From Cyanobacterium aponinum PCC 10605 (GTDB taxonomy: Bacteria; Cyanobacteriota; Cyanobacteriia; Cyanobacteriales; Cyanobacteriaceae), in contig NC_019776.1 of assembly GCF_000317675.1 (NCBI RefSeq), positions 372,001-436,000 of the forward strand: a stretch of DNA of 64,000 bases, read 5' to 3'. A model generated the notes under the pieces. That model saw only the letters and a list, made by a program, of their open reading frames with translations. It had not been told where the DNA came from and did not search any database. Below, in pieces: positions 1 to 64,000 of the stretch. How positions within the stretch are numbered: the first letter of the stretch is position 1; every line of letters starts with the position of its first letter. The translations under genes and the position numbers were made by a program.

Positions 1-970
1 CAGGAATTAGATAGGTGCGAACTCTCTCCTCTACTCCATCATCGTTAATATCTCTATTTCCTGTTTCTGAAGGACCTAAATCCATATGAGTGAGAAATTC
101 GTAATTCCCACTATCATTCATACCTAGGAAAGTTAACCCAGAAAAACCGCCTAAACGAATATCTCCTCTAGTTTGAGAAGTTCCAATAATGGGTAATTCT
201 GATTCTTCAAAAAATGCTGTTTCTAAATTGGGTGAAGCATTATAGTTTTTGAATCCTAAAGGTACAATACCAGAAACAGTACCAGTGGTAACATCTACAA
301 CTGCTAAAGCATTATTTTCTTGTAGTGTGACGTATGCAGTTTGAGAGTCAGCAGAAAAAGCAATATATTCAGGTTCTAAATCTTGAGAAACACTGGCATT
401 TAAACCAAAAATGCGTACTCCCTGTGCGACTAAAGCATCTTTTTGACTGTCGAAAGCATTAAAATTAGCATTGGTAACAGAAGCATTTTCCACTCCTGTG
501 CTTATATCAATAATACTAATTGAACCTTCAGGGTCAACGCTATAATCATCATTAGCCTCTCCCTCATTAGCGGTTAATACTTTCATTCCGTCTGGGGTGA
601 ATGTCACCATGTCAGGTAATGCCCCAACAGTTACGGTATTAACGGGATTAACAGGGTTACTGAAATCACTATCGCTATTAAAGAAAGCAACACTACCGTT
701 GTCGGTTTTTATATTAGCCTCGATCGCGATCGCAACTATACCATTTTTAACGGCAACACTGTTTGCGACTCCTCCTAAAGCTGAAGCGTCTATTTCCCCG
801 ATTTTAACGGGGTTATTAGGGTTGGAAAGGTCTAAAACATCAACGGTGACAGCTTCGGCATTTACTACGAATAGACGGTTAGTAGAGGGATCAAACGCTG
901 GGATTTCCGCCGCACCCTCATCAAACTGTCCTGTAGCATAAGTTCCTATCAAATTTAGATTAATTGTCAT
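1..970 (-). CDS. Choice-of-anchor I family beta-propeller protein (partial, N-terminal part)
   Basis: The reading frame starts at the ATG at 968-970 and is still open at the window edge, so about 323 N-terminal residues are visible and the C-terminus is missing. The translation begins MTINLNLIGTYATG and continues with propeller-like blades such as IPAFDPSTNRLFVVNAEAV, LDLSNPNNPVKIGEI and MVTFTPDGMKVLTANEGE, followed by SISIIDIS and TAYVTLQENNALAVVD. This layout is typical of the choice-of-anchor I / esterase-like phytase-type propeller proteins, which are usually extracellular and often carry calcium-binding or anchoring modules further along. No signal peptide is visible, which fits cyanobacterial secreted proteins exported through C-terminal signals. 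The enzymatic activity cannot be told from this part. Confidence 0.8.
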   Translation of the reverse strand, partial: MTINLNLIGTYATGQFDEGAAEIPAFDPSTNRLFVVNAEAVTVDVLDLSNPNNPVKIGEIDASALGGVANSVAVKNGIVAIAIEANIKTDNGSVAFFNSDSDFSNPVNPVNTVTVGALPDMVTFTPDGMKVLTANEGEANDDYSVDPEGSISIIDISTGVENASVTNANFNAFDSQKDALVAQGVRIFGLNASVSQDLEPEYIAFSADSQTAYVTLQENNALAVVDVTTGTVSGIVPLGFKNYNASPNLETAFFEESELPIIGTSQTRGDIRLGGFSGLTFLGMNDSGNYEFLTHMDLGPSETGNRDINDDGVEERVRTYLIP

Positions 971-1142
971 AAATATCCTTAATCTTGGTACTGAGGATTT
1001 ATCAAAACCTTAATTTTTGCAAGGTAGATCACCCTATAGAGTAACCAGAAGATATTAAGTAAAAGTTAATAGATAGTTAAGACATGGATAAATTCACGAG
1101 GAAAATAATTAAAAAACAAACAATGGCAGTAAAAATCAAAAT

Positions 1143-1781
1143 TTATGGGGCTAATCTCCTAATTTCCCAATCATTATTATCTAATTTTGTATAGTAGAAG
1201 CGATCGTGAAGTCTATTTTCTCGTCCTTGCCAAAACTCAAAACTATTCGGCACTACCCGATAACCTCCCCAAGAAGCTGGAAGGGGAATTTCTTGATTAT
1301 GAAATTTCTGTTTAATTTCCTCAAACTGTAACTCCAATATTTTTCGAGAAGAAATTATACTACTTTGTTGAGAACACCATGCACCAATTTGACTGCCACG
1401 AGGACGAGTTGTAAAGTATTTCAGTGATTCCATAGTGGAAATTTTATCAGCACTGCCACAAATTTGTACTTGACGCTGTAAACCTATCCAAAAAAACAAT
1501 AGAGAAACTCGATTATTACCATTAATTTGAAGGGCTTTCCTACTTCCATAGTTGGTAAAAAAAACAAATCCCCTTCTATCAAAATATTTTAACAGGACAA
1601 TTCTTTGCGTTGGTTGTCCTTCTGGGGAAACAGTTGCTAAATTCATAGCATTAGGTTCGGGCAAATTAGCATCACAGGCTTGTTGAAACCATAATTCAAA
1701 TTGTTTAAAAGGATCTTCTTGTAGTTGTTTTCTTTGTAAACCATTGAGGGTATATTCGTTTCTTAAGTTTGCAAGATCCAT
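1143..1781 (-). CDS. pdxH: Pyridoxamine 5'-phosphate oxidase
   Basis: This enzyme oxidises pyridoxamine or pyridoxine 5'-phosphate to pyridoxal 5'-phosphate using FMN and oxygen, the last step of vitamin B6 salvage in the cytosol. The 212-residue length is normal for PdxH. Family hallmarks are the N-terminal MDLANLRNEYTLNGL, the FMN-binding stretch PTQRIVLLKYFDRRGFVFF with TNYGSRKA, the segment TRPRGSQIGAWCSQQS, and the C-terminal signature WGGYRVVPNSFEFWQGRENR with HDRF and a final RLAP. The ATG start lies directly after a short AT-rich leader. No neighbour points to an operon. Identification rests on recognised motifs and is firm. Confidence 0.96.
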   Translation of the reverse strand: MDLANLRNEYTLNGLQRKQLQEDPFKQFELWFQQACDANLPEPNAMNLATVSPEGQPTQRIVLLKYFDRRGFVFFTNYGSRKALQINGNNRVSLLFFWIGLQRQVQICGSADKISTMESLKYFTTRPRGSQIGAWCSQQSSIISSRKILELQFEEIKQKFHNQEIPLPASWGGYRVVPNSFEFWQGRENRLHDRFYYTKLDNNDWEIRRLAP

Positions 1782-1925
1782 GATATTTTATAACAAAACT
1801 TTCTCTTAATCCCATTATCTCACTAATGCAGAATAAGGGGCAAAGCTAGGCAGGGCTGATTCATTCTAAAATTTTCTGGTTAAGGCAGGGAATAGGCAAA
1901 AGGCAAAGGTAAATAGTCGATAGTT

Positions 1926-2195
1926 AACCTGAGTTCGGGATAAATTTTCATCTATGAATGATGGAGAAAAAGGCAAAGGGCAAGAGGCAAGAGGCAAGAG
2001 GCGAACCCCCCTTTATCCCCCCTCTCGAGGGGGGAGGGCAAAGGAAAAATTAAGAATTAGGAATTAAAAACCCCGAACACTCATTATTTGTTACTCATTA
2101 CTCGTTATTTATTACTTTCTCTCAACACCTGCTGTTCCTGCAACCTGAAACCTGACACCTACCCTTATCCAATATTTTTAAACCGAACTGAGGTT
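1926..2195. repeat. Family-2 inverted-repeat element, copy 1
   Basis: The left end reads AACCTGAGTTCGGGATAAA and the reverse complement of the right end reads AACCTCAGTTCGGTTTAAA, giving imperfect terminal inverted repeats of about 18 bp. The interior is built from heptad repeats and a C/G palindrome. Related ends occur at 14004-14233, 33894-34126, 35994-36256 and 43955-44214. No open frame inside could encode a transposase, so it would be non-autonomous. No clear target duplication is seen at this copy. Confidence 0.65.
2006..2043. repeat. C/G-rich palindromic module, copy 1
   Basis: A run of six C, TTTAT, six C, TCTCGA and six G, followed by AGGGCAAAGG. The same module recurs at about 12000-12036, 30140-30180, 44004-44043, 52977-53017 and 55443-55484, in both orientations. 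It can fold into a strong hairpin around the central CTCGAG. Confidence 0.75.
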
Positions 2196-2317
2196 AGTTA
2201 ATAACTTCTTCCTGAACGGGCCAATGGCCATTCGCCCCTAATTCCTAAGCCTCCATCTCTGATAGATGCAAAAAACGAATTAAAATTATGTGCAAAAAGA
2301 AAATGTGTCTTTATTTA

Positions 2318-2359
2318 GTAGTCAAAGTTACAAAATCTTAAGAATCAAATTAATAATGT
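2318..2359 (+). promoter_or_regulatory. NtcA-activated class II promoter of nirA
   Basis: GTA at 2318-2320, eight bases, then TAC at 2329-2331 is an exact NtcA box. Exactly 22 bases later lies TAATGT at 2354-2359, matching the TAN3T -10 box of NtcA class II promoters. This architecture, known from cyanobacterial nitrogen-assimilation genes, predicts activation by NtcA and 2-oxoglutarate under nitrogen limitation. The nirA ATG is 68 bases past the -10 box. Confidence 0.9.
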
Positions 2360-2427
2360 ATTGGGCAGTTAAGTATATAAGTCTTTAAATATTTATTTGT
2401 ATTCAATATATTAACCGAGGACAAATT

Positions 2428-3987
2428 ATGGTTGTTGCTGTAAATACCACCACCACAAAAAAAGTGAAACTAAATAAAATTGAAAAAGTAAAAGAAGCAA
2501 AACACGGTTTGGATGTTAAGGAAGAAATAGAAAAGTTTGCTCAAATGGGTTGGGAAGCAATGGATGAAGATGACCTCATTGTTCGTTTAAAGTGGTTGGG
2601 GATTTTTTTTCGCCCAGTAACTCCGGGGAAATTTATGCTTAGGTTACGCACTCCTAATGGTATTCTCAACAGCCAACAATTACGCACTTTTGCGGAAATT
2701 ATTGAACGTTATGGGGAGGATGGAAAAGCTGATATTACTACCCGTCAAAATATTCAATTAAGGGGAGTTCATTTACAGGATATACCAGATATTTTTCGTA
2801 AATTGGAAGCGGTGGGCATGACATCGATTCAGTCAGGAATGGATAATGTGCGTAATTTAACGGGTTCTCCTGTTGCTGGAATTGACCCTCATGAGTTAAT
2901 TGACACCAGAGAATTAAATCAAAAATTACAGGATTTGATTACTAACCATGGACAGGGTAGTTATGAGTTTAGTAGTCTCCCTCGTAAATTAAACATTGCG
3001 ATCGAAGGTAGTAAAGATAATTCTATTCACGCTGAATTGAATGATATAGCATTTTTACCCGCCTATAAAGATGGTGAATTAGGTTTTAATGTTGTGGTGG
3101 GGGGTTACTTATCCGCTCAAAGGTGCGCAGAGTCTATTCCTATGGATGTTTGGGTAAGACCTAATGAAGAAGTATTGAAATTATGCGCGGCTATTCTTAG
3201 TGTTTATAGTGAGTGTGCATTGGAAGAAGGTTTGAGGGAAAATAGAGCAAAAGCCCGTTTAATGTGGTTAATTGATAAATGGGGTATGAATCGTTTTCGC
3301 ATTGAAGTGGAGAAAAAACTAGGACAATCCTTACAATTTGCCGCCCCGAAAGATGAAATTACCTTAGAAAAAAGAGATCATTTAGGGGTTAATCCTCAAA
3401 AGCAAGAGGGTTATAGTTATATCGGTATTCATATTCCTGTTGGGCATTTAGATGCGGAGGGTTTATTTGAAATTGCTCGTTTAGCGGATGTTTATGGTAA
3501 CGGAGAAATTCGGGCAACAGTGGAACAAAATTTTATTATTCCTTTTGTAGCCAATGACAGGGTAGAGGCATTTCTTGCTGAACCAATTTTAGAACGCTAT
3601 CGAGTTAATCCTACACCTTTAAGCCGTTCTGTAATTTCGTGTACAGGGGCTCGTTATTGTAATTTTGCCTTGGTAGAAACTAAGCAAAGAGCGGTGAAAC
3701 TAGCCACAGAATTAGATAATGAACTAAATATTCCCTCTAAAGTCAGAATTCATTGGACAGGTTGTCCTAACTCTTGCGGACAGGCTCAAGCAGGGGACAT
3801 TGGCTTAATGGGTACTAAAGCGAAAAAAGATGGGCAGGTGGTAGAGGGTGTTAACTTATTTATGGGGGGAAAAGTGGGCAAGGATGCTCATTTAGGCAGT
3901 CTCAAACAAAAAAGTATTCCCTGTGATGATTTAAAATCCGTTTTGAAGGAAATTTTAATTAATGAATTTGGGGCAACGGTTAAATAA
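2428..3987 (+). CDS. nirA: Ferredoxin-nitrite reductase
   Basis: NirA reduces nitrite to ammonium with six electrons from ferredoxin, using sirohaem and a [4Fe-4S] cluster. The 519-residue protein shows two sirohaem/ferredoxin-type repeats: RLKWLGIFFRPVTPGKFMLR near residue 55 and ADITTRQNIQLRG near 100. The four cluster-ligand cysteines are visible at about 405 and 411 (CTGARYC) and 446 and 450 (GCPNSC). A plausible ribosome site (GAGG) sits just upstream of the ATG. The promoter is a perfect NtcA type. Unlike many cyanobacteria, no nitrate transporter (nrt) or narB gene follows; instead there is an AT-rich gap and an insertion sequence. Assimilatory sulfite reductase is the main alternative, but the NtcA promoter and sequence favour NirA. 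Confidence 0.96.
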   Translation: MVVAVNTTTTKKVKLNKIEKVKEAKHGLDVKEEIEKFAQMGWEAMDEDDLIVRLKWLGIFFRPVTPGKFMLRLRTPNGILNSQQLRTFAEIIERYGEDGKADITTRQNIQLRGVHLQDIPDIFRKLEAVGMTSIQSGMDNVRNLTGSPVAGIDPHELIDTRELNQKLQDLITNHGQGSYEFSSLPRKLNIAIEGSKDNSIHAELNDIAFLPAYKDGELGFNVVVGGYLSAQRCAESIPMDVWVRPNEEVLKLCAAILSVYSECALEEGLRENRAKARLMWLIDKWGMNRFRIEVEKKLGQSLQFAAPKDEITLEKRDHLGVNPQKQEGYSYIGIHIPVGHLDAEGLFEIARLADVYGNGEIRATVEQNFIIPFVANDRVEAFLAEPILERYRVNPTPLSRSVISCTGARYCNFALVETKQRAVKLATELDNELNIPSKVRIHWTGCPNSCGQAQAGDIGLMGTKAKKDGQVVEGVNLFMGGKVGKDAHLGSLKQKSIPCDDLKSVLKEILINEFGATVK

Positions 3988-4609
3988 TTTAGCTTGAACT
4001 CGATATAAAATTGTTTACTGAAGGAGAGAAAATTAAGCGGGTAAAAGTATTTATAATTGAGATAAACTACATTTGAATTAATTTTTGTAATTTGTTCCTA
4101 AGATTAATTATTTTTTTGATGATCAAGTTTTATTGGTTATGAGCCTCAATGTCTTATTTTTCAATATTTCTTTTCTCGAACTTAAGTGATTATCGATCTC
4201 AATTCCTTATTTTTTAGTAATTTTCTCCTTGAACTCAAGTAATTTAGAAAGTAAAAAATTGTGTGTATTTAATTAATCAGTTTCTTAACTTATTTCTCTT
4301 TATTTGAAGTTATCAAAATTCAATTTGGCTTAAACTAAAATTTGTCGTTAAGTTTTGTAAAGTTCTGATGAGCTTTACATTTTTTTTGTTTTAGGATTAC
4401 GTTTAGGTAATCAAACTATATTTTATTTAAAAAGTATTTTCTTGCGAAATTTCAGTATAAAACTTGAATAATTAATACTTTTAACAATTGATAATACTTT
4501 GGTTACTATTTTTACTAGAAGAAAGTTAAACTCTTTTTCTTCTAAGATTATTGTGTGTTTATAGACAATTTTTGTGTACATATAATCTCAAAAAGAAATT
4601 AAAAAAAGA
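3988..4609. other. AT-rich intergenic region downstream of nirA
   Basis: About 620 bases that are very AT-rich with no convincing coding frame, RNA gene or repeat end. The original upstream region of the disrupted gene at 5926 is probably included here, since an insertion sequence now separates the two. Confidence 0.6.
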
Positions 4610-4618
4610 CTTTTTTTG
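4610..4618. repeat. Target-site duplication, left copy
   Basis: CTTTTTTTG immediately before the insertion sequence. The identical 9 bases follow it at 5897-5905. Confidence 0.85.
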
Positions 4619-5896
4619 CTGTGGGGGCGACAAGGGAGCGGGAAGTATTGATGATAAAAGGATTTCAATGTTAAAGTTCTCGCAAAATTAGATATTCTGG
4701 AGCAAAATATTATCTTTGCCTGAAAAAATGTTTCAACTTCCTAATATTTATCAACAACATTTAAAGAATCAATTTAATTTACCTCAATATTTAACCCTTT
4801 ATCTGCTACTCAATCTACTTCAGAATCTCAAAACTATTCGACTAGAAGAAATAGCTCGACGTTTTCCTTATCCTATTAAATTACGAAGCAGAGTTAAGAA
4901 ATTACAGAGATTTTTAAGTTTAAAACAATGGAATATTAACAAAGTTTGGTTTCCCATTATTAAACAGTGGATATTGCAACAATGGCACAGGAAAACAATC
5001 ATTTATTTAGTCATTGATAGAACTCAGTGGGGTGTAATTAATCTACTAATGGTAAGTTTAATTTATCATCATCGAGCTATTCCGATTTATTTTCAACTCC
5101 TAAATAAAAAAGGTAGTAGCAATTTTCAAGAACAAAAAGAAGTACTAGCTCCTAGTTTAAACTTATTAAAAGACTATAAAATTGTAGTTTTAGGAGATAG
5201 AGAATTTTGCTCTGTGGACTTAGCCAAATGGTTACTATATCAAGGTAAGGTTTATTTTGCTCTACGTTTAAAAAAGAACGAATACATACAAATATCAGAA
5301 ATTTGGACTCAGCTAAATGAATTATATTTATGTCCGGGTATGTCTTGTTATTATCAAGGGGTAAAAGTAACCAAAAGTAAAGGATTTACAGGAGCAAGTT
5401 TAGTAGGAAAATGGCGAAGAAAATATCGTCATAAATCTAGTAAAGAGCCGTGGTTTTTGTTAACAAATTTAAAAAGTTTACCGGAGACTATCTCGGCTTA
5501 TAAAAAAAGAATGGGTATCGAGGAAATGTTTAGAGATTTCAAATTAGGAGGCTATAATTTGGAAAGTACAAAAGTAGAAGGTGATCGATTAATAGCCTTA
5601 TTAATCATAATAACATTAGCCTATAGTTGGTCAACATTTAGCGGTGAGGAAATAAAAAGAAAAGGAATAAGTGAATACTTAGTTAGACCGAAGGAAAAAG
5701 GAAGAAGTGATAAAAGATATAGTGATTTCTCCATTGGTTTTAATGGGCTAAATTTTCTTCAGGGAGTCTCAGTTTTTGAGGAACAATGGCAAGAATTGAC
5801 CTCTTTATTTCCTCAGAAAAGCAGGTATTATCGTCAAGGGATGAGGGCTATAAGGCTTATACAATCAGCTTTTTGAGTTCTTTGTCGCCCCGACAG
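4619..5896 (+). mobile_element. IS4-family insertion sequence (complete)
   Basis: The element is 1278 bp. The left end is CTGTGGGGGCGACAA and the reverse complement of the right end is CTGTCGGGGCGACAA, so the inverted repeats match at 14 of 15 bases. Both sides carry the identical 9-bp duplication CTTTTTTTG (4610-4618 and 5897-5905), direct evidence of transposition. One transposase gene fills it. Intact ends, duplication and frame suggest a fairly recent insertion. It lies in the leader of the DUF4114 gene, 29 bases before that gene's first ATG. Confidence 0.92.
4728..5876 (+). CDS. IS4-family DDE transposase
   Basis: The transposase of the surrounding element cuts and rejoins the element ends. 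The catalytic triad is visible: D97 in YLVIDRTQW, D157 in VVLGDREFCS, and E265 inside the IS4 YREK signature, where Y258, R261, E265 and K272 keep the exact Y-2-R-3-E-6-K spacing (YKKRMGIEEMFRDFK). The length of 382 residues is normal. The ATG at 4728 is chosen; a TTG four codons upstream at 4716 in the same frame is possible. The frame is intact with no stops, so the protein is likely functional. Confidence 0.9.
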   Translation: MFQLPNIYQQHLKNQFNLPQYLTLYLLLNLLQNLKTIRLEEIARRFPYPIKLRSRVKKLQRFLSLKQWNINKVWFPIIKQWILQQWHRKTIIYLVIDRTQWGVINLLMVSLIYHHRAIPIYFQLLNKKGSSNFQEQKEVLAPSLNLLKDYKIVVLGDREFCSVDLAKWLLYQGKVYFALRLKKNEYIQISEIWTQLNELYLCPGMSCYYQGVKVTKSKGFTGASLVGKWRRKYRHKSSKEPWFLLTNLKSLPETISAYKKRMGIEEMFRDFKLGGYNLESTKVEGDRLIALLIIITLAYSWSTFSGEEIKRKGISEYLVRPKEKGRSDKRYSDFSIGFNGLNFLQGVSVFEEQWQELTSLFPQKSRYYRQGMRAIRLIQSAF

Positions 5897-5905
5897 CTTT
5901 TTTTG
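5897..5905. repeat. Target-site duplication, right copy
   Basis: CTTTTTTTG immediately after the insertion sequence, identical to 4610-4618. Confidence 0.85.
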
Positions 5906-5925
5906 TTTAACTTAATGATTGAATT

Positions 5926-8900
5926 ATGATTACTAAAAATTTTGGTTCGTTTGAGGTTACGGGAAATTTCAGTTTGGTTAATAATAACAGCAATTTATTG
6001 CAAACATCCTTAAATGATACAACCACTATTACCATTGATGGTCGTGAAGTTTTAATTATTAAGGGACAAACCACTCTGAATTTAGGCACAGAGCAAATGA
6101 CTGTGGATGGGGATATTTCTACTAATATTAGAAGGGATGCGATCGCGCAGCGCCACTTCGTGATCGAGATTTTTTCTGGGGAAGCAAGTTTTTCGGCAGG
6201 AAGTCAGCTTGGAGGGCGTGGGATAGAATTACATCGAAACTAAATATTAGTGGTTTTAGTGTTAATTTAACTTCTCTTGCTATTACTTCAGCAGGTTTAC
6301 AAATTCAGGGGAGTATTACTTTACCAGAGATTCTCGGAGAAGAAACTGTCGCTATTGAAGACAATAATTTTATTGTGATTAATTCTGGGGGGGTTAGTTT
6401 AAATGGAGGTGAAATAGAATTATCGGGACAAAGAGAATTTCGTCTTGGTAGTCTCACCTTAGAAACTAATGATCTTTCTCTTGATATTTCAGAGAATCCA
6501 GAATCTTTTGTACTTCAAGGAGATGCTTCTTTAATTGGATTTATCCCGGTTAGTAATATTAGCGTTAGTGCTGATTTTGATCCTCCCGGATTTATTGAAA
6601 TTGATCTTAATGGTAATCCTGTTTTGTCAGTAGATGGGGATGTTTCTTTATCCGATGTAGTTATTGTTGAAGATGTATTAGAACTGAAACAATTTGTTTT
6701 AGGTATTGATACCACTGATGATAGTCTTTCGGCAGATGCTATTTTAGATATTCCCGATGGTATTCAATTAGAAGGAGATATTTCTTTTCTGGATGGAAAG
6801 TTAGATGCGATCGCATTTCAATTGGATGCAGAAAACGGTATTCCTCTGTTTGAAGGAGTTACTTTAAATGGTTTTGGAGGAGATGTAGAGAATATTCTCG
6901 CCCAAGAGAATGCAGGAATTGATTTAACAAATACAACTCTCGGAGATGAAGGTATAAAGATAGCTAGTGCAATTATTAATGAAGACAATAAGTTTATTGA
7001 CCCGGATTCAATTAGAGAATTTATTGTATTTGAAAGAGAGTTGGGTCTGATCTATTATCCTAAAGAGATTGAAAAAATAGAAGTCGGAAGTGGGAATGCG
7101 GAAGAAATCCGCCAGTCTCTACAGGAAAAGTATCCAGATAGTTTCGTTACTAATAGATTGGAAGAGATAGAACGTGAAGTATATATTTCCGATAGACGTT
7201 ATTCTATTTTTGAAGGAGTGGAAGCCGATGGCAAAATACAAACCTCAGAACCAGTTTTTATCGGTGATATTGAGATAGATGCCGGTGTCCCTGATGGAGG
7301 CAGTATTTCTGTACCTGGTTTTTTAGGTGTACCTAATAACAGAGTTGATTTAGCAGACTTTATTTCCATAAAAGGAGATGTTTTATACACATCAGAAGTT
7401 TTAGCCTTAGCCGCAACTCTCGATTTATTTGATCCTAATATCGTCAAAGGAGATGGAACATTAGTACTAGACAGTCGTAGTAAAACGATTTCGGCAGATG
7501 TTAACCTTGATATTTTTAATGGACTAATTACCAGTAGTGATCAGTTTACAATTAACTCAAACTTCGATGTTGTTATCGATGGTGATATTTCCATTAATAT
7601 CCCGAAAAAAATCGGTGGCTTTTCTGTCCCTTTTGTCGGTGGGAAAAGCATTCGTGCAGATTATGCCTTTCAATTTATTAATGATGGAAATTCCTCCAAT
7701 GATTTTGTTGCTTTTTGGGGTCATGTTCCCGTTATTGGTACTTTTGGAGTGGAAGTATCTTTTAATGGTGATATAAGAACCATAGGTCATCCTCCTGCGG
7801 AAGAAACTGGTAGTTGGACTATTTCTGAAGGAACAGAATCTCTCTTTTTAGAAGCCACTTGGGAAAATTCTGTCAATGACGTTGAGATTATTATTGAAAC
7901 CCCTAACGGCGAATTTTTAACAGAAGATGAATTCATGGCTAATGGAATTGAATTTGTTGATTTTTTGACCGATGCGGAAGGCAAAGTTGTCAAAATTGAT
8001 AATCCTGCGGCGGGAGTTTGGGATATAAAGGTGCAAGAAGATTTTTTATCTCAAGTGGGAGAAGTTGCTTATCATGCAGTCTTAGGAGAAACGGAAAAAC
8101 CAAGTTTAAAGATAGAAACTCCTACAGTGATAGAGGAAGATTCCACCGTTAATATTCCTTACCAATTAGAAGATGTTGATTCCGATGCAACAGTTTCTTT
8201 CTTTCTCGATCATGATAATAAAAACTTTGATGGTTTACTCATTGGCCATGCTTTACCTGAAGATAAAAATTCTTTTACTTGGAATACCAAAGGTATTGCC
8301 CCGGGTACTTATTTTATCTATGGAAGAGCTATTGATGAACAGAACGAGCCTGTTTTAGTTTACTCCTCTGACTTTATCACCATTACAGAAACCATTGATA
8401 TTTCTTTAGAATATATACTTCCCGACACTGACGCAGTTATTAATCAACCTTTTACTTACCAATTAGAATTAAAAAATGATAGCGATCGCACTGCGACAGA
8501 TTTAAGAATTGTTAGTAAATTAAAAGATAATGGGGAATTCATCTCTGCTAATCTACCAGTAGAGCAAAAAGGAAAAGAGCTTATATTCAATATTGATACT
8601 TTAGGAGCAAAGGAAACAAAAATCGTTGAAGTGACAATAACGCCCACCGCATTAGGTGAGTTAACTAATCGTTTAGAAGTAAGTCATCCTGCTTATGACG
8701 AGAATATCAACAATAATCACGAATTTTTCTCCGTGAATGTTGTCAATCCAGAAACCCAACTAACACGCCTAAATAACGATATTTTTTCAATCCTTAGTAA
8801 TTCTTCTGCTAGTCAACTTGATTTTCAACTTCTCGGTGCTAATTCCGAATCCGTGAATGAGGTAGGTTTTTTCATCGTGGAAAATGAACAAGGTACAATT

Positions 8901-9788
8901 ACCGATAATCAAGGTAATCAATTTAATCCTAATGACCAAGAATATATGCAAAAAGCATTATCTCAAAGTCAAGTAATTTTTTCCGCCCTAAATAATTTAC
9001 CCAACGGTTTTGAACAAACTCAATTAACCCGAACTATTGAAAATTTACAAAATGGCGATCGCATCGTCTTTTTCTTTATCGAAAATGCCACAGCAAAAGA
9101 TGTAATTCAAGGGAATACTGACTCTAATCAAGTGTTTTTTGGTTCAACCTTTAACCATAAGAACTTTAACCCTTTAGAAGTCACAATCTTGGGAGACAAT
9201 GAGTTTAATTTAGCGTGGCAAACAGACGGAGATAATTCTACTTATGATGAAATGACATTATCCGTTAATAGTCGTGTAAATGATAATATCTCTAACAGTC
9301 CAATTATTAAACAAAATAACTCGTCTGAAATTATTGATTTAACAGAATTTGAAGAATCTGTTCCCGTTAATGTCTCTGTTTATCGAGAAGCCGCTTTCGA
9401 TAATCTAGTTGGTTTTTATGCCATCGATGATTTATTGGGTAATGTGGGGGGAGTTTCTCCCGAAAGTACAAACTATCAACAAATAGCTCTCGAAAATAGA
9501 GTTCAAACCCTTGATTTAATACAAGTAGAGAATCAGCAAACTAAGACAATTTCTGGGTTTTTAGAAGGAGGTCAATTATTTGCACCTTTTATTATCAGTA
9601 ACGGTAGTTTTGAGGATGCTTTAAATGGTTTAGCAGATGTTTATTTTCCTTTTTTGGGGGCAAATACTGATAAATTAGATCATATTCGTCTCCTAGCCGA
9701 TAACACCTTTGGTTTTGAAGATTTAGCCAACGGAGGCGATCGCGATTTTAATGATTTAATTATCAGTCTTAATTCTACATCTACTTAG
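5926..9788 (+). pseudogene. Large beta-rich DUF4114-type surface protein gene, frameshifted
   Basis: Two frames encode one protein. The first starts at the ATG at 5926 (MITKNFGSFEVTGNFSLV) and runs into TAA at 6241. The second is open from 6132 to 9788 and carries the natural continuation (DRITSKLNISGFSVNL, then AGLQIQGSITLPEILG). The frames appear to join near 6210-6222, in a G-rich stretch, so a one-base indel is likely. The full product would be about 1290 residues: repetitive beta-strand units of the VDGDIS/LEGDISF type, a CARDB-like stretch around 8400-8750, and a C-terminal DUF4114 signature FGFEDLANGGDRDFNDLIIS. Proteins of this type are secreted adhesin-like proteins. Transposon insertion has also separated the gene from its original upstream region. 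A programmed shift or sequencing error is possible; otherwise the gene is inactive, or only the large downstream part is made from an internal start near 6375. Confidence 0.75.
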
Positions 9789-9932
9789 ATCATATTAGAA
9801 ATAAAGATGTTTTCTTAATTCTCAAATTTAGAATTGATTTTTGTGATAATTGATTTACAATGGACTTTGGATCAGTTTCTATATAAAAACGTGAATGAAA
9901 GTTTGAGTCAAATTCAAGAAAGTATCATTTTA

Positions 9933-10367
9933 ATGAAATACTATAGCTTTGATCTCAGTGGCTATCAATTTAGGGAATTAATAGTTAAATGGACAAAAAT
10001 TTATCCTCATAATTGGCTACCCTTAGCAGTCACTGAAGCTATTTATCAAGGCAGGTTAAAAGCTATTTCCGTAGAGCAAATTCTGAATGTATGGCAAAAA
10101 AAAGGTAAAATTCAACACAGTTTTAATTATGAATTTGTGAGGTTAGTTAAACCTGATTTTAGTGAAGAAGAACTAAATAAATATTTAGAAATTACTGGGA
10201 GTTTTCTGTCTGATTTGTTATCACAAGAAAACATCTCAAGAGATTATAATTGCAATGACCATGATAATAACTATATTGACGCAAACTTAACAGTTAATGA
10301 TTTTAATCCCGTAGAAGATTTTTCCCATTGTTTTCAAAAATTAAGGGGTTTTATTACTAATAAATAA
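9933..10367 (+). CDS. Conserved cyanobacterial protein of unknown function
   Basis: I do not recognise a named family. The 144-residue form starting MKYYSFDLSGYQFRELIVKW is preferred because the longer version would need a TTG at 9834 and has an uncharacteristic N-terminus. The conserved-looking core is YPHNWLPLAVTEAIYQGRLK and ISVEQILNVWQKKG, with HSFNYEFVRLV following; the tail is acidic and asparagine-rich, probably disordered. It is predicted soluble and helical, with no signal peptide. It stands alone between the broken DUF4114 gene and a convergent psb35-like gene. A short GAGG/CCTC hairpin lies just downstream (10374-10395) and may end transcription. Confidence 0.7.
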   Translation: MKYYSFDLSGYQFRELIVKWTKIYPHNWLPLAVTEAIYQGRLKAISVEQILNVWQKKGKIQHSFNYEFVRLVKPDFSEEELNKYLEITGSFLSDLLSQENISRDYNCNDHDNNYIDANLTVNDFNPVEDFSHCFQKLRGFITNK

Positions 10368-10467
10368 AAAAATAGAGGCTGATTGAATTCAACCTCCGTT
10401 TTCTTTAAATAAAGTTTAGTCGATGGGAAATAGTTTCAATTTTGTTCTAACGATTGTGAGATATATC

Positions 10468-10701
10468 CTAGCTATTTTGTCTAGTCACACGAGGATCGAA
10501 GTAATATGCAGGTACTCTCACTAAATAATCTGTTTCTTGACCTGTAACGGATTGTGCTAACTGATCAAAAGATTCAGAATTCCAATTACGTTCGTGAATG
10601 GTTTTGCTTTGTTCTCCTCGAAAATAAGCCTGAGTACCAATAATAGATACTGCTAACCAACCGATTACAAATAATGTGATTAAAATTGCCATAATGTTCA
10701 A
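10468..10701 (-). CDS. Small one-helix membrane protein, Psb35-like photosystem II assembly factor
   Basis: The 77-residue protein has one N-terminal membrane helix (MAILITLFVIGWLAVSIIG) followed by TQAYFRGEQSKTIHERNW and a soluble tail SFDQLAQSVTGQETDYL. This pattern resembles the cyanobacterial Psb35 (Ssl2148-type) family, which associates with the CP47 assembly module and Hlip proteins in the thylakoid membrane. The ATG is preceded by AAGGAGC at a good distance. A direct-repeat motif resembling the RpaB-binding HLR1 box lies 24-41 bases upstream of the start. The family assignment is from memory of the motif, so it is likely but not certain. Confidence 0.65.
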   Translation of the reverse strand: MNIMAILITLFVIGWLAVSIIGTQAYFRGEQSKTIHERNWNSESFDQLAQSVTGQETDYLVRVPAYYFDPRVTRQNS

Positions 10702-10724
10702 GCTCCTTTGCTTGACTACACCTC

Positions 10725-10742
10725 TATGTTAACTTATGTAAA
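10725..10742 (-). promoter_or_regulatory. Possible HLR1 (RpaB) box upstream of the psb35-like gene
   Basis: Read on the minus strand: TTTACATA, two bases, TTAACATA. This matches the two half-sites of the high-light regulatory element (KTTACAWW-N2-KTTACAWW) with one mismatch in the second. Distance to the start codon fits regulation of a photosynthesis gene. Short AT-rich motifs can arise by chance. Confidence 0.4.
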
Positions 10743-10867
10743 GTTTTATTGCAATAGCTTTACAAAACAGATTTTTATGGTTATCAAATCTTGACAAGTT
10801 CGGTTTATACGAACCCATGATTTCATGATCAACCTGATTTCGAGATAAAATTCTCGATGGGAAAAGT

Positions 10868-10875
10868 AAAGTTAA
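10868..10875. repeat. 8-bp target-site duplication, left copy (family 1, copy A)
   Basis: AAAGTTAA directly before element A. The same eight bases follow it at 11063-11070, where they contain the stop codon of the permease gene. Confidence 0.75.
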
Positions 10876-11062
10876 GGCTTTATCACTTCTCGTCGTGTAA
10901 ATTATTAGTTAGGGTAGGCAAGAGGCAAGAGGCAATAGGCAATAGGGGATTATTAAATAATAATTTATAAACTTTTAATTTTTATTTTACTATAAACACT
11001 ATTCAATAAAGGTTATAGAAGTTATTTTTTATTGATTTATCATAACCACACTCTGAAGAACC
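10876..11062. repeat. Family-1 inverted-repeat element (MITE-like), copy A
   Basis: 187 bp. The left end is GGCTTTATCACTTCTCG; the right end, reversed, is GGTTCTTCAGAGTGTGGTTA. The interior has a GGCAAGA/GGCAATA heptad run, then a conserved AT-rich part (GGGGATTATTAAATAATAAT). It is flanked by an exact 8-bp duplication AAAGTTAA. GGNTCT-type ends with 8-bp duplications resemble ISL3-family elements, so this could be a non-autonomous derivative. Relatives lie at 14646, 25877, 49001, 56609 and 59366. Confidence 0.8.
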
Positions 11063-11066
11063 AAAG

Positions 11067-11906
11067 TTAATTAAACTTATCTCCTAGATAATTAATGCTT
11101 AAAACGGTAAGAAAAATTGCTAAACCGGGGAAAATTGCCATATGAGGAGATGTTGGCAAATATTCTTGGGCTTCATACAACATTCTTCCCCAAGTGGGAA
11201 TATCTGGAGGAAACCCTAAACCTAAAAAACTCAGGGTTGATTCAACTATAATCCCGTTTCCGACGGCGAGGGTAGCGGCAACAATAATAATGTTAATAAC
11301 ATTGGGGAGAATATGTTGCCACATAATGCGTAAAGAATTTGCACCTAAGCTACGGGCGGCACTGATAAATTCTCTTTCTTTAATTTGCAAGAATGAACTT
11401 CTGACTAATCTTGCTACAGACATCCAATTTAGTAAGCCAATAATTAAAACTACTAGGCTAAAAATCCCTAATTCTGCTCCTAACAAGGATTTGACTGGAT
11501 CTCGAAAAAGATAAATCACTAATAACAAAATAGGTAATTGAGGAAGGGAAAGACAAATATCTGTAATGCGCATCAATATATTATCTATCACTCCACCATA
11601 ATAACCTGCGATCGCACCTACCATTGTCCCGACACTAATAGCGACTATCATGGAAGTTATACCCACTGTTAGGGATACTCTGCCACCAAATAAAATTCTC
11701 GCTAATTGATCTTGACCTAGATCATTTGTTCCAAAAGGGTGTTGCCAATTAGGGGGTAAAGATGACTGACTAAAATCAATCATATCGATAGGAGTAGTAT
11801 AAACCAGAGGAAGGAAAATAATCGCAATAATGATAAAACTTAAAATGGTTAAAGCGACGATGGCTGTTTTATCTCTTATCAGTTTACTCCAAAATAGTTT
11901 GAGCAT
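11067..11906 (-). CDS. ABC transporter permease, DppC/OppC type
   Basis: A membrane permease of the peptide/nickel-type importer family. The 279 residues hold an N-terminal helix (TAIVALTILSFIIIAIIFLP), the conserved linker HPFGTNDLGQDQLARILFGG, and five further membrane segments. The ATPase-coupling EAA loop is visible at EFISAARSLGANSLRIMWQH. The C-terminus stops at GDKFN, about nine residues before the usual RDALDP-type ending. The stop codon lies inside the 8-bp duplication made by element A, although the same stop would have existed before insertion. No binding protein, second permease or ATPase is adjacent, so the rest of the transporter must be encoded elsewhere. The substrate is unknown. 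Confidence 0.88.
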   Translation of the reverse strand: MLKLFWSKLIRDKTAIVALTILSFIIIAIIFLPLVYTTPIDMIDFSQSSLPPNWQHPFGTNDLGQDQLARILFGGRVSLTVGITSMIVAISVGTMVGAIAGYYGGVIDNILMRITDICLSLPQLPILLLVIYLFRDPVKSLLGAELGIFSLVVLIIGLLNWMSVARLVRSSFLQIKEREFISAARSLGANSLRIMWQHILPNVINIIIVAATLAVGNGIIVESTLSFLGLGFPPDIPTWGRMLYEAQEYLPTSPHMAIFPGLAIFLTVLSINYLGDKFN

Positions 11907-11919
11907 TTATTTGAGAAAG

Positions 11920-12110
11920 GGAGGGGATGAGTTCAGGAGAGAGGGAGATGAGGTGATGGGGGTATTGGGGTATCAGGAGGAGGTTAATTAAACACTTTTG
12001 CCCTCCCCCCTTGAGAGGGGGGATAAAGGGGGGTTTCTTTTAAAGGGAGACACAGAGGGGTTTCTTTATTGCTTTGTCTTAAATTACTAATTCCTAATTC
12101 CTAATTCCGA
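11920..12110. repeat. Composite heptad/palindrome repeat region
   Basis: G-rich short repeats of the type GGTGATGGGGGTATTGGGG, then the C/G palindromic module at about 12000-12036, then AGGGAGACACAGAGGGG and CCTAATTCCTAATTCC tandem heptads. No gene is visible. Confidence 0.6.
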
Positions 12111-12120
12111 ATTAATATAA

Positions 12121-13083
12121 TTATCTTTCAATTTCCGCTAAAATTTCGGCTAAGATTTCTCCTGCACCCTGTTGCTTTAGTTTGTCTGCTAAATCTGCTC
12201 CTAGCTTTTCCGCTTGGGTGCGATCGCCTGTTACACTATCTTTTAGTAATTTTTGTCCGTCTAAACTGGCAACCATACCAATTAAAGTTAAATTGTCTCC
12301 TTCTAAAGAACTATTAACACCGATAGGAATTTGACAACCACCCTCTAAAACCCTTAAAAAAGAGCGCTCAGCTAGGGTACAATCACGGGTATTAGGGTCT
12401 TCAATGGATTTAATTATTTGTAATACTTTTTCATCTCCTGTACGGCATTCGATACCTAAAGCCCCTTGTCCTACAGCATGAAGAGATATTTCTGCTGGTA
12501 TTACTTGATGGATGCGATCGCCCATTCCTAATCTTTCTAGTCCTGCCACTGCTAGGATAATAGCATCATATTCTCCAGCGTCTAATTTTGCTAAACGAGT
12601 GTTAACATTACCCCTAACATCCTTAAAGGTTAAATGGGGGAAGTGATGACGTAATTGTGCTAAACGTCTGAGGGAAGAAGTACCAATCACAGAGCCTTCT
12701 GGTAAGGTTTCTAATTGTTTATCTTTATGTTTTTCATGAACTACCAAAGCATCCGCAGGGTTAACTCTTTGAGTAACACAACCTAACATTAAGCCTTCGG
12801 GAAGATTGGTGGGTAAGTCTTTCAGAGAATGCACGGCAAAATCTACATCGCCATTAAGCATCCCTACTTCTAATTCTTTTGTGAATAAACCTTTATCTCC
12901 AATTTTTGCCAATGCCACATCTAAAATTTTGTCCCCTTGAGTACTCATTTTTTCCACTTCAAACTCAATATCGGGGAAACTATTTTCTAATTCTTTTTTT
13001 ACCCAGTAAGTTTGCACTAATGCCAATTGGCTTTTCCGAGATCCAATTACAATAGTGTTTTCATTATCAACGGTTGCATTCAT
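12121..13083 (-). CDS. hemC: Porphobilinogen deaminase (hydroxymethylbilane synthase)
   Basis: HemC joins four porphobilinogens into hydroxymethylbilane, in the path to haem and chlorophyll. The 320-residue length is normal. The N-terminal [19 protein letters not shown], the loops [20 protein letters not shown] and VHSLKDLPT, and [18 protein letters not shown] followed by [14 protein letters not shown] are all family signatures. The dipyrromethane cofactor cysteine lies in EGGCQIPIG. The ATG at 13083 is the first in frame before the conserved block. The gene ends next to a repeat-rich gap. Confidence 0.97.
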
Positions 13084-13183
13084 ACTATAAACAGTTTTTA
13101 TAAAAAATTTAGTGCCTTATCTAGGTTATCAGAAAAGGGGAAAGAGTTTGGAGTTCTGAGTTCTGAGTGATTAATTTTGATTG

Positions 13184-13798
13184 TTAATTTTTATGAAAAT
13201 AGCTTGACATAATTCCGTCTATTTGAGCTATTAATTGAGTTAAATTACCATTATTATCAATCACTACATCAGCTAACTGCACTTTTTCTGTTAAAGACAT
13301 TTGACTATTAATACGTGCGATCGCATCTTTTTTAGATAAATTATTTCTACTTTGTAAACGAGTTAATTGTTGTTCATAATCACAGGTAACAACCCAAATT
13401 TCTGAGACTAAATCAGTCATATTTGCTTCAAAAAGTAGGGGAATTGTAAAAATATTTATTTCTTCTGTTAATGTGGGAATTAAAGACCGAAAACAATTAT
13501 AAACAAAAGGATGAATTTGACTTTCTAACCACTCTTTTTCTCGAATATCATTAAAAATAATAGTTCCCAATTTAGAGCGATTTAAAGTATTATTATCCAG
13601 TAAAATATCACTTCCATATCTTTCAATAATGGAAACAAAAATAGGAGAATCCACTTTGACAGCATCACGAGCAAAAATATCCGCATCAAAAACAGGAATA
13701 TAATATTTATCTCGTAAATAATTAGACACCGTTGATTTTCCCGTAGCAATACCCCCTGTTAAACCGATGATTTTTGACTTGATATTATTTCCTTTCAT
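13184..13798 (-). CDS. coaE: Dephospho-CoA kinase
   Basis: CoaE phosphorylates dephospho-CoA at the 3' hydroxyl, the final step of coenzyme A synthesis. The Walker A motif is at GLTGGIATGKST near residue 13, followed by the substrate-contact residues in PVFDADIFARDAV and the lid segment RLQSRNNLSKKDAIARI, with the DVVIDNNG strand near the C-terminus. The length of 204 residues is typical. It is upstream of hemC on the same strand with a gap of about 100 bases, so co-transcription is possible. Confidence 0.95.
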   Translation of the reverse strand: MKGNNIKSKIIGLTGGIATGKSTVSNYLRDKYYIPVFDADIFARDAVKVDSPIFVSIIERYGSDILLDNNTLNRSKLGTIIFNDIREKEWLESQIHPFVYNCFRSLIPTLTEEINIFTIPLLFEANMTDLVSEIWVVTCDYEQQLTRLQSRNNLSKKDAIARINSQMSLTEKVQLADVVIDNNGNLTQLIAQIDGIMSSYFHKN

Positions 13799-13996
13799 AC
13801 AAAGATATAATAAACTGTTTTAGAGATTATAAAAAAATTAATTAGGGTTTGCATTGAGAATCAAAACCCTTTTTAAACAAAGGTTTTAAGTACAATAAAA
13901 TCTGAAAAATGCGCATTTTTGACATCTAAATCAAAATGATTAAGGCTCTTCTACAGCAGGGTTTTTCTATTCTCAAAAATGTCAATTTTTGAAACT

Positions 13997-14003
13997 AACA
14001 AAT
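13997..14003. repeat. 7-bp target-site duplication, left copy (family 2, copy 2)
   Basis: AACAAAT immediately before the element, repeated exactly at 14234-14240. Confidence 0.6.
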
Positions 14004-14233
14004 AACCTCAGTTCGGTTTAAGAATATCTGATAAGGTTAGGTGTCAGGTGTCAGGTTGCAGGTTGCAGGTGGTAGGGGTTTTTAGCAAGGGGCTTTCTTC
14101 TGACCTAGGCAAGGGGCTTAAGCCCCTTGTTTAAGTCAGTTCGGATTAAGGCAATTTTATCGTTATTTCTAAGAAACCATAAGGTTTTCTGACTGCGAGT
14201 TGGGATGCTTTCAGCTTATCCAAAACTCAGGTT
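14004..14233. repeat. Family-2 inverted-repeat element, copy 2
   Basis: 230 bp. The left end is AACCTCAGTTCGGTTTAAG and the reversed right end is AACCTGAGTTTTGGATAAG. Inside are heptads (GTGTCAG, GTTGCAG) and a perfect 20-bp palindrome at 14110-14129 built on AAGGGGCTTAAGCCCCTT. It is flanked by the exact duplication AACAAAT. It is nearly identical over its length to 33894-34126. Confidence 0.75.
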
Positions 14234-14645
14234 AACAAATAGTAACAGATACCTTAAGGGGGGACAATAACTCTAAAAACCTTATAGGTAGCAGGTAGCA
14301 GGTGTTAGGTGTTAGGTTTTGTCTCCACTAATATTTATCATTATCTCTATTTACTCAATGGTTCAAATAATAGGCAAAACTATTGGATTATCAACATTTT
14401 GAGATAATATGTCTGGCTATTTATTTAGTAAATACAAAATACTGTTCATGTATTTAAAACCTGCAACCTGAAACCTGAAACCTAAAACCTACCCTCACTG
14501 CAGTTTCATTGTCTCCCCGTCAGAACAGATACATGAGTTTTTAAGTATTAATTAATCAATTATTGAGAAAAAACGCTCCCCTCTACTGTGGGAGAGGGGT
14601 TGGGGGTGAGGGCAAGATGATTTTGCCCTGACTTTGAAAAAACCC

Positions 14646-14810
14646 TGCTTCTACAGTAGTCATGATAAATTATTAGAAAATAACTGTTATAAACCTTATA
14701 ATATATGGGACAAATTATAACAAAAATGAATTTTTTATAAATTAACAGTTTTTATTTCACCTGACACCTTTTCCTAAGCAATAATTGACACGACGAGAAG
14801 TAAGAGAGCC
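14646..14810. repeat. Family-1 inverted-repeat element, divergent copy F
   Basis: Inverse orientation relative to copy A. The right end ACGACGAGAAGTAAGAGAGCC is clear. The left end (CTTCTACAGTAGTCATGATAAA) is degenerate, and the AT-rich interior aligns only loosely. Confidence 0.5.
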
Positions 14811-14986
14811 ATGATTGACAAAAAAATAACAATTTATGAAAAATCTTTATTGTGCCAGAGTCTTTGATTTTTAAGTATTTTAGACTGTTGCCCTTCTCCC
14901 CTTTCAAGAGAAAACACAGAGGAATTTCCCTGTTACTCACCCTTTTGACACAACTTTTTTATCAACTCCTAAATTAAATCAAAATA

Positions 14987-17953
14987 ATGAAAATTTTTTT
15001 AGCGGAATTTGATCTTTTTCACAAAATTGGTGGAGGACAAACATTTTATCGTAATATAATTACAAAAAATCCCCATCTTCAATTTTACTATTTAACTATA
15101 GAAGAAAAAATTAATGGTCAACGTCCTGCTAATGCTCATATTTTTCCTTATTATCAAAGATATATCAAATCTGATTTGAAAAAAATTGGGAATAATTTAC
15201 CCCTAGAAAAAATAACTCGTCCTTTTTTACTCGCTTCCAATATAGCCTACTCTATTCGCCATCAAAACTTTGATATTATCGACTGTCCAGATTATGAACA
15301 ATATGGCTTATTTTTACGGGATGCTTGTGACCATCATCAGGTAAAATATCAAAAATTAGCCCTTTCTTTACATGGGGTTGTATCTCAGAGTTTGATTCAT
15401 GATTGGGTAATTGATAAAAACTATATTAACTCTCTGGAATTTGCTGAAAACTTACAATATCAAATAGTCGATATTCGCTATGGTATCAGTAAAAATTATT
15501 TAGAATTTTGGCAAGATAAATATGATTTTCTCAACTATTATTATCATCCTCTAAACTTTATTGATTTACCCCATAAAAAAATTAAAAACTATCATGATGT
15601 TACTCGAAAACCTATCTTAAATTTTATTGGTAGAAAAGAAAAAAATAAAGGAGCAGATATATTTGTTAATCTCTTAACTTTTCTTGAAAAAAAACTATAT
15701 TCTTATGGCAATATCATCGGTGCTGATAGCCCAACTCTTAACGGCAAAACAGGAGAATATTATCTACAACAAATGCTAAAATTAAGAAATAGTAACATTA
15801 ATGTTATATCATCATTAACAACTCAGCAATTAAATCAAAAATTTTCTGAGAATAGCGTTACTATTTTACCCTCTCGTTTTGATACCCTTAATTTTGTTGC
15901 CTTAGAATCGTTGTTAAATGGTTGCCCTACTATTATTAGTGATAAAGCTGGTATTTGTCGCTTTTTAAAAGATAACTTTCCTCAATTACCTTTTATCTCT
16001 ATTGATATAAATAATTTTTCTGAATCTCTTAATAAAATTAGCCAACTATTAATTAACTATAATCAATCTCGTAATAGCCTAATTAAACAAGTAAATAATA
16101 TCAGCTTTAATTTAGAACAATTAGGATTAAAATTAACAGACATTTATTATCAAGAAAATAATTATTCATCTCAAGAAAGAAAAAAAGTTAATGAATATTA
16201 TCAGCAACTTATTAGTCATTGTTACAAAAAGCAATATTGGCAAAAAGAAACTATTGTTTCTTTATCTAAACAAATCCTTAACCCTCTCAATCATCAAAAT
16301 CAAGTCTTAATTAAGACAGTCAAAAATAAGATAAGAACTCAGAAAAAACCTATTCATACCCAGCTAATAAAAAGCCTCTTTTTTTCCTCAGAATTTAAGA
16401 AAATTAACAACTTACCTGAAATATCTGCTAAAGATATTGATGATAAACTAACGCAGTTAAAAAATTTAGGTCATCCCCTCAATGCTTCTATGGAAAATAG
16501 ACAAAAATGGAAAACAGGTCATTTTGTTAATAGGGTAAAAATATGGCAAGAAATTGCTAGATTAGAAAAATTAAGGAGTAACGATTTATTATCTGCTTGT
16601 TATGAAGCTAGAATTATTCGTAGTTTAAATCAAGATAAATTTAAGCAATTACAATTCATAACTGAAACCTTTAATAACCATAATTTGAATCAAGAGGCAG
16701 AAGTTATTAATTTACTCTATCAACCTTCAAAAAATAATAGTAAATTATGCCATCAATACCTACTAAATAATTATCAAAAACATCTTAACTATCAAGAAAA
16801 ACCCTACGAATTTATCGAAGATTATCGGCAGAAAAAAAATTATCGAGTTTCGATCGCAGTTTCATTGTACAATGCGGAAAATAAACTGGGCTTCTTTTTA
16901 TCAATTCTGATCCAACAAAGTTTATTTCAGAAACAAGAAGCAGAAATAATACTCGTTGATAGTGCCTCTCCTCAAAATGAATATCAACTCTTTCAGACAC
17001 TATTACCCCAACTAAAACACCAAAATATTCCCATTGTCTATGCCCGTAGCGAAAAAAGAGAGACTATTCAAAGTGCTTGGAATAGGGCAATTTTATTATC
17101 TCAATCCCCTTATATTACCTTTTTGGGAGTTGATGAAATGATTACTTGTGATGGTTTAGAAAAATTAGCGGCAAAACTAGACTCTAATCCTGAATTAGAT
17201 TGGGTTATAGGCAATAGTCTTGTCACGGAAGTGGATTATCAAGGTAACTGGAGACAGGATGTAATGACTTATAGTCGAACTAAATTTAATCAAAACTTAG
17301 TTTACTTAGATACCTGTTACTTAACTTATGTAGGCGGGTTATACCGTAAAAATATTCATAAAAAATTTGGTTTCTACGATGAAACATTCAGAGGTGCAGG
17401 AGATACAGAATTTAAAAACAGAGTGTTACCCTATATCAAAACCGGTTTAGTCGAAGATGTTTGGGGTATATTTTGGAATTATCCAGATGAGCGCACAACC
17501 CAAAACTATTTTACTGAATTAGAAGATTTACGGGCATGGTATGTATATCGTAGTTTGGGCGGGATTGAATATGGTTTCAGAGAAAAAAATCTTGAGGATA
17601 TAGAAAACTTATTATTACTTTGCTTAAATTATCGTAAATCATTTTTAGAAACTCATAGCACAGATTTTGATTTAGCATGGCACATAATTCAGTATTTAGA
17701 ACAAAATTACCCTAAGTCAAAATATTTATCTATTAAAAAAAATATTGATATTATCCAACAAACTTTAGTCTCTTTAGAATTAGTAAATAACAAAAAAAAT
17801 ACCGATAATATTTTATTTTTATGTTTATACAGGGGCATTGAAAAATATAAAAAGCAATCTAAAACCTTTAAAAAATATTTAGATTTTGATTTTAAAGATA
17901 TTTACTTATTATTTAATGATAATCGCTACGAGCAACATTTTTATTCTTGGTAA
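14987..17953 (+). CDS. Two-domain glycosyltransferase (GT4-like plus GT2-like)
   Basis: A 988-residue fusion. Residues 1-390 resemble a GT-B (GT4) enzyme: IGGGQTFYRNII near the start, then FIGRKEKNKGADIFV and the nucleotide-sugar region ILPSRFDTLNFVALESLLNG. Residues 390-620 are a helical linker. From about 620 to 860 is a GT-A (GT2) domain with VSIAVSLYNAENKLGFFLSI, ILVDSASPQNEY, the donor-binding site YITFLGVDEM, and GAGDTEFKNRVLPY. It probably adds two different sugars to an exopolysaccharide or O-antigen-like chain, acting in the cytosol or at the membrane; no helices are evident. Substrates cannot be told. It and the 1212-residue enzyme at 19735 suggest an envelope-polysaccharide locus. 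Confidence 0.85.
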   Translation: MKIFLAEFDLFHKIGGGQTFYRNIITKNPHLQFYYLTIEEKINGQRPANAHIFPYYQRYIKSDLKKIGNNLPLEKITRPFLLASNIAYSIRHQNFDIIDCPDYEQYGLFLRDACDHHQVKYQKLALSLHGVVSQSLIHDWVIDKNYINSLEFAENLQYQIVDIRYGISKNYLEFWQDKYDFLNYYYHPLNFIDLPHKKIKNYHDVTRKPILNFIGRKEKNKGADIFVNLLTFLEKKLYSYGNIIGADSPTLNGKTGEYYLQQMLKLRNSNINVISSLTTQQLNQKFSENSVTILPSRFDTLNFVALESLLNGCPTIISDKAGICRFLKDNFPQLPFISIDINNFSESLNKISQLLINYNQSRNSLIKQVNNISFNLEQLGLKLTDIYYQENNYSSQERKKVNEYYQQLISHCYKKQYWQKETIVSLSKQILNPLNHQNQVLIKTVKNKIRTQKKPIHTQLIKSLFFSSEFKKINNLPEISAKDIDDKLTQLKNLGHPLNASMENRQKWKTGHFVNRVKIWQEIARLEKLRSNDLLSACYEARIIRSLNQDKFKQLQFITETFNNHNLNQEAEVINLLYQPSKNNSKLCHQYLLNNYQKHLNYQEKPYEFIEDYRQKKNYRVSIAVSLYNAENKLGFFLSILIQQSLFQKQEAEIILVDSASPQNEYQLFQTLLPQLKHQNIPIVYARSEKRETIQSAWNRAILLSQSPYITFLGVDEMITCDGLEKLAAKLDSNPELDWVIGNSLVTEVDYQGNWRQDVMTYSRTKFNQNLVYLDTCYLTYVGGLYRKNIHKKFGFYDETFRGAGDTEFKNRVLPYIKTGLVEDVWGIFWNYPDERTTQNYFTELEDLRAWYVYRSLGGIEYGFREKNLEDIENLLLLCLNYRKSFLETHSTDFDLAWHIIQYLEQNYPKSKYLSIKKNIDIIQQTLVSLELVNNKKNTDNILFLCLYRGIEKYKKQSKTFKKYLDFDFKDIYLLFNDNRYEQHFYSW

Positions 17954-17981
17954 AATGTGAGTTAATTTAAGTGGGAAGTTC

Positions 17982-18095
17982 AACCTGATACCTCATTCTT
18001 AACTCCTAACTCATTACTCATTACTTTTCTCTAACACCTGCAACCTGAAACCTGACACCTGCCCTTATCCGATATTGTTAAACCGAACCGAGGTT
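17982..18095. repeat. Family-2 related element, copy overlapping the gltX stop codon
   Basis: The right end, reversed, is AACCTCGGTTCGGTTTAACA; its first base is the last base of the gltX stop codon. The interior has TACTCAT and CCTGAAA/CCTGACA heptads. The left end near 17982 is weak. Confidence 0.55.
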
Positions 18096-19540
18096 TAATT
18101 TAAAGAGTCTAAAACGAATTGTAAACGGTTTTTATCTACTCCTTTTTGATGAAGTAATGACCATGTTTGTAATAAGTCTGGCCCGTGTAATTCTCCCGTT
18201 AAACCAACACGAAGCGATCGCATCACTAAACCTTTTTTAACATTTAAATCCTTAGTTATTTGTTTAATAATAACATTAGCAGAGTCAATGGTTAAATCCT
18301 CATTTAAACTATCAATAACTTGCTCTAAAACTTCTTTTACTCCAACAGAATGAATAAATTCTTGAGCTTCTGAGGATAAAGAAAAATCATTATTAAAAAA
18401 CAATTGGGCTTCTTTTACCGCATCGGTTAAACGGGTTAAACTAGGGGCAATTAAAGCGGTAATTTCTAATAACCAATCTTTATCAGTATCAAGATTAAAT
18501 TGATAACCAGCCTCTTGCCAATAAGAAGTTATTAAAGGTAATAAATCCTCCGCAGGCATTTGATGAAGATATTGACTATTAATCCAATCGAGTTTATCCC
18601 AATCAAACTTTGCCCCAGCCTTATTCACTCTTTCTAAACTAAACTTAGTCGCCGCTTCATCAAGGGTAAAAATTTCCTCTCCATCTGGGGAAGTCCATCC
18701 CAATAAAGTCATATAATTAGCAATAGCAGGAGCGACAAAACCCATTTTCCGAAAATCATCAATGGAAGTAACCCCATCTCGTTTGGACAGTTTTTTCCCT
18801 TCAGAATTCAAAATTAAGGGAGTGTGAGCAAATTCTGGGACTTTTCCCTCTAGGGCTTGATATAACAAAATCTGTTTTGCTGTATTGGCAATATGATCTT
18901 CTCCTCGAATTACGTGGGTAATATTCATATCTATATCATCCACCACTACCGCTAAATTATACAACGGTTGTCCGAAGCGATCGCCCTCTTTTTCAGGCAT
19001 TCGGGCAATAACCATATCCCCCCCTAAATCACTACCCTGCCACGTTACAGAGCCTCTGATTAAGTCTTTCCAGACAATTTGTCGAGAATCATCAATTTTA
19101 AATCTAATCACAGGTTTACGCCCTTGGGCTTCAAATTCTGCAATTTCTTCAGGGGTTAAATTGCGGTGACGATTATCATAACGAGGAGCTTGATTATTAG
19201 CTTTTTGTTGCTCTCTCATTGCCTCTAATTCTTCGGGAGTGCAATAACAGGGATAAGCCAATCCTTTATTCAACAGAGTTTGAATGGCTTGACGATATAA
19301 GTCTAATCTTTCTGTTTGAAAAAAAGGACCTTCGTCCCAATTTAGTCCTAACCACTGTAAGCCTGATTTAATATTTTCAGTATATTCAGCCTTAGAGCGC
19401 TCTAAATCCGTATCTTCTACTCTTAGGATAAACGAACCTTGATAGCGATGGGCAAATAACCAATTAAAAACTGCTGTGCGTGCTGTGCCGATATGTAAAT
19501 TACCTGTGGGAGATGGTGCAATTCTAACTCTAACGGACAT
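18095..19540 (-). CDS. gltX: Glutamyl-tRNA synthetase
   Basis: This class I synthetase charges tRNA-Glu; in cyanobacteria the product feeds both protein and tetrapyrrole synthesis. The ATP-binding HIGH-type motif appears as [15 protein letters not shown] near the N-terminus and the KMSKS-type loop as [12 protein letters not shown] near residue 250. About 481 residues is the normal length. The ATG at 19540 ([13 protein letters not shown]) is preferred over the in-frame start four codons earlier because family members start just before [11 protein letters not shown]. The TAA stop shares its last base with the end of a repeat element. Confidence 0.97.
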
Positions 19541-19616
19541 AAAATTTAACAATCATAAATATTTCTTGCAGTCTTCTATTCTATCGAAATCACGGTGTTG
19601 GGGAGAAATAATTGGG

Positions 19617-19734
19617 TAAGAAGGAGATGTCAGGTGTCAAGTGTTAAGGTGTTAGGGTATTGGGGTGATGGGGTATTGGGGTGAGAGGGAGAAGCTAACT
19701 ATTCACTATTCACTATTCACCTTTGCCCTTTGAG
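19617..19734. repeat. Heptad repeat region abutting the glycosyltransferase stop
   Basis: Contains GTGTCAG/GTGTTAG-type, TGGGGTA-type and ATTCACT-type heptads, then TTTGCCCTTTGAG directly next to the stop codon of the gene at 19735. No coding potential. Confidence 0.6.
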
Positions 19735-22700
19735 TTAAATTTCAAACAAATTTTCATATTTTTTATAGAGATATTGATAATCATATTGACTAGCTAAAGC
19801 AAAGGCATCTTTGCCAATCTTTTTCATATTATCTTGATTTTCTACTTTTAAACAATTGGCAATTATTTGAGGATATAAACTTAAATTATCTTCAATTAAA
19901 GCATGAATATCATTTTTAATCGGATAACCTCTAAAAGCAATATTTGTTCCTAAAATAACTTGAGAAAAACTCATAGCTTCCATTATTTTTAATGATGAAC
20001 CTGTACCGTGTTGCATTGGTGCAATAATTAAATTTGCCTTTTGATAAATAATATTTAATAAGTCTAAATCAACTTTTCCTAGGGCAATAAAATTATTATT
20101 ATTTTCAGGTTGACAGCAACTACCTATAACGATAAATTTACACTCAGGAAAATACTTTTCTTGGTAATATTGATGTGCGATCGATTTTATTTCTTTTACT
20201 GCTTCTAAATTGGGAAAATGACCACTACCAACAAATAAACAATAGTTTTCTTCTAGGAAAGGATAATTGTTTTTATATTTTTCTACTTGAAAATTATCCG
20301 TAATTTCTGTTGGTTGATGTATTTGAACTGGATTAGGAATCACAATACTGTTAATCTTAAATTGTTCTAAAAATTCTTTATCTTTTTCTGACACTGTAAC
20401 TACTTGGTTGGCTTTTTTTAAGTTAACAATTTCTTCAGTTAAAAGAATATTATATAAGTTATTATTTTTTGATATTTGTTCACAGATAATATCATGGGCA
20501 GTAATAATTAATTTAACTTTTGCTTCTTGACATAATGGAGCTATTATACTACTCCAAAAAGGATATTCTAAAATAATAATATCAGCCCAATTTATTACTT
20601 TTTTTACTTGTTCTTCAAAAGTGCGATCGCATCTGAATTGATAATACATAGACAAACGCCAATCCTCCATAACACTATCAATATTTTCTGGAAAATAACT
20701 AGAATTGTTTTGTAAATCTTCAGGAGAATTGAAACTGTAAAAATGATCATAAATATGACCATAAATTTCTTTAACTAAAGATAAGTTATTAGAGTGCTGT
20801 TCAAAAAAAGTATAACGAGTATTGTTTAAAAATAAGTCTTTTTCTTTTCCTGTAGTAAATAACCAAATATTATGACCTTTTGCCCTTAAATAATCAATCA
20901 ATAAACCGACTCTTTGACTTGCCCCTGCTTTCCTCTCTAAAATATCTTGCCAAGGATATAATATAGCAATTCTTTTTCCTAATTGATTATTATTAGTTAC
21001 TTTGTTTTTGTCTATTTGGGCATTATTATTTTGCCATAATAATTGTTTTAAAAGAGTTTCATATTTATCTTGATTATTACCCCAGATAAAAGAATTTATC
21101 TTCGTCTTTTGCCAAGATTTTTCTTGAGAAGTTAAGGGATAAATATTTGGTAAAATATACCCTTCTAAGTGAGGATGAATATTTAAGATTTTGTCTCGAT
21201 AATACTCCTTTGTTGCTATAATAACTTTTGCTTTACTAAATAATATTAATTCTTGATTCAACTCTTGTATATCAATATCATGATGATTGTCAATTGCTGA
21301 CTGATAAGCCATTAATTCCGATACTTGACAGATGATATTGAGATCGGCAATTTTTTGATCATTAAATATATTATTTAGCAAAATTTGACTAGCAATAGAG
21401 TCTAAAATTATCCCATCTATATTTTGGGATGTGTAATAGTTAAGTAAATCATTACCTAGATATAAACTATTTATATCTACTAAATATTTGGTAAAAGTAT
21501 TTTCTTGATGATAAAGACTTTTTAAATATTTTTGACTGTCTAAATTGTCTAAAAAACAGGGAGTAATATTTTTATAAATATAGTAAATATTAACTAAATT
21601 ATAGTCAGATACATATTCATTAATGAGATTTTCAAAACTGCTTTTATCTAATTTACTTTGCAAAGAATATACTATTAGTGATAGCTGACAATTTTGAGAA
21701 GAAAGAAATTCTAAATTAGCTATTATTAACTGTTGATTTAACTCCAAATTTAGTAATTTATCTCCATCAACTATCAGTAAAAAATAAGACTTATGAGTTA
21801 ATGGCTTACTCTCAATTTCTGAAATAGCAAAAGTATTTCTATCATCTTCTAATAATATAGGAGATAATATTGTTTTAATTAAAATATCTGTGGAGTTTTT
21901 CTTGCACCAACCAACACTAAATTTTTGTGCATTTTCCTGATAGATTGTCAAATTATTAATAATTTTAATAATTGCATCAGTAATTTGATGAGGAGAATCA
22001 TAAATTATGCCTCTATTCTCATCAATTTGCTCACTTAACCATGTATCTTTAGGTACAATTACTGGCTTTCCTGCCGCCAATGACTCCGTTAAAACCCCCG
22101 AAGTTCGATAACGATAACTATAATTATCATAGGGAATAATCAACAAATCAGCACTATTTAAAAGTTGATAGTAAGCAGAAGTTGTCAGAGGATTTTTAAT
22201 AATTTTGACTTTATCTTCAGGGTAGGTTTCTAATATTAAGCGACTGGTAACAATTTCTCGATCCTGATTATTAAAATTAGATTGAATAGTGATTTTGAGT
22301 TTATTATTAGATAAATAATCCTGCCACAAATTTTCAACGATTTCAGGTAAATATAAATATCCTTTTTCCTTTCTGGCATCTCCTAAAAATACTATATGTA
22401 TGGGAGAATTATCATCTTTTTCTACTATATTTTCTTTTAATTTTTCTTGACGAAAAGGCACTGGAATTAATTTTAATTTGACGGGAGACAGACTATTATA
22501 ACGGTTAACTAATTCCTCTGTGTCTGTATAAAATTCTATTTTATTGGGATATAATTTAGATTGATAAAATAATTCTAAGCAAGATTTTATTCCTATTCCT
22601 CGAGCATTTTTCACTAAATCATCGTCAATATCTCGTCTTAACATGATATGATAATGAGGATGGTTAATGGGTAGCATATCCCCTTGAAATCCCACCTTTT

Positions 22701-23373
22701 GAGACTGCAATAAATATAATAAATCTTCTATTTGTTCAATGCTAATGGTATGAATAAAAACCTGATCCTCAGAAGTTAGCTTTAACTTTTCAATAACTTT
22801 TTGTAGAGAATTAATAAAACTTTTACTATCTAAAACAATAAGCCTGGATAGAGAATTAGTAATAATTTTTGTGATAATAGAAAAAATAAATTTTATTACG
22901 CCGATACCAGTTTGTAATATTCCTAGTAAAGTATAATTAAATGGTATATTCTTCAGTAGTTTTAAATCTTCTTTTAACCATTGATTAAGACGATAAAAAC
23001 TTCCTTCTACTTTTTCTAAAAAAATACTTAATTTAGGTTTAGTTGTCTTTAATATAAAAATTCGATATTTAATTTTCTCTTGATAGTTATTAAATAAATT
23101 ACCAAGACTAAAATTGAGAAAAAATTGATAAATAGATGCAATATATTTTTTAACGCCAGTTAGTTTTCGGGTTGAATTGTTAAACCAATCTACCTCAAAC
23201 TCAGAAATTACCCTAATTCCTTTTGGGTATAAAGAAGGAGGAAAGTTACGATTGGCAATAATAATCACCTCAAAATCCAATTTTTGTAAAGATTCTGCTA
23301 TGGAAAAACTACACTCATAATGATGTCCTTGTAAATCTTGTAAAGAATGATCGATAATTATAAATCGTTTCAC
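19735..23373 (-). CDS. Giant glycosyltransferase with two GT4-like domains
   Basis: 1212 residues. Residues 1-480 form a GT-B-like unit: DLQGHHYECSFSIAESLQKL at the start, HIVFLGDARKEKGYLYLPE, and the donor site LNSADLLIIPYDNYSYRYRT with GVLTESLAAGKPVIVP. Residues about 490-790 are a less familiar alpha/beta region. From about 800 a second GT4 unit begins (RIAILYPWQDILERKAGASQ), with ADIIILEYPFW, LFVGSGHFPNLEAVK and APMQHGTGSSLKIMEAMSF. The last motif is typical of GT4 enzymes acting on surface polysaccharides. No signal peptide is seen, so cytosolic or peripheral membrane action is likely. Acceptor and donor are unknown. Base composition matches the other large glycosyltransferase. Confidence 0.85.
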   Translation of the reverse strand: MKRFIIIDHSLQDLQGHHYECSFSIAESLQKLDFEVIIIANRNFPPSLYPKGIRVISEFEVDWFNNSTRKLTGVKKYIASIYQFFLNFSLGNLFNNYQEKIKYRIFILKTTKPKLSIFLEKVEGSFYRLNQWLKEDLKLLKNIPFNYTLLGILQTGIGVIKFIFSIITKIITNSLSRLIVLDSKSFINSLQKVIEKLKLTSEDQVFIHTISIEQIEDLLYLLQSQKVGFQGDMLPINHPHYHIMLRRDIDDDLVKNARGIGIKSCLELFYQSKLYPNKIEFYTDTEELVNRYNSLSPVKLKLIPVPFRQEKLKENIVEKDDNSPIHIVFLGDARKEKGYLYLPEIVENLWQDYLSNNKLKITIQSNFNNQDREIVTSRLILETYPEDKVKIIKNPLTTSAYYQLLNSADLLIIPYDNYSYRYRTSGVLTESLAAGKPVIVPKDTWLSEQIDENRGIIYDSPHQITDAIIKIINNLTIYQENAQKFSVGWCKKNSTDILIKTILSPILLEDDRNTFAISEIESKPLTHKSYFLLIVDGDKLLNLELNQQLIIANLEFLSSQNCQLSLIVYSLQSKLDKSSFENLINEYVSDYNLVNIYYIYKNITPCFLDNLDSQKYLKSLYHQENTFTKYLVDINSLYLGNDLLNYYTSQNIDGIILDSIASQILLNNIFNDQKIADLNIICQVSELMAYQSAIDNHHDIDIQELNQELILFSKAKVIIATKEYYRDKILNIHPHLEGYILPNIYPLTSQEKSWQKTKINSFIWGNNQDKYETLLKQLLWQNNNAQIDKNKVTNNNQLGKRIAILYPWQDILERKAGASQRVGLLIDYLRAKGHNIWLFTTGKEKDLFLNNTRYTFFEQHSNNLSLVKEIYGHIYDHFYSFNSPEDLQNNSSYFPENIDSVMEDWRLSMYYQFRCDRTFEEQVKKVINWADIIILEYPFWSSIIAPLCQEAKVKLIITAHDIICEQISKNNNLYNILLTEEIVNLKKANQVVTVSEKDKEFLEQFKINSIVIPNPVQIHQPTEITDNFQVEKYKNNYPFLEENYCLFVGSGHFPNLEAVKEIKSIAHQYYQEKYFPECKFIVIGSCCQPENNNNFIALGKVDLDLLNIIYQKANLIIAPMQHGTGSSLKIMEAMSFSQVILGTNIAFRGYPIKNDIHALIEDNLSLYPQIIANCLKVENQDNMKKIGKDAFALASQYDYQYLYKKYENLFEI

Positions 23374-23397
23374 TGGATTTCAAAATTTTTAAATATG

Positions 23398-23730
23398 TTA
23401 AGAAGCAAGAGTCATCGCACTTAAATATAAACCAAAAGCAAGACCTATTTTAAAAGAGTTTAGTAAATCCGCCCACATTATTTTATTTCTGTTTTTACTA
23501 CCTCCATAAACGATCATACTGGTAATCTCTGTAAAAATTAGATAAGTGGTTGCCATTGGCACATCCCATTTTCCTGCTTGAGCTAAACTTGTGGAAAGAA
23601 GGTCAGAAGTAATATACCCTGATAAAAAACCTATAATAACAAATGATAGTTTTCGCCAAGGGTTATTTAAAAAACTTTTTATTTGATTCGTAAAATTGCC
23701 AATGAGTAAGTTTAATCTCGTTTCCTGCAT
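23398..23730 (-). CDS. ycf20: Ycf20/DUF565 family membrane protein
   Basis: The 110-residue protein fits the Ycf20 (DUF565) family conserved in cyanobacteria and plastids. Visible features are the N-terminal TRLNLLIGNFTNQIKSFLNN, the PWRKLSFVIIGFLSGY membrane segment, a second helix TYLIFTEITSMIVYGG, and a C-terminal helix FKIGLAFGLYLSAMTL. Plant homologues affect thermal dissipation of light energy, but the molecular role is unknown. It ends 24 bases before the start of the giant glycosyltransferase on the same strand and follows the LpxB-like gene, so the three could be co-transcribed. Confidence 0.8.
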   Translation of the reverse strand: MQETRLNLLIGNFTNQIKSFLNNPWRKLSFVIIGFLSGYITSDLLSTSLAQAGKWDVPMATTYLIFTEITSMIVYGGSKNRNKIMWADLLNSFKIGLAFGLYLSAMTLAS

Positions 23731-23784
23731 ACTATTTTTTCTTCGTTTCTCTGTGCTTTTTCCCTTGCAAATAAAAATGACATC

Positions 23785-24999
23785 TTAATTTACTGATACT
23801 AATTGTTCTATATGATGTGCCATTTTTAAAGATGCACCTCGATCGCCTATTCTTTCTTTGCCATTTTTAACACATTTCTCTAAAAAATTGGAATTTTGTA
23901 ATATTTCTTTAATTTTATCTGCCCCTTGCTCACATTTTTTCTCTATATCTTTATTATCTTCCACGGTAATCACATTTAAACCAAGTAACCTCATTTGCGC
24001 CTCAGCAAAGCGATAAGTAAATTGAGGACCTTCTCCGGGAATTTGTACTACAGGTTTACCTAAGCCCACAGCTTGTTCTACAGCGGTTCCAGCCATTCCT
24101 ATTACCAGATTACATTGTAATAAAATATCGGCAAAAGCATCATAGTAAAGATGTATATTTATTTCTGTTCCGTTTATTTCTTTCTTCAAAATTCCTTGAG
24201 AATATTTCCAATCTATTTGTAAAGCTAAATCTCTTAAATCATTCTCCTTAATAGTGGAAACTAAAGCTGTATAAAATTGCCATTTACCGCCATATTTTTT
24301 CACCAGAATTTCACATACTTTCAATTCTAAAATTAAATTATTTAATGCTTCTGGGAATCTACTACCGGGTAATAAAGCTATCATCGGTAATTGGGGATTA
24401 ATTGGTAAGTTATTTTTTGAAGAAACTAAAGTATCCATGATGGGGTAGCCTTCACAAATAACATTTTTAAATCCCTGTTTTTTCAAATCATCACGGGTAA
24501 ATTCATCTTTAGTAAATATTTTTAAACAACGGTTAGAATTTAGTATCAACTTAGTTAAGAAAGGTAATTTTAAATGGTTTTCATAATAGCTAGAATTAGC
24601 AACTAGAAAGGAAACAAATTTTTTACCTGTCAAATAAGCAAAAAAAAGAGGTACAACATCTCCAACTGCTACGCAAAAATCATAATTATTTTTAATTCTA
24701 TTAATAGTAACTATTTGTTGAATAGTTAAGGTAATTAAACCTGAAGTTAAATCCTTAATAAAATTAATCGGATTGAGATAAAAAATTCCCCCTGAAGGCA
24801 TTTGTTGTAAAGGAGCAACAATAGGAATATTTTTGTTAAGATAAGACTTGCCTTCTCCGACAATAGGAAAACTATCTACCTGAAAATGTGGATTAAGAAT
24901 CTTTAGTTTTTCTCCTATTAAACTAGAGTTTAAATCCTCTCCATGACCATTACTGATTAATAAAATTTTTTTTTGTGAACAGTTTTTATCAGAAAGCAT
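23785..24999 (-). CDS. Lipid-A-disaccharide synthase-related protein
   Basis: The protein resembles the LpxB-related family widespread in cyanobacteria and plants (TIGR03492 type), not classical LpxB. It starts LLISNGHGEDLNSSLIGEKL after a short leader and has the GT-B donor features IALLPGSRFPEALNN, CNLVIGMAGTAVEQAVGLGK and VVQIPGEGPQFTYRFAEAQ. The segment VAVGDVVPLFFAYLTGKKFV lies mid-protein. It is probably a glycosyltransferase acting on a lipid carrier at the membrane, but the substrate is not established. The ATG at 24999 is chosen; a TTG three codons upstream is possible. It heads the ycf20-glycosyltransferase run. Confidence 0.85.
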   Translation of the reverse strand: MLSDKNCSQKKILLISNGHGEDLNSSLIGEKLKILNPHFQVDSFPIVGEGKSYLNKNIPIVAPLQQMPSGGIFYLNPINFIKDLTSGLITLTIQQIVTINRIKNNYDFCVAVGDVVPLFFAYLTGKKFVSFLVANSSYYENHLKLPFLTKLILNSNRCLKIFTKDEFTRDDLKKQGFKNVICEGYPIMDTLVSSKNNLPINPQLPMIALLPGSRFPEALNNLILELKVCEILVKKYGGKWQFYTALVSTIKENDLRDLALQIDWKYSQGILKKEINGTEINIHLYYDAFADILLQCNLVIGMAGTAVEQAVGLGKPVVQIPGEGPQFTYRFAEAQMRLLGLNVITVEDNKDIEKKCEQGADKIKEILQNSNFLEKCVKNGKERIGDRGASLKMAHHIEQLVSVN

Positions 25000-25008
25000 G
25001 ATTAACAA

Positions 25009-25432
25009 TTATAAATAAAAACACTATTAAAGACTATAAAATTAATAAAAAACTTTAACTAACTGAGAAAAATTTAGAGATAAAATTTTCCTAAACTTAC
25101 CTAAGTTTATCATCAAATGATTAAGAATATCAATGAAAAATCAGTATATTTACTGAAATTATAAAAAACACTAGATTAGTGTAAGAAAAAGTTAATTTTA
25201 GGAAAGTATAAAAGGGTTGTTTGAAAAACTCAAATTATGACCTTGTTAAGTATATTCTTCAATATTTCATTATTGTTGAGTAATATTAAGATTATAGTGC
25301 TATTCTTGAATATTGAAAGATAATAAAAGAAGACAAAAATATACAAAAATATAAATTTATTCAGTGGTTAAGATCTATTGATCTAGTCAATCATATACGA
25401 CTAATATTCTACAAAAAATAAGGAGGGAAATA
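25009..25432. other. AT-rich intergenic region upstream of bacteriohemerythrin
   Basis: About 420 bases between divergent genes, very AT-rich and free of the repeat families. It must hold promoters for both sides. Apart from a strong ribosome site (AAGGAGGG at 25421-25428) I see no specific motif. Confidence 0.6.
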
Positions 25433-25867
25433 ATGAGCTTAATATTTGCCCAATGGAATCCAGAATATTATACAGGAAATAAAAAAGTAGATGAAGAACA
25501 TCGGCAATTATTTGAAATAGTAAATGAATTACATGATGCCATGAAGAAAGGTCATGGTAAGGATGTTTTACAACAGACTTTAGATAAACTAATTAAATAT
25601 ACTATTCAGCATTTTACTGATGAAGAAATGTTTATGTTATCTAAGCGCTATCCACGTTATCAAGAACATAAAAAAATTCATCAAGAATTAACCCAAAAAG
25701 TTAAAGAATTAAGAAATAAATTCATAGCAGGAAATGTCAATATAAATATTGAGTTATTACATTTTCTGAATCAATGGTTGGCACACCACATTAAGGGAGA
25801 AGATTTCAAGTTATTTAAGTATATTAGAGAACAAGAAGAGTTAAAATCAAAATCATTGATTAATTAA
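25433..25867 (+). CDS. Bacteriohemerythrin
   Basis: A single-domain hemerythrin of 144 residues that binds oxygen at a di-iron centre. The ligands are visible in order: His in DEEHRQLFEIVNEL, then His and Glu in HFTDEEMFM, His residues in YQEHKKIHQELTQ, and His/Asp in HHIKGEDFKLF. The N-terminal FAQWNPEYYTGNKKVDEEH matches the family start. The AAGGAGGG ribosome site predicts efficient translation. Roles known for the family include oxygen storage or delivery and iron handling. It is followed by a family-1 repeat element and stands alone. Confidence 0.93.
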   Translation: MSLIFAQWNPEYYTGNKKVDEEHRQLFEIVNELHDAMKKGHGKDVLQQTLDKLIKYTIQHFTDEEMFMLSKRYPRYQEHKKIHQELTQKVKELRNKFIAGNVNINIELLHFLNQWLAHHIKGEDFKLFKYIREQEELKSKSLIN

Positions 25868-25868
25868 T

Positions 25869-26065
25869 CTAATTTTGGCTCTATCACTTCTCGTCGTGTA
25901 AATTATTAGTGTTTGGTAGGCAAGAGGCAATAGGCAATAGGGGATTATTAAATAATAATTTATAAACTTTTAGTTTTTCTCTTACTATAAACACTATTCA
26001 ATAAAGGTTATGGAAGTTATTTTTTATTAATTTATCATAACCACACTCTGAAGAACCCTATTTTT
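25869..26065. repeat. Family-1 inverted-repeat element, copy B, with flanking 8-bp duplication
   Basis: The element proper is 25877-26057 (181 bp): left end GGCTCTATCACTTCTCG, reversed right end GGTTCTTCAGAGTGTGG. Flanks are CTAATTTT (25869-25876) and CTATTTTT (26058-26065), matching at seven of eight bases. It fills the gap between the hemerythrin gene and the gene at 26082, sixteen bases from that gene's start. Confidence 0.78.
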
Positions 26066-26081
26066 TTATCAATTGAACTAA

Positions 26082-26891
26082 ATGTCGTTAATTTATCTTC
26101 AGGAATCTAAGATTGAAGCCAGTTTTTTAATTGCTATTTATGCTTTAAATATGGGGGATAATTTAGGTACAACTCTTGACTTATCCTCCGTAGAGTTTAT
26201 TCCTCTTAAAATTGCCTTTTCTGTGCTTAATCATCTTTCTGTGGAAAGAGAAATTAATGATGAGTTTCATCAAAAAATATACAATGAATATAGTATTTAC
26301 CCTGATAGTTTATCTCCGAGCGAAGGTGCGATCGCATTTTTCCCTTTATTTCTATTTTATTATGGAGATAATCGCAACTTAGATAAAAAATTAGAGTTAA
26401 TAAAAGATAACTACTTTTCCTCAAATACTAATCTTAATAGTTGGAAAATATTAATTATAATTATTAATTTGATTTTGCAAAAAAAACTAGAAATAGATAA
26501 GATAACATTGCAAACAGTTTCTTTTTTAGAAAAATATACTTTAGAAGAATTAGAAGCAATAAAAATAGTGGAGCATTTAATCAGAGAAAAAATCTATTTA
26601 ACTGAAGCCGAAAAAATATTACAAGCAAAAATTGATAACCATGAATTAGGAATTTATCAAGCTCTATATAGCTTTTTGTGCTTACCGAATAATATCCCTA
26701 TGAGTTTATCAAGAAGCAAACAATTTATACACCAACAAGAGACTACAAGAATTTTAACAGGATTTTTATTAGGTTTATATAACGGTTATTCTCCCATATA
26801 TTCCTTTGTAAATTTCACCTATCAAGAAAAAGCATTTGAGCAAATAATTGATCAATTTGTTGCCCAATGGCGAGGAAAAATAGCACAATAG
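26082..26891 (+). CDS. Conserved protein of unknown function, remote ADP-ribosylglycohydrolase-like C-terminus
   Basis: Not confidently recognised. The 269-residue protein is helical and soluble. It contains AIYALNMGDNLGTTLDLSS near the N-terminus and SLSRSKQFIHQQETTRILTG followed by FLLGLYNGYSP near the C-terminus. The last segment recalls the TxxxTGxLLGAYxG end of ADP-ribosylglycohydrolases, but the metal-binding aspartates typical of that family are not seen, so it could be a degenerate relative. The family-1 element lies directly upstream and must contain or border its promoter. It begins a run of small cyanobacterial genes leading to apcD. Confidence 0.65.
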   Translation: MSLIYLQESKIEASFLIAIYALNMGDNLGTTLDLSSVEFIPLKIAFSVLNHLSVEREINDEFHQKIYNEYSIYPDSLSPSEGAIAFFPLFLFYYGDNRNLDKKLELIKDNYFSSNTNLNSWKILIIIINLILQKKLEIDKITLQTVSFLEKYTLEELEAIKIVEHLIREKIYLTEAEKILQAKIDNHELGIYQALYSFLCLPNNIPMSLSRSKQFIHQQETTRILTGFLLGLYNGYSPIYSFVNFTYQEKAFEQIIDQFVAQWRGKIAQ

Positions 26892-26972
26892 AAAGAGTAA
26901 ATCTATCACAAGATAATTAATTAAGTAAGAAAAATCTTCTTGCTTAACCATGAAAAATTGCCATACTGAAAT

Positions 26973-27359
26973 ATGAGTACAACCTTATCTTCATCTTTAA
27001 CAGAATTAGACAATCAACTCTCTAACAGACACATCGACTTAGACCCTCAAGGATACTTTATCATTTATTTAAACAAGGATGCTGGATTAATCTGTGCTGA
27101 CCACTACACAAATGCTATCAATGATCAAGGATTAGCAGTTGATCCAGATACAGGAGAAGTGATAGCCTGTAAGGGAGGAAAAGTAAGAAAGCCCACCACA
27201 ACTTTTACGGGAAGAACAGCGAAAGAGATTTGCGTTAAGTTATTAGAAGAAAATGCCAATCCTCCTGTTAGTATGTTAGACCATGCCGCCTATCTGGGCA
27301 GGGAATTTATGAGGGCAGAATACGCACTGCAAACTGGAAAAGAATATATCCAAGATTAA
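26973..27359 (+). CDS. DUF4346-like small cyanobacterial protein
   Basis: 128 residues, soluble. The core LDPQGYFIIYLNKDAGLICA, GLAVDPDTGEVIACKGG, TFTGRTAKEICVKLLEE and LDHAAYLGREFMRAEYALQ resembles the DUF4346 family, which occurs alone in cyanobacteria and fused to pterin-binding domains elsewhere. The biochemical role is unknown. The gene lies 81 bases after the previous one on the same strand. The family name is from memory and should be treated as probable. Confidence 0.65.
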   Translation: MSTTLSSSLTELDNQLSNRHIDLDPQGYFIIYLNKDAGLICADHYTNAINDQGLAVDPDTGEVIACKGGKVRKPTTTFTGRTAKEICVKLLEENANPPVSMLDHAAYLGREFMRAEYALQTGKEYIQD

Positions 27360-27478
27360 ATTACATTCAGGTTAGATAGGCTTCTCGCTTATTCTAACTC
27401 CCCATACTGCCCAATCTATTACGACTGATTTCTCCAACTAAGTTAAAATGAAGTATTGTTCACTGCGTTCATGGTAAT

Positions 27479-28066
27479 ATGACTTACACTACAGAAGAAT
27501 TAATCCACTTTTTAGAATTAGAATTGAGAGCAACATGGGGTGGAAAAAGATTAATTTTTAATGCAGAAGAAAAGTTAGATAATCCTGTAGTTGCTAAAGC
27601 GGTGGATTTAGAAAAAATGAGTCGGGTGTTTGTATTTCGAGATTTTAGGCAACAGATTCATGAGTATCAACAAAAACACCAAGTATCAGGAGTGGTATGG
27701 CGAAAAGTTACATTTAAAGGACAGACCATTAGCTTTCCCGAAATTCATAATCAATTAATTCCCATTGAGGGAGATAAGGAGATTTTAATTGATGCAAAAT
27801 TCCCGGTGATCGAATTTTGGCAAAAAGTAACAGAGGGCTTAAAATACTATTTAAGTGGCGATCGCACTTCTCCTATTACAGAAAGTATTTTAGAAGAATT
27901 ATATCAAGAAGCCCAATGGGCAGAAATAGACGCAGGAAAAGAAGAAGTATATCTGGGTTTATGTTGGGGAAATCCCAAAGAATATATATATAAATGGGCA
28001 AAACCAGAATCAGGATTTCATCGTATCATCGCCGCCGAAAATACCCCTAGCACAATTAATATTTAA
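27479..28066 (+). CDS. Conserved cyanobacterial protein of unknown function
   Basis: I do not recognise a family. The 195-residue protein is soluble and aromatic-rich, with TEELIHFLELELRATWGGKR at the start, SRVFVFRDFRQQIHEYQ, the segment VVWRKVTFKGQTISFPE and a C-terminal WGNPKEYIYKWAKPESGFHR. No membrane helix or signal peptide is visible. The stop codon TAA at 28064-28066 uses the first two bases of an adjacent repeat end, so the native C-terminus could once have differed. It lies in the apcD neighbourhood. Confidence 0.65.
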   Translation: MTYTTEELIHFLELELRATWGGKRLIFNAEEKLDNPVVAKAVDLEKMSRVFVFRDFRQQIHEYQQKHQVSGVVWRKVTFKGQTISFPEIHNQLIPIEGDKEILIDAKFPVIEFWQKVTEGLKYYLSGDRTSPITESILEELYQEAQWAEIDAGKEEVYLGLCWGNPKEYIYKWAKPESGFHRIIAAENTPSTINI

Positions 28067-28140
28067 CCCCGGTTGAGCTTAAGAATATCGGATAAGGGCA
28101 GGTTGCAGGTTGCAGGTTTCAGGTTTAGCAAAGTAATAAT
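28065..28140. repeat. Family-2 end fragment overlapping a stop codon
   Basis: AACCCCGGTTGAGCTTAAG at the left end resembles the family-2 end, followed by ATATCGGATAAGG and GTTGCAG/GTTTCAG heptads. Only one end is recognisable. Its first two bases complete the TAA of the gene ending at 28066. Confidence 0.55.
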
Positions 28141-28332
28141 TGAGTTAAGTATCGAAAATAGACAAAGATGCACTGTTATATAAAAAATGTACTTCATAAA
28201 CTTGGAAATTGCTATATAAAGAATTATTAAACAAAGGTTAAGATGGTGTTTAATCTCGATCGTTATCCCCATAGTTATCAAGCAGAAAACTATTATAACG
28301 AGCATAATTATTAATACTGAGGAGGAAAATCC

Positions 28333-28746
28333 ATGAACGCATCAGAAAAAGCTAAAGGATTAGAAACCACCAGCAAAATAGCATCCATCGTTAACCTATT
28401 TAAACAAAATTTCCCCGATGCCAAAGCTGACTTAAAACCTTGGCAAAATGATCCTGATACCATTAATTTAGTAGATCCAGACTCCATTGATATTGGTTTT
28501 CACTTTCCGGGATGGAGTCGTAGTTTACAAAGTAGAAGTATATTAGTTCAAATTAGGTTTCATCGAGACTCGGAAGAAGAAACTCATCATTTCATCGGCA
28601 TTGAAACCGCAGGATTCACCCATGCAGGAGAAGTATGGCGACTTTCCACCATTGATAATTGGCAATTAGAAGGAAAATATCTTCCCACAGAAGAAATCAC
28701 AAATAAACTGAAAGAATTCTGTCGTGGAGTCTTTCAACTTTTCTAA
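28333..28746 (+). CDS. Conserved cyanobacterial protein of unknown function
   Basis: Not recognised. A 137-residue soluble protein with a good ribosome site (TGAGGAGGA) before the ATG. Features include SIDIGFHFPGWSRSLQSRSI, the basic strand LVQIRFHRDSEEETHHFIGI and HAGEVWRLSTIDNWQLEGKY. It reads like a compact alpha/beta fold without obvious catalytic motif. It is followed 161 bases later by apcD on the same strand, making a link to phycobilisome or photosynthesis functions conceivable but unproven. Confidence 0.65.
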   Translation: MNASEKAKGLETTSKIASIVNLFKQNFPDAKADLKPWQNDPDTINLVDPDSIDIGFHFPGWSRSLQSRSILVQIRFHRDSEEETHHFIGIETAGFTHAGEVWRLSTIDNWQLEGKYLPTEEITNKLKEFCRGVFQLF

Positions 28747-28907
28747 CTCTTGCCTCTTACCTATCCCTCCGAAACTACTTTTTTTCTTAACCCCAAGTAT
28801 TAAGATTTATGATCTTTTTCAACAAAATGTAACATTCCTTAAGTCAGAGAGAGAGTCCAAATTAGGTTAAACTAATCATATAAATCAAGAAAAATCCTTA
28901 ATATAAA

Positions 28908-29393
28908 ATGAGCATAGTTAGTCAAGTTATTCTCAAAGCAGATGATGAACTGCGTTATCCTAGTAGCGGTGAGTTACAAGGGATAAAATCCTTTTTAGAG
29001 ACAGGTTTACTCAGAGTTAAAATAGCTGAAACCTTATCAGAAAATGAGAAAAAAATTGTGGAAAAAGCCAGTCAGGAATTATTTAAAAAACGTCCTGATT
29101 TTCGTGCTCCCGGCGGTAATGCGGCTGGACAAAAACAATATAATCAGTGTATAAGAGATTTCGGTTGGTATTTACGTTTAGCAACCTATGGAGTTTTGGC
29201 AGGAGACAAAGAACCTATTGAGAAAATTGGCTTAATTGGTGCAAAAGAAATGTATAATTCTCTCGGTGTGCCTTTACCCGGAATGGTTGAATCTATTCGT
29301 TGTTTGAAAACCGCCGCTTTAGCCTTATTATCCAAAGAAGAAGCAGAAGAAACAGCCCCTTATTTTGACTATATGATTCAGTATATGTCTTAA
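28908..29393 (+). CDS. apcD: Allophycocyanin alpha-B (terminal emitter)
   Basis: ApcD replaces an alpha subunit in the phycobilisome core and emits at long wavelength, passing energy mainly to photosystem I. The 161-residue length is typical. The bilin-binding region is [19 protein letters not shown], with the chromophore cysteine near residue 81. [20 protein letters not shown] at the start and [14 protein letters not shown] at the end are typical of ApcD rather than ApcA. As usual for apcD, the other core genes are not adjacent. Confidence 0.95.
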
Positions 29394-29557
29394 ACTTTAG
29401 TCGGGTTGACTGTATTTTCTTACACTATAGAAATTATTTCATCTGATTAATATTTATATTGTCTTCTGTTGAAAATAGTTGATTGTTGTAGTTACTGGTT
29501 GATTTTTGATTAAAAACTTAATAAATAATATTAATAAAAAAGTTTGAATTTCCTATT

Positions 29558-30121
29558 ATGCCGAGAAAAAACAACTCTTTAGAAAAAGATGATTATAATT
29601 CTTGGCTTAACTCTAATTTACTCGTTTCTCTTTCTCTTTTTCTCTGTACTTATACAGTTTTAGGATGGGCGATCGCATCTACTGCTGGATTTTGGTTATT
29701 TCTTTTAGAGCAACAAAATATTTCTCTAACCTTTTTAATAGAACAGGATTCTCTACTATTTATCATTAAAATAGTTGCTTTATTTGTTATTATTACAATT
29801 TCTCTTTTTTTAAGTACACCTGTTGCCTTAATCACCTTTGTTTTTGAAGAAAGTATTAACTCAGATATAAAAGCCTTTATTGCCATTCTATTTTGGTCAG
29901 TTTTATTAGTTTTTATTTTTTGTTCCTTTGAATATTTCGCTGATTTATTAGTTGTTACCGCAGTCAATATACTATTTCGTCTGGATTTACAAAAATTAAA
30001 ATATCCCCGTTGGGTTGTTAGATTAATCATTTTCACCCTAGCTTTTCTCTCTTTCATGAGCGGAGTTTATCTTTTTGACCATTTCAACTCCGGTAACATT
30101 ACAGATAGTTATCTTAATTAG
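29558..30121 (+). CDS. Four-helix membrane protein of unknown function
   Basis: 187 residues with about four hydrophobic segments: LLVSLSLFLCTYTVLGWAIA, IIKIVALFVIITISLFLSTP, FIAILFWSVLLVFIFCSFEY and LIIFTLAFLSFMSGVYLF. Between helices 3 and 4 is a short basic loop (LQKLKYPRW). The N-terminus is charged and short. No enzymatic motif was seen and I cannot assign a family. A C/G-rich palindromic repeat begins about 20 bases after its stop. Confidence 0.6.
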   Translation: MPRKNNSLEKDDYNSWLNSNLLVSLSLFLCTYTVLGWAIASTAGFWLFLLEQQNISLTFLIEQDSLLFIIKIVALFVIITISLFLSTPVALITFVFEESINSDIKAFIAILFWSVLLVFIFCSFEYFADLLVVTAVNILFRLDLQKLKYPRWVVRLIIFTLAFLSFMSGVYLFDHFNSGNITDSYLN

Positions 30122-30124
30122 GAT

Positions 30125-30320
30125 TATGGGCGAAGGGCAAACCCCCCTTTATCCCCCCTCGAGAGGGGGGAGGGCAAAGGTAATTAACAATCAATAATTC
30201 GTAATGATGTACTTTAATTTAAGAATTAATTTCTTCTTAATACACCAGTACTCCAATGCCCCCAAGTCTCTACTTCACCAACAACCTGACACCTGCAACC
30301 TGCAACCTCTTTTCTAACAT
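30125..30320. repeat. Composite repeat region
   Basis: The C/G palindromic module at about 30140-30180 (GGGCAAACCCCCCTTTATCC onward) followed by CCTGACA/CCTGCAA heptads at 30285-30310. The 315-base gap before the next gene holds no gene. Confidence 0.65.
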
Positions 30321-30436
30321 CTAAATCAATAATTCCGTCTGTTCAAGATGCCCCATTCAAGGTAGGATAGAGAATGTGTGGCTCAAAATCACAAACTATC
30401 TTCTTATCTATCTCCCGAAATTAAAAAATCAATTTC

Positions 30437-30904
30437 ATGACTCACACTTTTCTTTTAGAATCAGGCAGTTGGATAATAAAAGGCACATGGTTAGACAAAA
30501 ATCAACAATCAAATCCATTTAAAGGTGCAATTATCATTAATTGGGAACAATCGAACTGGTTTTCAATGCAGATGAAAATAGTATTCCCGCAAAATGTACC
30601 TCAAAGTGGGTCTTTCCAAAATCGTCCTGAAATTATTTTTGAGTATAAAGGATTAATACCATCAAATCGAAGCCGATATGCCTATGTTTTAAAAAGAAGT
30701 GACCTAGAAAAAATAGAGGGAGAAGGATGGATTAGCAATGATTCTATAATTCAAAGATATTGGGTGTTAGGAAATACTCGCCGTTTAAACGGTTTTGAAA
30801 CCTTTTTTTGTCTTGACGAAAATACATATCATTTAACCAGTGGTATGATGACTGGAAATAATCTCCTTTACACTTTTGAAGGAATATTAGACAGACACGG
30901 ATAA
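30437..30904 (+). CDS. Conserved cyanobacterial protein of unknown function, upstream of a kinase
   Basis: Not recognised with confidence. The 155-residue sequence is beta-rich: HTFLLESGSWIIKGTWLDKN, AIIINWEQSNWFSMQMKIVF, RPEIIFEYKGLI, IQRYWVLGNTRRLNGFETFF and TSGMMTGNNLLYTFEGILDR. The pattern of antiparallel strands would suit a lipocalin-like barrel such as those of phycobiliprotein lyases, but no diagnostic residue was seen. It is 59 bases before the Ser/Thr kinase gene on the same strand and may be co-transcribed with it. Confidence 0.65.
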   Translation: MTHTFLLESGSWIIKGTWLDKNQQSNPFKGAIIINWEQSNWFSMQMKIVFPQNVPQSGSFQNRPEIIFEYKGLIPSNRSRYAYVLKRSDLEKIEGEGWISNDSIIQRYWVLGNTRRLNGFETFFCLDENTYHLTSGMMTGNNLLYTFEGILDRHG

Positions 30905-30963
30905 AAAAAGTGATGATATAAGTCAAAATAAAAATAGATAAGATTCAGGACTAGAGTTCAATC

Positions 30964-32508
30964 ATGAGTTTAGGGAAAAAAGAAGACCGTATATTAGGCG
31001 ATCGTTATCAACTGATAGAGTTAGTCGGGTCTGGTGCAATGGGACAAGTATATCGTGCCGAGGATAAAGTCTTGGGTGGTGTCACCGTTGCCGTCAAATT
31101 TCTTTCTCAAACTCTCCTGAATGAAAAAATGAGACAACGTTTTGAAAGGGAAGCGACTATCAGCGCTTTATTGGGAGAAAAAAGTATTCATATTATCCGA
31201 GTCAGAGATTATGGAATTGACGAAAACGAAGTACCTTACTACGTAATGGAATTTCTGGAAGGACAAAGTTTAAGTGATTTAATCAAATTTCAACCCTTAG
31301 AACTCAAAAGATTTTTACACATCACCCGTCAAATTTGTGTCGGTATGGAAGCCGCCCATAGTGGGATTACCTTACATGGGGATTTATGTCAGGTTGTCCA
31401 TAGAGATATAAAACCTAGTAATGTTTTGGTAATGCCTGATCCTACCGTTGGTGAGTTAGTGAAAATTCTTGATTTTGGTATTGCCAGATTAGTACAAGAA
31501 AATGCCACTCAAACTCATTCTTTTATGGGAACTTTAGCTTATTGTTCTCCTGAACAAATGGAAGGAAAAAAGCTAGATAATCGCTCTGACATTTATAGTT
31601 TAGGGGTAATGCTGTATGAAATGCTAACCTTAGAGATGCCGATTCTGCCCGAAACTTCCTCTTTTGGAGCATGGTATAAAGCTCATCATGATTTCGAACC
31701 TCGCCCCTTTGAAGCTCATTTACCCATACCTTCGGATTTAAAAAACATCATTATGAAGTGTATGGCAAAATCACGGGATAATCGCCCTCAAACAGTGGCA
31801 GAGATATTAAAAGTTATTCAAAATGTAGAGATAGATCAACGTGATTCTGGGGCAAAGAAAACAAGTTACTCAGGACAACCGACAATTGTTGCAGATATAC
31901 CAAAACAAGAAGAAAAAACTACGATCGCACATCCCCATTCTCAAGATGATGCCACCCAAGTATCATCTCCATCAAGAAAAACCATTACTGATTTAACTTG
32001 GCCAAAAAATAAACCTCTACAAAAAATCGTTTTTCCCCGCATAGTTAATACCGAAACGGAGACTTATCCCAGTCTATGGGTTATGTTGGACAAGCAAGAT
32101 ATTCTCAACCGTATAGTTAGTATTCGTTATAATCAATTTCTATTTTTAAGCTCTCCCCATCCGATGATATTATGGATTACTGTCATTTATAATCCTACTT
32201 ATGGTGCGAGATGGCTACCCTGTTATTTAGACTTAAAAAATGAGACGTCAAAACAAGTAGTTGCCTCTTTAGCTGGTACAGGCAGTTATAAAATTCTCTT
32301 TTTTGCTTTAGAAGAACCCCGAAAATGTCAACATAGTATGGTTTCAACCATTGCCTCCAATCAATGTAAAATCATGCAAGAATGGATCAAAAATAGTACA
32401 CACTATAACAGTACAGGAGATGCAAGAGTTAGTAAAAAAAGATTAAAAGATGAATTTGAACGTCTAAAACCAAAAATTTTAAGTAAGTTATCAGAAAGCT
32501 ATAAGTAA
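30964..32508 (+). CDS. Serine/threonine protein kinase (Hanks type)
   Basis: 514 residues. The kinase domain spans about 10-290: glycine loop LVGSGAMGQVYRAED, catalytic lysine in VAVKFL, HRD loop VVHRDIKPSNVL, DFG in ILDFGIARLV, and the activation-segment end GTLAYCSPEQMEG with DNRSDIYSLGVMLYE. All catalytic residues are present. An insert (SGITLHGDLCQ) precedes the HRD loop. After a low-complexity linker (290-350), the C-terminal 150 residues form an unrecognised cytosolic domain with no membrane helix. The target is unknown; the small gene 59 bases upstream is the best candidate partner. Confidence 0.93.
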   Translation: MSLGKKEDRILGDRYQLIELVGSGAMGQVYRAEDKVLGGVTVAVKFLSQTLLNEKMRQRFEREATISALLGEKSIHIIRVRDYGIDENEVPYYVMEFLEGQSLSDLIKFQPLELKRFLHITRQICVGMEAAHSGITLHGDLCQVVHRDIKPSNVLVMPDPTVGELVKILDFGIARLVQENATQTHSFMGTLAYCSPEQMEGKKLDNRSDIYSLGVMLYEMLTLEMPILPETSSFGAWYKAHHDFEPRPFEAHLPIPSDLKNIIMKCMAKSRDNRPQTVAEILKVIQNVEIDQRDSGAKKTSYSGQPTIVADIPKQEEKTTIAHPHSQDDATQVSSPSRKTITDLTWPKNKPLQKIVFPRIVNTETETYPSLWVMLDKQDILNRIVSIRYNQFLFLSSPHPMILWITVIYNPTYGARWLPCYLDLKNETSKQVVASLAGTGSYKILFFALEEPRKCQHSMVSTIASNQCKIMQEWIKNSTHYNSTGDARVSKKRLKDEFERLKPKILSKLSESYK

Positions 32509-32534
32509 TCAACAATTAGTGGTATGGAGGTTTC

Positions 32535-32625
32535 GAGTGTCAGGTTTAGGGGAGTAACGAGTAACGAGTAATTATTCACTATTCACTATTTACCTTCACT
32601 CCTTGCCCTTTGCCCTTTTGCTAAT
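32535..32625. repeat. Heptad repeat region
   Basis: GAGTAAC/GAGTAAT, ATTCACT and TTGCCCT heptads between the kinase and aldo/keto reductase genes. No inverted ends were recognised. Confidence 0.5.
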
Positions 32626-32671
32626 CCCAAACTTAAATAAATATAGCCTAAAAAAAATTTGAAGATTAAAT

Positions 32672-33856
32672 ATGCAATATCGTCGATTTGGTAGAACAGA
32701 ATTACAAATGCCCGTATTTTCTTGTGGTGGAATGCGTTATCAATATAAATGGCAAGATTTACCCTTTATAGAAATTCCTCAAGATAATCAAAGAAATTTA
32801 GAAGCTACCATTCGCAAAAGTTTGGAAGTGGGTATTAATCACATTGAAACTGCGAGGTTTTATGGTTCTTCAGAAATGCAATTGGGTAAAATTTTACCGA
32901 CTTTGCCAAGGGAAAAGTTAATTGTACAAACAAAAGTTCCTCCAGAAGAAGATAGTAAAAAATTTCTCGCCACTTTTGAAAAGTCTTTAAGTTATTTACA
33001 ATTAGATTACGTTGACTTATTAGGCATTCACGGTATTAACACCCCTGAGTTGTTGGAATACACTATTCGCCCCGGAGGATGTTTAGATATTGCTAGGAAA
33101 CTACAGGCACAGGGAAAAGTTAGGTATATTGGCTTTTCTACCCATGGAGCTACGGATTTAATTATTAAGACCATTGAAACTAATCAATTTGACTACGTTA
33201 ACTTACATTGGTACTGGATTTATCAAAAAAATTGGGATGCGATCACATCTGCAACTCGTCATGATATGGGTGTATTTATAATTAGTCCTTCTAATAAAGG
33301 GGGAATGCTATATCAACCGTCACAAAAATTAGTAGATTTATGTCAGCCTTTAAGTCCTATCATTTTTAACAATCTTTTCTGCTTATCCCATCCACAAATC
33401 CATACTCTTAGTGTGGGTGCAGATAAACCTAGTGATTTTGATGAACATTTGAAAACTCTACCTCTATTATCTCAAGCCGAGGAATTGTTACCTCCAATTA
33501 TTGAGCGTTTAGAAAATGAAGCCAAACGAGTTTTAGGGGAAGAATGGCTAAACACATGGGAGAAAGGTTTGCCGAATTATGAAGATACACCGGGTAATAT
33601 CAATATTCCAATGATTTTATGGCTACGTAATTTAGCTCTTGCTTATGATTTAGTGGAATACGGCAAAATGCGTTATAACCTTTTGGGTAATGGTGGGCAT
33701 TGGTTTCCGGGGCAAAAAGCGGATAAATTAGCGGATTTCGATTTAACTAATTGTTTAAAAAATAGTCCTCACCGAGATAAAATTCCTGAATTTTTAGCAC
33801 AAACCGAATCGTTACTTGGAGGGCAAGAAGTTAAAAGATTATCTCAAACCAATTAG
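32672..33856 (+). CDS. Aldo/keto reductase family protein
   Basis: 394 residues. The barrel starts YRRFGRTELQMPVFSCGGMR, and the catalytic region is INHIETARFYGSSEMQLGKI with tyrosine in RFYG, lysine in LIVQTKVPP and histidine in LLGIHGINTPE. The usual catalytic aspartate position reads glutamate (IETARFYG). NADPH-contact strands include VRYIGFSTHGATDLI and GVFIISPSNKGGML. The C-terminal 100 residues extend beyond the core barrel, but no CxxCxxC iron-sulfur motif is seen, unlike some relatives. The substrate is unknown. A full family-2 element follows within 40 bases. Confidence 0.9.
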   Translation: MQYRRFGRTELQMPVFSCGGMRYQYKWQDLPFIEIPQDNQRNLEATIRKSLEVGINHIETARFYGSSEMQLGKILPTLPREKLIVQTKVPPEEDSKKFLATFEKSLSYLQLDYVDLLGIHGINTPELLEYTIRPGGCLDIARKLQAQGKVRYIGFSTHGATDLIIKTIETNQFDYVNLHWYWIYQKNWDAITSATRHDMGVFIISPSNKGGMLYQPSQKLVDLCQPLSPIIFNNLFCLSHPQIHTLSVGADKPSDFDEHLKTLPLLSQAEELLPPIIERLENEAKRVLGEEWLNTWEKGLPNYEDTPGNINIPMILWLRNLALAYDLVEYGKMRYNLLGNGGHWFPGQKADKLADFDLTNCLKNSPHRDKIPEFLAQTESLLGGQEVKRLSQTN

Positions 33857-33893
33857 GAGTTGATGAAAAAGTGGTGTCAGGGGAGTAATAGGT

Positions 33894-34126
33894 AACCTCA
33901 GTTCGATTTAAGAATATCTGATAAGGTTAGGTGTCAGGTGTCAGGTTGCAGGTTGCAGGTGGTAGGGGTTTTTAGCAAGGGGCTTTCTTCTGACCTAGGC
34001 AAGGGGCTTAAGCCCCTTGTTTAAGTCAGTTCGGTTTAAGGCAATTTTATCGTTATTTCTAAGAAGAAGCTATAAGGTTTTCTGACTACGAGTTGGGATG
34101 CTTTCAGCTTATCCAAAACTCAGATT
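33894..34126. repeat. Family-2 inverted-repeat element, copy 3
   Basis: Nearly identical to 14004-14233, including the GTGTCAG/GTTGCAG heptads and the 20-bp palindrome (34000-34019). The right end has decayed slightly (CAGATT instead of CAGGTT). No target duplication is apparent. Confidence 0.75.
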
Positions 34127-34138
34127 AGGGTGGTAAAT

Positions 34139-34199
34139 TCTCAGTAGCGATATTGAGAAGCCCATGCTTACACGAAGTAAAGCGATGGGAGTAAGTCAC
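34139..34199. mobile_element. Possible IS200/IS605-type right-end remnant
   Basis: GAGAAGCCCATGCTTACACG, then AAGTAAAGCGATGGGAGTAA and GTCAC. The hairpin CCCATGCTT...AAGCGATGGG at 34161-34189 with the following GAGTAAGTCAC resembles the subterminal hairpin and terminus of IS605/TnpB elements in cyanobacteria. No transposase or TnpB frame is adjacent, so it would be a solitary end. Confidence 0.4.
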
Positions 34200-34255
34200 T
34201 CTAATAAATTAGGCTTTAAAATAATCATGGCAATAACCTAACTTAATCATTAACA

Positions 34256-34981
34256 ATGGAAGAAAAACAAATACTACCCCATCATTTAGAATTATGGCAA
34301 AAAACTCTTAATTGGACTCCTTCTTCTTCAGTATTAGAAAAATGGCAAGAATTATATAATCAAATTTTGATCAAGAATAAATACTTGAATTTAACTCGTA
34401 TTACTACTGTGGAAGAATTTTGGGAAAAAAATTTATGGGACTCTTTAGCTCCAATTATTGATTATGATTTAAAGAATAAAAAAGTCATTGATATTGGTAC
34501 TGGTGGCGGTTTCCCCGGATTAGCTTGTGCGATCGCATTTCCTGAATCTGAATTTATCTTAATGGATTCGATCGCCAAAAAAGTTAATTTTATTGATGAA
34601 ACAAAACAAATATTAAATATAGAAAATGTTATTACTTTAATTAATAGAGCAGAAATAATTGGACAAGATATAAACCATAGAAACAAGTATGATTTTGCCC
34701 TAATAAGAGCCGTTGCGGAAATATCTGTTTGCTTAGAATATACTTTACCATTATTAAAACAAGGTGGAATTGCGATTTTATATAGAGGAAATATTGAACA
34801 AAAAGAACAAGAAAAAATCGCAAAAGTTGCCTATAAATTAGGAGGAGAATTAATCGAAATTACCAACAAAAATACTCCTGTTAATAACTACACCCGTAAT
34901 AATGTTTATATCAAAAAAATAACCAATACCCCGAAAAAATATCCTCGTGAAGTAGGAAAACCCACCAAAAACCCATTATGA
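34256..34981 (+). CDS. rsmG: 16S rRNA (guanine(527)-N7)-methyltransferase
   Basis: RsmG (GidB) methylates G527 of 16S rRNA using S-adenosylmethionine. The SAM-binding motif is VIDIGTGGGFPGLACAIAFP near residue 80, with the family signatures KYLNLTRITTVEEFWEKNLW before it and DFALIRAVAEISVCLEYTLP after it. The final PTKNPL ending is typical of the family. At 241 residues the length is normal. The stretch just upstream holds a possible IS200-type end. Confidence 0.95.
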   Translation: MEEKQILPHHLELWQKTLNWTPSSSVLEKWQELYNQILIKNKYLNLTRITTVEEFWEKNLWDSLAPIIDYDLKNKKVIDIGTGGGFPGLACAIAFPESEFILMDSIAKKVNFIDETKQILNIENVITLINRAEIIGQDINHRNKYDFALIRAVAEISVCLEYTLPLLKQGGIAILYRGNIEQKEQEKIAKVAYKLGGELIEITNKNTPVNNYTRNNVYIKKITNTPKKYPREVGKPTKNPL

Positions 34982-35101
34982 ATTCAATTCAAAGTGAAAA
35001 TTAAGGGATTGAGAAAACCTTAAATATTAATAACCTTCTGACAATCATTTCGTTAAACTGAATATTAAAGATACCTTACAAACAAATAAACAATCAAAAA
35101 C

Positions 35102-35974
35102 ATGGAAGCGATTAAAATAGGCATTATTGGGGGCAGTGGTTTATATAAGATGGAAGCCCTACAAAACATCGAGGAAATAACCATTGAAACTCCCTTTGGT
35201 AAAACTTCCGATAATCTCATTACAGGCACACTAGATGGTGAAAAAGTGGTATTTTTACCCCGTCACGGTAGAAATCATCATCTTTTACCCTCAGAATTGC
35301 CTTTTCAAGCTAACATTTATGCTCTTAAACAGTTAGGAGTAGAGTATATTATTTCCGCTTCTGCGGTGGGTTCACTACAAAAAGAAATTAAACCCTTAGA
35401 TTTAGTTATACCAGATCAATTTATCGATCGCACCAAAAATCGTCCTGCCACTTTTTTCGGAGAAGGAATTGTTGCTCATGTTGCCTTTGGGCATCCCACC
35501 TGCCCACAACTAGGAAAAATTTTAGCCAAAGCTATCACTAATCTTAACTTAGAAGATATTGAATTACATGAGGGCGGAACATATATTTGTATGGAAGGTC
35601 CCGCATTTTCTACCATTGCTGAATCTAACTTGTATCGTAGTTGGGGAGCAAGTATCATTGGCATGACAAATTTAACCGAAGCAAAATTAGCCAGAGAAGC
35701 TGAAATTGCTTACGCTACCCTCGCACTCGTCACAGATTACGACTGCTGGAATCCTGAACATGATCATGTCACCGTTGAAACAGTTATTCAAAATCTACAT
35801 CAAAACGCTGTCAATGCCCAAAAAGTGATTAGGGAAACAGTGAAACTCATCGCAGAAAATCCCTTTGTTAGTAAAGCCCATTCAGCCTTAAAGGATGCTA
35901 TTATTACTCCCTTAAATAACGCCCCAGAAGCTACTAAGGAAAAGCTATCTTTATTGTTGAAAAAATATCTTTAA
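35102..35974 (+). CDS. mtnP: S-methyl-5'-thioadenosine phosphorylase
   Basis: MtnP cleaves methylthioadenosine, a by-product of polyamine synthesis, to adenine and methylthioribose 1-phosphate for methionine salvage. Signatures are [20 protein letters not shown] at the start, [19 protein letters not shown], and the base- and sugar-binding regions [14 protein letters not shown] and [20 protein letters not shown] with VTDYDCW. 290 residues is typical. The gene ends about 20 bases before a family-2 element. Confidence 0.95.
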
Positions 35975-35993
35975 CTGAAGTTTTGTACTAATC

Positions 35994-36256
35994 AACCTGG
36001 GCAGGGAGTCGGGATAAATTTACATCTATGAGTGACGGAGAAAAGGGCAAAAGGCAAGAGGCAAAGGTAAATAGTTTATAGTGAATAGTGAATAGTGAGT
36101 AGTTGATAATTATTCGTTACTCGTTACTCATTACTTTCTTCTAAAACCTGAAACCTGAAACCTGAAACCTGACACCTTATCTCCCTCTCCCCTCATCCCC
36201 CCATCTCCCCAACACCTGTAACCTGAAAACTCCTCATTCTTAAGCCAAACGGGGGT
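35994..36256. repeat. Family-2 inverted-repeat element, copy 4
   Basis: The left end is AACCTGGGCAGGGAGTCGGG and the reversed right end is AACCCCCGTTTGGCTTAAG, both degenerate relative to the family. The interior has GGCAAGA-type, AGTGAAT-type, TACTCGT-type and CCTGAAA-type heptads in that order. Confidence 0.6.
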
Positions 36257-36266
36257 TACTTATCAA

Positions 36267-36647
36267 TCATCTCCCGGGTTTACAAACATTATAATCTTCA
36301 TGGGAAACTACAGCCTCTGGAGCGACAAAACTACCATAATCCCTACAAATAAGGCGATAATTTCTCGTGACGGGAATACTGATAATGAAGCGATCGTGTC
36401 TCAGTCTTTTTCCCCTAAAATTCGTATAGCAAGTTTGATTTTGAATATGTTTTATTATCTGTCGAGCCTTTAGTACTACATTTTTAGGCAACGAACTTAA
36501 ATCGATAGGATCATTACAAAAAGTCTCCTGCCAAGCATTTTTTTCTCTTCTTTTTTGTTCCCTAAAAGAATGTTTTTGTTCACATCTATGACAAACTTTA
36601 CCGTAACCGCTATGACCACAGGCAAATTTTTTCTTTCTTCTCGACAT
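36267..36647 (-). CDS. Small protein with N-terminal zinc ribbon (DUF7682-like)
   Basis: 126 residues from the ATG at 36647, which has GGAGG seven bases upstream; a TTG five codons earlier is less likely. The N-terminal MSRRKKKFACGHSGYGKVCH continues with RCEQ, giving a CxH...CxxC zinc-knuckle pattern. The C-terminal part (SSLPKNVVLKARQIIKHIQN and IISIPVTRNYRLICRD) has the look of a RelE/ParE-like fold, in which such an arginine-rich strand and IPVTRNYRL-type ending occur. It may bind nucleic acid. No antitoxin-like partner is adjacent, so a toxin role is unproven. Confidence 0.65.
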   Translation of the reverse strand: MSRRKKKFACGHSGYGKVCHRCEQKHSFREQKRREKNAWQETFCNDPIDLSSLPKNVVLKARQIIKHIQNQTCYTNFRGKRLRHDRFIISIPVTRNYRLICRDYGSFVAPEAVVSHEDYNVCKPGR

Positions 36648-36662
36648 GACCTTGACCTCCAA

Positions 36663-37442
36663 TAATTTTCAGTATGATTAAATGTGCCGAGAATCCGTTA
36701 GTTGAACCGTTAAACTAATTATTTTCTATTTCTATCAGCAAATTTTTTTGATTTCAGACGACAAAAATTATCAAGGTAGTTGACTGATACCAATTATTCC
36801 TCTATACCGTTGATAATGAGTATTTGTTCTGCAAGATAAGTTATTTTTTATAAAGTAATTAATCATAATAAAATATACGGTATTAAATAAGATAATTAGT
36901 ATTTTATGCCCTAATAATTCTGAAAATATAATCTTATTAATTTGCAAAGGAAAAAATTTTGATAAATAATTAGTCTAAAAGCCTTTATCTAACATTGATC
37001 CCCTCACAATACTTAGGATACTCGATGGTTCTTAAAATCAACAAACTTTATTTAATTTTATTAAGATTATCTTTACAAAACTTAAAATTAATCTCAATTA
37101 ATGAGAAAAAAATTCCCCAAAACCAAATATTATTCCCGGGTAAAATTAACATAAATTAGCATAAATTAACATTACTTAATATATAATCGAACCTAGAAAA
37201 TAAAATAAGTAATAATACTTAGGATAAGCAACAAAAATTTTTTTGAAAGAGATATTAATCAAGAATAAAGGGTAAATAGAAAAGAAAATAAATCGAGAAA
37301 AAATTATTTAGAACCCCAATTTTTTTTGTTAAAATTCCCATAGCAGAGAGCAATAACATAAACTATATTGATATTACTTAAGTAATGGATTATATTTAAT
37401 GGTGACTTTAGTAAAAATTAATTTAATTTAGGTGAGGAGAAG
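36663..37442. other. AT-rich intergenic region upstream of the beta-helix pair
   Basis: 780 bases without a gene or the common repeat families, unusual in this window. ATACTTAGGATA occurs twice (about 37012 and 37216). The gene at 37443 has the ribosome site GGTGAGGAGA. Such a long leader could hold regulatory sites for the surface-protein genes, but none is recognised. Confidence 0.6.
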
Positions 37443-39161
37443 ATGAATCCAGAAGATTTTTCCGCTCAGGTAACATTAAACGTCACAACTACCGAGGATC
37501 AAAATGATGGTAGTGCCGCCAATGGTTTATCCTTAAGGGATGCTATTATTCAGGCGAATGCAGATCCACGACGAGAATACATCATTAACGTTCCTAATGG
37601 CACTTATAATTTAACTATTACTGAAGATGGTTCTCTTGATATTAGTAGTAGTATTTCTATCATTGGTGCTGGTGCGGGAAACACAATCATTTCTGCTAGT
37701 TTTTTAGGCGATCGCATATTTAATGTTTCAGGCACAGGCAACCTCAGTATTGCGAATTTCACCCTCCAAGATGCCAACGTCGGCACAGATAGCATTATTG
37801 ACGAAGAAGGAAACGCAGGTACAATAGCCGTTGATGGTGGTGCGATCAATGTTGAATCAGCAGGAAAAGCCACCTTAAATAACATGATTATCGCTCAAAA
37901 CCGCACTAACGGTAAAGGTGGAGGCATTGCCAATAACGGTATTTTAGAAGTGAATGATTCCGTTGTTTTAGTCAACCTTTCTGTGGACAGTGGCGGAGGC
38001 ATTTATAACGGTGAAGGAGGAAGGGCGATAATTAACCGCAGTACCATTGCCTTTAACTCTACCAGTAACACTATCAATGAAGAAACCCTTTTAGGAGGAG
38101 GAGGAATTTTTAATGATGCTGGTGGGGAAATGACCATTATTAATAGTACCATTTCCAATAATACCAGTTTGATTGGTGGAGGTCTTTGGGTTCAGGGAGA
38201 GCAAACCACAATTATCAATAGTACGATCGCACGTAATAGCGGTTCTACAGGTGCTGGTATCTTTTCAGGTAATCCCCAAGACGGAACTGCCACAGTGAAT
38301 ACCATCCTCCGTAATAGTATTGTTGCGGAAAATACAAACAGTGAAGACATAGATGGTAATTTTAATCTTCAAAGTTCCTATAACTTAATTGGTACATCAG
38401 CACGAGGAACTCTTGTTAATAGTCAAAATAATAATCAGGTGGGAACAGTTATTCAACCTATAGACCCCCGACTAGGTGATTTACCGGGCGAATTTACCAC
38501 CACAGACGGAGCATCAAAAATATTAGTTCACCCTATCGAAGCAGGTAGCCCAGCTATTAATGCAGGAAATAACGCCGTTACCAGAATTAGAGATTTAAGT
38601 AACTATTTCGGTAACACTGACCAAAGAGGAGAGCTTAGAATAAATGATGGTGTTGTGGATTTAGGTAGCTACGAATTTAATGAAGATTCTGGAATTAATA
38701 GCGAAACTATCAATCCCGGATTGACTAACCCCATTATTCGTTTTCAGAATACCCAAGTACAGGGAACTTATCTTTTTGTCGGAGAAGCAGAAGCTCAAAA
38801 TGTGAGAACAAATCATCCTATCTTTCGAGAGGAAGGAGAAGCATTTAGGGTTGCATTTAACCCCGAAGACGACTTAATAACCATTTATCGTTTTCAGAAT
38901 CAGAACCAACCCGGAACATATCTATATGTAGGGGAACAAGAAAGACAAAGCGTTTTACAAAACTACTCTAATACTTTTGTAGAAGAAGGAATCGCATTTT
39001 ATGTCTATGGTGCAGATGCCAATAAAGGAACAGATATTTTCCGCTTACAAAATTTAGATGTACCCGGAACTTATATTTATGTAAAAGAACAAGAAAAGAA
39101 TAATATACTGGCTAATTTTGATAATTTCCGTTTAGAAGGAGTTGCTTTTGAAGTAGCTTAA
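37443..39161 (+). CDS. CSLREA-like right-handed beta-helix protein with C-terminal DUF5648-like triple module
   Basis: 572 residues. Residues 10-40 hold the CSLREA-like start (TTEDQNDGSAANGLSLRDAI then IQANAD). Residues 50-390 are right-handed parallel beta-helix repeats rich in NNGGGI/NNT/INSTI motifs. From about residue 428 are three copies of a 45-residue module of the type RFQNTQVQGTYLFVGEAEAQ, ending EGEAF or EGVAF. There is no N-terminal signal peptide, so export would need a C-terminal signal or another system. Likely a surface or extracellular polysaccharide-binding protein. A close paralog follows 61 bases downstream; the two probably form an operon. Confidence 0.8.
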   Translation: MNPEDFSAQVTLNVTTTEDQNDGSAANGLSLRDAIIQANADPRREYIINVPNGTYNLTITEDGSLDISSSISIIGAGAGNTIISASFLGDRIFNVSGTGNLSIANFTLQDANVGTDSIIDEEGNAGTIAVDGGAINVESAGKATLNNMIIAQNRTNGKGGGIANNGILEVNDSVVLVNLSVDSGGGIYNGEGGRAIINRSTIAFNSTSNTINEETLLGGGGIFNDAGGEMTIINSTISNNTSLIGGGLWVQGEQTTIINSTIARNSGSTGAGIFSGNPQDGTATVNTILRNSIVAENTNSEDIDGNFNLQSSYNLIGTSARGTLVNSQNNNQVGTVIQPIDPRLGDLPGEFTTTDGASKILVHPIEAGSPAINAGNNAVTRIRDLSNYFGNTDQRGELRINDGVVDLGSYEFNEDSGINSETINPGLTNPIIRFQNTQVQGTYLFVGEAEAQNVRTNHPIFREEGEAFRVAFNPEDDLITIYRFQNQNQPGTYLYVGEQERQSVLQNYSNTFVEEGIAFYVYGADANKGTDIFRLQNLDVPGTYIYVKEQEKNNILANFDNFRLEGVAFEVA

Positions 39162-39222
39162 AAAAATTTTATTAAACTTATAAATTTTAATTGACATCAT
39201 CATTTAAAAAAGAGGTAAAACT

Positions 39223-41868
39223 ATGACTACATTCGATTTTTCCCGTCAAGTAGTTTTAAATGTAACCACAACTGAAGATCAAAATGACGGTAGTTCGGCT
39301 AATGGGCTGTCTCTTAGGGATGCGATTTTACAGGCCAATGCCAACCCTTCCAAAGAATACGTTATCAACGTACCTGCTGGAGTTTATAACTTAACCATTC
39401 AAAATATTTTACAACCACCTGCCATCGATGATAGCACCCCAGATTTAGCCACTTTAATTGAAAGTCGTAAAACCACAGGGGATTTAGATATTAGTGGTAG
39501 AGTCACTATTATTGGAGAAGATCCAGAAAATACGATTATTAGCGGTTTAGGGTTACAAAGAACCTTTGCAGGAGCAAACTTAGAAGGTGAGTCGCTTAGA
39601 ACTGTTACTAGAATTTTCACTGTGGGCGATCGTGTCTTTGACGTACTCTCAGGAGGATTTTTAACCCTTGAGAATGTTACAGTTCAAGATGGTTTATTGA
39701 TTGAAAATCAGAGTATTTTTGTCGATACTGATGGGGATGGTCGTATTGACACTTTAGATGCAAGAGAATCAATCCAAATCGGTAATGTGGATACTATTCC
39801 CAATGGTGCTGGGATAAATGTTTCTGCGGGTTCAAGAGTGATAATAAATAATAGCATTATTGCTAACAGTTTAAGTGAAGTCAAAGGAGGAGGAATTAAT
39901 AATGATGGAGAGTTAACTATTAATGATTCTCTCATCAAAAATAATCGTGCTGAAACTATTAATAATGCTAATTTTTTTACAGCCGAAGTCAAAACAGGGG
40001 GGGGAATTTACAATACTGGTATAATGAGAATTAATCGTAGTTCTATTATTGATAACTCTGTTGAGTCATCTCAACCTACTGATATTGAAGGAGCAGGGGC
40101 AGGTATTGCCAATGATGGGGCTGGAATTATGACCATTGTAAATACCAATATCTCCGCTAATGATGCTGGGGTTGATACTGGAGGGGGTATTCTCAACCGA
40201 GGTAGAGCCACTATCGTTAATTCTACTATTGTTAATAATATTGGACAAGTGGGAGGCGGTATTTACTCAGAAACCACAGGAGCAAGTACAGTTATCACGA
40301 ACACCATTGTTGCCAATAACCAAGTACCCTTAGAACAAAGAGAAGAAATTACCTCTGATTTTCCCGTTTTTAACTTAACCACAACTCCTCTCACTAATTT
40401 TGCAGATGAATTTGTTTGGGATATTATTGACGGTACAAATCGCTTAATTCAACCGCCTCCAGATGTTACTCCTTTTCGTGACTCTTATTACAACATTCGA
40501 GTATTGTATCGCAATGAAGATCCCTTTTCTGGTTATCCCCCAGAAGGTTTGGACTTAACTGGGATCGTTGGTTTAGATAACTTAATCTTTAATAGTGATG
40601 CTGACATCGAATTTGTTTTTAACCGCTACTCTCCATCCAATCCCCTTATCAATGATCCTGATAACTTCTTTAGTGAAGCTAATGGTTTTTTAGGAGAAGA
40701 TAATAATTTAATTAGTAATCCAAATCAGAATTTTCAATTTGCCTATGATGATGGTACAGGTAACACCATCTTTTTAAACACCGATTTTGAATTTGATGAA
40801 GAAGGGAAATTAATTTTAGTCTTATCAGATCCTAATATTAGTAATAACTTTCAAGAAAATATCGATATATTTGTTGCTGATACCCAAGAAGTTTTTACCT
40901 TTGATACTTTTAACAATACGATTACCTTAAATGATGAAAATAAAAGATCCGCTAGTTTTGTCAGAGATCAAAATAATCAAGTCAGAAATTTTGATACTAT
41001 TGTCAGCTTTCAAAATCGTAAAATTGCTGAGATAATCAAAGAAATACCGAATCCGCCTCTACCAACTGATATTGATGGTTTTTTTGGAAGGAGTAGTGCT
41101 TTCAACCTTATTGGCAGTAGTAGTGCTAATGGTATTGTGGACGGAGTTAATAATAATATTGTGGGAAGTACAACCGATCCTTTAGATCCATTATTAGAAC
41201 CGATCGCAACTCTTGGAGGAGATATTATTGCTTATCAGCCCATCGATGATAGCCCTGCGATTAATGCAGGAAATAACTTAATTGTCGAGTTACAACAATT
41301 CTTTTCTGCTAATCCAGTAGATCAATTTGGTAATCCTCGTATTAATAATGGAACAGTCGATATAGGTAGTGTGGAATCTGGCTATATTGATACTCAGGGA
41401 GTGTTAACAGAAATAGACTCTTTGCTTAACACTCCTATTTTTCGCTTTCAAAATCAGGATGTTGCTGGAACTTATCTTTATGCTCAAGAACAAGAAGCAC
41501 AACAGATTCGATCGCGCTATCCTAATTTTATAGAAGAAGGACAAGCCTTTAAAGTAGCAGATCAACAAGCGGATGGTTTGATTCGCATTAATCGTTTTCA
41601 AAATACAGACATACCCGGGACTTATTTATTTGCCACGGAAGCAGAAAGTGTGTCTATTCGTCAAAATCATCAAAACTTTAAAGAAGAAGGAGTGGCTTTT
41701 TACGTTTACGGTGCAGATGCAGATATTGGTGAGGATGTTTATCGTTTTCAAAGTTTGAAGCTACCCGGGACTTATTTATTTGCCTTAGAAGGAGAGAAAG
41801 ATAGCATTCTAGCTAACTACTCTAGTGATTTTCGTTTGGAAGGAGTCGCTTTTGAGGTAGTTGTTTAA
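39223..41868 (+). CDS. CSLREA-like beta-helix protein, longer paralog with the same triple module
   Basis: 881 residues. The first 40 residues are almost the same as the upstream gene (LNVTTTEDQNDGSSANGLSL, RDAILQANAN). The beta-helix runs to about residue 390 (NNDGELTINDSLIKNN, GGGIYNTG), followed by an insert of about 300 residues with acidic, FDTFNN-type beta-strand sequence absent from its partner, then SPAINAGNNL, then three C-terminal modules (RFQNQDVAGTYLYAQEQEAQ, RFQNTDIPGTYLFATEAES, RFQSLKLPGTYLFALEGEKD). It ends EGVAFEVVV. It is probably the product of duplication of the upstream gene with later insertion or loss. A plausible ribosome site (AGAGGTAAA) precedes the ATG. Confidence 0.8.
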   Translation: MTTFDFSRQVVLNVTTTEDQNDGSSANGLSLRDAILQANANPSKEYVINVPAGVYNLTIQNILQPPAIDDSTPDLATLIESRKTTGDLDISGRVTIIGEDPENTIISGLGLQRTFAGANLEGESLRTVTRIFTVGDRVFDVLSGGFLTLENVTVQDGLLIENQSIFVDTDGDGRIDTLDARESIQIGNVDTIPNGAGINVSAGSRVIINNSIIANSLSEVKGGGINNDGELTINDSLIKNNRAETINNANFFTAEVKTGGGIYNTGIMRINRSSIIDNSVESSQPTDIEGAGAGIANDGAGIMTIVNTNISANDAGVDTGGGILNRGRATIVNSTIVNNIGQVGGGIYSETTGASTVITNTIVANNQVPLEQREEITSDFPVFNLTTTPLTNFADEFVWDIIDGTNRLIQPPPDVTPFRDSYYNIRVLYRNEDPFSGYPPEGLDLTGIVGLDNLIFNSDADIEFVFNRYSPSNPLINDPDNFFSEANGFLGEDNNLISNPNQNFQFAYDDGTGNTIFLNTDFEFDEEGKLILVLSDPNISNNFQENIDIFVADTQEVFTFDTFNNTITLNDENKRSASFVRDQNNQVRNFDTIVSFQNRKIAEIIKEIPNPPLPTDIDGFFGRSSAFNLIGSSSANGIVDGVNNNIVGSTTDPLDPLLEPIATLGGDIIAYQPIDDSPAINAGNNLIVELQQFFSANPVDQFGNPRINNGTVDIGSVESGYIDTQGVLTEIDSLLNTPIFRFQNQDVAGTYLYAQEQEAQQIRSRYPNFIEEGQAFKVADQQADGLIRINRFQNTDIPGTYLFATEAESVSIRQNHQNFKEEGVAFYVYGADADIGEDVYRFQSLKLPGTYLFALEGEKDSILANYSSDFRLEGVAFEVVV

Positions 41869-41940
41869 AAAAAATTGGGAGTTAGAAATTAGGAATAAAA
41901 AAACTCTATTAAGCTCATAAGTTAAAATAAATAAACCAAG

Positions 41941-41973
41941 ATTCTCCACGTCTTTAAGCGGGAGAGTGTCAAC
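41941..41973. mobile_element. Possible IS200/IS605-type end remnant
   Basis: ATTCTCCACGTCTTTAAGCG followed by GGAGAGTGTCAAC. The imperfect hairpin CTCCACG...GCGGGAG with GAGAGTGTCAAC after it resembles the conserved end of IS200/IS605-type elements. It lies 20 bases before the next gene. No transposase is present. Confidence 0.4.
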
Positions 41974-41992
41974 CTTCCACAATGGATAAGTC

Positions 41993-42964
41993 ATGAAATC
42001 TCAATCGGAATTACAAACAAAACCTTGGTGGAATCGTCCTTTATTCGGTGGAGTTAGTTTGATAGAAAGGGCTTTAGGGGCTTTAAATCGTCAAGAAATA
42101 CCCGAATTAGCATTATCGCTACATGATACGGAATTAGAGGAATTGGAAAAAATTTTTCCAACAATGAAAATGCTCGATCATGAGCAATATACGGATGAGT
42201 TTTTGCTTTATATAAGAATTAGAAATAAAGTAGAAAATAATCTGGAAGAATATAAGGGTTTACAGACCTTTATTAAAATTTTTATCTTTACTACTAAGCA
42301 TATTAATTATTTTCGTACCATCAGAAGAATAGAGCTAGATTTTCAGGGTAAAACTCAAATAGAATTATATAATTTTATAGAGGAACAATTAAACTTAACT
42401 TCTGACCCTAATTTATTTAATCAAATAGTCATAGAAGAAATTGATAAACTCATAAATATTATTCGTAATGAACCAACCAAAGAGGCTTTATTATCTTATA
42501 AAAATGCGATCGATGCTATTAGTAAAGATGAGATAGGTTTAAATTTATTAATTTTGTTTAAAAAATATAATCTAATTGATTATTCAATTTTTAATGTTAT
42601 CAATGCAATCTTAAAAAAGTTAAAGAAACAGAATTTAGAAACTTTAAAGGCTTTAGTATTAGTAGTGAAAGTTAACTATGATGAGTTAGAAAAAATAGGT
42701 CGTTTAGTGGGTATTCCCAACAATGAAGATAAGGTTATTATTTATGCAAAAATCCTTCAGTATATAGCACTCTCTTATCGTTATGAAAATTTACTTTATC
42801 GTTTTAATCAACTTTTAGAAGTTGTCAAAAATTGGAATAAGCAATATCAAACTTTGGCAGAAATTAGACAGGAATATCCTAGCCATAAATATAAAATACC
42901 AGAGTCTTTTCTTAAAGCTATTCCGGGAGAATATATATATAACAAGTATCAAGAATTTATCTAG
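41993..42964 (+). CDS. Helical protein of unknown function
   Basis: 323 residues with no family I recognise. It begins MKSQSELQTKPWWNRPLFGG, then LGALNRQEIPELALSLHDTE, and is almost entirely predicted alpha-helical and charged, with several KLKK/EEID-rich stretches and no membrane segment. It might be a scaffold or effector. It follows the beta-helix pair by 124 bases on the same strand, and a possible IS200-type end lies in between. A repeat begins directly after its TAG stop. Confidence 0.6.
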   Translation: MKSQSELQTKPWWNRPLFGGVSLIERALGALNRQEIPELALSLHDTELEELEKIFPTMKMLDHEQYTDEFLLYIRIRNKVENNLEEYKGLQTFIKIFIFTTKHINYFRTIRRIELDFQGKTQIELYNFIEEQLNLTSDPNLFNQIVIEEIDKLINIIRNEPTKEALLSYKNAIDAISKDEIGLNLLILFKKYNLIDYSIFNVINAILKKLKKQNLETLKALVLVVKVNYDELEKIGRLVGIPNNEDKVIIYAKILQYIALSYRYENLLYRFNQLLEVVKNWNKQYQTLAEIRQEYPSHKYKIPESFLKAIPGEYIYNKYQEFI

Positions 42965-43050
42965 TTTGGATAAGGGCAGGTTTGGAGGAATAATGAGTAA
43001 GGAGTAATGAGTTTTTAATTATTCACTATTCACTATTCATTATTCACTAT
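42965..43050. repeat. Family-2 fragment with heptad tail
   Basis: TTTGGATAAGGGCAGGTTTG is an inner part of a family-2 end, followed by GAGTAAT/GAGTAAG and ATTCACT heptads. The ATTCACT run overlaps the 3' end of the convergent flippase-like gene. Confidence 0.55.
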
Positions 43051-43953
43051 TACTGAGTATAGTAACCAAGCAAGATAAGCGGTAAAGGTTTCAGCAATAA
43101 TACTACTGAAGCGAAATAAAGCAACAACAATGATTATTTTATCACGGGGAAAGATAGCTGGATCTAAAGATGCGATCGCAACTGCTTCAAAAATACCTAA
43201 ACCGCCGGGGGCGCCGGGTACAATTAAACCAATCAACCATGCAAAACTAAAAGCAGTTAATACTTGGGGAATTAAGATAATATTTAAGTCAATAAAAGGC
43301 ATCATTAAAGCCATAAAAGCACTACCTCTTAAAAGCAAAAAAATTAGCTCTCCTATTAAAGGTAAAAAAGGATATTTATTTAATTTAATATTTGTTTCTA
43401 CTTTTCCTTTATTTATTACTAATTTCTTTAAAACTGGGTTGATAAATTTAGGATGAATTACAATTAAAATTATTAATATAAAAAATAATAATAGAGAAAA
43501 AATAAGAGGAGAAAAATTTACTTCTAAAATTCCTAAACTAACGCTAAATATAGTAATTAATAAAGATGCGATCGCCATTAGCAAAGGTTCAAGAACCACA
43601 GGAAAAGTTCCCAAGGCAATGCTATCACCGTGATTTTGAATTGCTTTTACCCTGCCCACAAAATGCCATATATTACCCGGAATATACTTACTGATATTAG
43701 TAATTAAGTAAATTTTTACAGCAGAAAACCCACCTAATTTACAGTTAAATAAAGTTAAAATCCAAGTCCATACCCAAGCAGAAAAAATATGAGCAAAACT
43801 ATTTAATATTAAACTAATAAAAATAAGTAAAAAAAGATATTTATTAAATTCTATACTTGTAATGCTACGCCAATTATTAACAATAGTAGTAGCTAAAAAA
43901 AATAGAGTGATTCCAAAAATAAAGTAGCGTAAAAATTGCTTTAATAACTTCAT
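43033..43953 (-). CDS. Lysylphosphatidylglycerol synthase/flippase-type membrane protein (UPF0104)
   Basis: About 306 residues with around eight membrane helices, matching the UPF0104/AglD-like family: FIFGITLFFLATTIVNNW at the start, SAWVWTWILTLFNCKLGG, YIPGNIWHFVGRVKAIQN, and the conserved segment AFSFAWLIGLIVPGAPGGLG followed by IFEAVAIASL. Relatives act in lipid or polysaccharide-precursor transfer. The ATG at 43953 is the native start; an upstream in-frame ATG at 43980, adding nine residues (MKIYPELRL), is supplied by the repeat element. The last six residues (VIVNNE) and stop are encoded by ATTCACT heptads, so the C-terminus is repeat-derived. Confidence 0.85.
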   Translation of the reverse strand: MKLLKQFLRYFIFGITLFFLATTIVNNWRSITSIEFNKYLFLLIFISLILNSFAHIFSAWVWTWILTLFNCKLGGFSAVKIYLITNISKYIPGNIWHFVGRVKAIQNHGDSIALGTFPVVLEPLLMAIASLLITIFSVSLGILEVNFSPLIFSLLLFFILIILIVIHPKFINPVLKKLVINKGKVETNIKLNKYPFLPLIGELIFLLLRGSAFMALMMPFIDLNIILIPQVLTAFSFAWLIGLIVPGAPGGLGIFEAVAIASLDPAIFPRDKIIIVVALFRFSSIIAETFTAYLAWLLYSVIVNNE

Positions 43954-43954
43954 T

Positions 43955-44214
43955 AACCTGAGTTCGGGATAAATTTTCATCTATGAGTGATGACGAAAAG
44001 GGCAAACCCCCCTTTATCCCCCCTCGAGAGGGGGGAGGGCAAAGGTAGATAGTGAATAGTTGATAATTACTCGTTACTCGTTACTTTCTTCTAAAACCTG
44101 AAACCCTGTACGGGCGAATGGCCATTCGCCCCTACTTCACCCTCTCTCCTCATCCCATCATCTCTCCATCCCCTAAACACCCTGACACCTCTTTCCGAAC
44201 TCCTAATTCAGGTT
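43955..44214. repeat. Family-2 inverted-repeat element, copy 5, filling a gene gap
   Basis: The left end is AACCTGAGTTCGGGATAAA and the reversed right end is AACCTGAATTAGGAGTTCGG. It contains the C/G palindromic module (44004-44043), AGTGAAT and TACTCGT heptads, and the palindrome GGGCGAATGGCCATTCGCCC (44112-44131). It spans the whole gap between glgB and the next gene: its right end provides two bases of the glgB stop and its left end is one base from the next gene's start codon. Confidence 0.72.
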
Positions 44215-46159
44215 ATTTAACTTTTTTAAACATAGTCATGGATAGGGGCGGAACTGTTATTTCTAAAGCATAAGGCCAGGGGCAATGATTCCAATCTTTA
44301 GTTTTCACTTTTTGATTTACTACTCCACTACCACCATATTTAAGATCATCAGTATTCATAATTTCTTCATAAGTACCTGCTTCATTCACTCCTAACCAAT
44401 AGTGATAGTAAACATCGGGTTTGAAGTTACACACTACCACTAAAACTTCGTGAGTGTTTTTGTCTCTACGCATAAAGGTAAGCATACTGCGTCCTGCGTC
44501 ATGGCAATCAATCCATTGAAATCCGTCATGGGTGAAATCATCGGTATAAAGAGCGGGTTGACTGCGGTATAAGATATGTAAATCTTTGACTAATTGCTGT
44601 AGTTGGCGATGAGGTTGCCATTCTAATAACCACCAGTCGAGATCGAGAAAATATTTCCATTCCCGTCTTTGTCCTAATTCCATACCCATAAAGAGGGTTT
44701 TCTTACCGGGGTGAGCGAACATATAACCAAACAATAGGCGCATATTTGCCATTTGTTGCCATTCATCCCCCGGCATTTTTTGCCATAGGTGTCCTTTACC
44801 GTGGACTACTTCATCGTGAGAGAGGGATAACATAAAGTGTTCGGTAAAAGCGTACCACATACTAAATGTTAACTTATTGTGGAAGTTGGGGCGATCGTGG
44901 GGATGGGCAAGGAAATATTTTAAAGTGTCGTTCATCCAACCCATATTCCATTTATAATCAAAGCCTAAACCGCCGTATTTTGTTGGTTGTGAGACGTTTT
45001 CCCAGGTAGTGGATTCTTCAGCGATAGTTAAAACTCCGGGGTAGTTTTCTTTGATAGCGTTGTTTAATTGGCGAATAAAGTCGATTCCTTCGATGTTTTC
45101 TCTGCCTCCGTATTGGTTTCTTACCCAAACTTCTCTTTCATAGTCAAGGTAAAGCATGGAAGCCACTGCATCCACTCGAATGCCGTCTATGTGGTATTTT
45201 TCCAACCAGAATAAGGCACTGGCAATTAAGAAGTTACGGACTTCGTTACGTTCATAGTTAAATACTAATGTACCCCATTCTAAGTGTTCCCCTTTACGCC
45301 AGTCGGAATATTCATATAAATGTGTACCGTCAAAACGGGCTAATCCATGTTCATCTTTGGGAAAATGCCCCGGCACCCAGTCAATCAAAACCCCGATACC
45401 TTCTTGGTGGGCGCGATCAACGAAATACATAAAATCTTGAGGGCTTCCATAACGGGAAGTAGGGGCAAAAAAGCCGACTACTTGATAACCCCATGAACCA
45501 TCGAAGGGATGTTCGGTAATGGGCATTAATTCAATGTGGGTATAGCCCATGTCTTTCACGTAGGGGATGAGGCGATCGGCTAATTCTCGGTAGGTTAAAA
45601 ATCTTGCACCCTGTTTATCAGGTACTGGTACGATAACACCATTTTCGGGGGGATTTTCAATATTTTCGTGCATCCATGAGCCTAAATGGACTTCATATAC
45701 AGAGATAGGTTTTTCGTAGGAGTGGTTTTCCTGTCTTTGAGTTAACCAAGTGCGATCGCCCCATGTATAGGATATATCTCTAACAATAGAAGCAGTGGCA
45801 GGGCGAATCTCTTGTTCAAAGCCATGGGGGTCTGTTTTAAAGCAATTATAACCATGATGATTTTTGACTGCATATTTATATTTTTCTCCTTCCTTCATTC
45901 CGGGCATAAATATTTCCCAAATGCCCATCATATTGCGTTTCATGTTGGTATGTTCTGCTTGCCAGTTATTAAAATCTCCCACTAAAGAGACATTTTGAGC
46001 ATTGGGAGCCCATACAGCAAAATAAACCCCTGATTTACCATCTCTTTCAGTGAGATGAGCTCCTAACTGTTCATAAATTCGATAATGAGTTCCTTCGCCG
46101 AATAAGTATAGATCAACCTCACTAAACCAGTCTTGTTGCCTTGTTTGTGCCATAACCAT
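44213..46159 (-). CDS. glgB: 1,4-alpha-glucan branching enzyme, short form
   Basis: GlgB makes alpha-1,6 branches in glycogen. GH13 catalytic residues are visible: nucleophile in GIRVDAVASMLYLDY, acid/base in LTIAEESTTWE, and LSLSHDEVVHGK. The CBM48 domain begins at FAVWAPNAQNVSLVGDFNNW. The protein is 648 residues against roughly 770 for most cyanobacterial GlgB proteins; the extra N-terminal domain of about 110 residues is missing, so it starts directly at the second domain (DLYLFGEGTHYRIYEQLGAH). This suggests it is one of several GlgB paralogs in the genome. ATG codons at 46159 and 46153 are both possible. The stop codon is partly made by an adjacent repeat. Confidence 0.94.
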   Translation of the reverse strand: MVMAQTRQQDWFSEVDLYLFGEGTHYRIYEQLGAHLTERDGKSGVYFAVWAPNAQNVSLVGDFNNWQAEHTNMKRNMMGIWEIFMPGMKEGEKYKYAVKNHHGYNCFKTDPHGFEQEIRPATASIVRDISYTWGDRTWLTQRQENHSYEKPISVYEVHLGSWMHENIENPPENGVIVPVPDKQGARFLTYRELADRLIPYVKDMGYTHIELMPITEHPFDGSWGYQVVGFFAPTSRYGSPQDFMYFVDRAHQEGIGVLIDWVPGHFPKDEHGLARFDGTHLYEYSDWRKGEHLEWGTLVFNYERNEVRNFLIASALFWLEKYHIDGIRVDAVASMLYLDYEREVWVRNQYGGRENIEGIDFIRQLNNAIKENYPGVLTIAEESTTWENVSQPTKYGGLGFDYKWNMGWMNDTLKYFLAHPHDRPNFHNKLTFSMWYAFTEHFMLSLSHDEVVHGKGHLWQKMPGDEWQQMANMRLLFGYMFAHPGKKTLFMGMELGQRREWKYFLDLDWWLLEWQPHRQLQQLVKDLHILYRSQPALYTDDFTHDGFQWIDCHDAGRSMLTFMRRDKNTHEVLVVVCNFKPDVYYHYWLGVNEAGTYEEIMNTDDLKYGGSGVVNQKVKTKDWNHCPWPYALEITVPPLSMTMFKKVK

Positions 46160-46315
46160 ATTGTTTTATAATTGCTTGATGAACTTAGGATAATTTGCGA
46201 TTAATTTTATTATTTATTAATAATATTCATTTTTATTTTTTTTGCTATTTTTTCACTGTTAGCACTCAGTCAGCTTTTTCGTTGCTAATTCCTAATTCCT
46301 AACAAAAGAATTGTT

Positions 46316-47026
46316 TTATAGCTCAATGCCTGTTTCTTTGAATAATTCCACCATATCTTTCGCCATTAATTTGTCTTCGCATAACATGGATAAACAACGT
46401 TTGGCAAAGTAGTCATCATTTTGAATCTTTTTGACTAAAAATTCTTTAATGGTAGTGGGATTAACTTTTTGAGGGACATATAATTTTTCAATATCTTTAG
46501 GATTACGGGGAATAAATAGTTTTCTTTCTTCAACTGCTTCATCTTCATAAATAACCTCTTTACTTACCCATTCCCAATCAACCCGTTGAATCCACATTTT
46601 TTCATCGGTGTAAATAGAGTTGATATTAAGGGTTAAATCATCGGTGACATACCAGTAAGTTTCTGAATCATCATACATCGCTCCTTCTAAACTATTGGGT
46701 ATGGTAATATGACGACCAGAAAAAGTACGAATATTTACATTGGCGTTTTCAGTGGTACGGTAAGCCAATTTTAAACGAAGGTAAAGCCCTTCTTTTTCAT
46801 ATTTATTTTTGCGAGGCAATATATTACGGAAACAAATTGCCGCACCAGCCCCATAAATCTCAATTAATCCTGCTTCTCGATCTAAATACCAATTATCTCC
46901 ATAAATTGCCGCATTTACTGCTAATGCTGTACCTTTTTGCCCTAACACATCTGTTTCTTCTGTGTAGTAAGGACGAGGCATAACGGTTTTGCGGACTAAG
47001 GGGAAAAATTCTCGTTTTAGTTCCAT
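46316..47026 (-). CDS. Protein of unknown function upstream of glgB
   Basis: Not recognised. 236 residues beginning MELKREFFPLVRKTVMPRPY. The first 150 residues are beta-rich (YGDNWYLDREAGLIEIYGAG, LYLRLKLAYRTTENANVNIR, DDSETYWYVTDDLTLNINSI), suggesting a carbohydrate-binding-like sandwich. The C-terminal 60 residues are helical (TIKEFLVKKIQNDDYFAKRC). It precedes glgB by about 150 bases on the same strand, so a role near glycogen metabolism is possible, but this is only from position. No signal peptide or membrane helix. Confidence 0.6.
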   Translation of the reverse strand: MELKREFFPLVRKTVMPRPYYTEETDVLGQKGTALAVNAAIYGDNWYLDREAGLIEIYGAGAAICFRNILPRKNKYEKEGLYLRLKLAYRTTENANVNIRTFSGRHITIPNSLEGAMYDDSETYWYVTDDLTLNINSIYTDEKMWIQRVDWEWVSKEVIYEDEAVEERKLFIPRNPKDIEKLYVPQKVNPTTIKEFLVKKIQNDDYFAKRCLSMLCEDKLMAKDMVELFKETGIEL

Positions 47027-47146
47027 GTTTAATCTATATCGTTACTAACGTGATAATTGGGTCTAGTTTAAGTTTTGATTAATGGTATTTTTCAAATCTG
47101 GTGTCATATATAATCTGTTAAGGTCTTAGTGTCAAGAGAATTAAGA

Positions 47147-47419
47147 ATGTTTAAGTTTGAATACGATTCTCATAAAAGTCAATCAAATGCAAAAAAGCAT
47201 GGTATGGATTTTGTTGAAGCACAACAGTTGTGGCAAGACGAAGACTTACTTGAAATACCTACCAAAACAGAAACTGAACCAAAATGGATTGTAATTGCTA
47301 AACTAAAACAGAAACATTGGACTGCCGTAATTACTTATCGAGGAGATATTGTACCCATTATTTCAGTCCGTAGAGCAAAAAGTAAAGAGATAAAATTGTA
47401 TGAAAGCGAAAGAATTTGA
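47147..47419 (+). CDS. brnT: BrnT family toxin
   Basis: BrnT is a RelE-fold ribonuclease toxin normally neutralised by BrnA. The 90-residue protein from ATG 47147 shows FKFEYDSHKSQSNAKKHGMD, FVEAQQLWQDEDLLEIPTKT and the conserved end TAVITYRGDIVPIISVRRAK with SKEIKLYE. A GTG six codons earlier is possible but less likely. The frame is intact. The downstream antitoxin overlaps its 3' end by 20 bases but is damaged, so the toxin may be silent, neutralised elsewhere, or tolerated. Confidence 0.87.
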   Translation: MFKFEYDSHKSQSNAKKHGMDFVEAQQLWQDEDLLEIPTKTETEPKWIVIAKLKQKHWTAVITYRGDIVPIISVRRAKSKEIKLYESERI

Positions 47420-47646
47420 CCATAAATTTGACCAAGGAGAAGATATAACCCCCTAATTAGACTTAACTCAAACTAAACGCCCCCTAAAACAACTCACGCT
47501 GTCATTACAACAAAAACAATCCTTTAAATATTGAACTACCTCAATGGATGATTCAACAACTAAACCAACAGGCACAAAAACAGGGTATTAATACCAATTT
47601 TTTAATACAAAACTACTTATTACAACACTTAACACCTTCTATTTAA
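47400..47646 (+). pseudogene. Degraded BrnA/CopG-type antitoxin gene
   Basis: It starts MKAKEFDHKFDQGEDITP, the usual BrnA opening, then meets TAA at codon 19 (47454-47456). Reading through gives LDLTQTKRPLKQ, after which the frame shifts; the typical C-terminal ribbon-helix-helix part is found in another frame as IELPQWMIQQLNQQAQKQGI, ending LLQHLTPSI. Two lesions are therefore needed to explain the sequence. Its 3' end overlaps the convergent menE by about 18 bases. Confidence 0.8.
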
Positions 47647-48930
47647 TTTATTTATCTCTACTTTTCCTTGAGAATTTCTAGGGATTTCTGTGACACAATA
47701 CCAGATTTTAGGGATTTTATAATTACTTATTTCCCCTCTTAATTTTGCTTTTATTTGTTCTGGTTTAATCCCTTTATTTTTTGGTACATAAAAAGATGCG
47801 ATCGCATCTCCCCAATAAGGATCTTTTTCAGCTTTAATTACTACATCTTGAACTAAATTAGTGTTGAGAATTGCCTTTTCTATTTCTTGGGGAAAAACAT
47901 TTTCTCCTCCCGTAATAATTTTTTGACTATTTCTACCTAAAATACATAAAAATCCTTCCTGATCAAAATAACCAACATCATCAGTAAGGTAAATTTCTTT
48001 TTCTTCATAGTGAGGATAATAACCTTTAAATAAAGATGTTGCTTTAATAGCAATAATATTCTGTTGATAAGTTGAGTATTGTAAAAATCCCTTTTGCCTA
48101 ACCTCATCAATATCTTTTGTTTTTTCACTGGATATAATATTTGCATGGGGTAAAACTTGACCACTACTATTATTATTGTTAGTAAAATATTCAGGTTTTA
48201 AAATTGTAATTCCCGACGCAGTTTCCGTCATTCCATAGGTTAAAGCAAGAGGTAAATTATATGTCCTTGCTAAATTAATTTGTTGAGGAGAAATGGATGC
48301 ACCACCGACTAAAATAGTTTTAAACTGTTGCAGAAAGAAAGGGTTTTTATCTAAGAAAAATTGTAATTGAGTTGGCACTAAAGAAATAAAATAATCTTGA
48401 TAATTTACGATGCTTTGATGGTTATTTTTTAAATAATTAAAAGTATTAAAAACGAAATCTCCTTCACTAATAAAACTGCGAACAACCTGCATCAAACCAC
48501 TAACATGATAAAGGGGTAAACAGCAGAAAGAATTAATAGGAAGATTACCAAAAAATTGATAGAAACTTAGGGCAGAATTAGTTAAGGTTTCCCAAGTGTG
48601 GATCGCAAATTTTATTTGTCCAGATGTTCCTCCTGTGGGGATCATTATTCCCTTCAATCGGGTTTGTTTTTTTTGTTTATTTCGACTAAATTTATAATTG
48701 ATTTTACCAAAAATAAGATCAGGAGTAACTATTTTTTCTACTTGTTGCCATTCTTGTTTACCCCAATTAGGATTAACTAAAAATAAACTAACATTACTAT
48801 TTATACAAGCAAAAAAAGCCGAAACAAAATTGCAAAAATCATTTTCTCCTAAAAAGATAATTATATTTTCTTCTTGATTAAACTTATTAATAATAGATAA
48901 ATATTTTTCAAATAGTCTTTGCTCAAACAA
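47629..48930 (-). CDS. menE: O-succinylbenzoate-CoA ligase (MenE-like)
   Basis: An AMP-forming acyl-CoA ligase of the ANL superfamily. The P-loop is GIMIPTGGTSGQIKFAIHTW, with ALTYGMTETASG, and the hinge region YLTDDVGYFDQEGFLCILGR with KIITGGENVFPQEIEKAI. The final lysine is in IPRNSQGKVEINKL. At about 433 residues it is short, as is typical of MenE, which activates o-succinylbenzoate in phylloquinone synthesis; this role fits cyanobacteria. The start is a TTG with AGAGGGG upstream because no ATG precedes the first motif, so a slightly truncated N-terminus is possible. Other men genes are not nearby. Confidence 0.85.
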   Translation of the reverse strand: MFEQRLFEKYLSIINKFNQEENIIIFLGENDFCNFVSAFFACINSNVSLFLVNPNWGKQEWQQVEKIVTPDLIFGKINYKFSRNKQKKQTRLKGIMIPTGGTSGQIKFAIHTWETLTNSALSFYQFFGNLPINSFCCLPLYHVSGLMQVVRSFISEGDFVFNTFNYLKNNHQSIVNYQDYFISLVPTQLQFFLDKNPFFLQQFKTILVGGASISPQQINLARTYNLPLALTYGMTETASGITILKPEYFTNNNNSSGQVLPHANIISSEKTKDIDEVRQKGFLQYSTYQQNIIAIKATSLFKGYYPHYEEKEIYLTDDVGYFDQEGFLCILGRNSQKIITGGENVFPQEIEKAILNTNLVQDVVIKAEKDPYWGDAIASFYVPKNKGIKPEQIKAKLRGEISNYKIPKIWYCVTEIPRNSQGKVEINKLNRRC

Positions 48931-49000
48931 TTTAGCCCCTCTTAACTTTAAGTATTATTCAATTGTCTTTTAAAAAAGTGTTAGCTTAAATAAAAACTAT

Positions 49001-49271
49001 GGTTTTTCAGAGTGTGGTTATGATAAATTATGTCTTAAAAAGGTTTCAGGTGGCAGGTAGCAGGTGTCAGGGTGTTTAGGGGATGGGGAGATGATGGGAT
49101 GAGGGGAGAGGGTGAAGTAGGGGCGAATGGCCATTCGCCCGTACAGGGTTTCAGGTTTTAGAAGAAAGTAATGAGTAACGAGTAATTATCAACTATTCAC
49201 TATTCACTATTTACCTTTCCCCTTTTTCCTTTTTCAACGAACAATTTATCACGACGAGAAGTAATAGAGCC
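49001..49271. repeat. Family-1 inverted-repeat element, copy E, with nested family-2 type interior
   Basis: The left end is GGTTTTTCAGAGTGTGGTTA and the reversed right end is GGCTCTATTACTTCTCGTCG, so the family-1 ends are intact. The interior has been replaced by heptads and the palindrome GGGCGAATGGCCATTCGCCC (49121-49140). The stretch 49062-49216 is nearly identical to the inverse of 44041-44190 inside family-2 copy 5. Confidence 0.72.
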
Positions 49272-49351
49272 ATTATTTAAAAATCTCCTGTTACCTATCA
49301 GCTTTCCTCGTTGCCTAGCTTAATTTTCTTAATTTTTAAATTCTTTAATCC

Positions 49352-50962
49352 ATGTCTTTATCTCGCATCATCACAATTATTGTCGGTATTAGTGCTATTT
49401 TTGGCTTAATGTTATGGCTAATTAGTAGCTTATCGAGACTTTATAGTGAAATTGCATGGACTAGCCCATTTTTAGCCAATTTTTTAGTATTTATTCTCAT
49501 TGTTTTACTGATTTGCTTTATTGTTCTTTTTATCTACTATTTAGGTGTCACCCCCAACAGCAAAGGGAAGGGTAAACGAAAAAGAAGAAAAATATTACCT
49601 GCTTTGCCTTCTGAAAAAAATGAAATTGCGTCAGAAACAATTAAGGCAGTTAAAAAACAGGTAGCACAAATACAAGATGAAGTTGCCCAAAAAGCCCTTT
49701 TAGCTAAGTCTCAAGCTATTGAAGCTAGTTTAACTCAAGGAAACCTAAAAGTGGTAGTATTCGGTACAGGAAGTGCGGGAAAAACTTCTTTGGTTAATGC
49801 TTTAATGGGGGAAATGGTGGGAGATGTTCAAGCTAGTATGGGTACAACGACAGAGGGGGTTACTTATACTCTGAAATTACCTAATCTTAACCGAGAAATT
49901 GCGATCGTTGATACTCCGGGCATTTTGGAAATGGGAGCGCCGGGAGAAATTCGGGAACAATTAGCAAGGGAATTAGCAACTTCGGCGGATTTATTAATTT
50001 TTGTGTGTGATAACGATTTAAGGGCGTCAGAATTTAAACCTCTGGAGGCTTTAGCTAGTATCGGGAAGCGATCGCTTCTTGTTTTTAATAAGATAGACTT
50101 ATACTCAGAGGAGGAACAAGAAATTATCTTAAACCAACTGCGAGAAAGAGTAAAAAGTTTTATTCCCTCAGTAGATGTATTAAAAGCCTGTGCGAATCCT
50201 CAACCCGTGCAGTTTTCCGAAAGTGAAATTATACAACCAGAAATAGAAATAATCGGGGTAATCAAGCGCTTAGCGGCAATTTGTCGAGCCGAAGGAGATG
50301 ACTTATTAGCAGATAATATTCTGTTACAATCTCAACGATTAGGAGAAGAAGCTCGAAAATTAATTAGTCAACAACGTAGTCGAGAAGCCGATAAAATTAT
50401 CGCCCGTTATCAATGGATTGGGGCAGGGGTAATTGCTTGTACTCCTTTACCTGTAGTGGATATGTTAGCAACGGCCGCAGTAAACGCACAAATGGTAGTA
50501 GAAATTGGACAAGTTTATGGTTGTGAGTTAAATAGTGATACAGGACGAGATTTAGCCCTTTCTTTAGGAAAAACATTGGTTAGTTTAGGAGTCGTAAAAG
50601 GGGCGGTGGAATTAGTAGCAAAAGCCCTCCAATTTACGGCGGCTACTTACGTTATTGGGAAGGTTATTCAGGCAATTAGTGCCGCTTATCTAACTCGCAT
50701 TGCGGGAAAAAGTTTTGTGGAATATTTCAGTCATGATCAAGATTGGGGAGACGGCGGAATTACAGAAGTTGTGCAACGACAATTTAAGTTGAGTCGCAAG
50801 GATGAATTTATTAAAGCCTTTGTGCAAGATGCTATTACCCGTGTCATTGAACCAATTAAAGATACTTTAGATTATGGTAATGAGGAAGAAGAGAGTAACG
50901 ATATTTATTTTGATGATAATGATGATTGGAGTAACGAATCAAGCAAGATTGATCAATGGTAG
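49352..50962 (+). CDS. Membrane-anchored Era-like GTPase with DUF697 (YcjF-type) domain
   Basis: 536 residues. Two N-terminal membrane helices (IITIIVGISAIFGLMLWLIS and FLVFILIVLLICFIVLFIYY) are followed by a basic linker and the G domain from about 130: Walker A GTGSAGKTSLVNAL, switch threonine region GTTTEGVTY, G3 DTPGILEMG, and G4 NKID. The C-terminal 200 residues form a DUF697-like hydrophobic helical domain (GVIACTPLPVVDMLATAAVN, VVKGAVELVAKALQF) and end in an acidic tail. Related proteins are found throughout cyanobacteria; the precise role is unknown. The gene stands alone. Confidence 0.88.
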   Translation: MSLSRIITIIVGISAIFGLMLWLISSLSRLYSEIAWTSPFLANFLVFILIVLLICFIVLFIYYLGVTPNSKGKGKRKRRKILPALPSEKNEIASETIKAVKKQVAQIQDEVAQKALLAKSQAIEASLTQGNLKVVVFGTGSAGKTSLVNALMGEMVGDVQASMGTTTEGVTYTLKLPNLNREIAIVDTPGILEMGAPGEIREQLARELATSADLLIFVCDNDLRASEFKPLEALASIGKRSLLVFNKIDLYSEEEQEIILNQLRERVKSFIPSVDVLKACANPQPVQFSESEIIQPEIEIIGVIKRLAAICRAEGDDLLADNILLQSQRLGEEARKLISQQRSREADKIIARYQWIGAGVIACTPLPVVDMLATAAVNAQMVVEIGQVYGCELNSDTGRDLALSLGKTLVSLGVVKGAVELVAKALQFTAATYVIGKVIQAISAAYLTRIAGKSFVEYFSHDQDWGDGGITEVVQRQFKLSRKDEFIKAFVQDAITRVIEPIKDTLDYGNEEEESNDIYFDDNDDWSNESSKIDQW

Positions 50963-50989
50963 ATAATTATCAAGTGAACTCAGTATAGA

Positions 50990-51170
50990 ATTGTCGGTTA
51001 AGATAGGTGAACGGGTTTATGAAAGAGGTGTCAGGGTGTTTAGGGGATGGGAGGATTAGGAGGAAATGAGTTCTGAGTTCAGGGGAAATGAGGTGATGGA
51101 GGGAAATAAGTAATGATTAATGAGTGTTCAGAGTTTTTAATTCTTAATTTTTAATTCTTAATTCTTAGTT
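50990..51170. repeat. Composite heptad repeat region
   Basis: GGTGTCAGGGTGTTTAGGGG near 51030 matches parts of the 44 kb and 49 kb elements, followed by GAGTTCTGAGTTC, GAGTGTTC and TTAATTCTTAATT short tandem repeats. No inverted ends were found. Confidence 0.5.
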
Positions 51171-51238
51171 GTGGCGGTTTCCGATTTTTCCATTAGAATT
51201 ATCGCATATATAAATAAAACTTGTCGGATTTTTGTACA

Positions 51239-52210
51239 ATGAAAAGAAAATCATTGCGATTAATTGACAGTTTTCCTTTTCTCTCAGGGGTACTAGGAAT
51301 TACTGCTACAGTTATAACTTCATTTTCTCTGTTCTATCCCACAGTAGCTCAAAATGTTTCAACAGAAATTAAGATTGTTGCAGGAGATGAGTCGGGAGAA
51401 TATTATGCGGCGGCAAAAGATATTGAAAAGTTAGCCCAAGAAAATAATCTTGATATAGATATTATTGCGACAAAAGGGGCTTTACAAAATATTGATGATG
51501 TTTTCCGCTATAACAGTGTTAGCCTTGGACTAACTCAGAGTGATATTCTTGCTTTTTACAACACCTTTGCCAATGATAATGAAGAAATACGTCGCAAAGC
51601 TGAAAGTTTAAGAATAGTTTTGCCTCTTTATGAAGAAGAAGTTCATCTTATCACCCGTAAAGATATTAAGTCGGTGGAAGATTTGGAGGGAAAGATAGTT
51701 TCTATCGGGGATGAAAATAGCGGTACTAGCACAACCGCTACAACTTTACTTTTTCAATGGGGTGTTAATCCTCAAGAGTTGTTGACTTATGATGTGAAGC
51801 GTAGTATTGATGCTCTGCGAAATGGAGAAATTGATGCGATGTTTTATGTGGTGGGAGTTCCTGCAAAGGTTTTAACAGAACAAATTTTGAAGGAAGATAA
51901 TTTTCAGATTTTACCTATCAGTTTAGCTATAAATGAAGATGATGATTTTTTCTCTCGTTTATATTCTCCTGTTACTCTCCCCGCTAATACTTATGAGTGG
52001 CAATCGGAGGAAGTTCAAACTCTTGCGGTTCAATCATTATTGTTTACTGTAGAAAATGATGGTTGTGAACAAGTATCTCCTGTGGCTTCTTTAATTAAGG
52101 ATAATTTATCCTGGTTACAGGCAAATGGTAGTCCAATTTGGAAAAAAGTGGATTTAAAACTATTTCATGATGAAACCCCAGAAAGAATGTCTCAGTGTGT
52201 TAGTCAATAA
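51239..52210 (+). CDS. TAXI family TRAP-type solute-binding protein
   Basis: 323 residues with an N-terminal membrane/signal segment (LSGVLGITATVITSFSLFYP) then the TAXI-type periplasmic binding fold: IKIVAGDESGEYYAAAKDIE near the start, NSVSLGLTQSDILAFYN, IVLPLYEEEVHLITRKDIKS and EGKIVSIGDENSGTSTTATT. The ATG at 51239 is preferred over a TTG six codons upstream. The ligand is unknown; some TAXI proteins bind glutamate or other anions. No TRAP membrane subunit is adjacent, so it may act as an orphan receptor or sensor. Confidence 0.87.
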   Translation: MKRKSLRLIDSFPFLSGVLGITATVITSFSLFYPTVAQNVSTEIKIVAGDESGEYYAAAKDIEKLAQENNLDIDIIATKGALQNIDDVFRYNSVSLGLTQSDILAFYNTFANDNEEIRRKAESLRIVLPLYEEEVHLITRKDIKSVEDLEGKIVSIGDENSGTSTTATTLLFQWGVNPQELLTYDVKRSIDALRNGEIDAMFYVVGVPAKVLTEQILKEDNFQILPISLAINEDDDFFSRLYSPVTLPANTYEWQSEEVQTLAVQSLLFTVENDGCEQVSPVASLIKDNLSWLQANGSPIWKKVDLKLFHDETPERMSQCVSQ

Positions 52211-52226
52211 AAAGGAGAAATTAAAA

Positions 52227-52820
52227 ATGAAGCATTGGTATAAGTTAGCTTTAATTAGCGTCATTAGCTGTGGATTTTTTGCTCAAGCAACTCCTGCATC
52301 CGCAGAAAGTCGTCTTACCTGTGAGTCTTACAAAGGACGTTATAAATTTTGTGATGCCGACACCAGAGGGGGAGTTAAGTTAATTCGCCAATTGAGTCGA
52401 ACGGAGTGCCGTCAAGGAAGTACATGGGGTTATGATCGTAATGGTATTTGGGTCGATCGCGGTTGTAGTGCTGAATTTGCCGTCAGAGGAAGAGGGGATA
52501 ATTACAACAATAATAATAATAGTAGTGGAGATAATACGGCGGCAATTATTGGTGGTGTTTTAGCTGTAGGTGCGATCGCAGCAGCCATAGCCAGTAGTTC
52601 TGACAATAACAATTATGATGGGGGTAATACTATTACCTGTAATTCTGATCGAGGAAATTATACCCGTTGTGGTGCGGATATTCGTAGAGGCGATCGTGTT
52701 GTGATGAGACGACAACTTAGTAATTCTGGATGTTGGGAAGGAAGTACATGGGGTTACGATAGAAATGGCATTTGGGTTGATCAAGGATGTCGTGGGGTTT
52801 TTGAAATTAGAAGACGATAA
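52227..52820 (+). CDS. Secreted protein with two DUF3011 domains
   Basis: 197 residues from the ATG at 52227, with ribosome site AAAGGAG. The signal peptide is MKHWYKLALISVISCGFFAQ with cleavage after ASA. Two near-identical DUF3011 domains follow: the first has CESYKGRYKFCDADTRGG, RQLSRTECRQGSTWGYDRNG and IWVDRGC; the second has CNSDRGNYTRCGADIRRGD and STWGYDRNGIWVDQGC. Each has four cysteines expected to form disulfides. Between them is a low-complexity Asn/Gly/Ser stretch and a glycine-alanine-rich hydrophobic segment (AAIIGGVLAVGAIAAAIASS) that may be membrane-associated. It starts 16 bases after the TAXI stop, so the two are likely co-transcribed. Confidence 0.86.
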   Translation: MKHWYKLALISVISCGFFAQATPASAESRLTCESYKGRYKFCDADTRGGVKLIRQLSRTECRQGSTWGYDRNGIWVDRGCSAEFAVRGRGDNYNNNNNSSGDNTAAIIGGVLAVGAIAAAIASSSDNNNYDGGNTITCNSDRGNYTRCGADIRRGDRVVMRRQLSNSGCWEGSTWGYDRNGIWVDQGCRGVFEIRRR

Positions 52821-53512
52821 TTCAATGAATAATGGATAAGATAGAGGTTTCATCAGGAGTCAGAGTGTTAGGACATTGGGGTATTGGAGCATTAGGGGGA
52901 AGTTGATTAAACACTATTGCCTATTGCCTTATCTAAATTGTTAATTACTAATTAAAATCTATTCACTATTCACCTTTGCCCTCCCCCCTCGAGAGGGGGG
53001 ATAAAGGGGGGTTTGCTCTTTTCTCCATCATTCATGGATGAAAATTTATCCCGAACTCAGGTTACTTTCATTAGACTTCTCCAAAAAATATTTTTTATTG
53101 GCTCGTAGTAAGGGCTTCAGCCCTCGTTTTAGCAATTAATGGAGATGTCTATTTAGATTAATTTATAGTCTTCCAAAGTAGAACTTTAGATGGAACCGAG
53201 ATGATAAATAATGAGTCTATATCAAGTGTTCTGAGTTATCTTTTTCTTTATTTTGATAATAGGCGTTACTTAATAATGGTATGAAATGTACTGAAATTAT
53301 GTAAAAAATTGAGACATCAAAATATTATCACTATTACCTATTCCTCATTCTCCCCCCAACCTCACTTAAATGAGCTAAAGTCAGCAACGCCTGATAATAT
53401 ATTCATGTCTTAAGAATTCTCCTCTTTATCAAAATATCCAACTCAGATTAGCTTATGACTTAGATTATTGGTTTTTAGTAATTAGGTTTCTTATTTTTTT
53501 TATCTCACACTC
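52821..53512. other. Intergenic region with repeats, upstream of the YraQ-type permease
   Basis: 692 bases. It contains GGGGTATTGGAGCATTAGGGG heptads, the C/G palindromic module at about 52977-53017, and a family-2 end ending AACTCAGGTT at 53063. A further AAGGGCTTCAGCCCT hairpin lies near 53110. The remainder to 53512 is AT-rich with no clear motif; I looked for a Zur box and did not find a convincing one. Confidence 0.65.
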
Positions 53513-54547
53513 ATGACTCAAATTTATAGTGCTTTTACTTTATTTACCAGTTTATTAGTTGAGGCGATGCCCTTTTTGTTAATGGGGGTATTGTTATCTA
53601 GTAGTTTAATTCTTTTTTTTGATGAAGGTAATTTAATTAAAAGAATCCCCAATCATCCTTTTTTGGGTTCGATAATTGGCAGTTTATTCGGTTTTTTCTT
53701 TCCTGTATGCGAGTGTGGCAACATTCCCGTTGCCCGTCGTTTACTGTTACAAGGTTTACCTACCTCCGTTGCAATTTCTTTTCTTCTTGCCGCCCCTACT
53801 ATCAATCCTATCGTTTTATGGTCAACTTATGTCGCTTTTAGAGGACAACCTGAAGTTTTTTGGTTAAGGATAATCTTTTCTTTGACTATTGCCATTGCGG
53901 TAGGGTGTATTTTCAGTTTACAAAAAGATCCTCGACCTCTATTGAAACCATTGTTAGCAAAGCGTTTGACTGTTATTTTTGAGCAAATGGAAGCCAAAAA
54001 ATCCCTTCAAACATCTCCCTCTCAACCAGAATACAGTCTTTTACAATCTGGTAGCTTTCTTCTTTCACCTCAAGGGCAGACAGTCAAAATGGATCAAACT
54101 TTGTTGAAATCCCCTGTTAATCCAAAAAGTCAAGTTAGTAAGTCTTACAAGTGGAATTTATTTATTAGCAATGTTACGAACGAACTCAGAGAATTAGGCG
54201 GTGTGTTAATATTAGGAAGTGCGATCGCAGCTTCAATACAAGTCTTTGTCCCCAGAGAGATTATTTTGAATTTAGGACAAGATACCATCACTTCTATTAT
54301 CTCCATGATGATTTTAGCCGCCGTTGTTTCTATTTGTTCTACGGTTGATTCATTTTTTGTGCTATCTTTTGCCTCTACTTTTACCACCGCTTCTTTAGTT
54401 GCATTTCTGGTTTTTGGACCTATGATTGATATAAAAGCGATCGGCTTAATGTTATCTATTTTTAAACCAAGAATGATTGTTTATTTAATGGTAATTGTTG
54501 CTCAATTAACTTTTATATTAACTCTCTCCTATAACTATCTATTCTAA
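53513..54547 (+). CDS. Permease of the YraQ/DUF318 (ArsP-like) family
   Basis: 344 residues with about eight membrane helices. The family signature is in the second helix: FGFFFPVCECGNIPVARRLL with PTSVAISFLLAAPTINPIVL; the matching motif in the second half is SICSTVDSFFVLSFASTFTT. The middle (about 150-210) is a variable cytosolic loop. Substrates in the family include organoarsenicals, and in other bacteria the gene is paired with a DUF1980 protein, as here (17 bases to the next gene). A metal or metalloid export or import function is possible but unproven. Confidence 0.87.
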   Translation: MTQIYSAFTLFTSLLVEAMPFLLMGVLLSSSLILFFDEGNLIKRIPNHPFLGSIIGSLFGFFFPVCECGNIPVARRLLLQGLPTSVAISFLLAAPTINPIVLWSTYVAFRGQPEVFWLRIIFSLTIAIAVGCIFSLQKDPRPLLKPLLAKRLTVIFEQMEAKKSLQTSPSQPEYSLLQSGSFLLSPQGQTVKMDQTLLKSPVNPKSQVSKSYKWNLFISNVTNELRELGGVLILGSAIAASIQVFVPREIILNLGQDTITSIISMMILAAVVSICSTVDSFFVLSFASTFTTASLVAFLVFGPMIDIKAIGLMLSIFKPRMIVYLMVIVAQLTFILTLSYNYLF

Positions 54548-54564
54548 TTTTTATTATTAAAACC

Positions 54565-55374
54565 ATGATTAATCACCTACTAAATAATAAAAAACAATGG
54601 TTTAATGTTATAGATATAATAGCTATTTTTTCTTGGTCAATATTATTGTTTAAATATTGGATAACAGGACAGCTTTATTTATTAATTCACCCTAACTATT
54701 TTTTATTAGTACTTATTAGTAGTATTATTTTATTGTTACTATCTATAGCGAAGATATATCAAGTATTTATTTATCATCAAAAAAATCCCAATTTTGAACA
54801 ATTAGCAAATAGTCAACACAGCAACCTACTACCCAAAGGATGGGGAAGTAGCCTATTGATAGCCGTTGCGGTTTTAGGTTTGATTATCAATCCAATGGTG
54901 TTAAATAGCCAAACTGCAATGCAAAGAGGCGTAACAGATACCTTACCTCCCACAACCCTGCAAACTCAATCTTTTCTTAATCAAATTCCCCCTGAAAAGC
55001 GCTCTTTGATAGAATGGGTTAGAACCTTGAATGTATATCCTGAGCCAGATAATTATATCGGTCAATCTGCTAACATAACGGGATTCGTGGTACATTTAGA
55101 TCATCTTCCTGATAACTATATTTATCTTTCTCGCTTTGTCTTGACCTGTTGTGCGGTGGATGCTTACCCCGTGGGGATTTTGGTAGAACTACCCGATTCT
55201 CGCAATGAATTTCCTCCTGATAGTTGGTTAGAAGTTCAAGGTTTGATGAATACTGTCACTTTACCCGCCTTAGAAGTAACCGAAAATAAATTAGTCAAGG
55301 AAAAGAGACAATTAGTTTTACAAGCAAAAATGGTAAAAACAATTCCGACTCCTTCTAATCCTTATGCTTATTAG
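54565..55374 (+). CDS. TIGR03943/DUF1980 family protein (YcgQ-like)
   Basis: 269 residues. Three N-terminal hydrophobic segments (WFNVIDIIAIFSWSILLFKY, YFLLVLISSIILLLLSIAK, GSSLLIAVAVLGLIINPMVL) are followed by an extracytosolic domain with the family features YIGQSANITGFVVHL and RFVLTCCAVDAYPVGILVEL, the latter holding the characteristic paired cysteines. This family partners the DUF318 permease in many bacteria; gene order and spacing of 17 bases support an operon with 53513-54547. The pair probably forms one transport complex. Confidence 0.88.
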   Translation: MINHLLNNKKQWFNVIDIIAIFSWSILLFKYWITGQLYLLIHPNYFLLVLISSIILLLLSIAKIYQVFIYHQKNPNFEQLANSQHSNLLPKGWGSSLLIAVAVLGLIINPMVLNSQTAMQRGVTDTLPPTTLQTQSFLNQIPPEKRSLIEWVRTLNVYPEPDNYIGQSANITGFVVHLDHLPDNYIYLSRFVLTCCAVDAYPVGILVELPDSRNEFPPDSWLEVQGLMNTVTLPALEVTENKLVKEKRQLVLQAKMVKTIPTPSNPYAY

Positions 55375-55394
55375 TTTGTTCATCAGGGCTAGAA

Positions 55395-55490
55395 AGAAAG
55401 GAAAATATGGGTTCTGAGTTATTAATTATTCACTATTAATCATTGCCTTCCCCCCTCTCGAGGGGGGATAAAGGGGGGTTTGCCCTTTTC
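55395..55490. repeat. C/G palindromic module and heptad region
   Basis: ATTCACT-type heptads then CCTTCCCCCCTCTCGAGGGG and GGATAAAGGGG, in the orientation opposite to the 2 kb copy. Confidence 0.6.
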
Positions 55491-55560
55491 TTAATTGTCA
55501 ATTTCTAATTGAAATAACCTTTACATCGCCAAAAAAATTTTATATTTAATTAGGTTTATT

Positions 55561-56598
55561 ATGGTAAATTTAACAGAAACTCAAAGCCGAAAAGATGATC
55601 ATATTCGTATTTGCTTAGATGAAAAAGTACAAGTAAACCAAATTACAAATGGCTTAGAAAAATATCAATTTACCCATGTTTGTTTACCAGAATTAGACTA
55701 TCAAGAAATAGACATTAATACCACTTTTTTAAACCGTCAATTAAATACTCCTTTGTTAATATCTTCTATGACAGGAGGCACGGAAAACGCCCAATTAATT
55801 AACCAAAGATTGGCTAGGATTGCCCAAAAATATGGTTTACCAATGGGTATTGGTTCAGGACGTGTTATTATTGAAAAACCAGAAATCGCTTCTACCTTTC
55901 AAGTACGTGATAATGCCCCAGATATAATGTTATTAGCCAATTTGGGGGCTGTACAACTTAATTATGGTTATAACTGGCAAGAATGCTTAAAATTAGTGGA
56001 AATTTTAGAAGCAGATGCTTTAATTCTCCATTTCAACCCCTTACAAGAATGTATCCAACCTGAAGGAGACACCAATTTCAAAGACTTATTAACAAAAATT
56101 GAGCAAGTATGTGATAAATTACCCATACCCGTTATTGCCAAAGAAGTGGGTAACGGTATATCCGTAAAAATGGCGGAAAAACTTATTAATGCAGGTATTC
56201 AGGCTATTGATGTAGCTGGTATGGGTGGGACATCATGGGCGATGGTAGAGAGTGAAAGGGCGAAAAATCCCCTTCAGAAAGAATTAGGTAAAACCTTTGC
56301 TAATTGGGGTATTCCCACGGCTGACTGCGTTAGAGACATTCGGCAACAATATTCCGAGATACCCCTAATCGCTTCGGGAGGTATTCGTAATGGTTTAGAA
56401 GTGGCTAAAATGTTGGCTTTAGGTGCGGACGTGGTGGGTTTAGCTTATCCTTTTCTTAAAACGGCTATGACTTCAGAAGAAGCTATTGAGGAGTTAGTAA
56501 AACTAATAATTGCGGAGATAAAAACAGTACTTTTCTGTACAGGAAATAAGAATATAAATTCTTTAAAAACTTCCCAAAACTTAACGATTAATAATTAA
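55561..56598 (+). CDS. fni: Isopentenyl-diphosphate delta-isomerase, type 2 (FMN-dependent)
   Basis: Converts isopentenyl diphosphate to dimethylallyl diphosphate for isoprenoids, using FMN and NADPH. Signatures: [15 protein letters not shown] near the start, [30 protein letters not shown], and the FMN site [19 protein letters not shown] with [20 protein letters not shown] and [13 protein letters not shown]. At 345 residues it is typical of type 2. The gene stands alone between a palindromic repeat and a truncated family-1 element. Confidence 0.95.
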
Positions 56599-56608
56599 AA
56601 ATTAAAAT

Positions 56609-56740
56609 GGCTCTATCACTTTGAGTATGTAAATTATTAGTTAGGGTAAGCTGAAAGGCAAGAGGCAATAGGGGATTATTAAATAATAATTTATAAACTT
56701 TTAGTTTTTTTTTACTATAAACACTATTCACTATTCACTA
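56609..56740. repeat. Family-1 element, truncated copy C
   Basis: The left end GGCTCTATCACTTTGAGTATG and the AT-rich interior (GGGGATTATTAAATAATAAT, TTTATAAACTTTTAG) are clear. The right end is missing and is replaced by ATTCACT heptads. Confidence 0.6.
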
Positions 56741-56812
56741 TTCACTATTCACCTTTGCCCTTTGCCCTTTTCTCCATCATTCATAGATCAAAATTTATCC
56801 AGAATTCAGGGT
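56741..56812. repeat. Heptad run with a family-2 end
   Basis: ATTCACTATTCACT repeats, TTTGCCC repeats, and CTCCATCATTCATAG preceding a degenerate family-2 end (ATCCAGAATTCAGGGT). Confidence 0.5.
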
Positions 56813-56852
56813 AAAATAGATTACTATTTGGTGTTATTCCCTTCTGTGACTG

Positions 56853-58097
56853 ATGTTTATAGCTGATTTATTCGCCTTTTTGTTTTTTAAGTCTCCTCAA
56901 TCAGATTCTTTTCCCGTTATTAGGTGGCATGAGGCAAAGATTTTTCAAATTCAGACCCAATCAGATCCTCAAGTGCAGATTATAGTCGATCAGTATCTCA
57001 ATAATTTGGCAAATCAGGGATTAATCAAAGATCAACAAGGGGTTTGGATTCAGTCTAATTGGTCGATCGAAGCTGATAATCGAGGTAAAATACCCGCCCC
57101 CGCCGCTTCTCTAACTAAAGTTGCCACCACGATCGCATCTTTACAAACATGGGATTTAGATCATCGTTTTGTCACTAATATTTTCACTACAGGAAAAATC
57201 AATAATGGTACTTTAGAAGGGGATTTAATTGTTGAGGCTGGAGGAGATCCTTTATTTGTCTGGGAAGAAGCGATCGCCCTTGCAAATAGATTACAGGATT
57301 TAGGTATCAATAACATTACAGGGGATTTGATTTTAGTGGGTAATTGGCAGATGAATTATCAAGAAAACCCCTTAAAATCGGGAGAAATGTTAAAACAAGC
57401 ATTTAACAGCGATAATTGGTCTTATGTCATCGAAAAACAATATCAAGAGATTCAAAACTTCCAAAAACGTCCCAAAATTAGTATTCAAGGGGGAGTAAAA
57501 GTTTTTTCCCAGAAGCCAGATCATTCCCAGTTAATCTTAACTCATCAATCTTTAACCCTCAGAGAAATTCTGCGTTTAATGAATGTTTATAGTAACAATA
57601 AAATCGCTGAATCTCTTGCTCAACAGATAGGAGGGGGAGAAAAAATCGCCCAAATTGTGTCTCAAGTGGCTAATGTGCCTCAAGAGGAAATTTTATTGCA
57701 AAACGGCTCTGGATTGGGAGTTGATAACCGTATTTCTCCCCGTGCTGTCGCCAGAATGTTTATGGCATTAGATACCCTTCTTGAAAAAACTAATTACAAC
57801 TTAGGAGATTTATTTCCAGTATCAGGAGTGGACAATAAAGGTACGATCGAAGCTCGAAATATTCCCTTTGGTATCCCCTGTAAAACAGGCTCTTTAGCCG
57901 TAGTTAGTGCCTTAGCAGGAGTTATTCAAACATCTGAGAGGGAAAAAGTTTATTTTGCCATTGTTAACTATGGAAATGGCTTAGATAACTTGCGTAATCA
58001 ACAGGATGTTTTATTACAAAATTTGCACAACCATTGGACTATTGAACCCTTAAAACCAAATTCTGATATTGAAGTTAAATTTGGCTATCTTCGTTAA
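56853..58097 (+). CDS. dacB: D-alanyl-D-alanine carboxypeptidase/endopeptidase, PBP4 type (S13)
   Basis: A 414-residue peptidoglycan hydrolase. The active-site SxxK is in PAPAASLTKVATTIASL near residue 86; the SxN motif is in VYSNNKIAESLAQQIGGG; KTG is in GIPCKTGSLAVVSAL. LQNGSGLGVDNRISPRAVA is a further family feature. The N-terminus is short (MFIADLFAFLFFKSPQSDSF) and only weakly resembles a signal peptide, although the enzyme is expected in the periplasm. The start could be slightly different, but the ATG at 56853 is the only good one upstream. Confidence 0.92.
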   Translation: MFIADLFAFLFFKSPQSDSFPVIRWHEAKIFQIQTQSDPQVQIIVDQYLNNLANQGLIKDQQGVWIQSNWSIEADNRGKIPAPAASLTKVATTIASLQTWDLDHRFVTNIFTTGKINNGTLEGDLIVEAGGDPLFVWEEAIALANRLQDLGINNITGDLILVGNWQMNYQENPLKSGEMLKQAFNSDNWSYVIEKQYQEIQNFQKRPKISIQGGVKVFSQKPDHSQLILTHQSLTLREILRLMNVYSNNKIAESLAQQIGGGEKIAQIVSQVANVPQEEILLQNGSGLGVDNRISPRAVARMFMALDTLLEKTNYNLGDLFPVSGVDNKGTIEARNIPFGIPCKTGSLAVVSALAGVIQTSEREKVYFAIVNYGNGLDNLRNQQDVLLQNLHNHWTIEPLKPNSDIEVKFGYLR

Positions 58098-58224
58098 GTG
58101 CTCTCATCCATTCCCGATCTAAACTAAAAACTATAGCTTAGTTCACTAACACCTATTCTTATGCCGAACTGAGGTTATATTATAATAAATGTTAAAGATT
58201 TCTTAACAAAGGTAAATTATAATT

Positions 58225-59319
58225 ATGTCAGTATTGGCAGCGATCGCCGTTTTAGGAATATTAATAGTAGTACATGAATTAGGACATTTTGGTGCGGCTA
58301 GATTACAGGGAATTCACGTTAATAAGTTTTCTATTGGTTTTGGACCAGTTTTGGCTAAATATGACGGTAAAGAAACAGAATATGCCCTCAGAGCATTTCC
58401 GTTAGGGGGTTATGTAGGTTTTCCAGATGATGATCCTGATAGTAAAATCCCTTTAGATGATCCCAATTTATTACGAAATCGTCCAGTGTTCGATCGTGCT
58501 ATTGTTATTAGTGCAGGGGTTATCGCAAATCTGATTTTTGCCTATCTCTTATTAGTAGGACAAGTTGCTACCGTCGGTGTTCAGGATTTTAATTATCAAC
58601 AAGGTGTCTTAATTCCTGAAATTCTCACGGAAATAGAATCTCCAGCCCAAAAAGCAGGGTTGAAAAGTGGTGATGTAGTTTTAGCCATCGATAATCAAAC
58701 TTTACCTACTCAAGAAGATGCGATCGATATTTTACGACAAACCATCCAGAAATCACCCAATCAAACCCTTAACTTTACAATTAAAAGAGGAGAAGAAACC
58801 CTATCTTTACCTATAATCCCCGAATTGGGAGAAAATGGGCAAGGAAAAATAGGAGTAATGTTAGCACCTAATGGAGAAATTATAAAACGCCGTCCTCAAA
58901 ATATAATTGAACCATTTACCCTTGCCGCCGAACAATTTGAACGCTATACAACGTTAACAGTTCAAGGATTTGGACAATTAATCACCAATTTTCAAGAAAA
59001 TGCCCGTCAGGTGGCGGGGCCTGTTGCCATTGTTGCAGTAGGAGCAGAATTAGCAAAAAATGATCTAGGTAATCTTTTCCAATTTGGAGCATTAATTAGC
59101 ATCAACTTAGCCATTATCAACATCTTACCTTTACCTGCCCTCGATGGAGGACAACTAGCATTTTTAGTAGTAGAAGGAATCACAGGGAAACCCTTACCCA
59201 ATAAATTACAAGAAGGTATTATGCAAACGGGCCTAGTATTACTTTTAGGTTTAGGAGTTTTCTTAATCTTAAGAGACACTGCAAATCTCGCTTTCTTCCA
59301 ACAATTATTGCCTGAATAA
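58225..59319 (+). CDS. rseP: Membrane-embedded site-2 zinc protease with PDZ domain
   Basis: A 364-residue intramembrane protease of the M50 family. Zinc ligands are in HELGHFGAARL near the N-terminus and the third ligand in PLPALDGGQLAFLVVEG near 310. A PDZ-like domain lies at about 130-205 (SPAQKAGLKSGDVVLAIDN). Membrane helices include AIVISAGVIANLIFAYLLLV and LVLLLGLGVFLILRDTA. Cyanobacterial members of the family release anti-sigma or transcription factors from the membrane. The ATG has a weak ribosome site. It stands alone downstream of dacB. Confidence 0.93.
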   Translation: MSVLAAIAVLGILIVVHELGHFGAARLQGIHVNKFSIGFGPVLAKYDGKETEYALRAFPLGGYVGFPDDDPDSKIPLDDPNLLRNRPVFDRAIVISAGVIANLIFAYLLLVGQVATVGVQDFNYQQGVLIPEILTEIESPAQKAGLKSGDVVLAIDNQTLPTQEDAIDILRQTIQKSPNQTLNFTIKRGEETLSLPIIPELGENGQGKIGVMLAPNGEIIKRRPQNIIEPFTLAAEQFERYTTLTVQGFGQLITNFQENARQVAGPVAIVAVGAELAKNDLGNLFQFGALISINLAIINILPLPALDGGQLAFLVVEGITGKPLPNKLQEGIMQTGLVLLLGLGVFLILRDTANLAFFQQLLPE

Positions 59320-59365
59320 AAAAGTAAAAATACTGTGTATTTTATTAGGAATTAGGAACACTTAT

Positions 59366-59545
59366 AGCTCTATCAGTGTGAGTATGTAAATTATTAGTTA
59401 GGGTAGGCAACAGGCAAGAGGCAATAAGGGATTATTAAATAATAATTTATAAACTTTTAGTTTTTATTTAACTATAAACACTATTTTATAAAGGTTATAG
59501 AAGTCCTGTTTCTCTTAATTTATCATAACCACATTCTGAAGAACC
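59366..59545. repeat. Family-1 inverted-repeat element, copy D
   Basis: 180 bp. The left end is AGCTCTATCAGTGTGAGTATG and the reversed right end is GGTTCTTCAGAATGTGGTTA, so the inner parts of the ends agree more closely here than in copy A. The conserved AT-rich interior is present. Flanks ACACTTAT and TTATTTAT match at five of eight, so no duplication is claimed. It lies just downstream of a decayed gene. Confidence 0.72.
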
Positions 59546-59684
59546 TTATTTATTACTTAATACTCAAAAAAATACTCAAAAAATTATAATGAAATAGCTT
59601 CACCCTGATAGAAGTTTTTTTCGATCTTCTCAAGAATATCAAGATTATAAGCAAATTATTTAATCAAATTCAATCAGAGTAAAA

Positions 59685-61692
59685 TTAAGATTCGTGAAAC
59701 TTAAGGTAAAATTCTTTAAATAAGTAAGCCTCTTTTGTAATAGGATCATAAGACTATACTCTGAATTTAACAGGATCTTGAGAAGCGTTAATAGTGGGAA
59801 TAAAAGATAGTAACCAACCTGAATTAAGATAAATTGGATTATTGAAATAATCAGCAACATCTGGACGTGGTAAATTAACTTGTGTCTCCTTAACTATTTT
59901 ATTATCATCACCCATAGTAATTAATACTTTTTTCCCTTTACTTTTATCTGGGTTAATCGCCCATCCTGTTAATACAATTTCTTGATTTTCCACTAACTCA
60001 AAAACAGAATTTTTAATTTCACTTTGATTAATAGAATCAACATTACCTAAATCACTGCTATGACTACAAATAAAATTGATCTTATTTGCTTTTTTTTGTA
60101 ATATATTTAGATTAAAATTTGGGGATTCAGAATTAAAAGGAATTACATATAATTTATTTTTATTAAAGTAATTTGCATATCGTTCCGCAAAAACATTAAA
60201 TCCTTCTTCTTTGTCACAAGAAGGATAAAACCCATCATCTAAATATGTCCTTCCCACATAATGTGTTAATATTGTCGTATAAATAGCTATTGGCTGATCA
60301 GAGTTAAGATTTTCTTGCCAGTTTTGAGTATTACTAGCAACAATATTACTTAAGTTATTTAGGTCTTGTTTGAGATATTTGAATTGTAAATTAATTAAAA
60401 GAATAAAAGTTAAAGAAAAAGTAATAAGTAGATTAATAGAATTATTTAGTATTGATTTGAATCTAAATTTCTTTGATTTATAAGATAAATTTGAAGCAAT
60501 TATTAATGCAATAATAACTAGTAATAATCCGATCAATGCAGACTTAAAACTTAACTGTCTAGGCAAAGAACTTAGACCAAATTTATAATAGCAAGATAAT
60601 GTAATAACAAACTGAGTAACAAAAAGGGGTAAAATTGATATAAAACAGGCATTTTTGGTAATAACATTAAACTTAATTTGTACTCGATAAAAGATTAGAA
60701 TAAGCAAAAGCAAAAAAGCCAACTTATAAAAAATAGAATATGTAAAAGAAAAAAAAATTAACTTGAGCTTCTCCTGACACATCATTTAAAAAAAATATTT
60801 CTCTAAAAAATTGTATAAAGGAACTACTTAAACTATTTTGAAAATTTCCTTTTAATGGGGATTCAATTTGAGCTAATTCAACAACTTCAAGTCTATTTGA
60901 TTTAAGCAAAAATAAAATATATAAAGAAAGGGAAAACGGGATTAAATTAGCTATCGATAATGTCCAACGACTAAAAGTATGTAAACTATGAAAAGGAAGA
61001 TCATAAAATCTAGTTGAAATAGTAGTTAATATCAAGGAGAAAAATAAACACGTACTAAAAAGTAGTTGGTAAATTGCTCCCATTTCCCATGAAGATGATG
61101 TGATAACACCGAAGATAATTAAATATAAAAGATAAAACCGAGAAATACTAATGGAATTACTTTGATTAATAAAAAAATTGAGATTAAATATTATTCCTGC
61201 CAAAGTTGAAACATAAGGAACAGAAATTACTGACTCATAAAACATAGAGCCCGGATTTTGACTCAAGAGAAAATAATTTAACAGAACAAATGTAATAAAA
61301 AGTGGGATTAATAATTTTATGTAAACATCTTGTCGGACTAAACTATGTTTTTTCAGAGTTTCCTTGATAAACAAAAAAATAGAACTTATTAAAAAAAGCC
61401 ATGTGATAAGATTAATCCCTCCTGTTAACGGTTTACCAAGAAAAGGAACTAATCGATAATATACATATAAAACAATTTCGGAAAAAAACCTTGGACTCCA
61501 AAAGAAAATTCTGTTAGATAAACCATGAAAGTTCTCTGTCTGATAAAGTTTAGCGATAAAGTAGTCATCAATACCCCATGATGAGGCCATAAGCAATATG
61601 AATGAGGGAATCAGAATAAAACCAGAGGTTAATGTTAATAGTAAGATAACTTTTTCTGACTTTCTTTTATGTACCGTTGATGATGTGTTCAA
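59685..61692 (-). pseudogene. Decayed multi-helix membrane protein gene (frameshift plus amber codon)
   Basis: Two overlapping frames encode one protein. The first, from ATG 61692, has many membrane helices (VILLLTLTSGFILIPSFILL, GSMFYESVISVPYVSTLAGI) and ends at a stop just past an A9 run (59-strand view T9) at 60749-60757. The second frame continues with FFSFTYSIFYKLAFLLLLIL and a globular C-terminus (VLTGWAINPDKSKGKKVLIT). It reads FRV then TAG at 59754-59756, after which SYDPITKEAYLF continues to TAA at 59685, as if a tryptophan codon became amber. Both lesions suggest a pseudogene. Length about 670 residues if repaired. The resemblance to large glycosyltransferase-like or polymer-export membrane proteins is weak; the family is not firmly recognised. 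Confidence 0.78.
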
Positions 61693-62332
<640 letters not shown>

Positions 62333-62353
62333 TAAATAAATATATCAAAATCA

Positions 62354-62394
62354 CCACTGTTGTCTTTTTTTTTGACGGCAGTTGGTTTTTTTTT
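62354..62394 (+). terminator. Likely rho-independent terminator after psaC
   Basis: CCACTGTTGTC (62354-62364), a T-rich loop, and GACGGCAGTTGG (62374-62385) can pair imperfectly, followed by a run of nine T at 62386-62394. It starts 21 bases after the psaC stop. Confidence 0.7.
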
Positions 62395-62433
62395 GCTTAA
62401 ATATTTTTTTATAATCATTAACCAAATTTTATT

Positions 62434-62823
62434 ATGAGTCAGAAAAAAGTTATTTTTACAGAGAATGCTCCTTTTCCCCTCGGTCCTTATAGTCAAGCCA
62501 TCTCAGCTACAGGGGAATTAATTTTTCTTGCGGGGCAAATTCCCTTAAATCCGGAAACAGGAGAAATTGTTGGAGAGGGAGACATAAAGGCACAAACTAG
62601 ACAAGTGATGAAAAATATTGAAGCCATCTTAATCGAAAGTGGTGTTAATTGGTCTAATGTTGTTAAAACAGGAGTTTTTCTCAGTGATTTAACTAATTTT
62701 GTCCCAATGAATGAAGTTTATGCTGAATATTTTAAAGAACAACCTCCCGCTCGTGCTTGTGTAGAAGTTTCTCGCTTACCCAAGGATGTTTTAGTAGAAA
62801 TTGAGTGTATTGCCGTAAGATAA
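62434..62823 (+). CDS. ridA: RidA family enamine/imine deaminase
   Basis: A 129-residue protein that hydrolyses reactive enamine/imine intermediates from PLP enzymes. The active-site arginine is in [20 protein letters not shown], with [20 protein letters not shown] near the start and [17 protein letters not shown] in the middle, all characteristic. It forms a trimer in relatives. The gene is about 100 bases after psaC with a terminator in between, so it has its own promoter. Confidence 0.94.
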
Positions 62824-62930
62824 CAATAAATCAGAAAATATTTATCTTGTTGACGTAAGACTCCCATTAAATAAAGAATTTGAGTAGAATTACCGTAGGT
62901 GGCGGTAGGAAAAGGGCAAACCCCTCTGTG

Positions 62931-62950
62931 TCTCCCCTTTTAAGGGGAGA
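62931..62950. terminator. Strong hairpin between ridA and glpD
   Basis: TCTCCCCTT, two bases, AAGGGGAGA: a 9-bp perfect stem on a tight loop between convergent genes. There is no T-run on either side, so it could be a bidirectional terminator or only a repeat. Related sequence occurs near 12038-12058. Confidence 0.4.
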
Positions 62951-63071
62951 AGAGGAACAGAGAAAAGTATTCGTAATTAATATAAACTACGATTAAAATG
63001 GTTTTAAATACATTTTTTCTCAATTTAATAATTGTTTCAGAGAAATTTTGTCAAATACAAGTCTCCACTCT

Positions 63072-64000
63072 TTATTTTTCAATTGGGACTTGTTGAAGAT
63101 TGCTAATAATTTCTGACACCCTTTCTTTCAATTGTTGGCTGGTTTGAGAATCTAAGAAACTAAGCCTAAATCTTCTTGCTAGTATATCTTCTGGTTTTTG
63201 AGCCATTTCATAGCGGTAAACATAAACAACTTCTGCCGTAATAAAAGGATATTTGGGGGTCAATCTCTCAACGCCTAATTCTTTTGTTATTTCCTGAATT
63301 ATCAAACTTCTTGAACCGTAGTAATTGATTAAATGACTTCTTATCTGCTCATCATCAACATTAGTGGCTAATTGTTTGTCTAATTCATTTCTGTCAAAGT
63401 CTTTCCCCCCCACAACAGGAATTAAAGATAGAGATGAATTGGCAGTGGAAGAAAAAGATAATTGATTAAACACCTTATTAATAGTATCTTTTGCCATTTT
63501 GCGGAAAGTAGTCCATTTTCCGCCAGTGATAGTAATTAAACCAGATTTAGAGGTTATTATAGTGTGATCTCGTGATAATTTTGCTGTGGATTTAGCCGCC
63601 GCATGGGTAGGGGAAACTAATGGTCGTAACCCACACCACGCAGACAATACATCTTCTCGTTTGACAGTTTTGTCTAAAAATTGATTCGTATATTTAAGTA
63701 GATATTGAATTTCGGCTTCGGTGGCTTGAGGATTATCTTCTACTTTTGCTGGTTCATCTGTTGTGCCAATTAAAGTAAAACCTCGCCAAGGTACGATGAA
63801 AATAACCCTACCATCTTCAGTCTTAGGTATCAATAATGCACCTTCTCCGGGAGCAAAAGATTTATTTATAACTATATGCACTCCAGAACTAACTTTCAAC
63901 AATTTTTCTGTGGTGGGTTGATCTAATTCCCTAATAGAATCAGTATAAGGACCAGTGGCATTAACAATGATTTGAGCTTTTATTTCAAAGGTTTCTTGGG
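63072..64000 (-). CDS. glpD: Glycerol-3-phosphate dehydrogenase (partial, C-terminal part)
   Basis: The frame is open through the right window edge, so the N-terminal FAD-binding part is missing. The visible part reads AQIIVNATGPYTDSIRELDQ, then KVSSGVHIVINKSFAPGEGA, IFIVPWRGFTLIGTTDEPAK, and LSAWCGLRPLV, followed by ITSKSGLITITGGKWTTFRK. These are standard GlpD sequences for oxidising glycerol 3-phosphate to dihydroxyacetone phosphate at the membrane. The C-terminal domain ends IISNLQQVPIEK. The stop codon is at 63072-63074. Confidence 0.92.
   Translation of the reverse strand, partial: QETFEIKAQIIVNATGPYTDSIRELDQPTTEKLLKVSSGVHIVINKSFAPGEGALLIPKTEDGRVIFIVPWRGFTLIGTTDEPAKVEDNPQATEAEIQYLLKYTNQFLDKTVKREDVLSAWCGLRPLVSPTHAAAKSTAKLSRDHTIITSKSGLITITGGKWTTFRKMAKDTINKVFNQLSFSSTANSSLSLIPVVGGKDFDRNELDKQLATNVDDEQIRSHLINYYGSRSLIIQEITKELGVERLTPKYPFITAEVVYVYRYEMAQKPEDILARRFRLSFLDSQTSQQLKERVSEIISNLQQVPIEK

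Follow-up and report, generated by a model that had tools for sequence, protein, structure and literature searches.

Two tandem beta-helix-type proteins of Cyanobacterium aponinum PCC 10605, encoded in a 64,000-nucleotide stretch of contig NC_019776.1 (hereafter, the window), terminate in a triple module of the DUF5648 family. The same module is found on many otherwise different, probably secreted proteins of this genome and therefore looks like a shared C-terminal tag for export or attachment; the unit of interest is this genome-wide module rather than the gene pair. Judging from the sequences, we consider the chances about even that the module serves as a mobile C-terminal tag by which proteins are exported independently of Sec, the most likely route being the HlyB-like T1SS exporter of this genome, which has an inactive C39-like domain.

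The gene pair and its genomic context

The first paralog (37443-39161, plus strand; 572 aa, ending in FEVA-stop) comprises a beta-helix-type body with a choice-of-anchor Q match and the C-terminal triple module, and the second (39223-41868, plus strand; 881 aa, ending in FEVVV-stop) has the same layout. The two open reading frames (ORFs) lie 61 bases apart and are tandem paralogs, as originally predicted, with BLASTP values of 40% for the N-terminal part and 50% for the C-terminal 276 residues. The predicted long leader and helical gene are also present: a gap of 780 bases (36663-37442) separates the first paralog from the upstream ORF, and a helical ORF follows the pair at 41993-42964. Neither protein has a hydrophobic N-terminal stretch, in agreement with the claimed lack of an N-terminal signal, and neither matches the RTX nonapeptide repeats (PF00353) or, at E 1, the T9SS and PEP-CTERM families. 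The proposed CSLREA-like start fell below the 25-bit cut-off (TIGR04214, 15.8 and 16.2 bits), whereas the stretch ahead of the module matches choice-of-anchor Q (NF041518, 39.2 and 39.4 bits) above a cut-off of the same value. The second paralog does have 309 extra residues, but not as the single insert of 300 residues that had been described: the largest insert comprises about 250 residues (367-615; 40321-41067, plus strand), the remainder being smaller insertions. Its model confidence is mostly low, with residues 374-605, most of the insert, at pLDDT <50 in the predicted structure.

The helical gene and the pair had been suggested to form a trio and a candidate surface or extracellular system. 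The pair is conserved in G001 (a genome of the same genus), G014 and G010, but the helical gene has its best relative at 735 kb in G001, with the pair at 3606 kb, and at other places or contigs than the pair in G014 and G010. Directly after the pair, ORF reading indicates a membrane-bound hydrolase-like ORF and a FeoB-like GTPase in G001, and a third paralog and a Rieske-type ORF in G014. On these gene positions, the local trio was rejected as a unit; what stands of the surface proposal is that the proteins have the traits of exported ones.

A promoter-like site, TTGATA-17-TATATT (37368-37396, plus strand), whose spacer contains the palindrome ATTACTTAAGTAAT (37373-37386), is also conserved in other genera, where it lies upstream of the orthologs. 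Promoter-like matches are not in excess over the whole region (35 vs 28.4 in shuffles, sd 5.4). The palindrome precedes 3/70 tag genes (0.22 expected), all of them first-paralog orthologs, and a regulon shared by the tag genes was rejected on this ground. No Rfam match at gathering thresholds was obtained for structured RNA in the leader (35900-43100 searched).

Family and predicted fold of the triple module

The module occupies residues 429-572 of the first paralog (38727-39158, plus strand; repeat units starting at 38732, 38882 and 39035) and residues 737-881 of the second (41431-41865, plus strand; units starting at 41436, 41586 and 41736). In both genes it is marked by DNA repeats of 150/153-base spacing, which confirm the three copies initially reported, and both proteins match DUF5648 (PF18885), the family they had been said to resemble, with 53.9 and 63.6 bits (curated cut-off 25; E 2.9e-14 and 2.9e-17). 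Given these matches and the DNA repeats, the module cannot be attributed to chance. The structure prediction called for at the outset yielded, for the first paralog, three strand-strand-helix-strand units with a mean pLDDT of 96.4 and a pTM of 0.89. Searches for solved relatives gave none by sequence (best E 0.88), no Foldseek match in the PDB at E 0.001 or better and one row with VIA-align. BSAP toxins and GH70 enzymes have a (beta3-alpha)3 domain of the same family and three-unit layout; unlike there, each genome here has the module on many acidic bodies that are poor in cysteine and lack a signal, and the end of unit 3 has a clade-specific glutamate.

Spread of the module and its chain-end position

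In the fetched regions of five genomes, 75 module-bearing frames were found, 16 of them from the genome of the window (search rows were the only source of the counts for G007, G010 and G012 and for one further G005 tag). Their many unrelated bodies fall into 17 families, each carrier having one module, at the chain end in every case; the stop codon lies 1-4 residues past the model end in 74/75 frames and 7 residues past it in the remaining one. DUF5648 was matched at E 0.001 in 50 of the 53 carriers scanned. The best cross-genus body and the best cross-genus module agree in 10/53 carriers, with 14 further bodies having no cross-genus relative; since the module scores lie close together, this gives only a hint of exchange.

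As nothing follows the module, any C-terminal signal must lie inside it. Unit 3 ends in AF, usually E, V or A, one or two residues and the stop, a clade-specific pattern; in the named genomes (n=57 modules) the stop comes 3-7 residues after AF. The glutamate is present in 57/67 and 39/53 modules in two counts, and unit 2 has tyrosine in 65/67 and 52/53. Part of one study (PMC2642768) describes the ends of T1SS lipases and proteases as an acidic residue followed by hydrophobic ones, with added residues impairing export, and reports the acidic residue of this motif to be dispensable in LipB.

A competing explanation, which we regard as somewhat unlikely, is that the module is a glycan-binding or surface-attachment domain only, acting later on proteins whose export is set by other features. 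According to parts of PMC12853789 and PMC11299179, DUF5648 closes BSAP toxins, relatives of which target O-antigen glycans, and also occurs in GH70 enzymes. Moreover, the module is terminal in 11/13 remote DUF5648 proteins, some of which have signal peptides, so DUF5648 is no export signal there; since terminal position alone thus proves little, it was dropped as the main argument. What speaks against attachment alone is that the carriers have no N-terminal signal of any kind, that no sequence follows the module and that unit 3 has gained an end of its own in this clade.

Carrier traits and partner domains

The carriers were compared with control frames, that is, non-tag ORFs of at least 300 residues from the same loci, some of which may be spurious. 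Five carriers were set aside: L083, L087, L089 and L103, which have no in-frame ATG and are possibly truncated, and L094, with a diverged module (score <150). A hydrophobic N-terminus, defined by hydrophobicity only (KD15 of at least 1.8 within the first 50 residues) and not by SignalP, was found in 0/70 carriers vs 16/66 control frames, although L085 and L105 have a hydrophobic stretch in the open frame upstream of the first ATG. Cysteine is absent from 62/70 carriers vs 8/66 controls; in the named genomes, 0/50 carriers have a hydrophobic N-terminus and 45 are cysteine-free. The maximum carrier pI is 4.56 (n=70), as compared to a control median of 5.82, the Biopython floor of 4.05 meaning that a median of 4.05 stands for this value or below. 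Parts of the T1SS literature report that 90% of RTX proteins have a pI of 3.2-4.9 and that RTX S-layer proteins and lipases are without cysteine (PMC3034196), and that negatively charged proteins are the only ones exported by one T1SS (PMC6302416). The missing N-terminal signal, the scarcity of cysteine and the low pI fit T1SS cargo.

The domain scan covered 53/75 carriers (19 carriers of at least 1600 residues and three short frames were left out) and revealed choice-of-anchor Q (14), RTX (8), cyclophilin (7), CAP (4) and GDSL (2) domains; cadherin and Calx-beta bodies also occur among the carriers. Relatives of some bodies end in RTX-like or PEP-CTERM-like tails in place of the module, as seen in a comparison for which 3/7 CAP loci and 1/2 GDSL loci were opened. 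We think it very improbable that many tagged proteins stay inside the cell, with the module serving as an intracellular binding or assembly domain: signal peptides are indeed absent and some bodies are enzyme-like, such as cyclophilin (7/53) and the sulfotransferase-like body (by ORF reading) of L209 and L213, which have 7 cysteines, but the near absence of cysteine, the very low pI and the RTX, cadherin, Calx-beta, CAP and choice-of-anchor bodies argue otherwise.

The candidate exporter

An HlyB-like frame of about 1015 aa with a weak C39 match is found once in each of 7/8 tag-bearing family genomes, the gene being deleted in the eighth (G008), and the frame of the window genome scores above the HlyB cut-off. 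The HlyB-like gene of the window genome is located at C1:3063944-3066037. The catalytic cysteine of the C39-like domain is replaced by isoleucine or valine in 8/8 aligned frames, so that, on sequence, the domain is apparently dead; part of PMC8277102 describes inactive C39-like domains as accompanying large cargo with C-terminal signals. Among the at most 40 or 48 candidates scored per genome, HlyB is above the cut-off in 9/10 genomes behind the named loci (the tenth scoring 718.2 vs 725.55) and in 13/15 family genomes. The latter include tag-less ones, and HlyB is therefore uninformative as a marker of the tag. The HlyD model TIGR01843, above its cut-off in 1/15 genomes, was kept out of the counts. 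No exporter was seen, on reading the first 120 residues by eye, among the 8 clusters that recur in at least 3 of 68 regions, and a linked export machine was rejected; the sole exporter-type adjacency seen was in G005, where one tag gene has an HlyD-like ORF next to it.

That the tag is an export ticket for some machine other than the HlyB-like T1SS seems improbable to us. Among relatives, the presence of the HlyB-like exporter does not follow that of the tag, and G008 holds 11 tag genes while its HlyB-like gene is deleted; however, the gene may have been lost recently or be missing through an assembly fault, a T1SS fits acidic, cysteine-free cargo, and no alternative candidate was found in a search short of whole-genome profiling.

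Comparison with known export systems

The carriers resemble T1SS/RTX cargo in having no N-terminal signal, an acidic composition, few cysteines and a free end that is often acidic and then hydrophobic. Yet they end in a folded module of 144 residues, which exceeds classical T1SS signals in length and in stability of fold, rather than in a short signal on an RTX tail, and RTX, although present in 8/53 other carriers scanned, is missing from the two window proteins. The exporter genes are not linked to the tag genes, such linkage being usual for T1SS, though not required. The T9SS C-terminal domain and PEP-CTERM are sorting tags and, similarly to the triple module, occur as single C-terminal modules on unrelated proteins scattered over the genome; their cargo, however, requires Sec signal peptides, in contrast to the 0/70 carriers with a hydrophobic N-terminus.

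Proposed mechanism and implications

In the export reading that we favor, the exporter would read the free C-terminus of the tag, which would go first as the unfolded chain crosses and would take up its fold outside; less firmly, the folded tag may keep the body attached to glycans of the surface or matrix, a role of the kind proposed for DUF5648 domains elsewhere. On this reading, the gene pair of the window would encode beta-helix proteins that are exported and belong to the surface or matrix. More tentatively, it is possible that, in a cyanobacterial lineage, a glycan-binding-type threefold domain became a genome-wide export ticket, its end, with the acidic unit-3 terminus gained in the clade, being read by a T1SS-type exporter and its fold anchoring the protein on the cell's own glycans, thereby taking the place, in many body families, of both the RTX tail and the Sec signal. 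If true, Geminocystis-type and Xenococcus/Hyella cyanobacteria would possess a hidden secretome, readable from sequence alone and missed by signal-peptide tools, with many proteins per genome of up to about 3900 residues, and DUF5648 would acquire a second role, providing a testable export tag for cyanobacteria.

The tandem paralogs and their C-terminal module

The first of the two tandem paralogs (37443-39161) is 572 aa long and the second (39223-41868) 881 aa; each closes with three units of 45-50 residues, preceded by a choice-of-anchor Q match. The likeness to DUF5648 (PF18885) noted in the original prediction is borne out, as the three units jointly score over the Pfam cut-off for this domain. 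Structure prediction of the triple module of the first paralog, which had been suggested as a check, yielded strand-strand-helix-strand three times (mean pLDDT 96.4, pTM 0.89; built from 69 modules). For this model (38727-39158), VIA-align returned a single row, a match to the aegerolysin-L pore 9uj0_A in its C-terminal part (353-482), with 122 aligned at Z 8.2 and rmsd 4.2, which the tool itself marks as borderline. The body of the second paralog is modelled as a run of short strands, many with pLDDT near 90, in a weak whole model (pLDDT 66.4, pTM 0.57), and the predicted strand pattern would resemble that of a beta-helix.

The pair and the gene that follows it, encoding a helical protein of unknown family (41993-42964), had also been proposed to form one local system. 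This trio does not hold as a unit, because the best relatives of the helical gene sit away from the pair in G001 (same genus), G014 and G010. Relatives of the helical protein occur in 19 of 40 genomes, and the gene has five matches in the window genome, one with internal stops. The pair is retained along with its left neighbour gene in G001 and G014, and a third tandem paralog is present in G014 and G010.

A probable genome-wide tag

The module looks like a genome-wide tag. A search model seeded with the two window modules and iterated on 68 fetched regions of five genomes recovered 77 frames: 75 terminated by the module (window genome G000, 16; G001, 23; G014, 16; G008, 11; G005, 9) and two fragments of one broken gene. 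The latter, L054 (G000 C1:1792000-1796500), is split over two separate frames. Each of the 75 frames carries one triple module, with the stop codon 1-4 residues past the model end in 74 and 7 past in the remaining one; four lack an in-frame ATG, and an insertion displaces one unit in two proteins of the window genome and two of G001. The 67 frames with a full module and >100 residues ahead of it comprise 17 body families. The module is present in 8 of 15 genomes of the window's family and in 7 of 242 in a class-wide sample (window genome counted, several matching weakly); a pattern scan of species genomes further found it in Geminocystis, Xenococcus (21 matches in PCC 7305), Hyella (20 in H. 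patelloides), Microcystis aeruginosa and Synechocystis salina.

A promoter-like site ahead of the pair (37368-37396), with a perfect 14-base palindrome inside its spacer, is conserved ahead of the orthologs in G001, G014 and Geminocystis sp. GBBB08 and absent upstream of the other tag genes examined. The word GAACTCAGG, possibly a dispersed repeat, lies upstream of six tag genes (G001, G014, G008, G005) against about 0.8 expected.

Traits of the tagged proteins

The proteins ending in the module differ in composition from non-tag frames of the same loci: a hydrophobic N-terminus is found in 0/70 vs 16/66, 62/70 vs 8/66 are cysteine-free, and the pI is at most 4.56 in all 70 vs a control median of 5.82 (n=66). 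In two loci, L085 and L105, a hydrophobic stretch lies upstream of the open frame's first ATG, so an alternative start could overturn their N-terminus verdict. Among the carriers of the named genomes (n=50), none has a hydrophobic N-terminus and 45 are cysteine-free; the figures for remote DUF5648 proteins (n=13) are 4 and 7. Two tagged Xenococcus proteins, L209 and L213, run against the cysteine-poor rule with 7 cysteines and appear from their sequences to start sulfotransferase-like.

Domains in 53 scanned carriers include choice-of-anchor Q (14), RTX (8), cyclophilin (7), CAP (4), GDSL (2), cadherin and Calx-beta. In two module sets, the residue after AF is Y in the second unit (65/67 and 52/53) and E in the third (57/67 and 39/53); in remote modules, the last AF-type site is followed by Y or W in 12/12 counted.

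Relatives of the tagged bodies elsewhere carry different C-terminal ends, whose types were assigned by reading the sequence. CAP bodies end in NPDV-type repeats (L246, genome G026, 44% identity), in a hydrophobic stretch with a basic tail, on a protein lacking an N-terminal signal (L250 1261-2325, G026, 39%), or, in a weak match, in RTX-like repeats (L248, G015, E 2.7e-6). A GDSL body (L253, G011, 29%, E 1.9e-7) has a signal peptide and a PEP-CTERM-like tail, and beta-helix bodies (L010, L012 and L013 of G003, G011 and G009) end in FFSFF plus one or two residues.

A candidate exporter

A single HlyB match over the cut-off was found in 13 of the 15 family genomes and none in G002 (67% complete) or G008. 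Seven of the 8 tag-bearing family genomes, and both tag-less ones searched, have an HlyB-like frame of ~1015 aa that matches C39 weakly. The C39 catalytic cysteine, the C of DCG, is replaced by I or V in 8/8 aligned HlyB-like proteins and retained in the true C39 exporter of G011. C39-like domains are associated with large cargo bearing C-terminal signals, according to a review (PMC8277102). In G008, only adjoining N- and C-terminal pieces of the gene are left, with a stop behind the first (L153, about 14430-15400); this genome has 11 tag genes.

Proposed role of the tag

The papers found on DUF5648 deal with toxins, endolysins and GH70 enzymes; the domain itself has been published, as has a glycan role. 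Full-text searches for the domain, and further ones on cyanobacterial type I secretion (T1SS) signals, exoproteomes and sorting, covering few subscription journals, turned up no account of the module as a tag that proteins without a signal share throughout a lineage.

We read the tag, on sequence grounds, as the putative export end of cargo that leaves the cell by a Sec-independent, T1SS-type route, because carrier composition and the absent N-terminal signal fit, as do the free end, often acidic then hydrophobic, and the exporter with its apparently dead C39-like domain, and because there is no sequence behind the module to hold another C-terminal signal. Against this reading stand the lack of linkage between exporter and tag genes, the occurrence of the exporter in relatives that lack the tag, G008 with its reduced exporter gene, the cysteines of L209 and L213, the usually terminal position of DUF5648 in remote proteins too, and LipB, whose acidic end residue is reported dispensable (PMC2642768). 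On the T1SS-type reading, the free C-terminus of the tag would serve as the export end; the folded domain may also act as an anchor, a second role that is plausible since DUF5648 is linked to glycan-targeting proteins.
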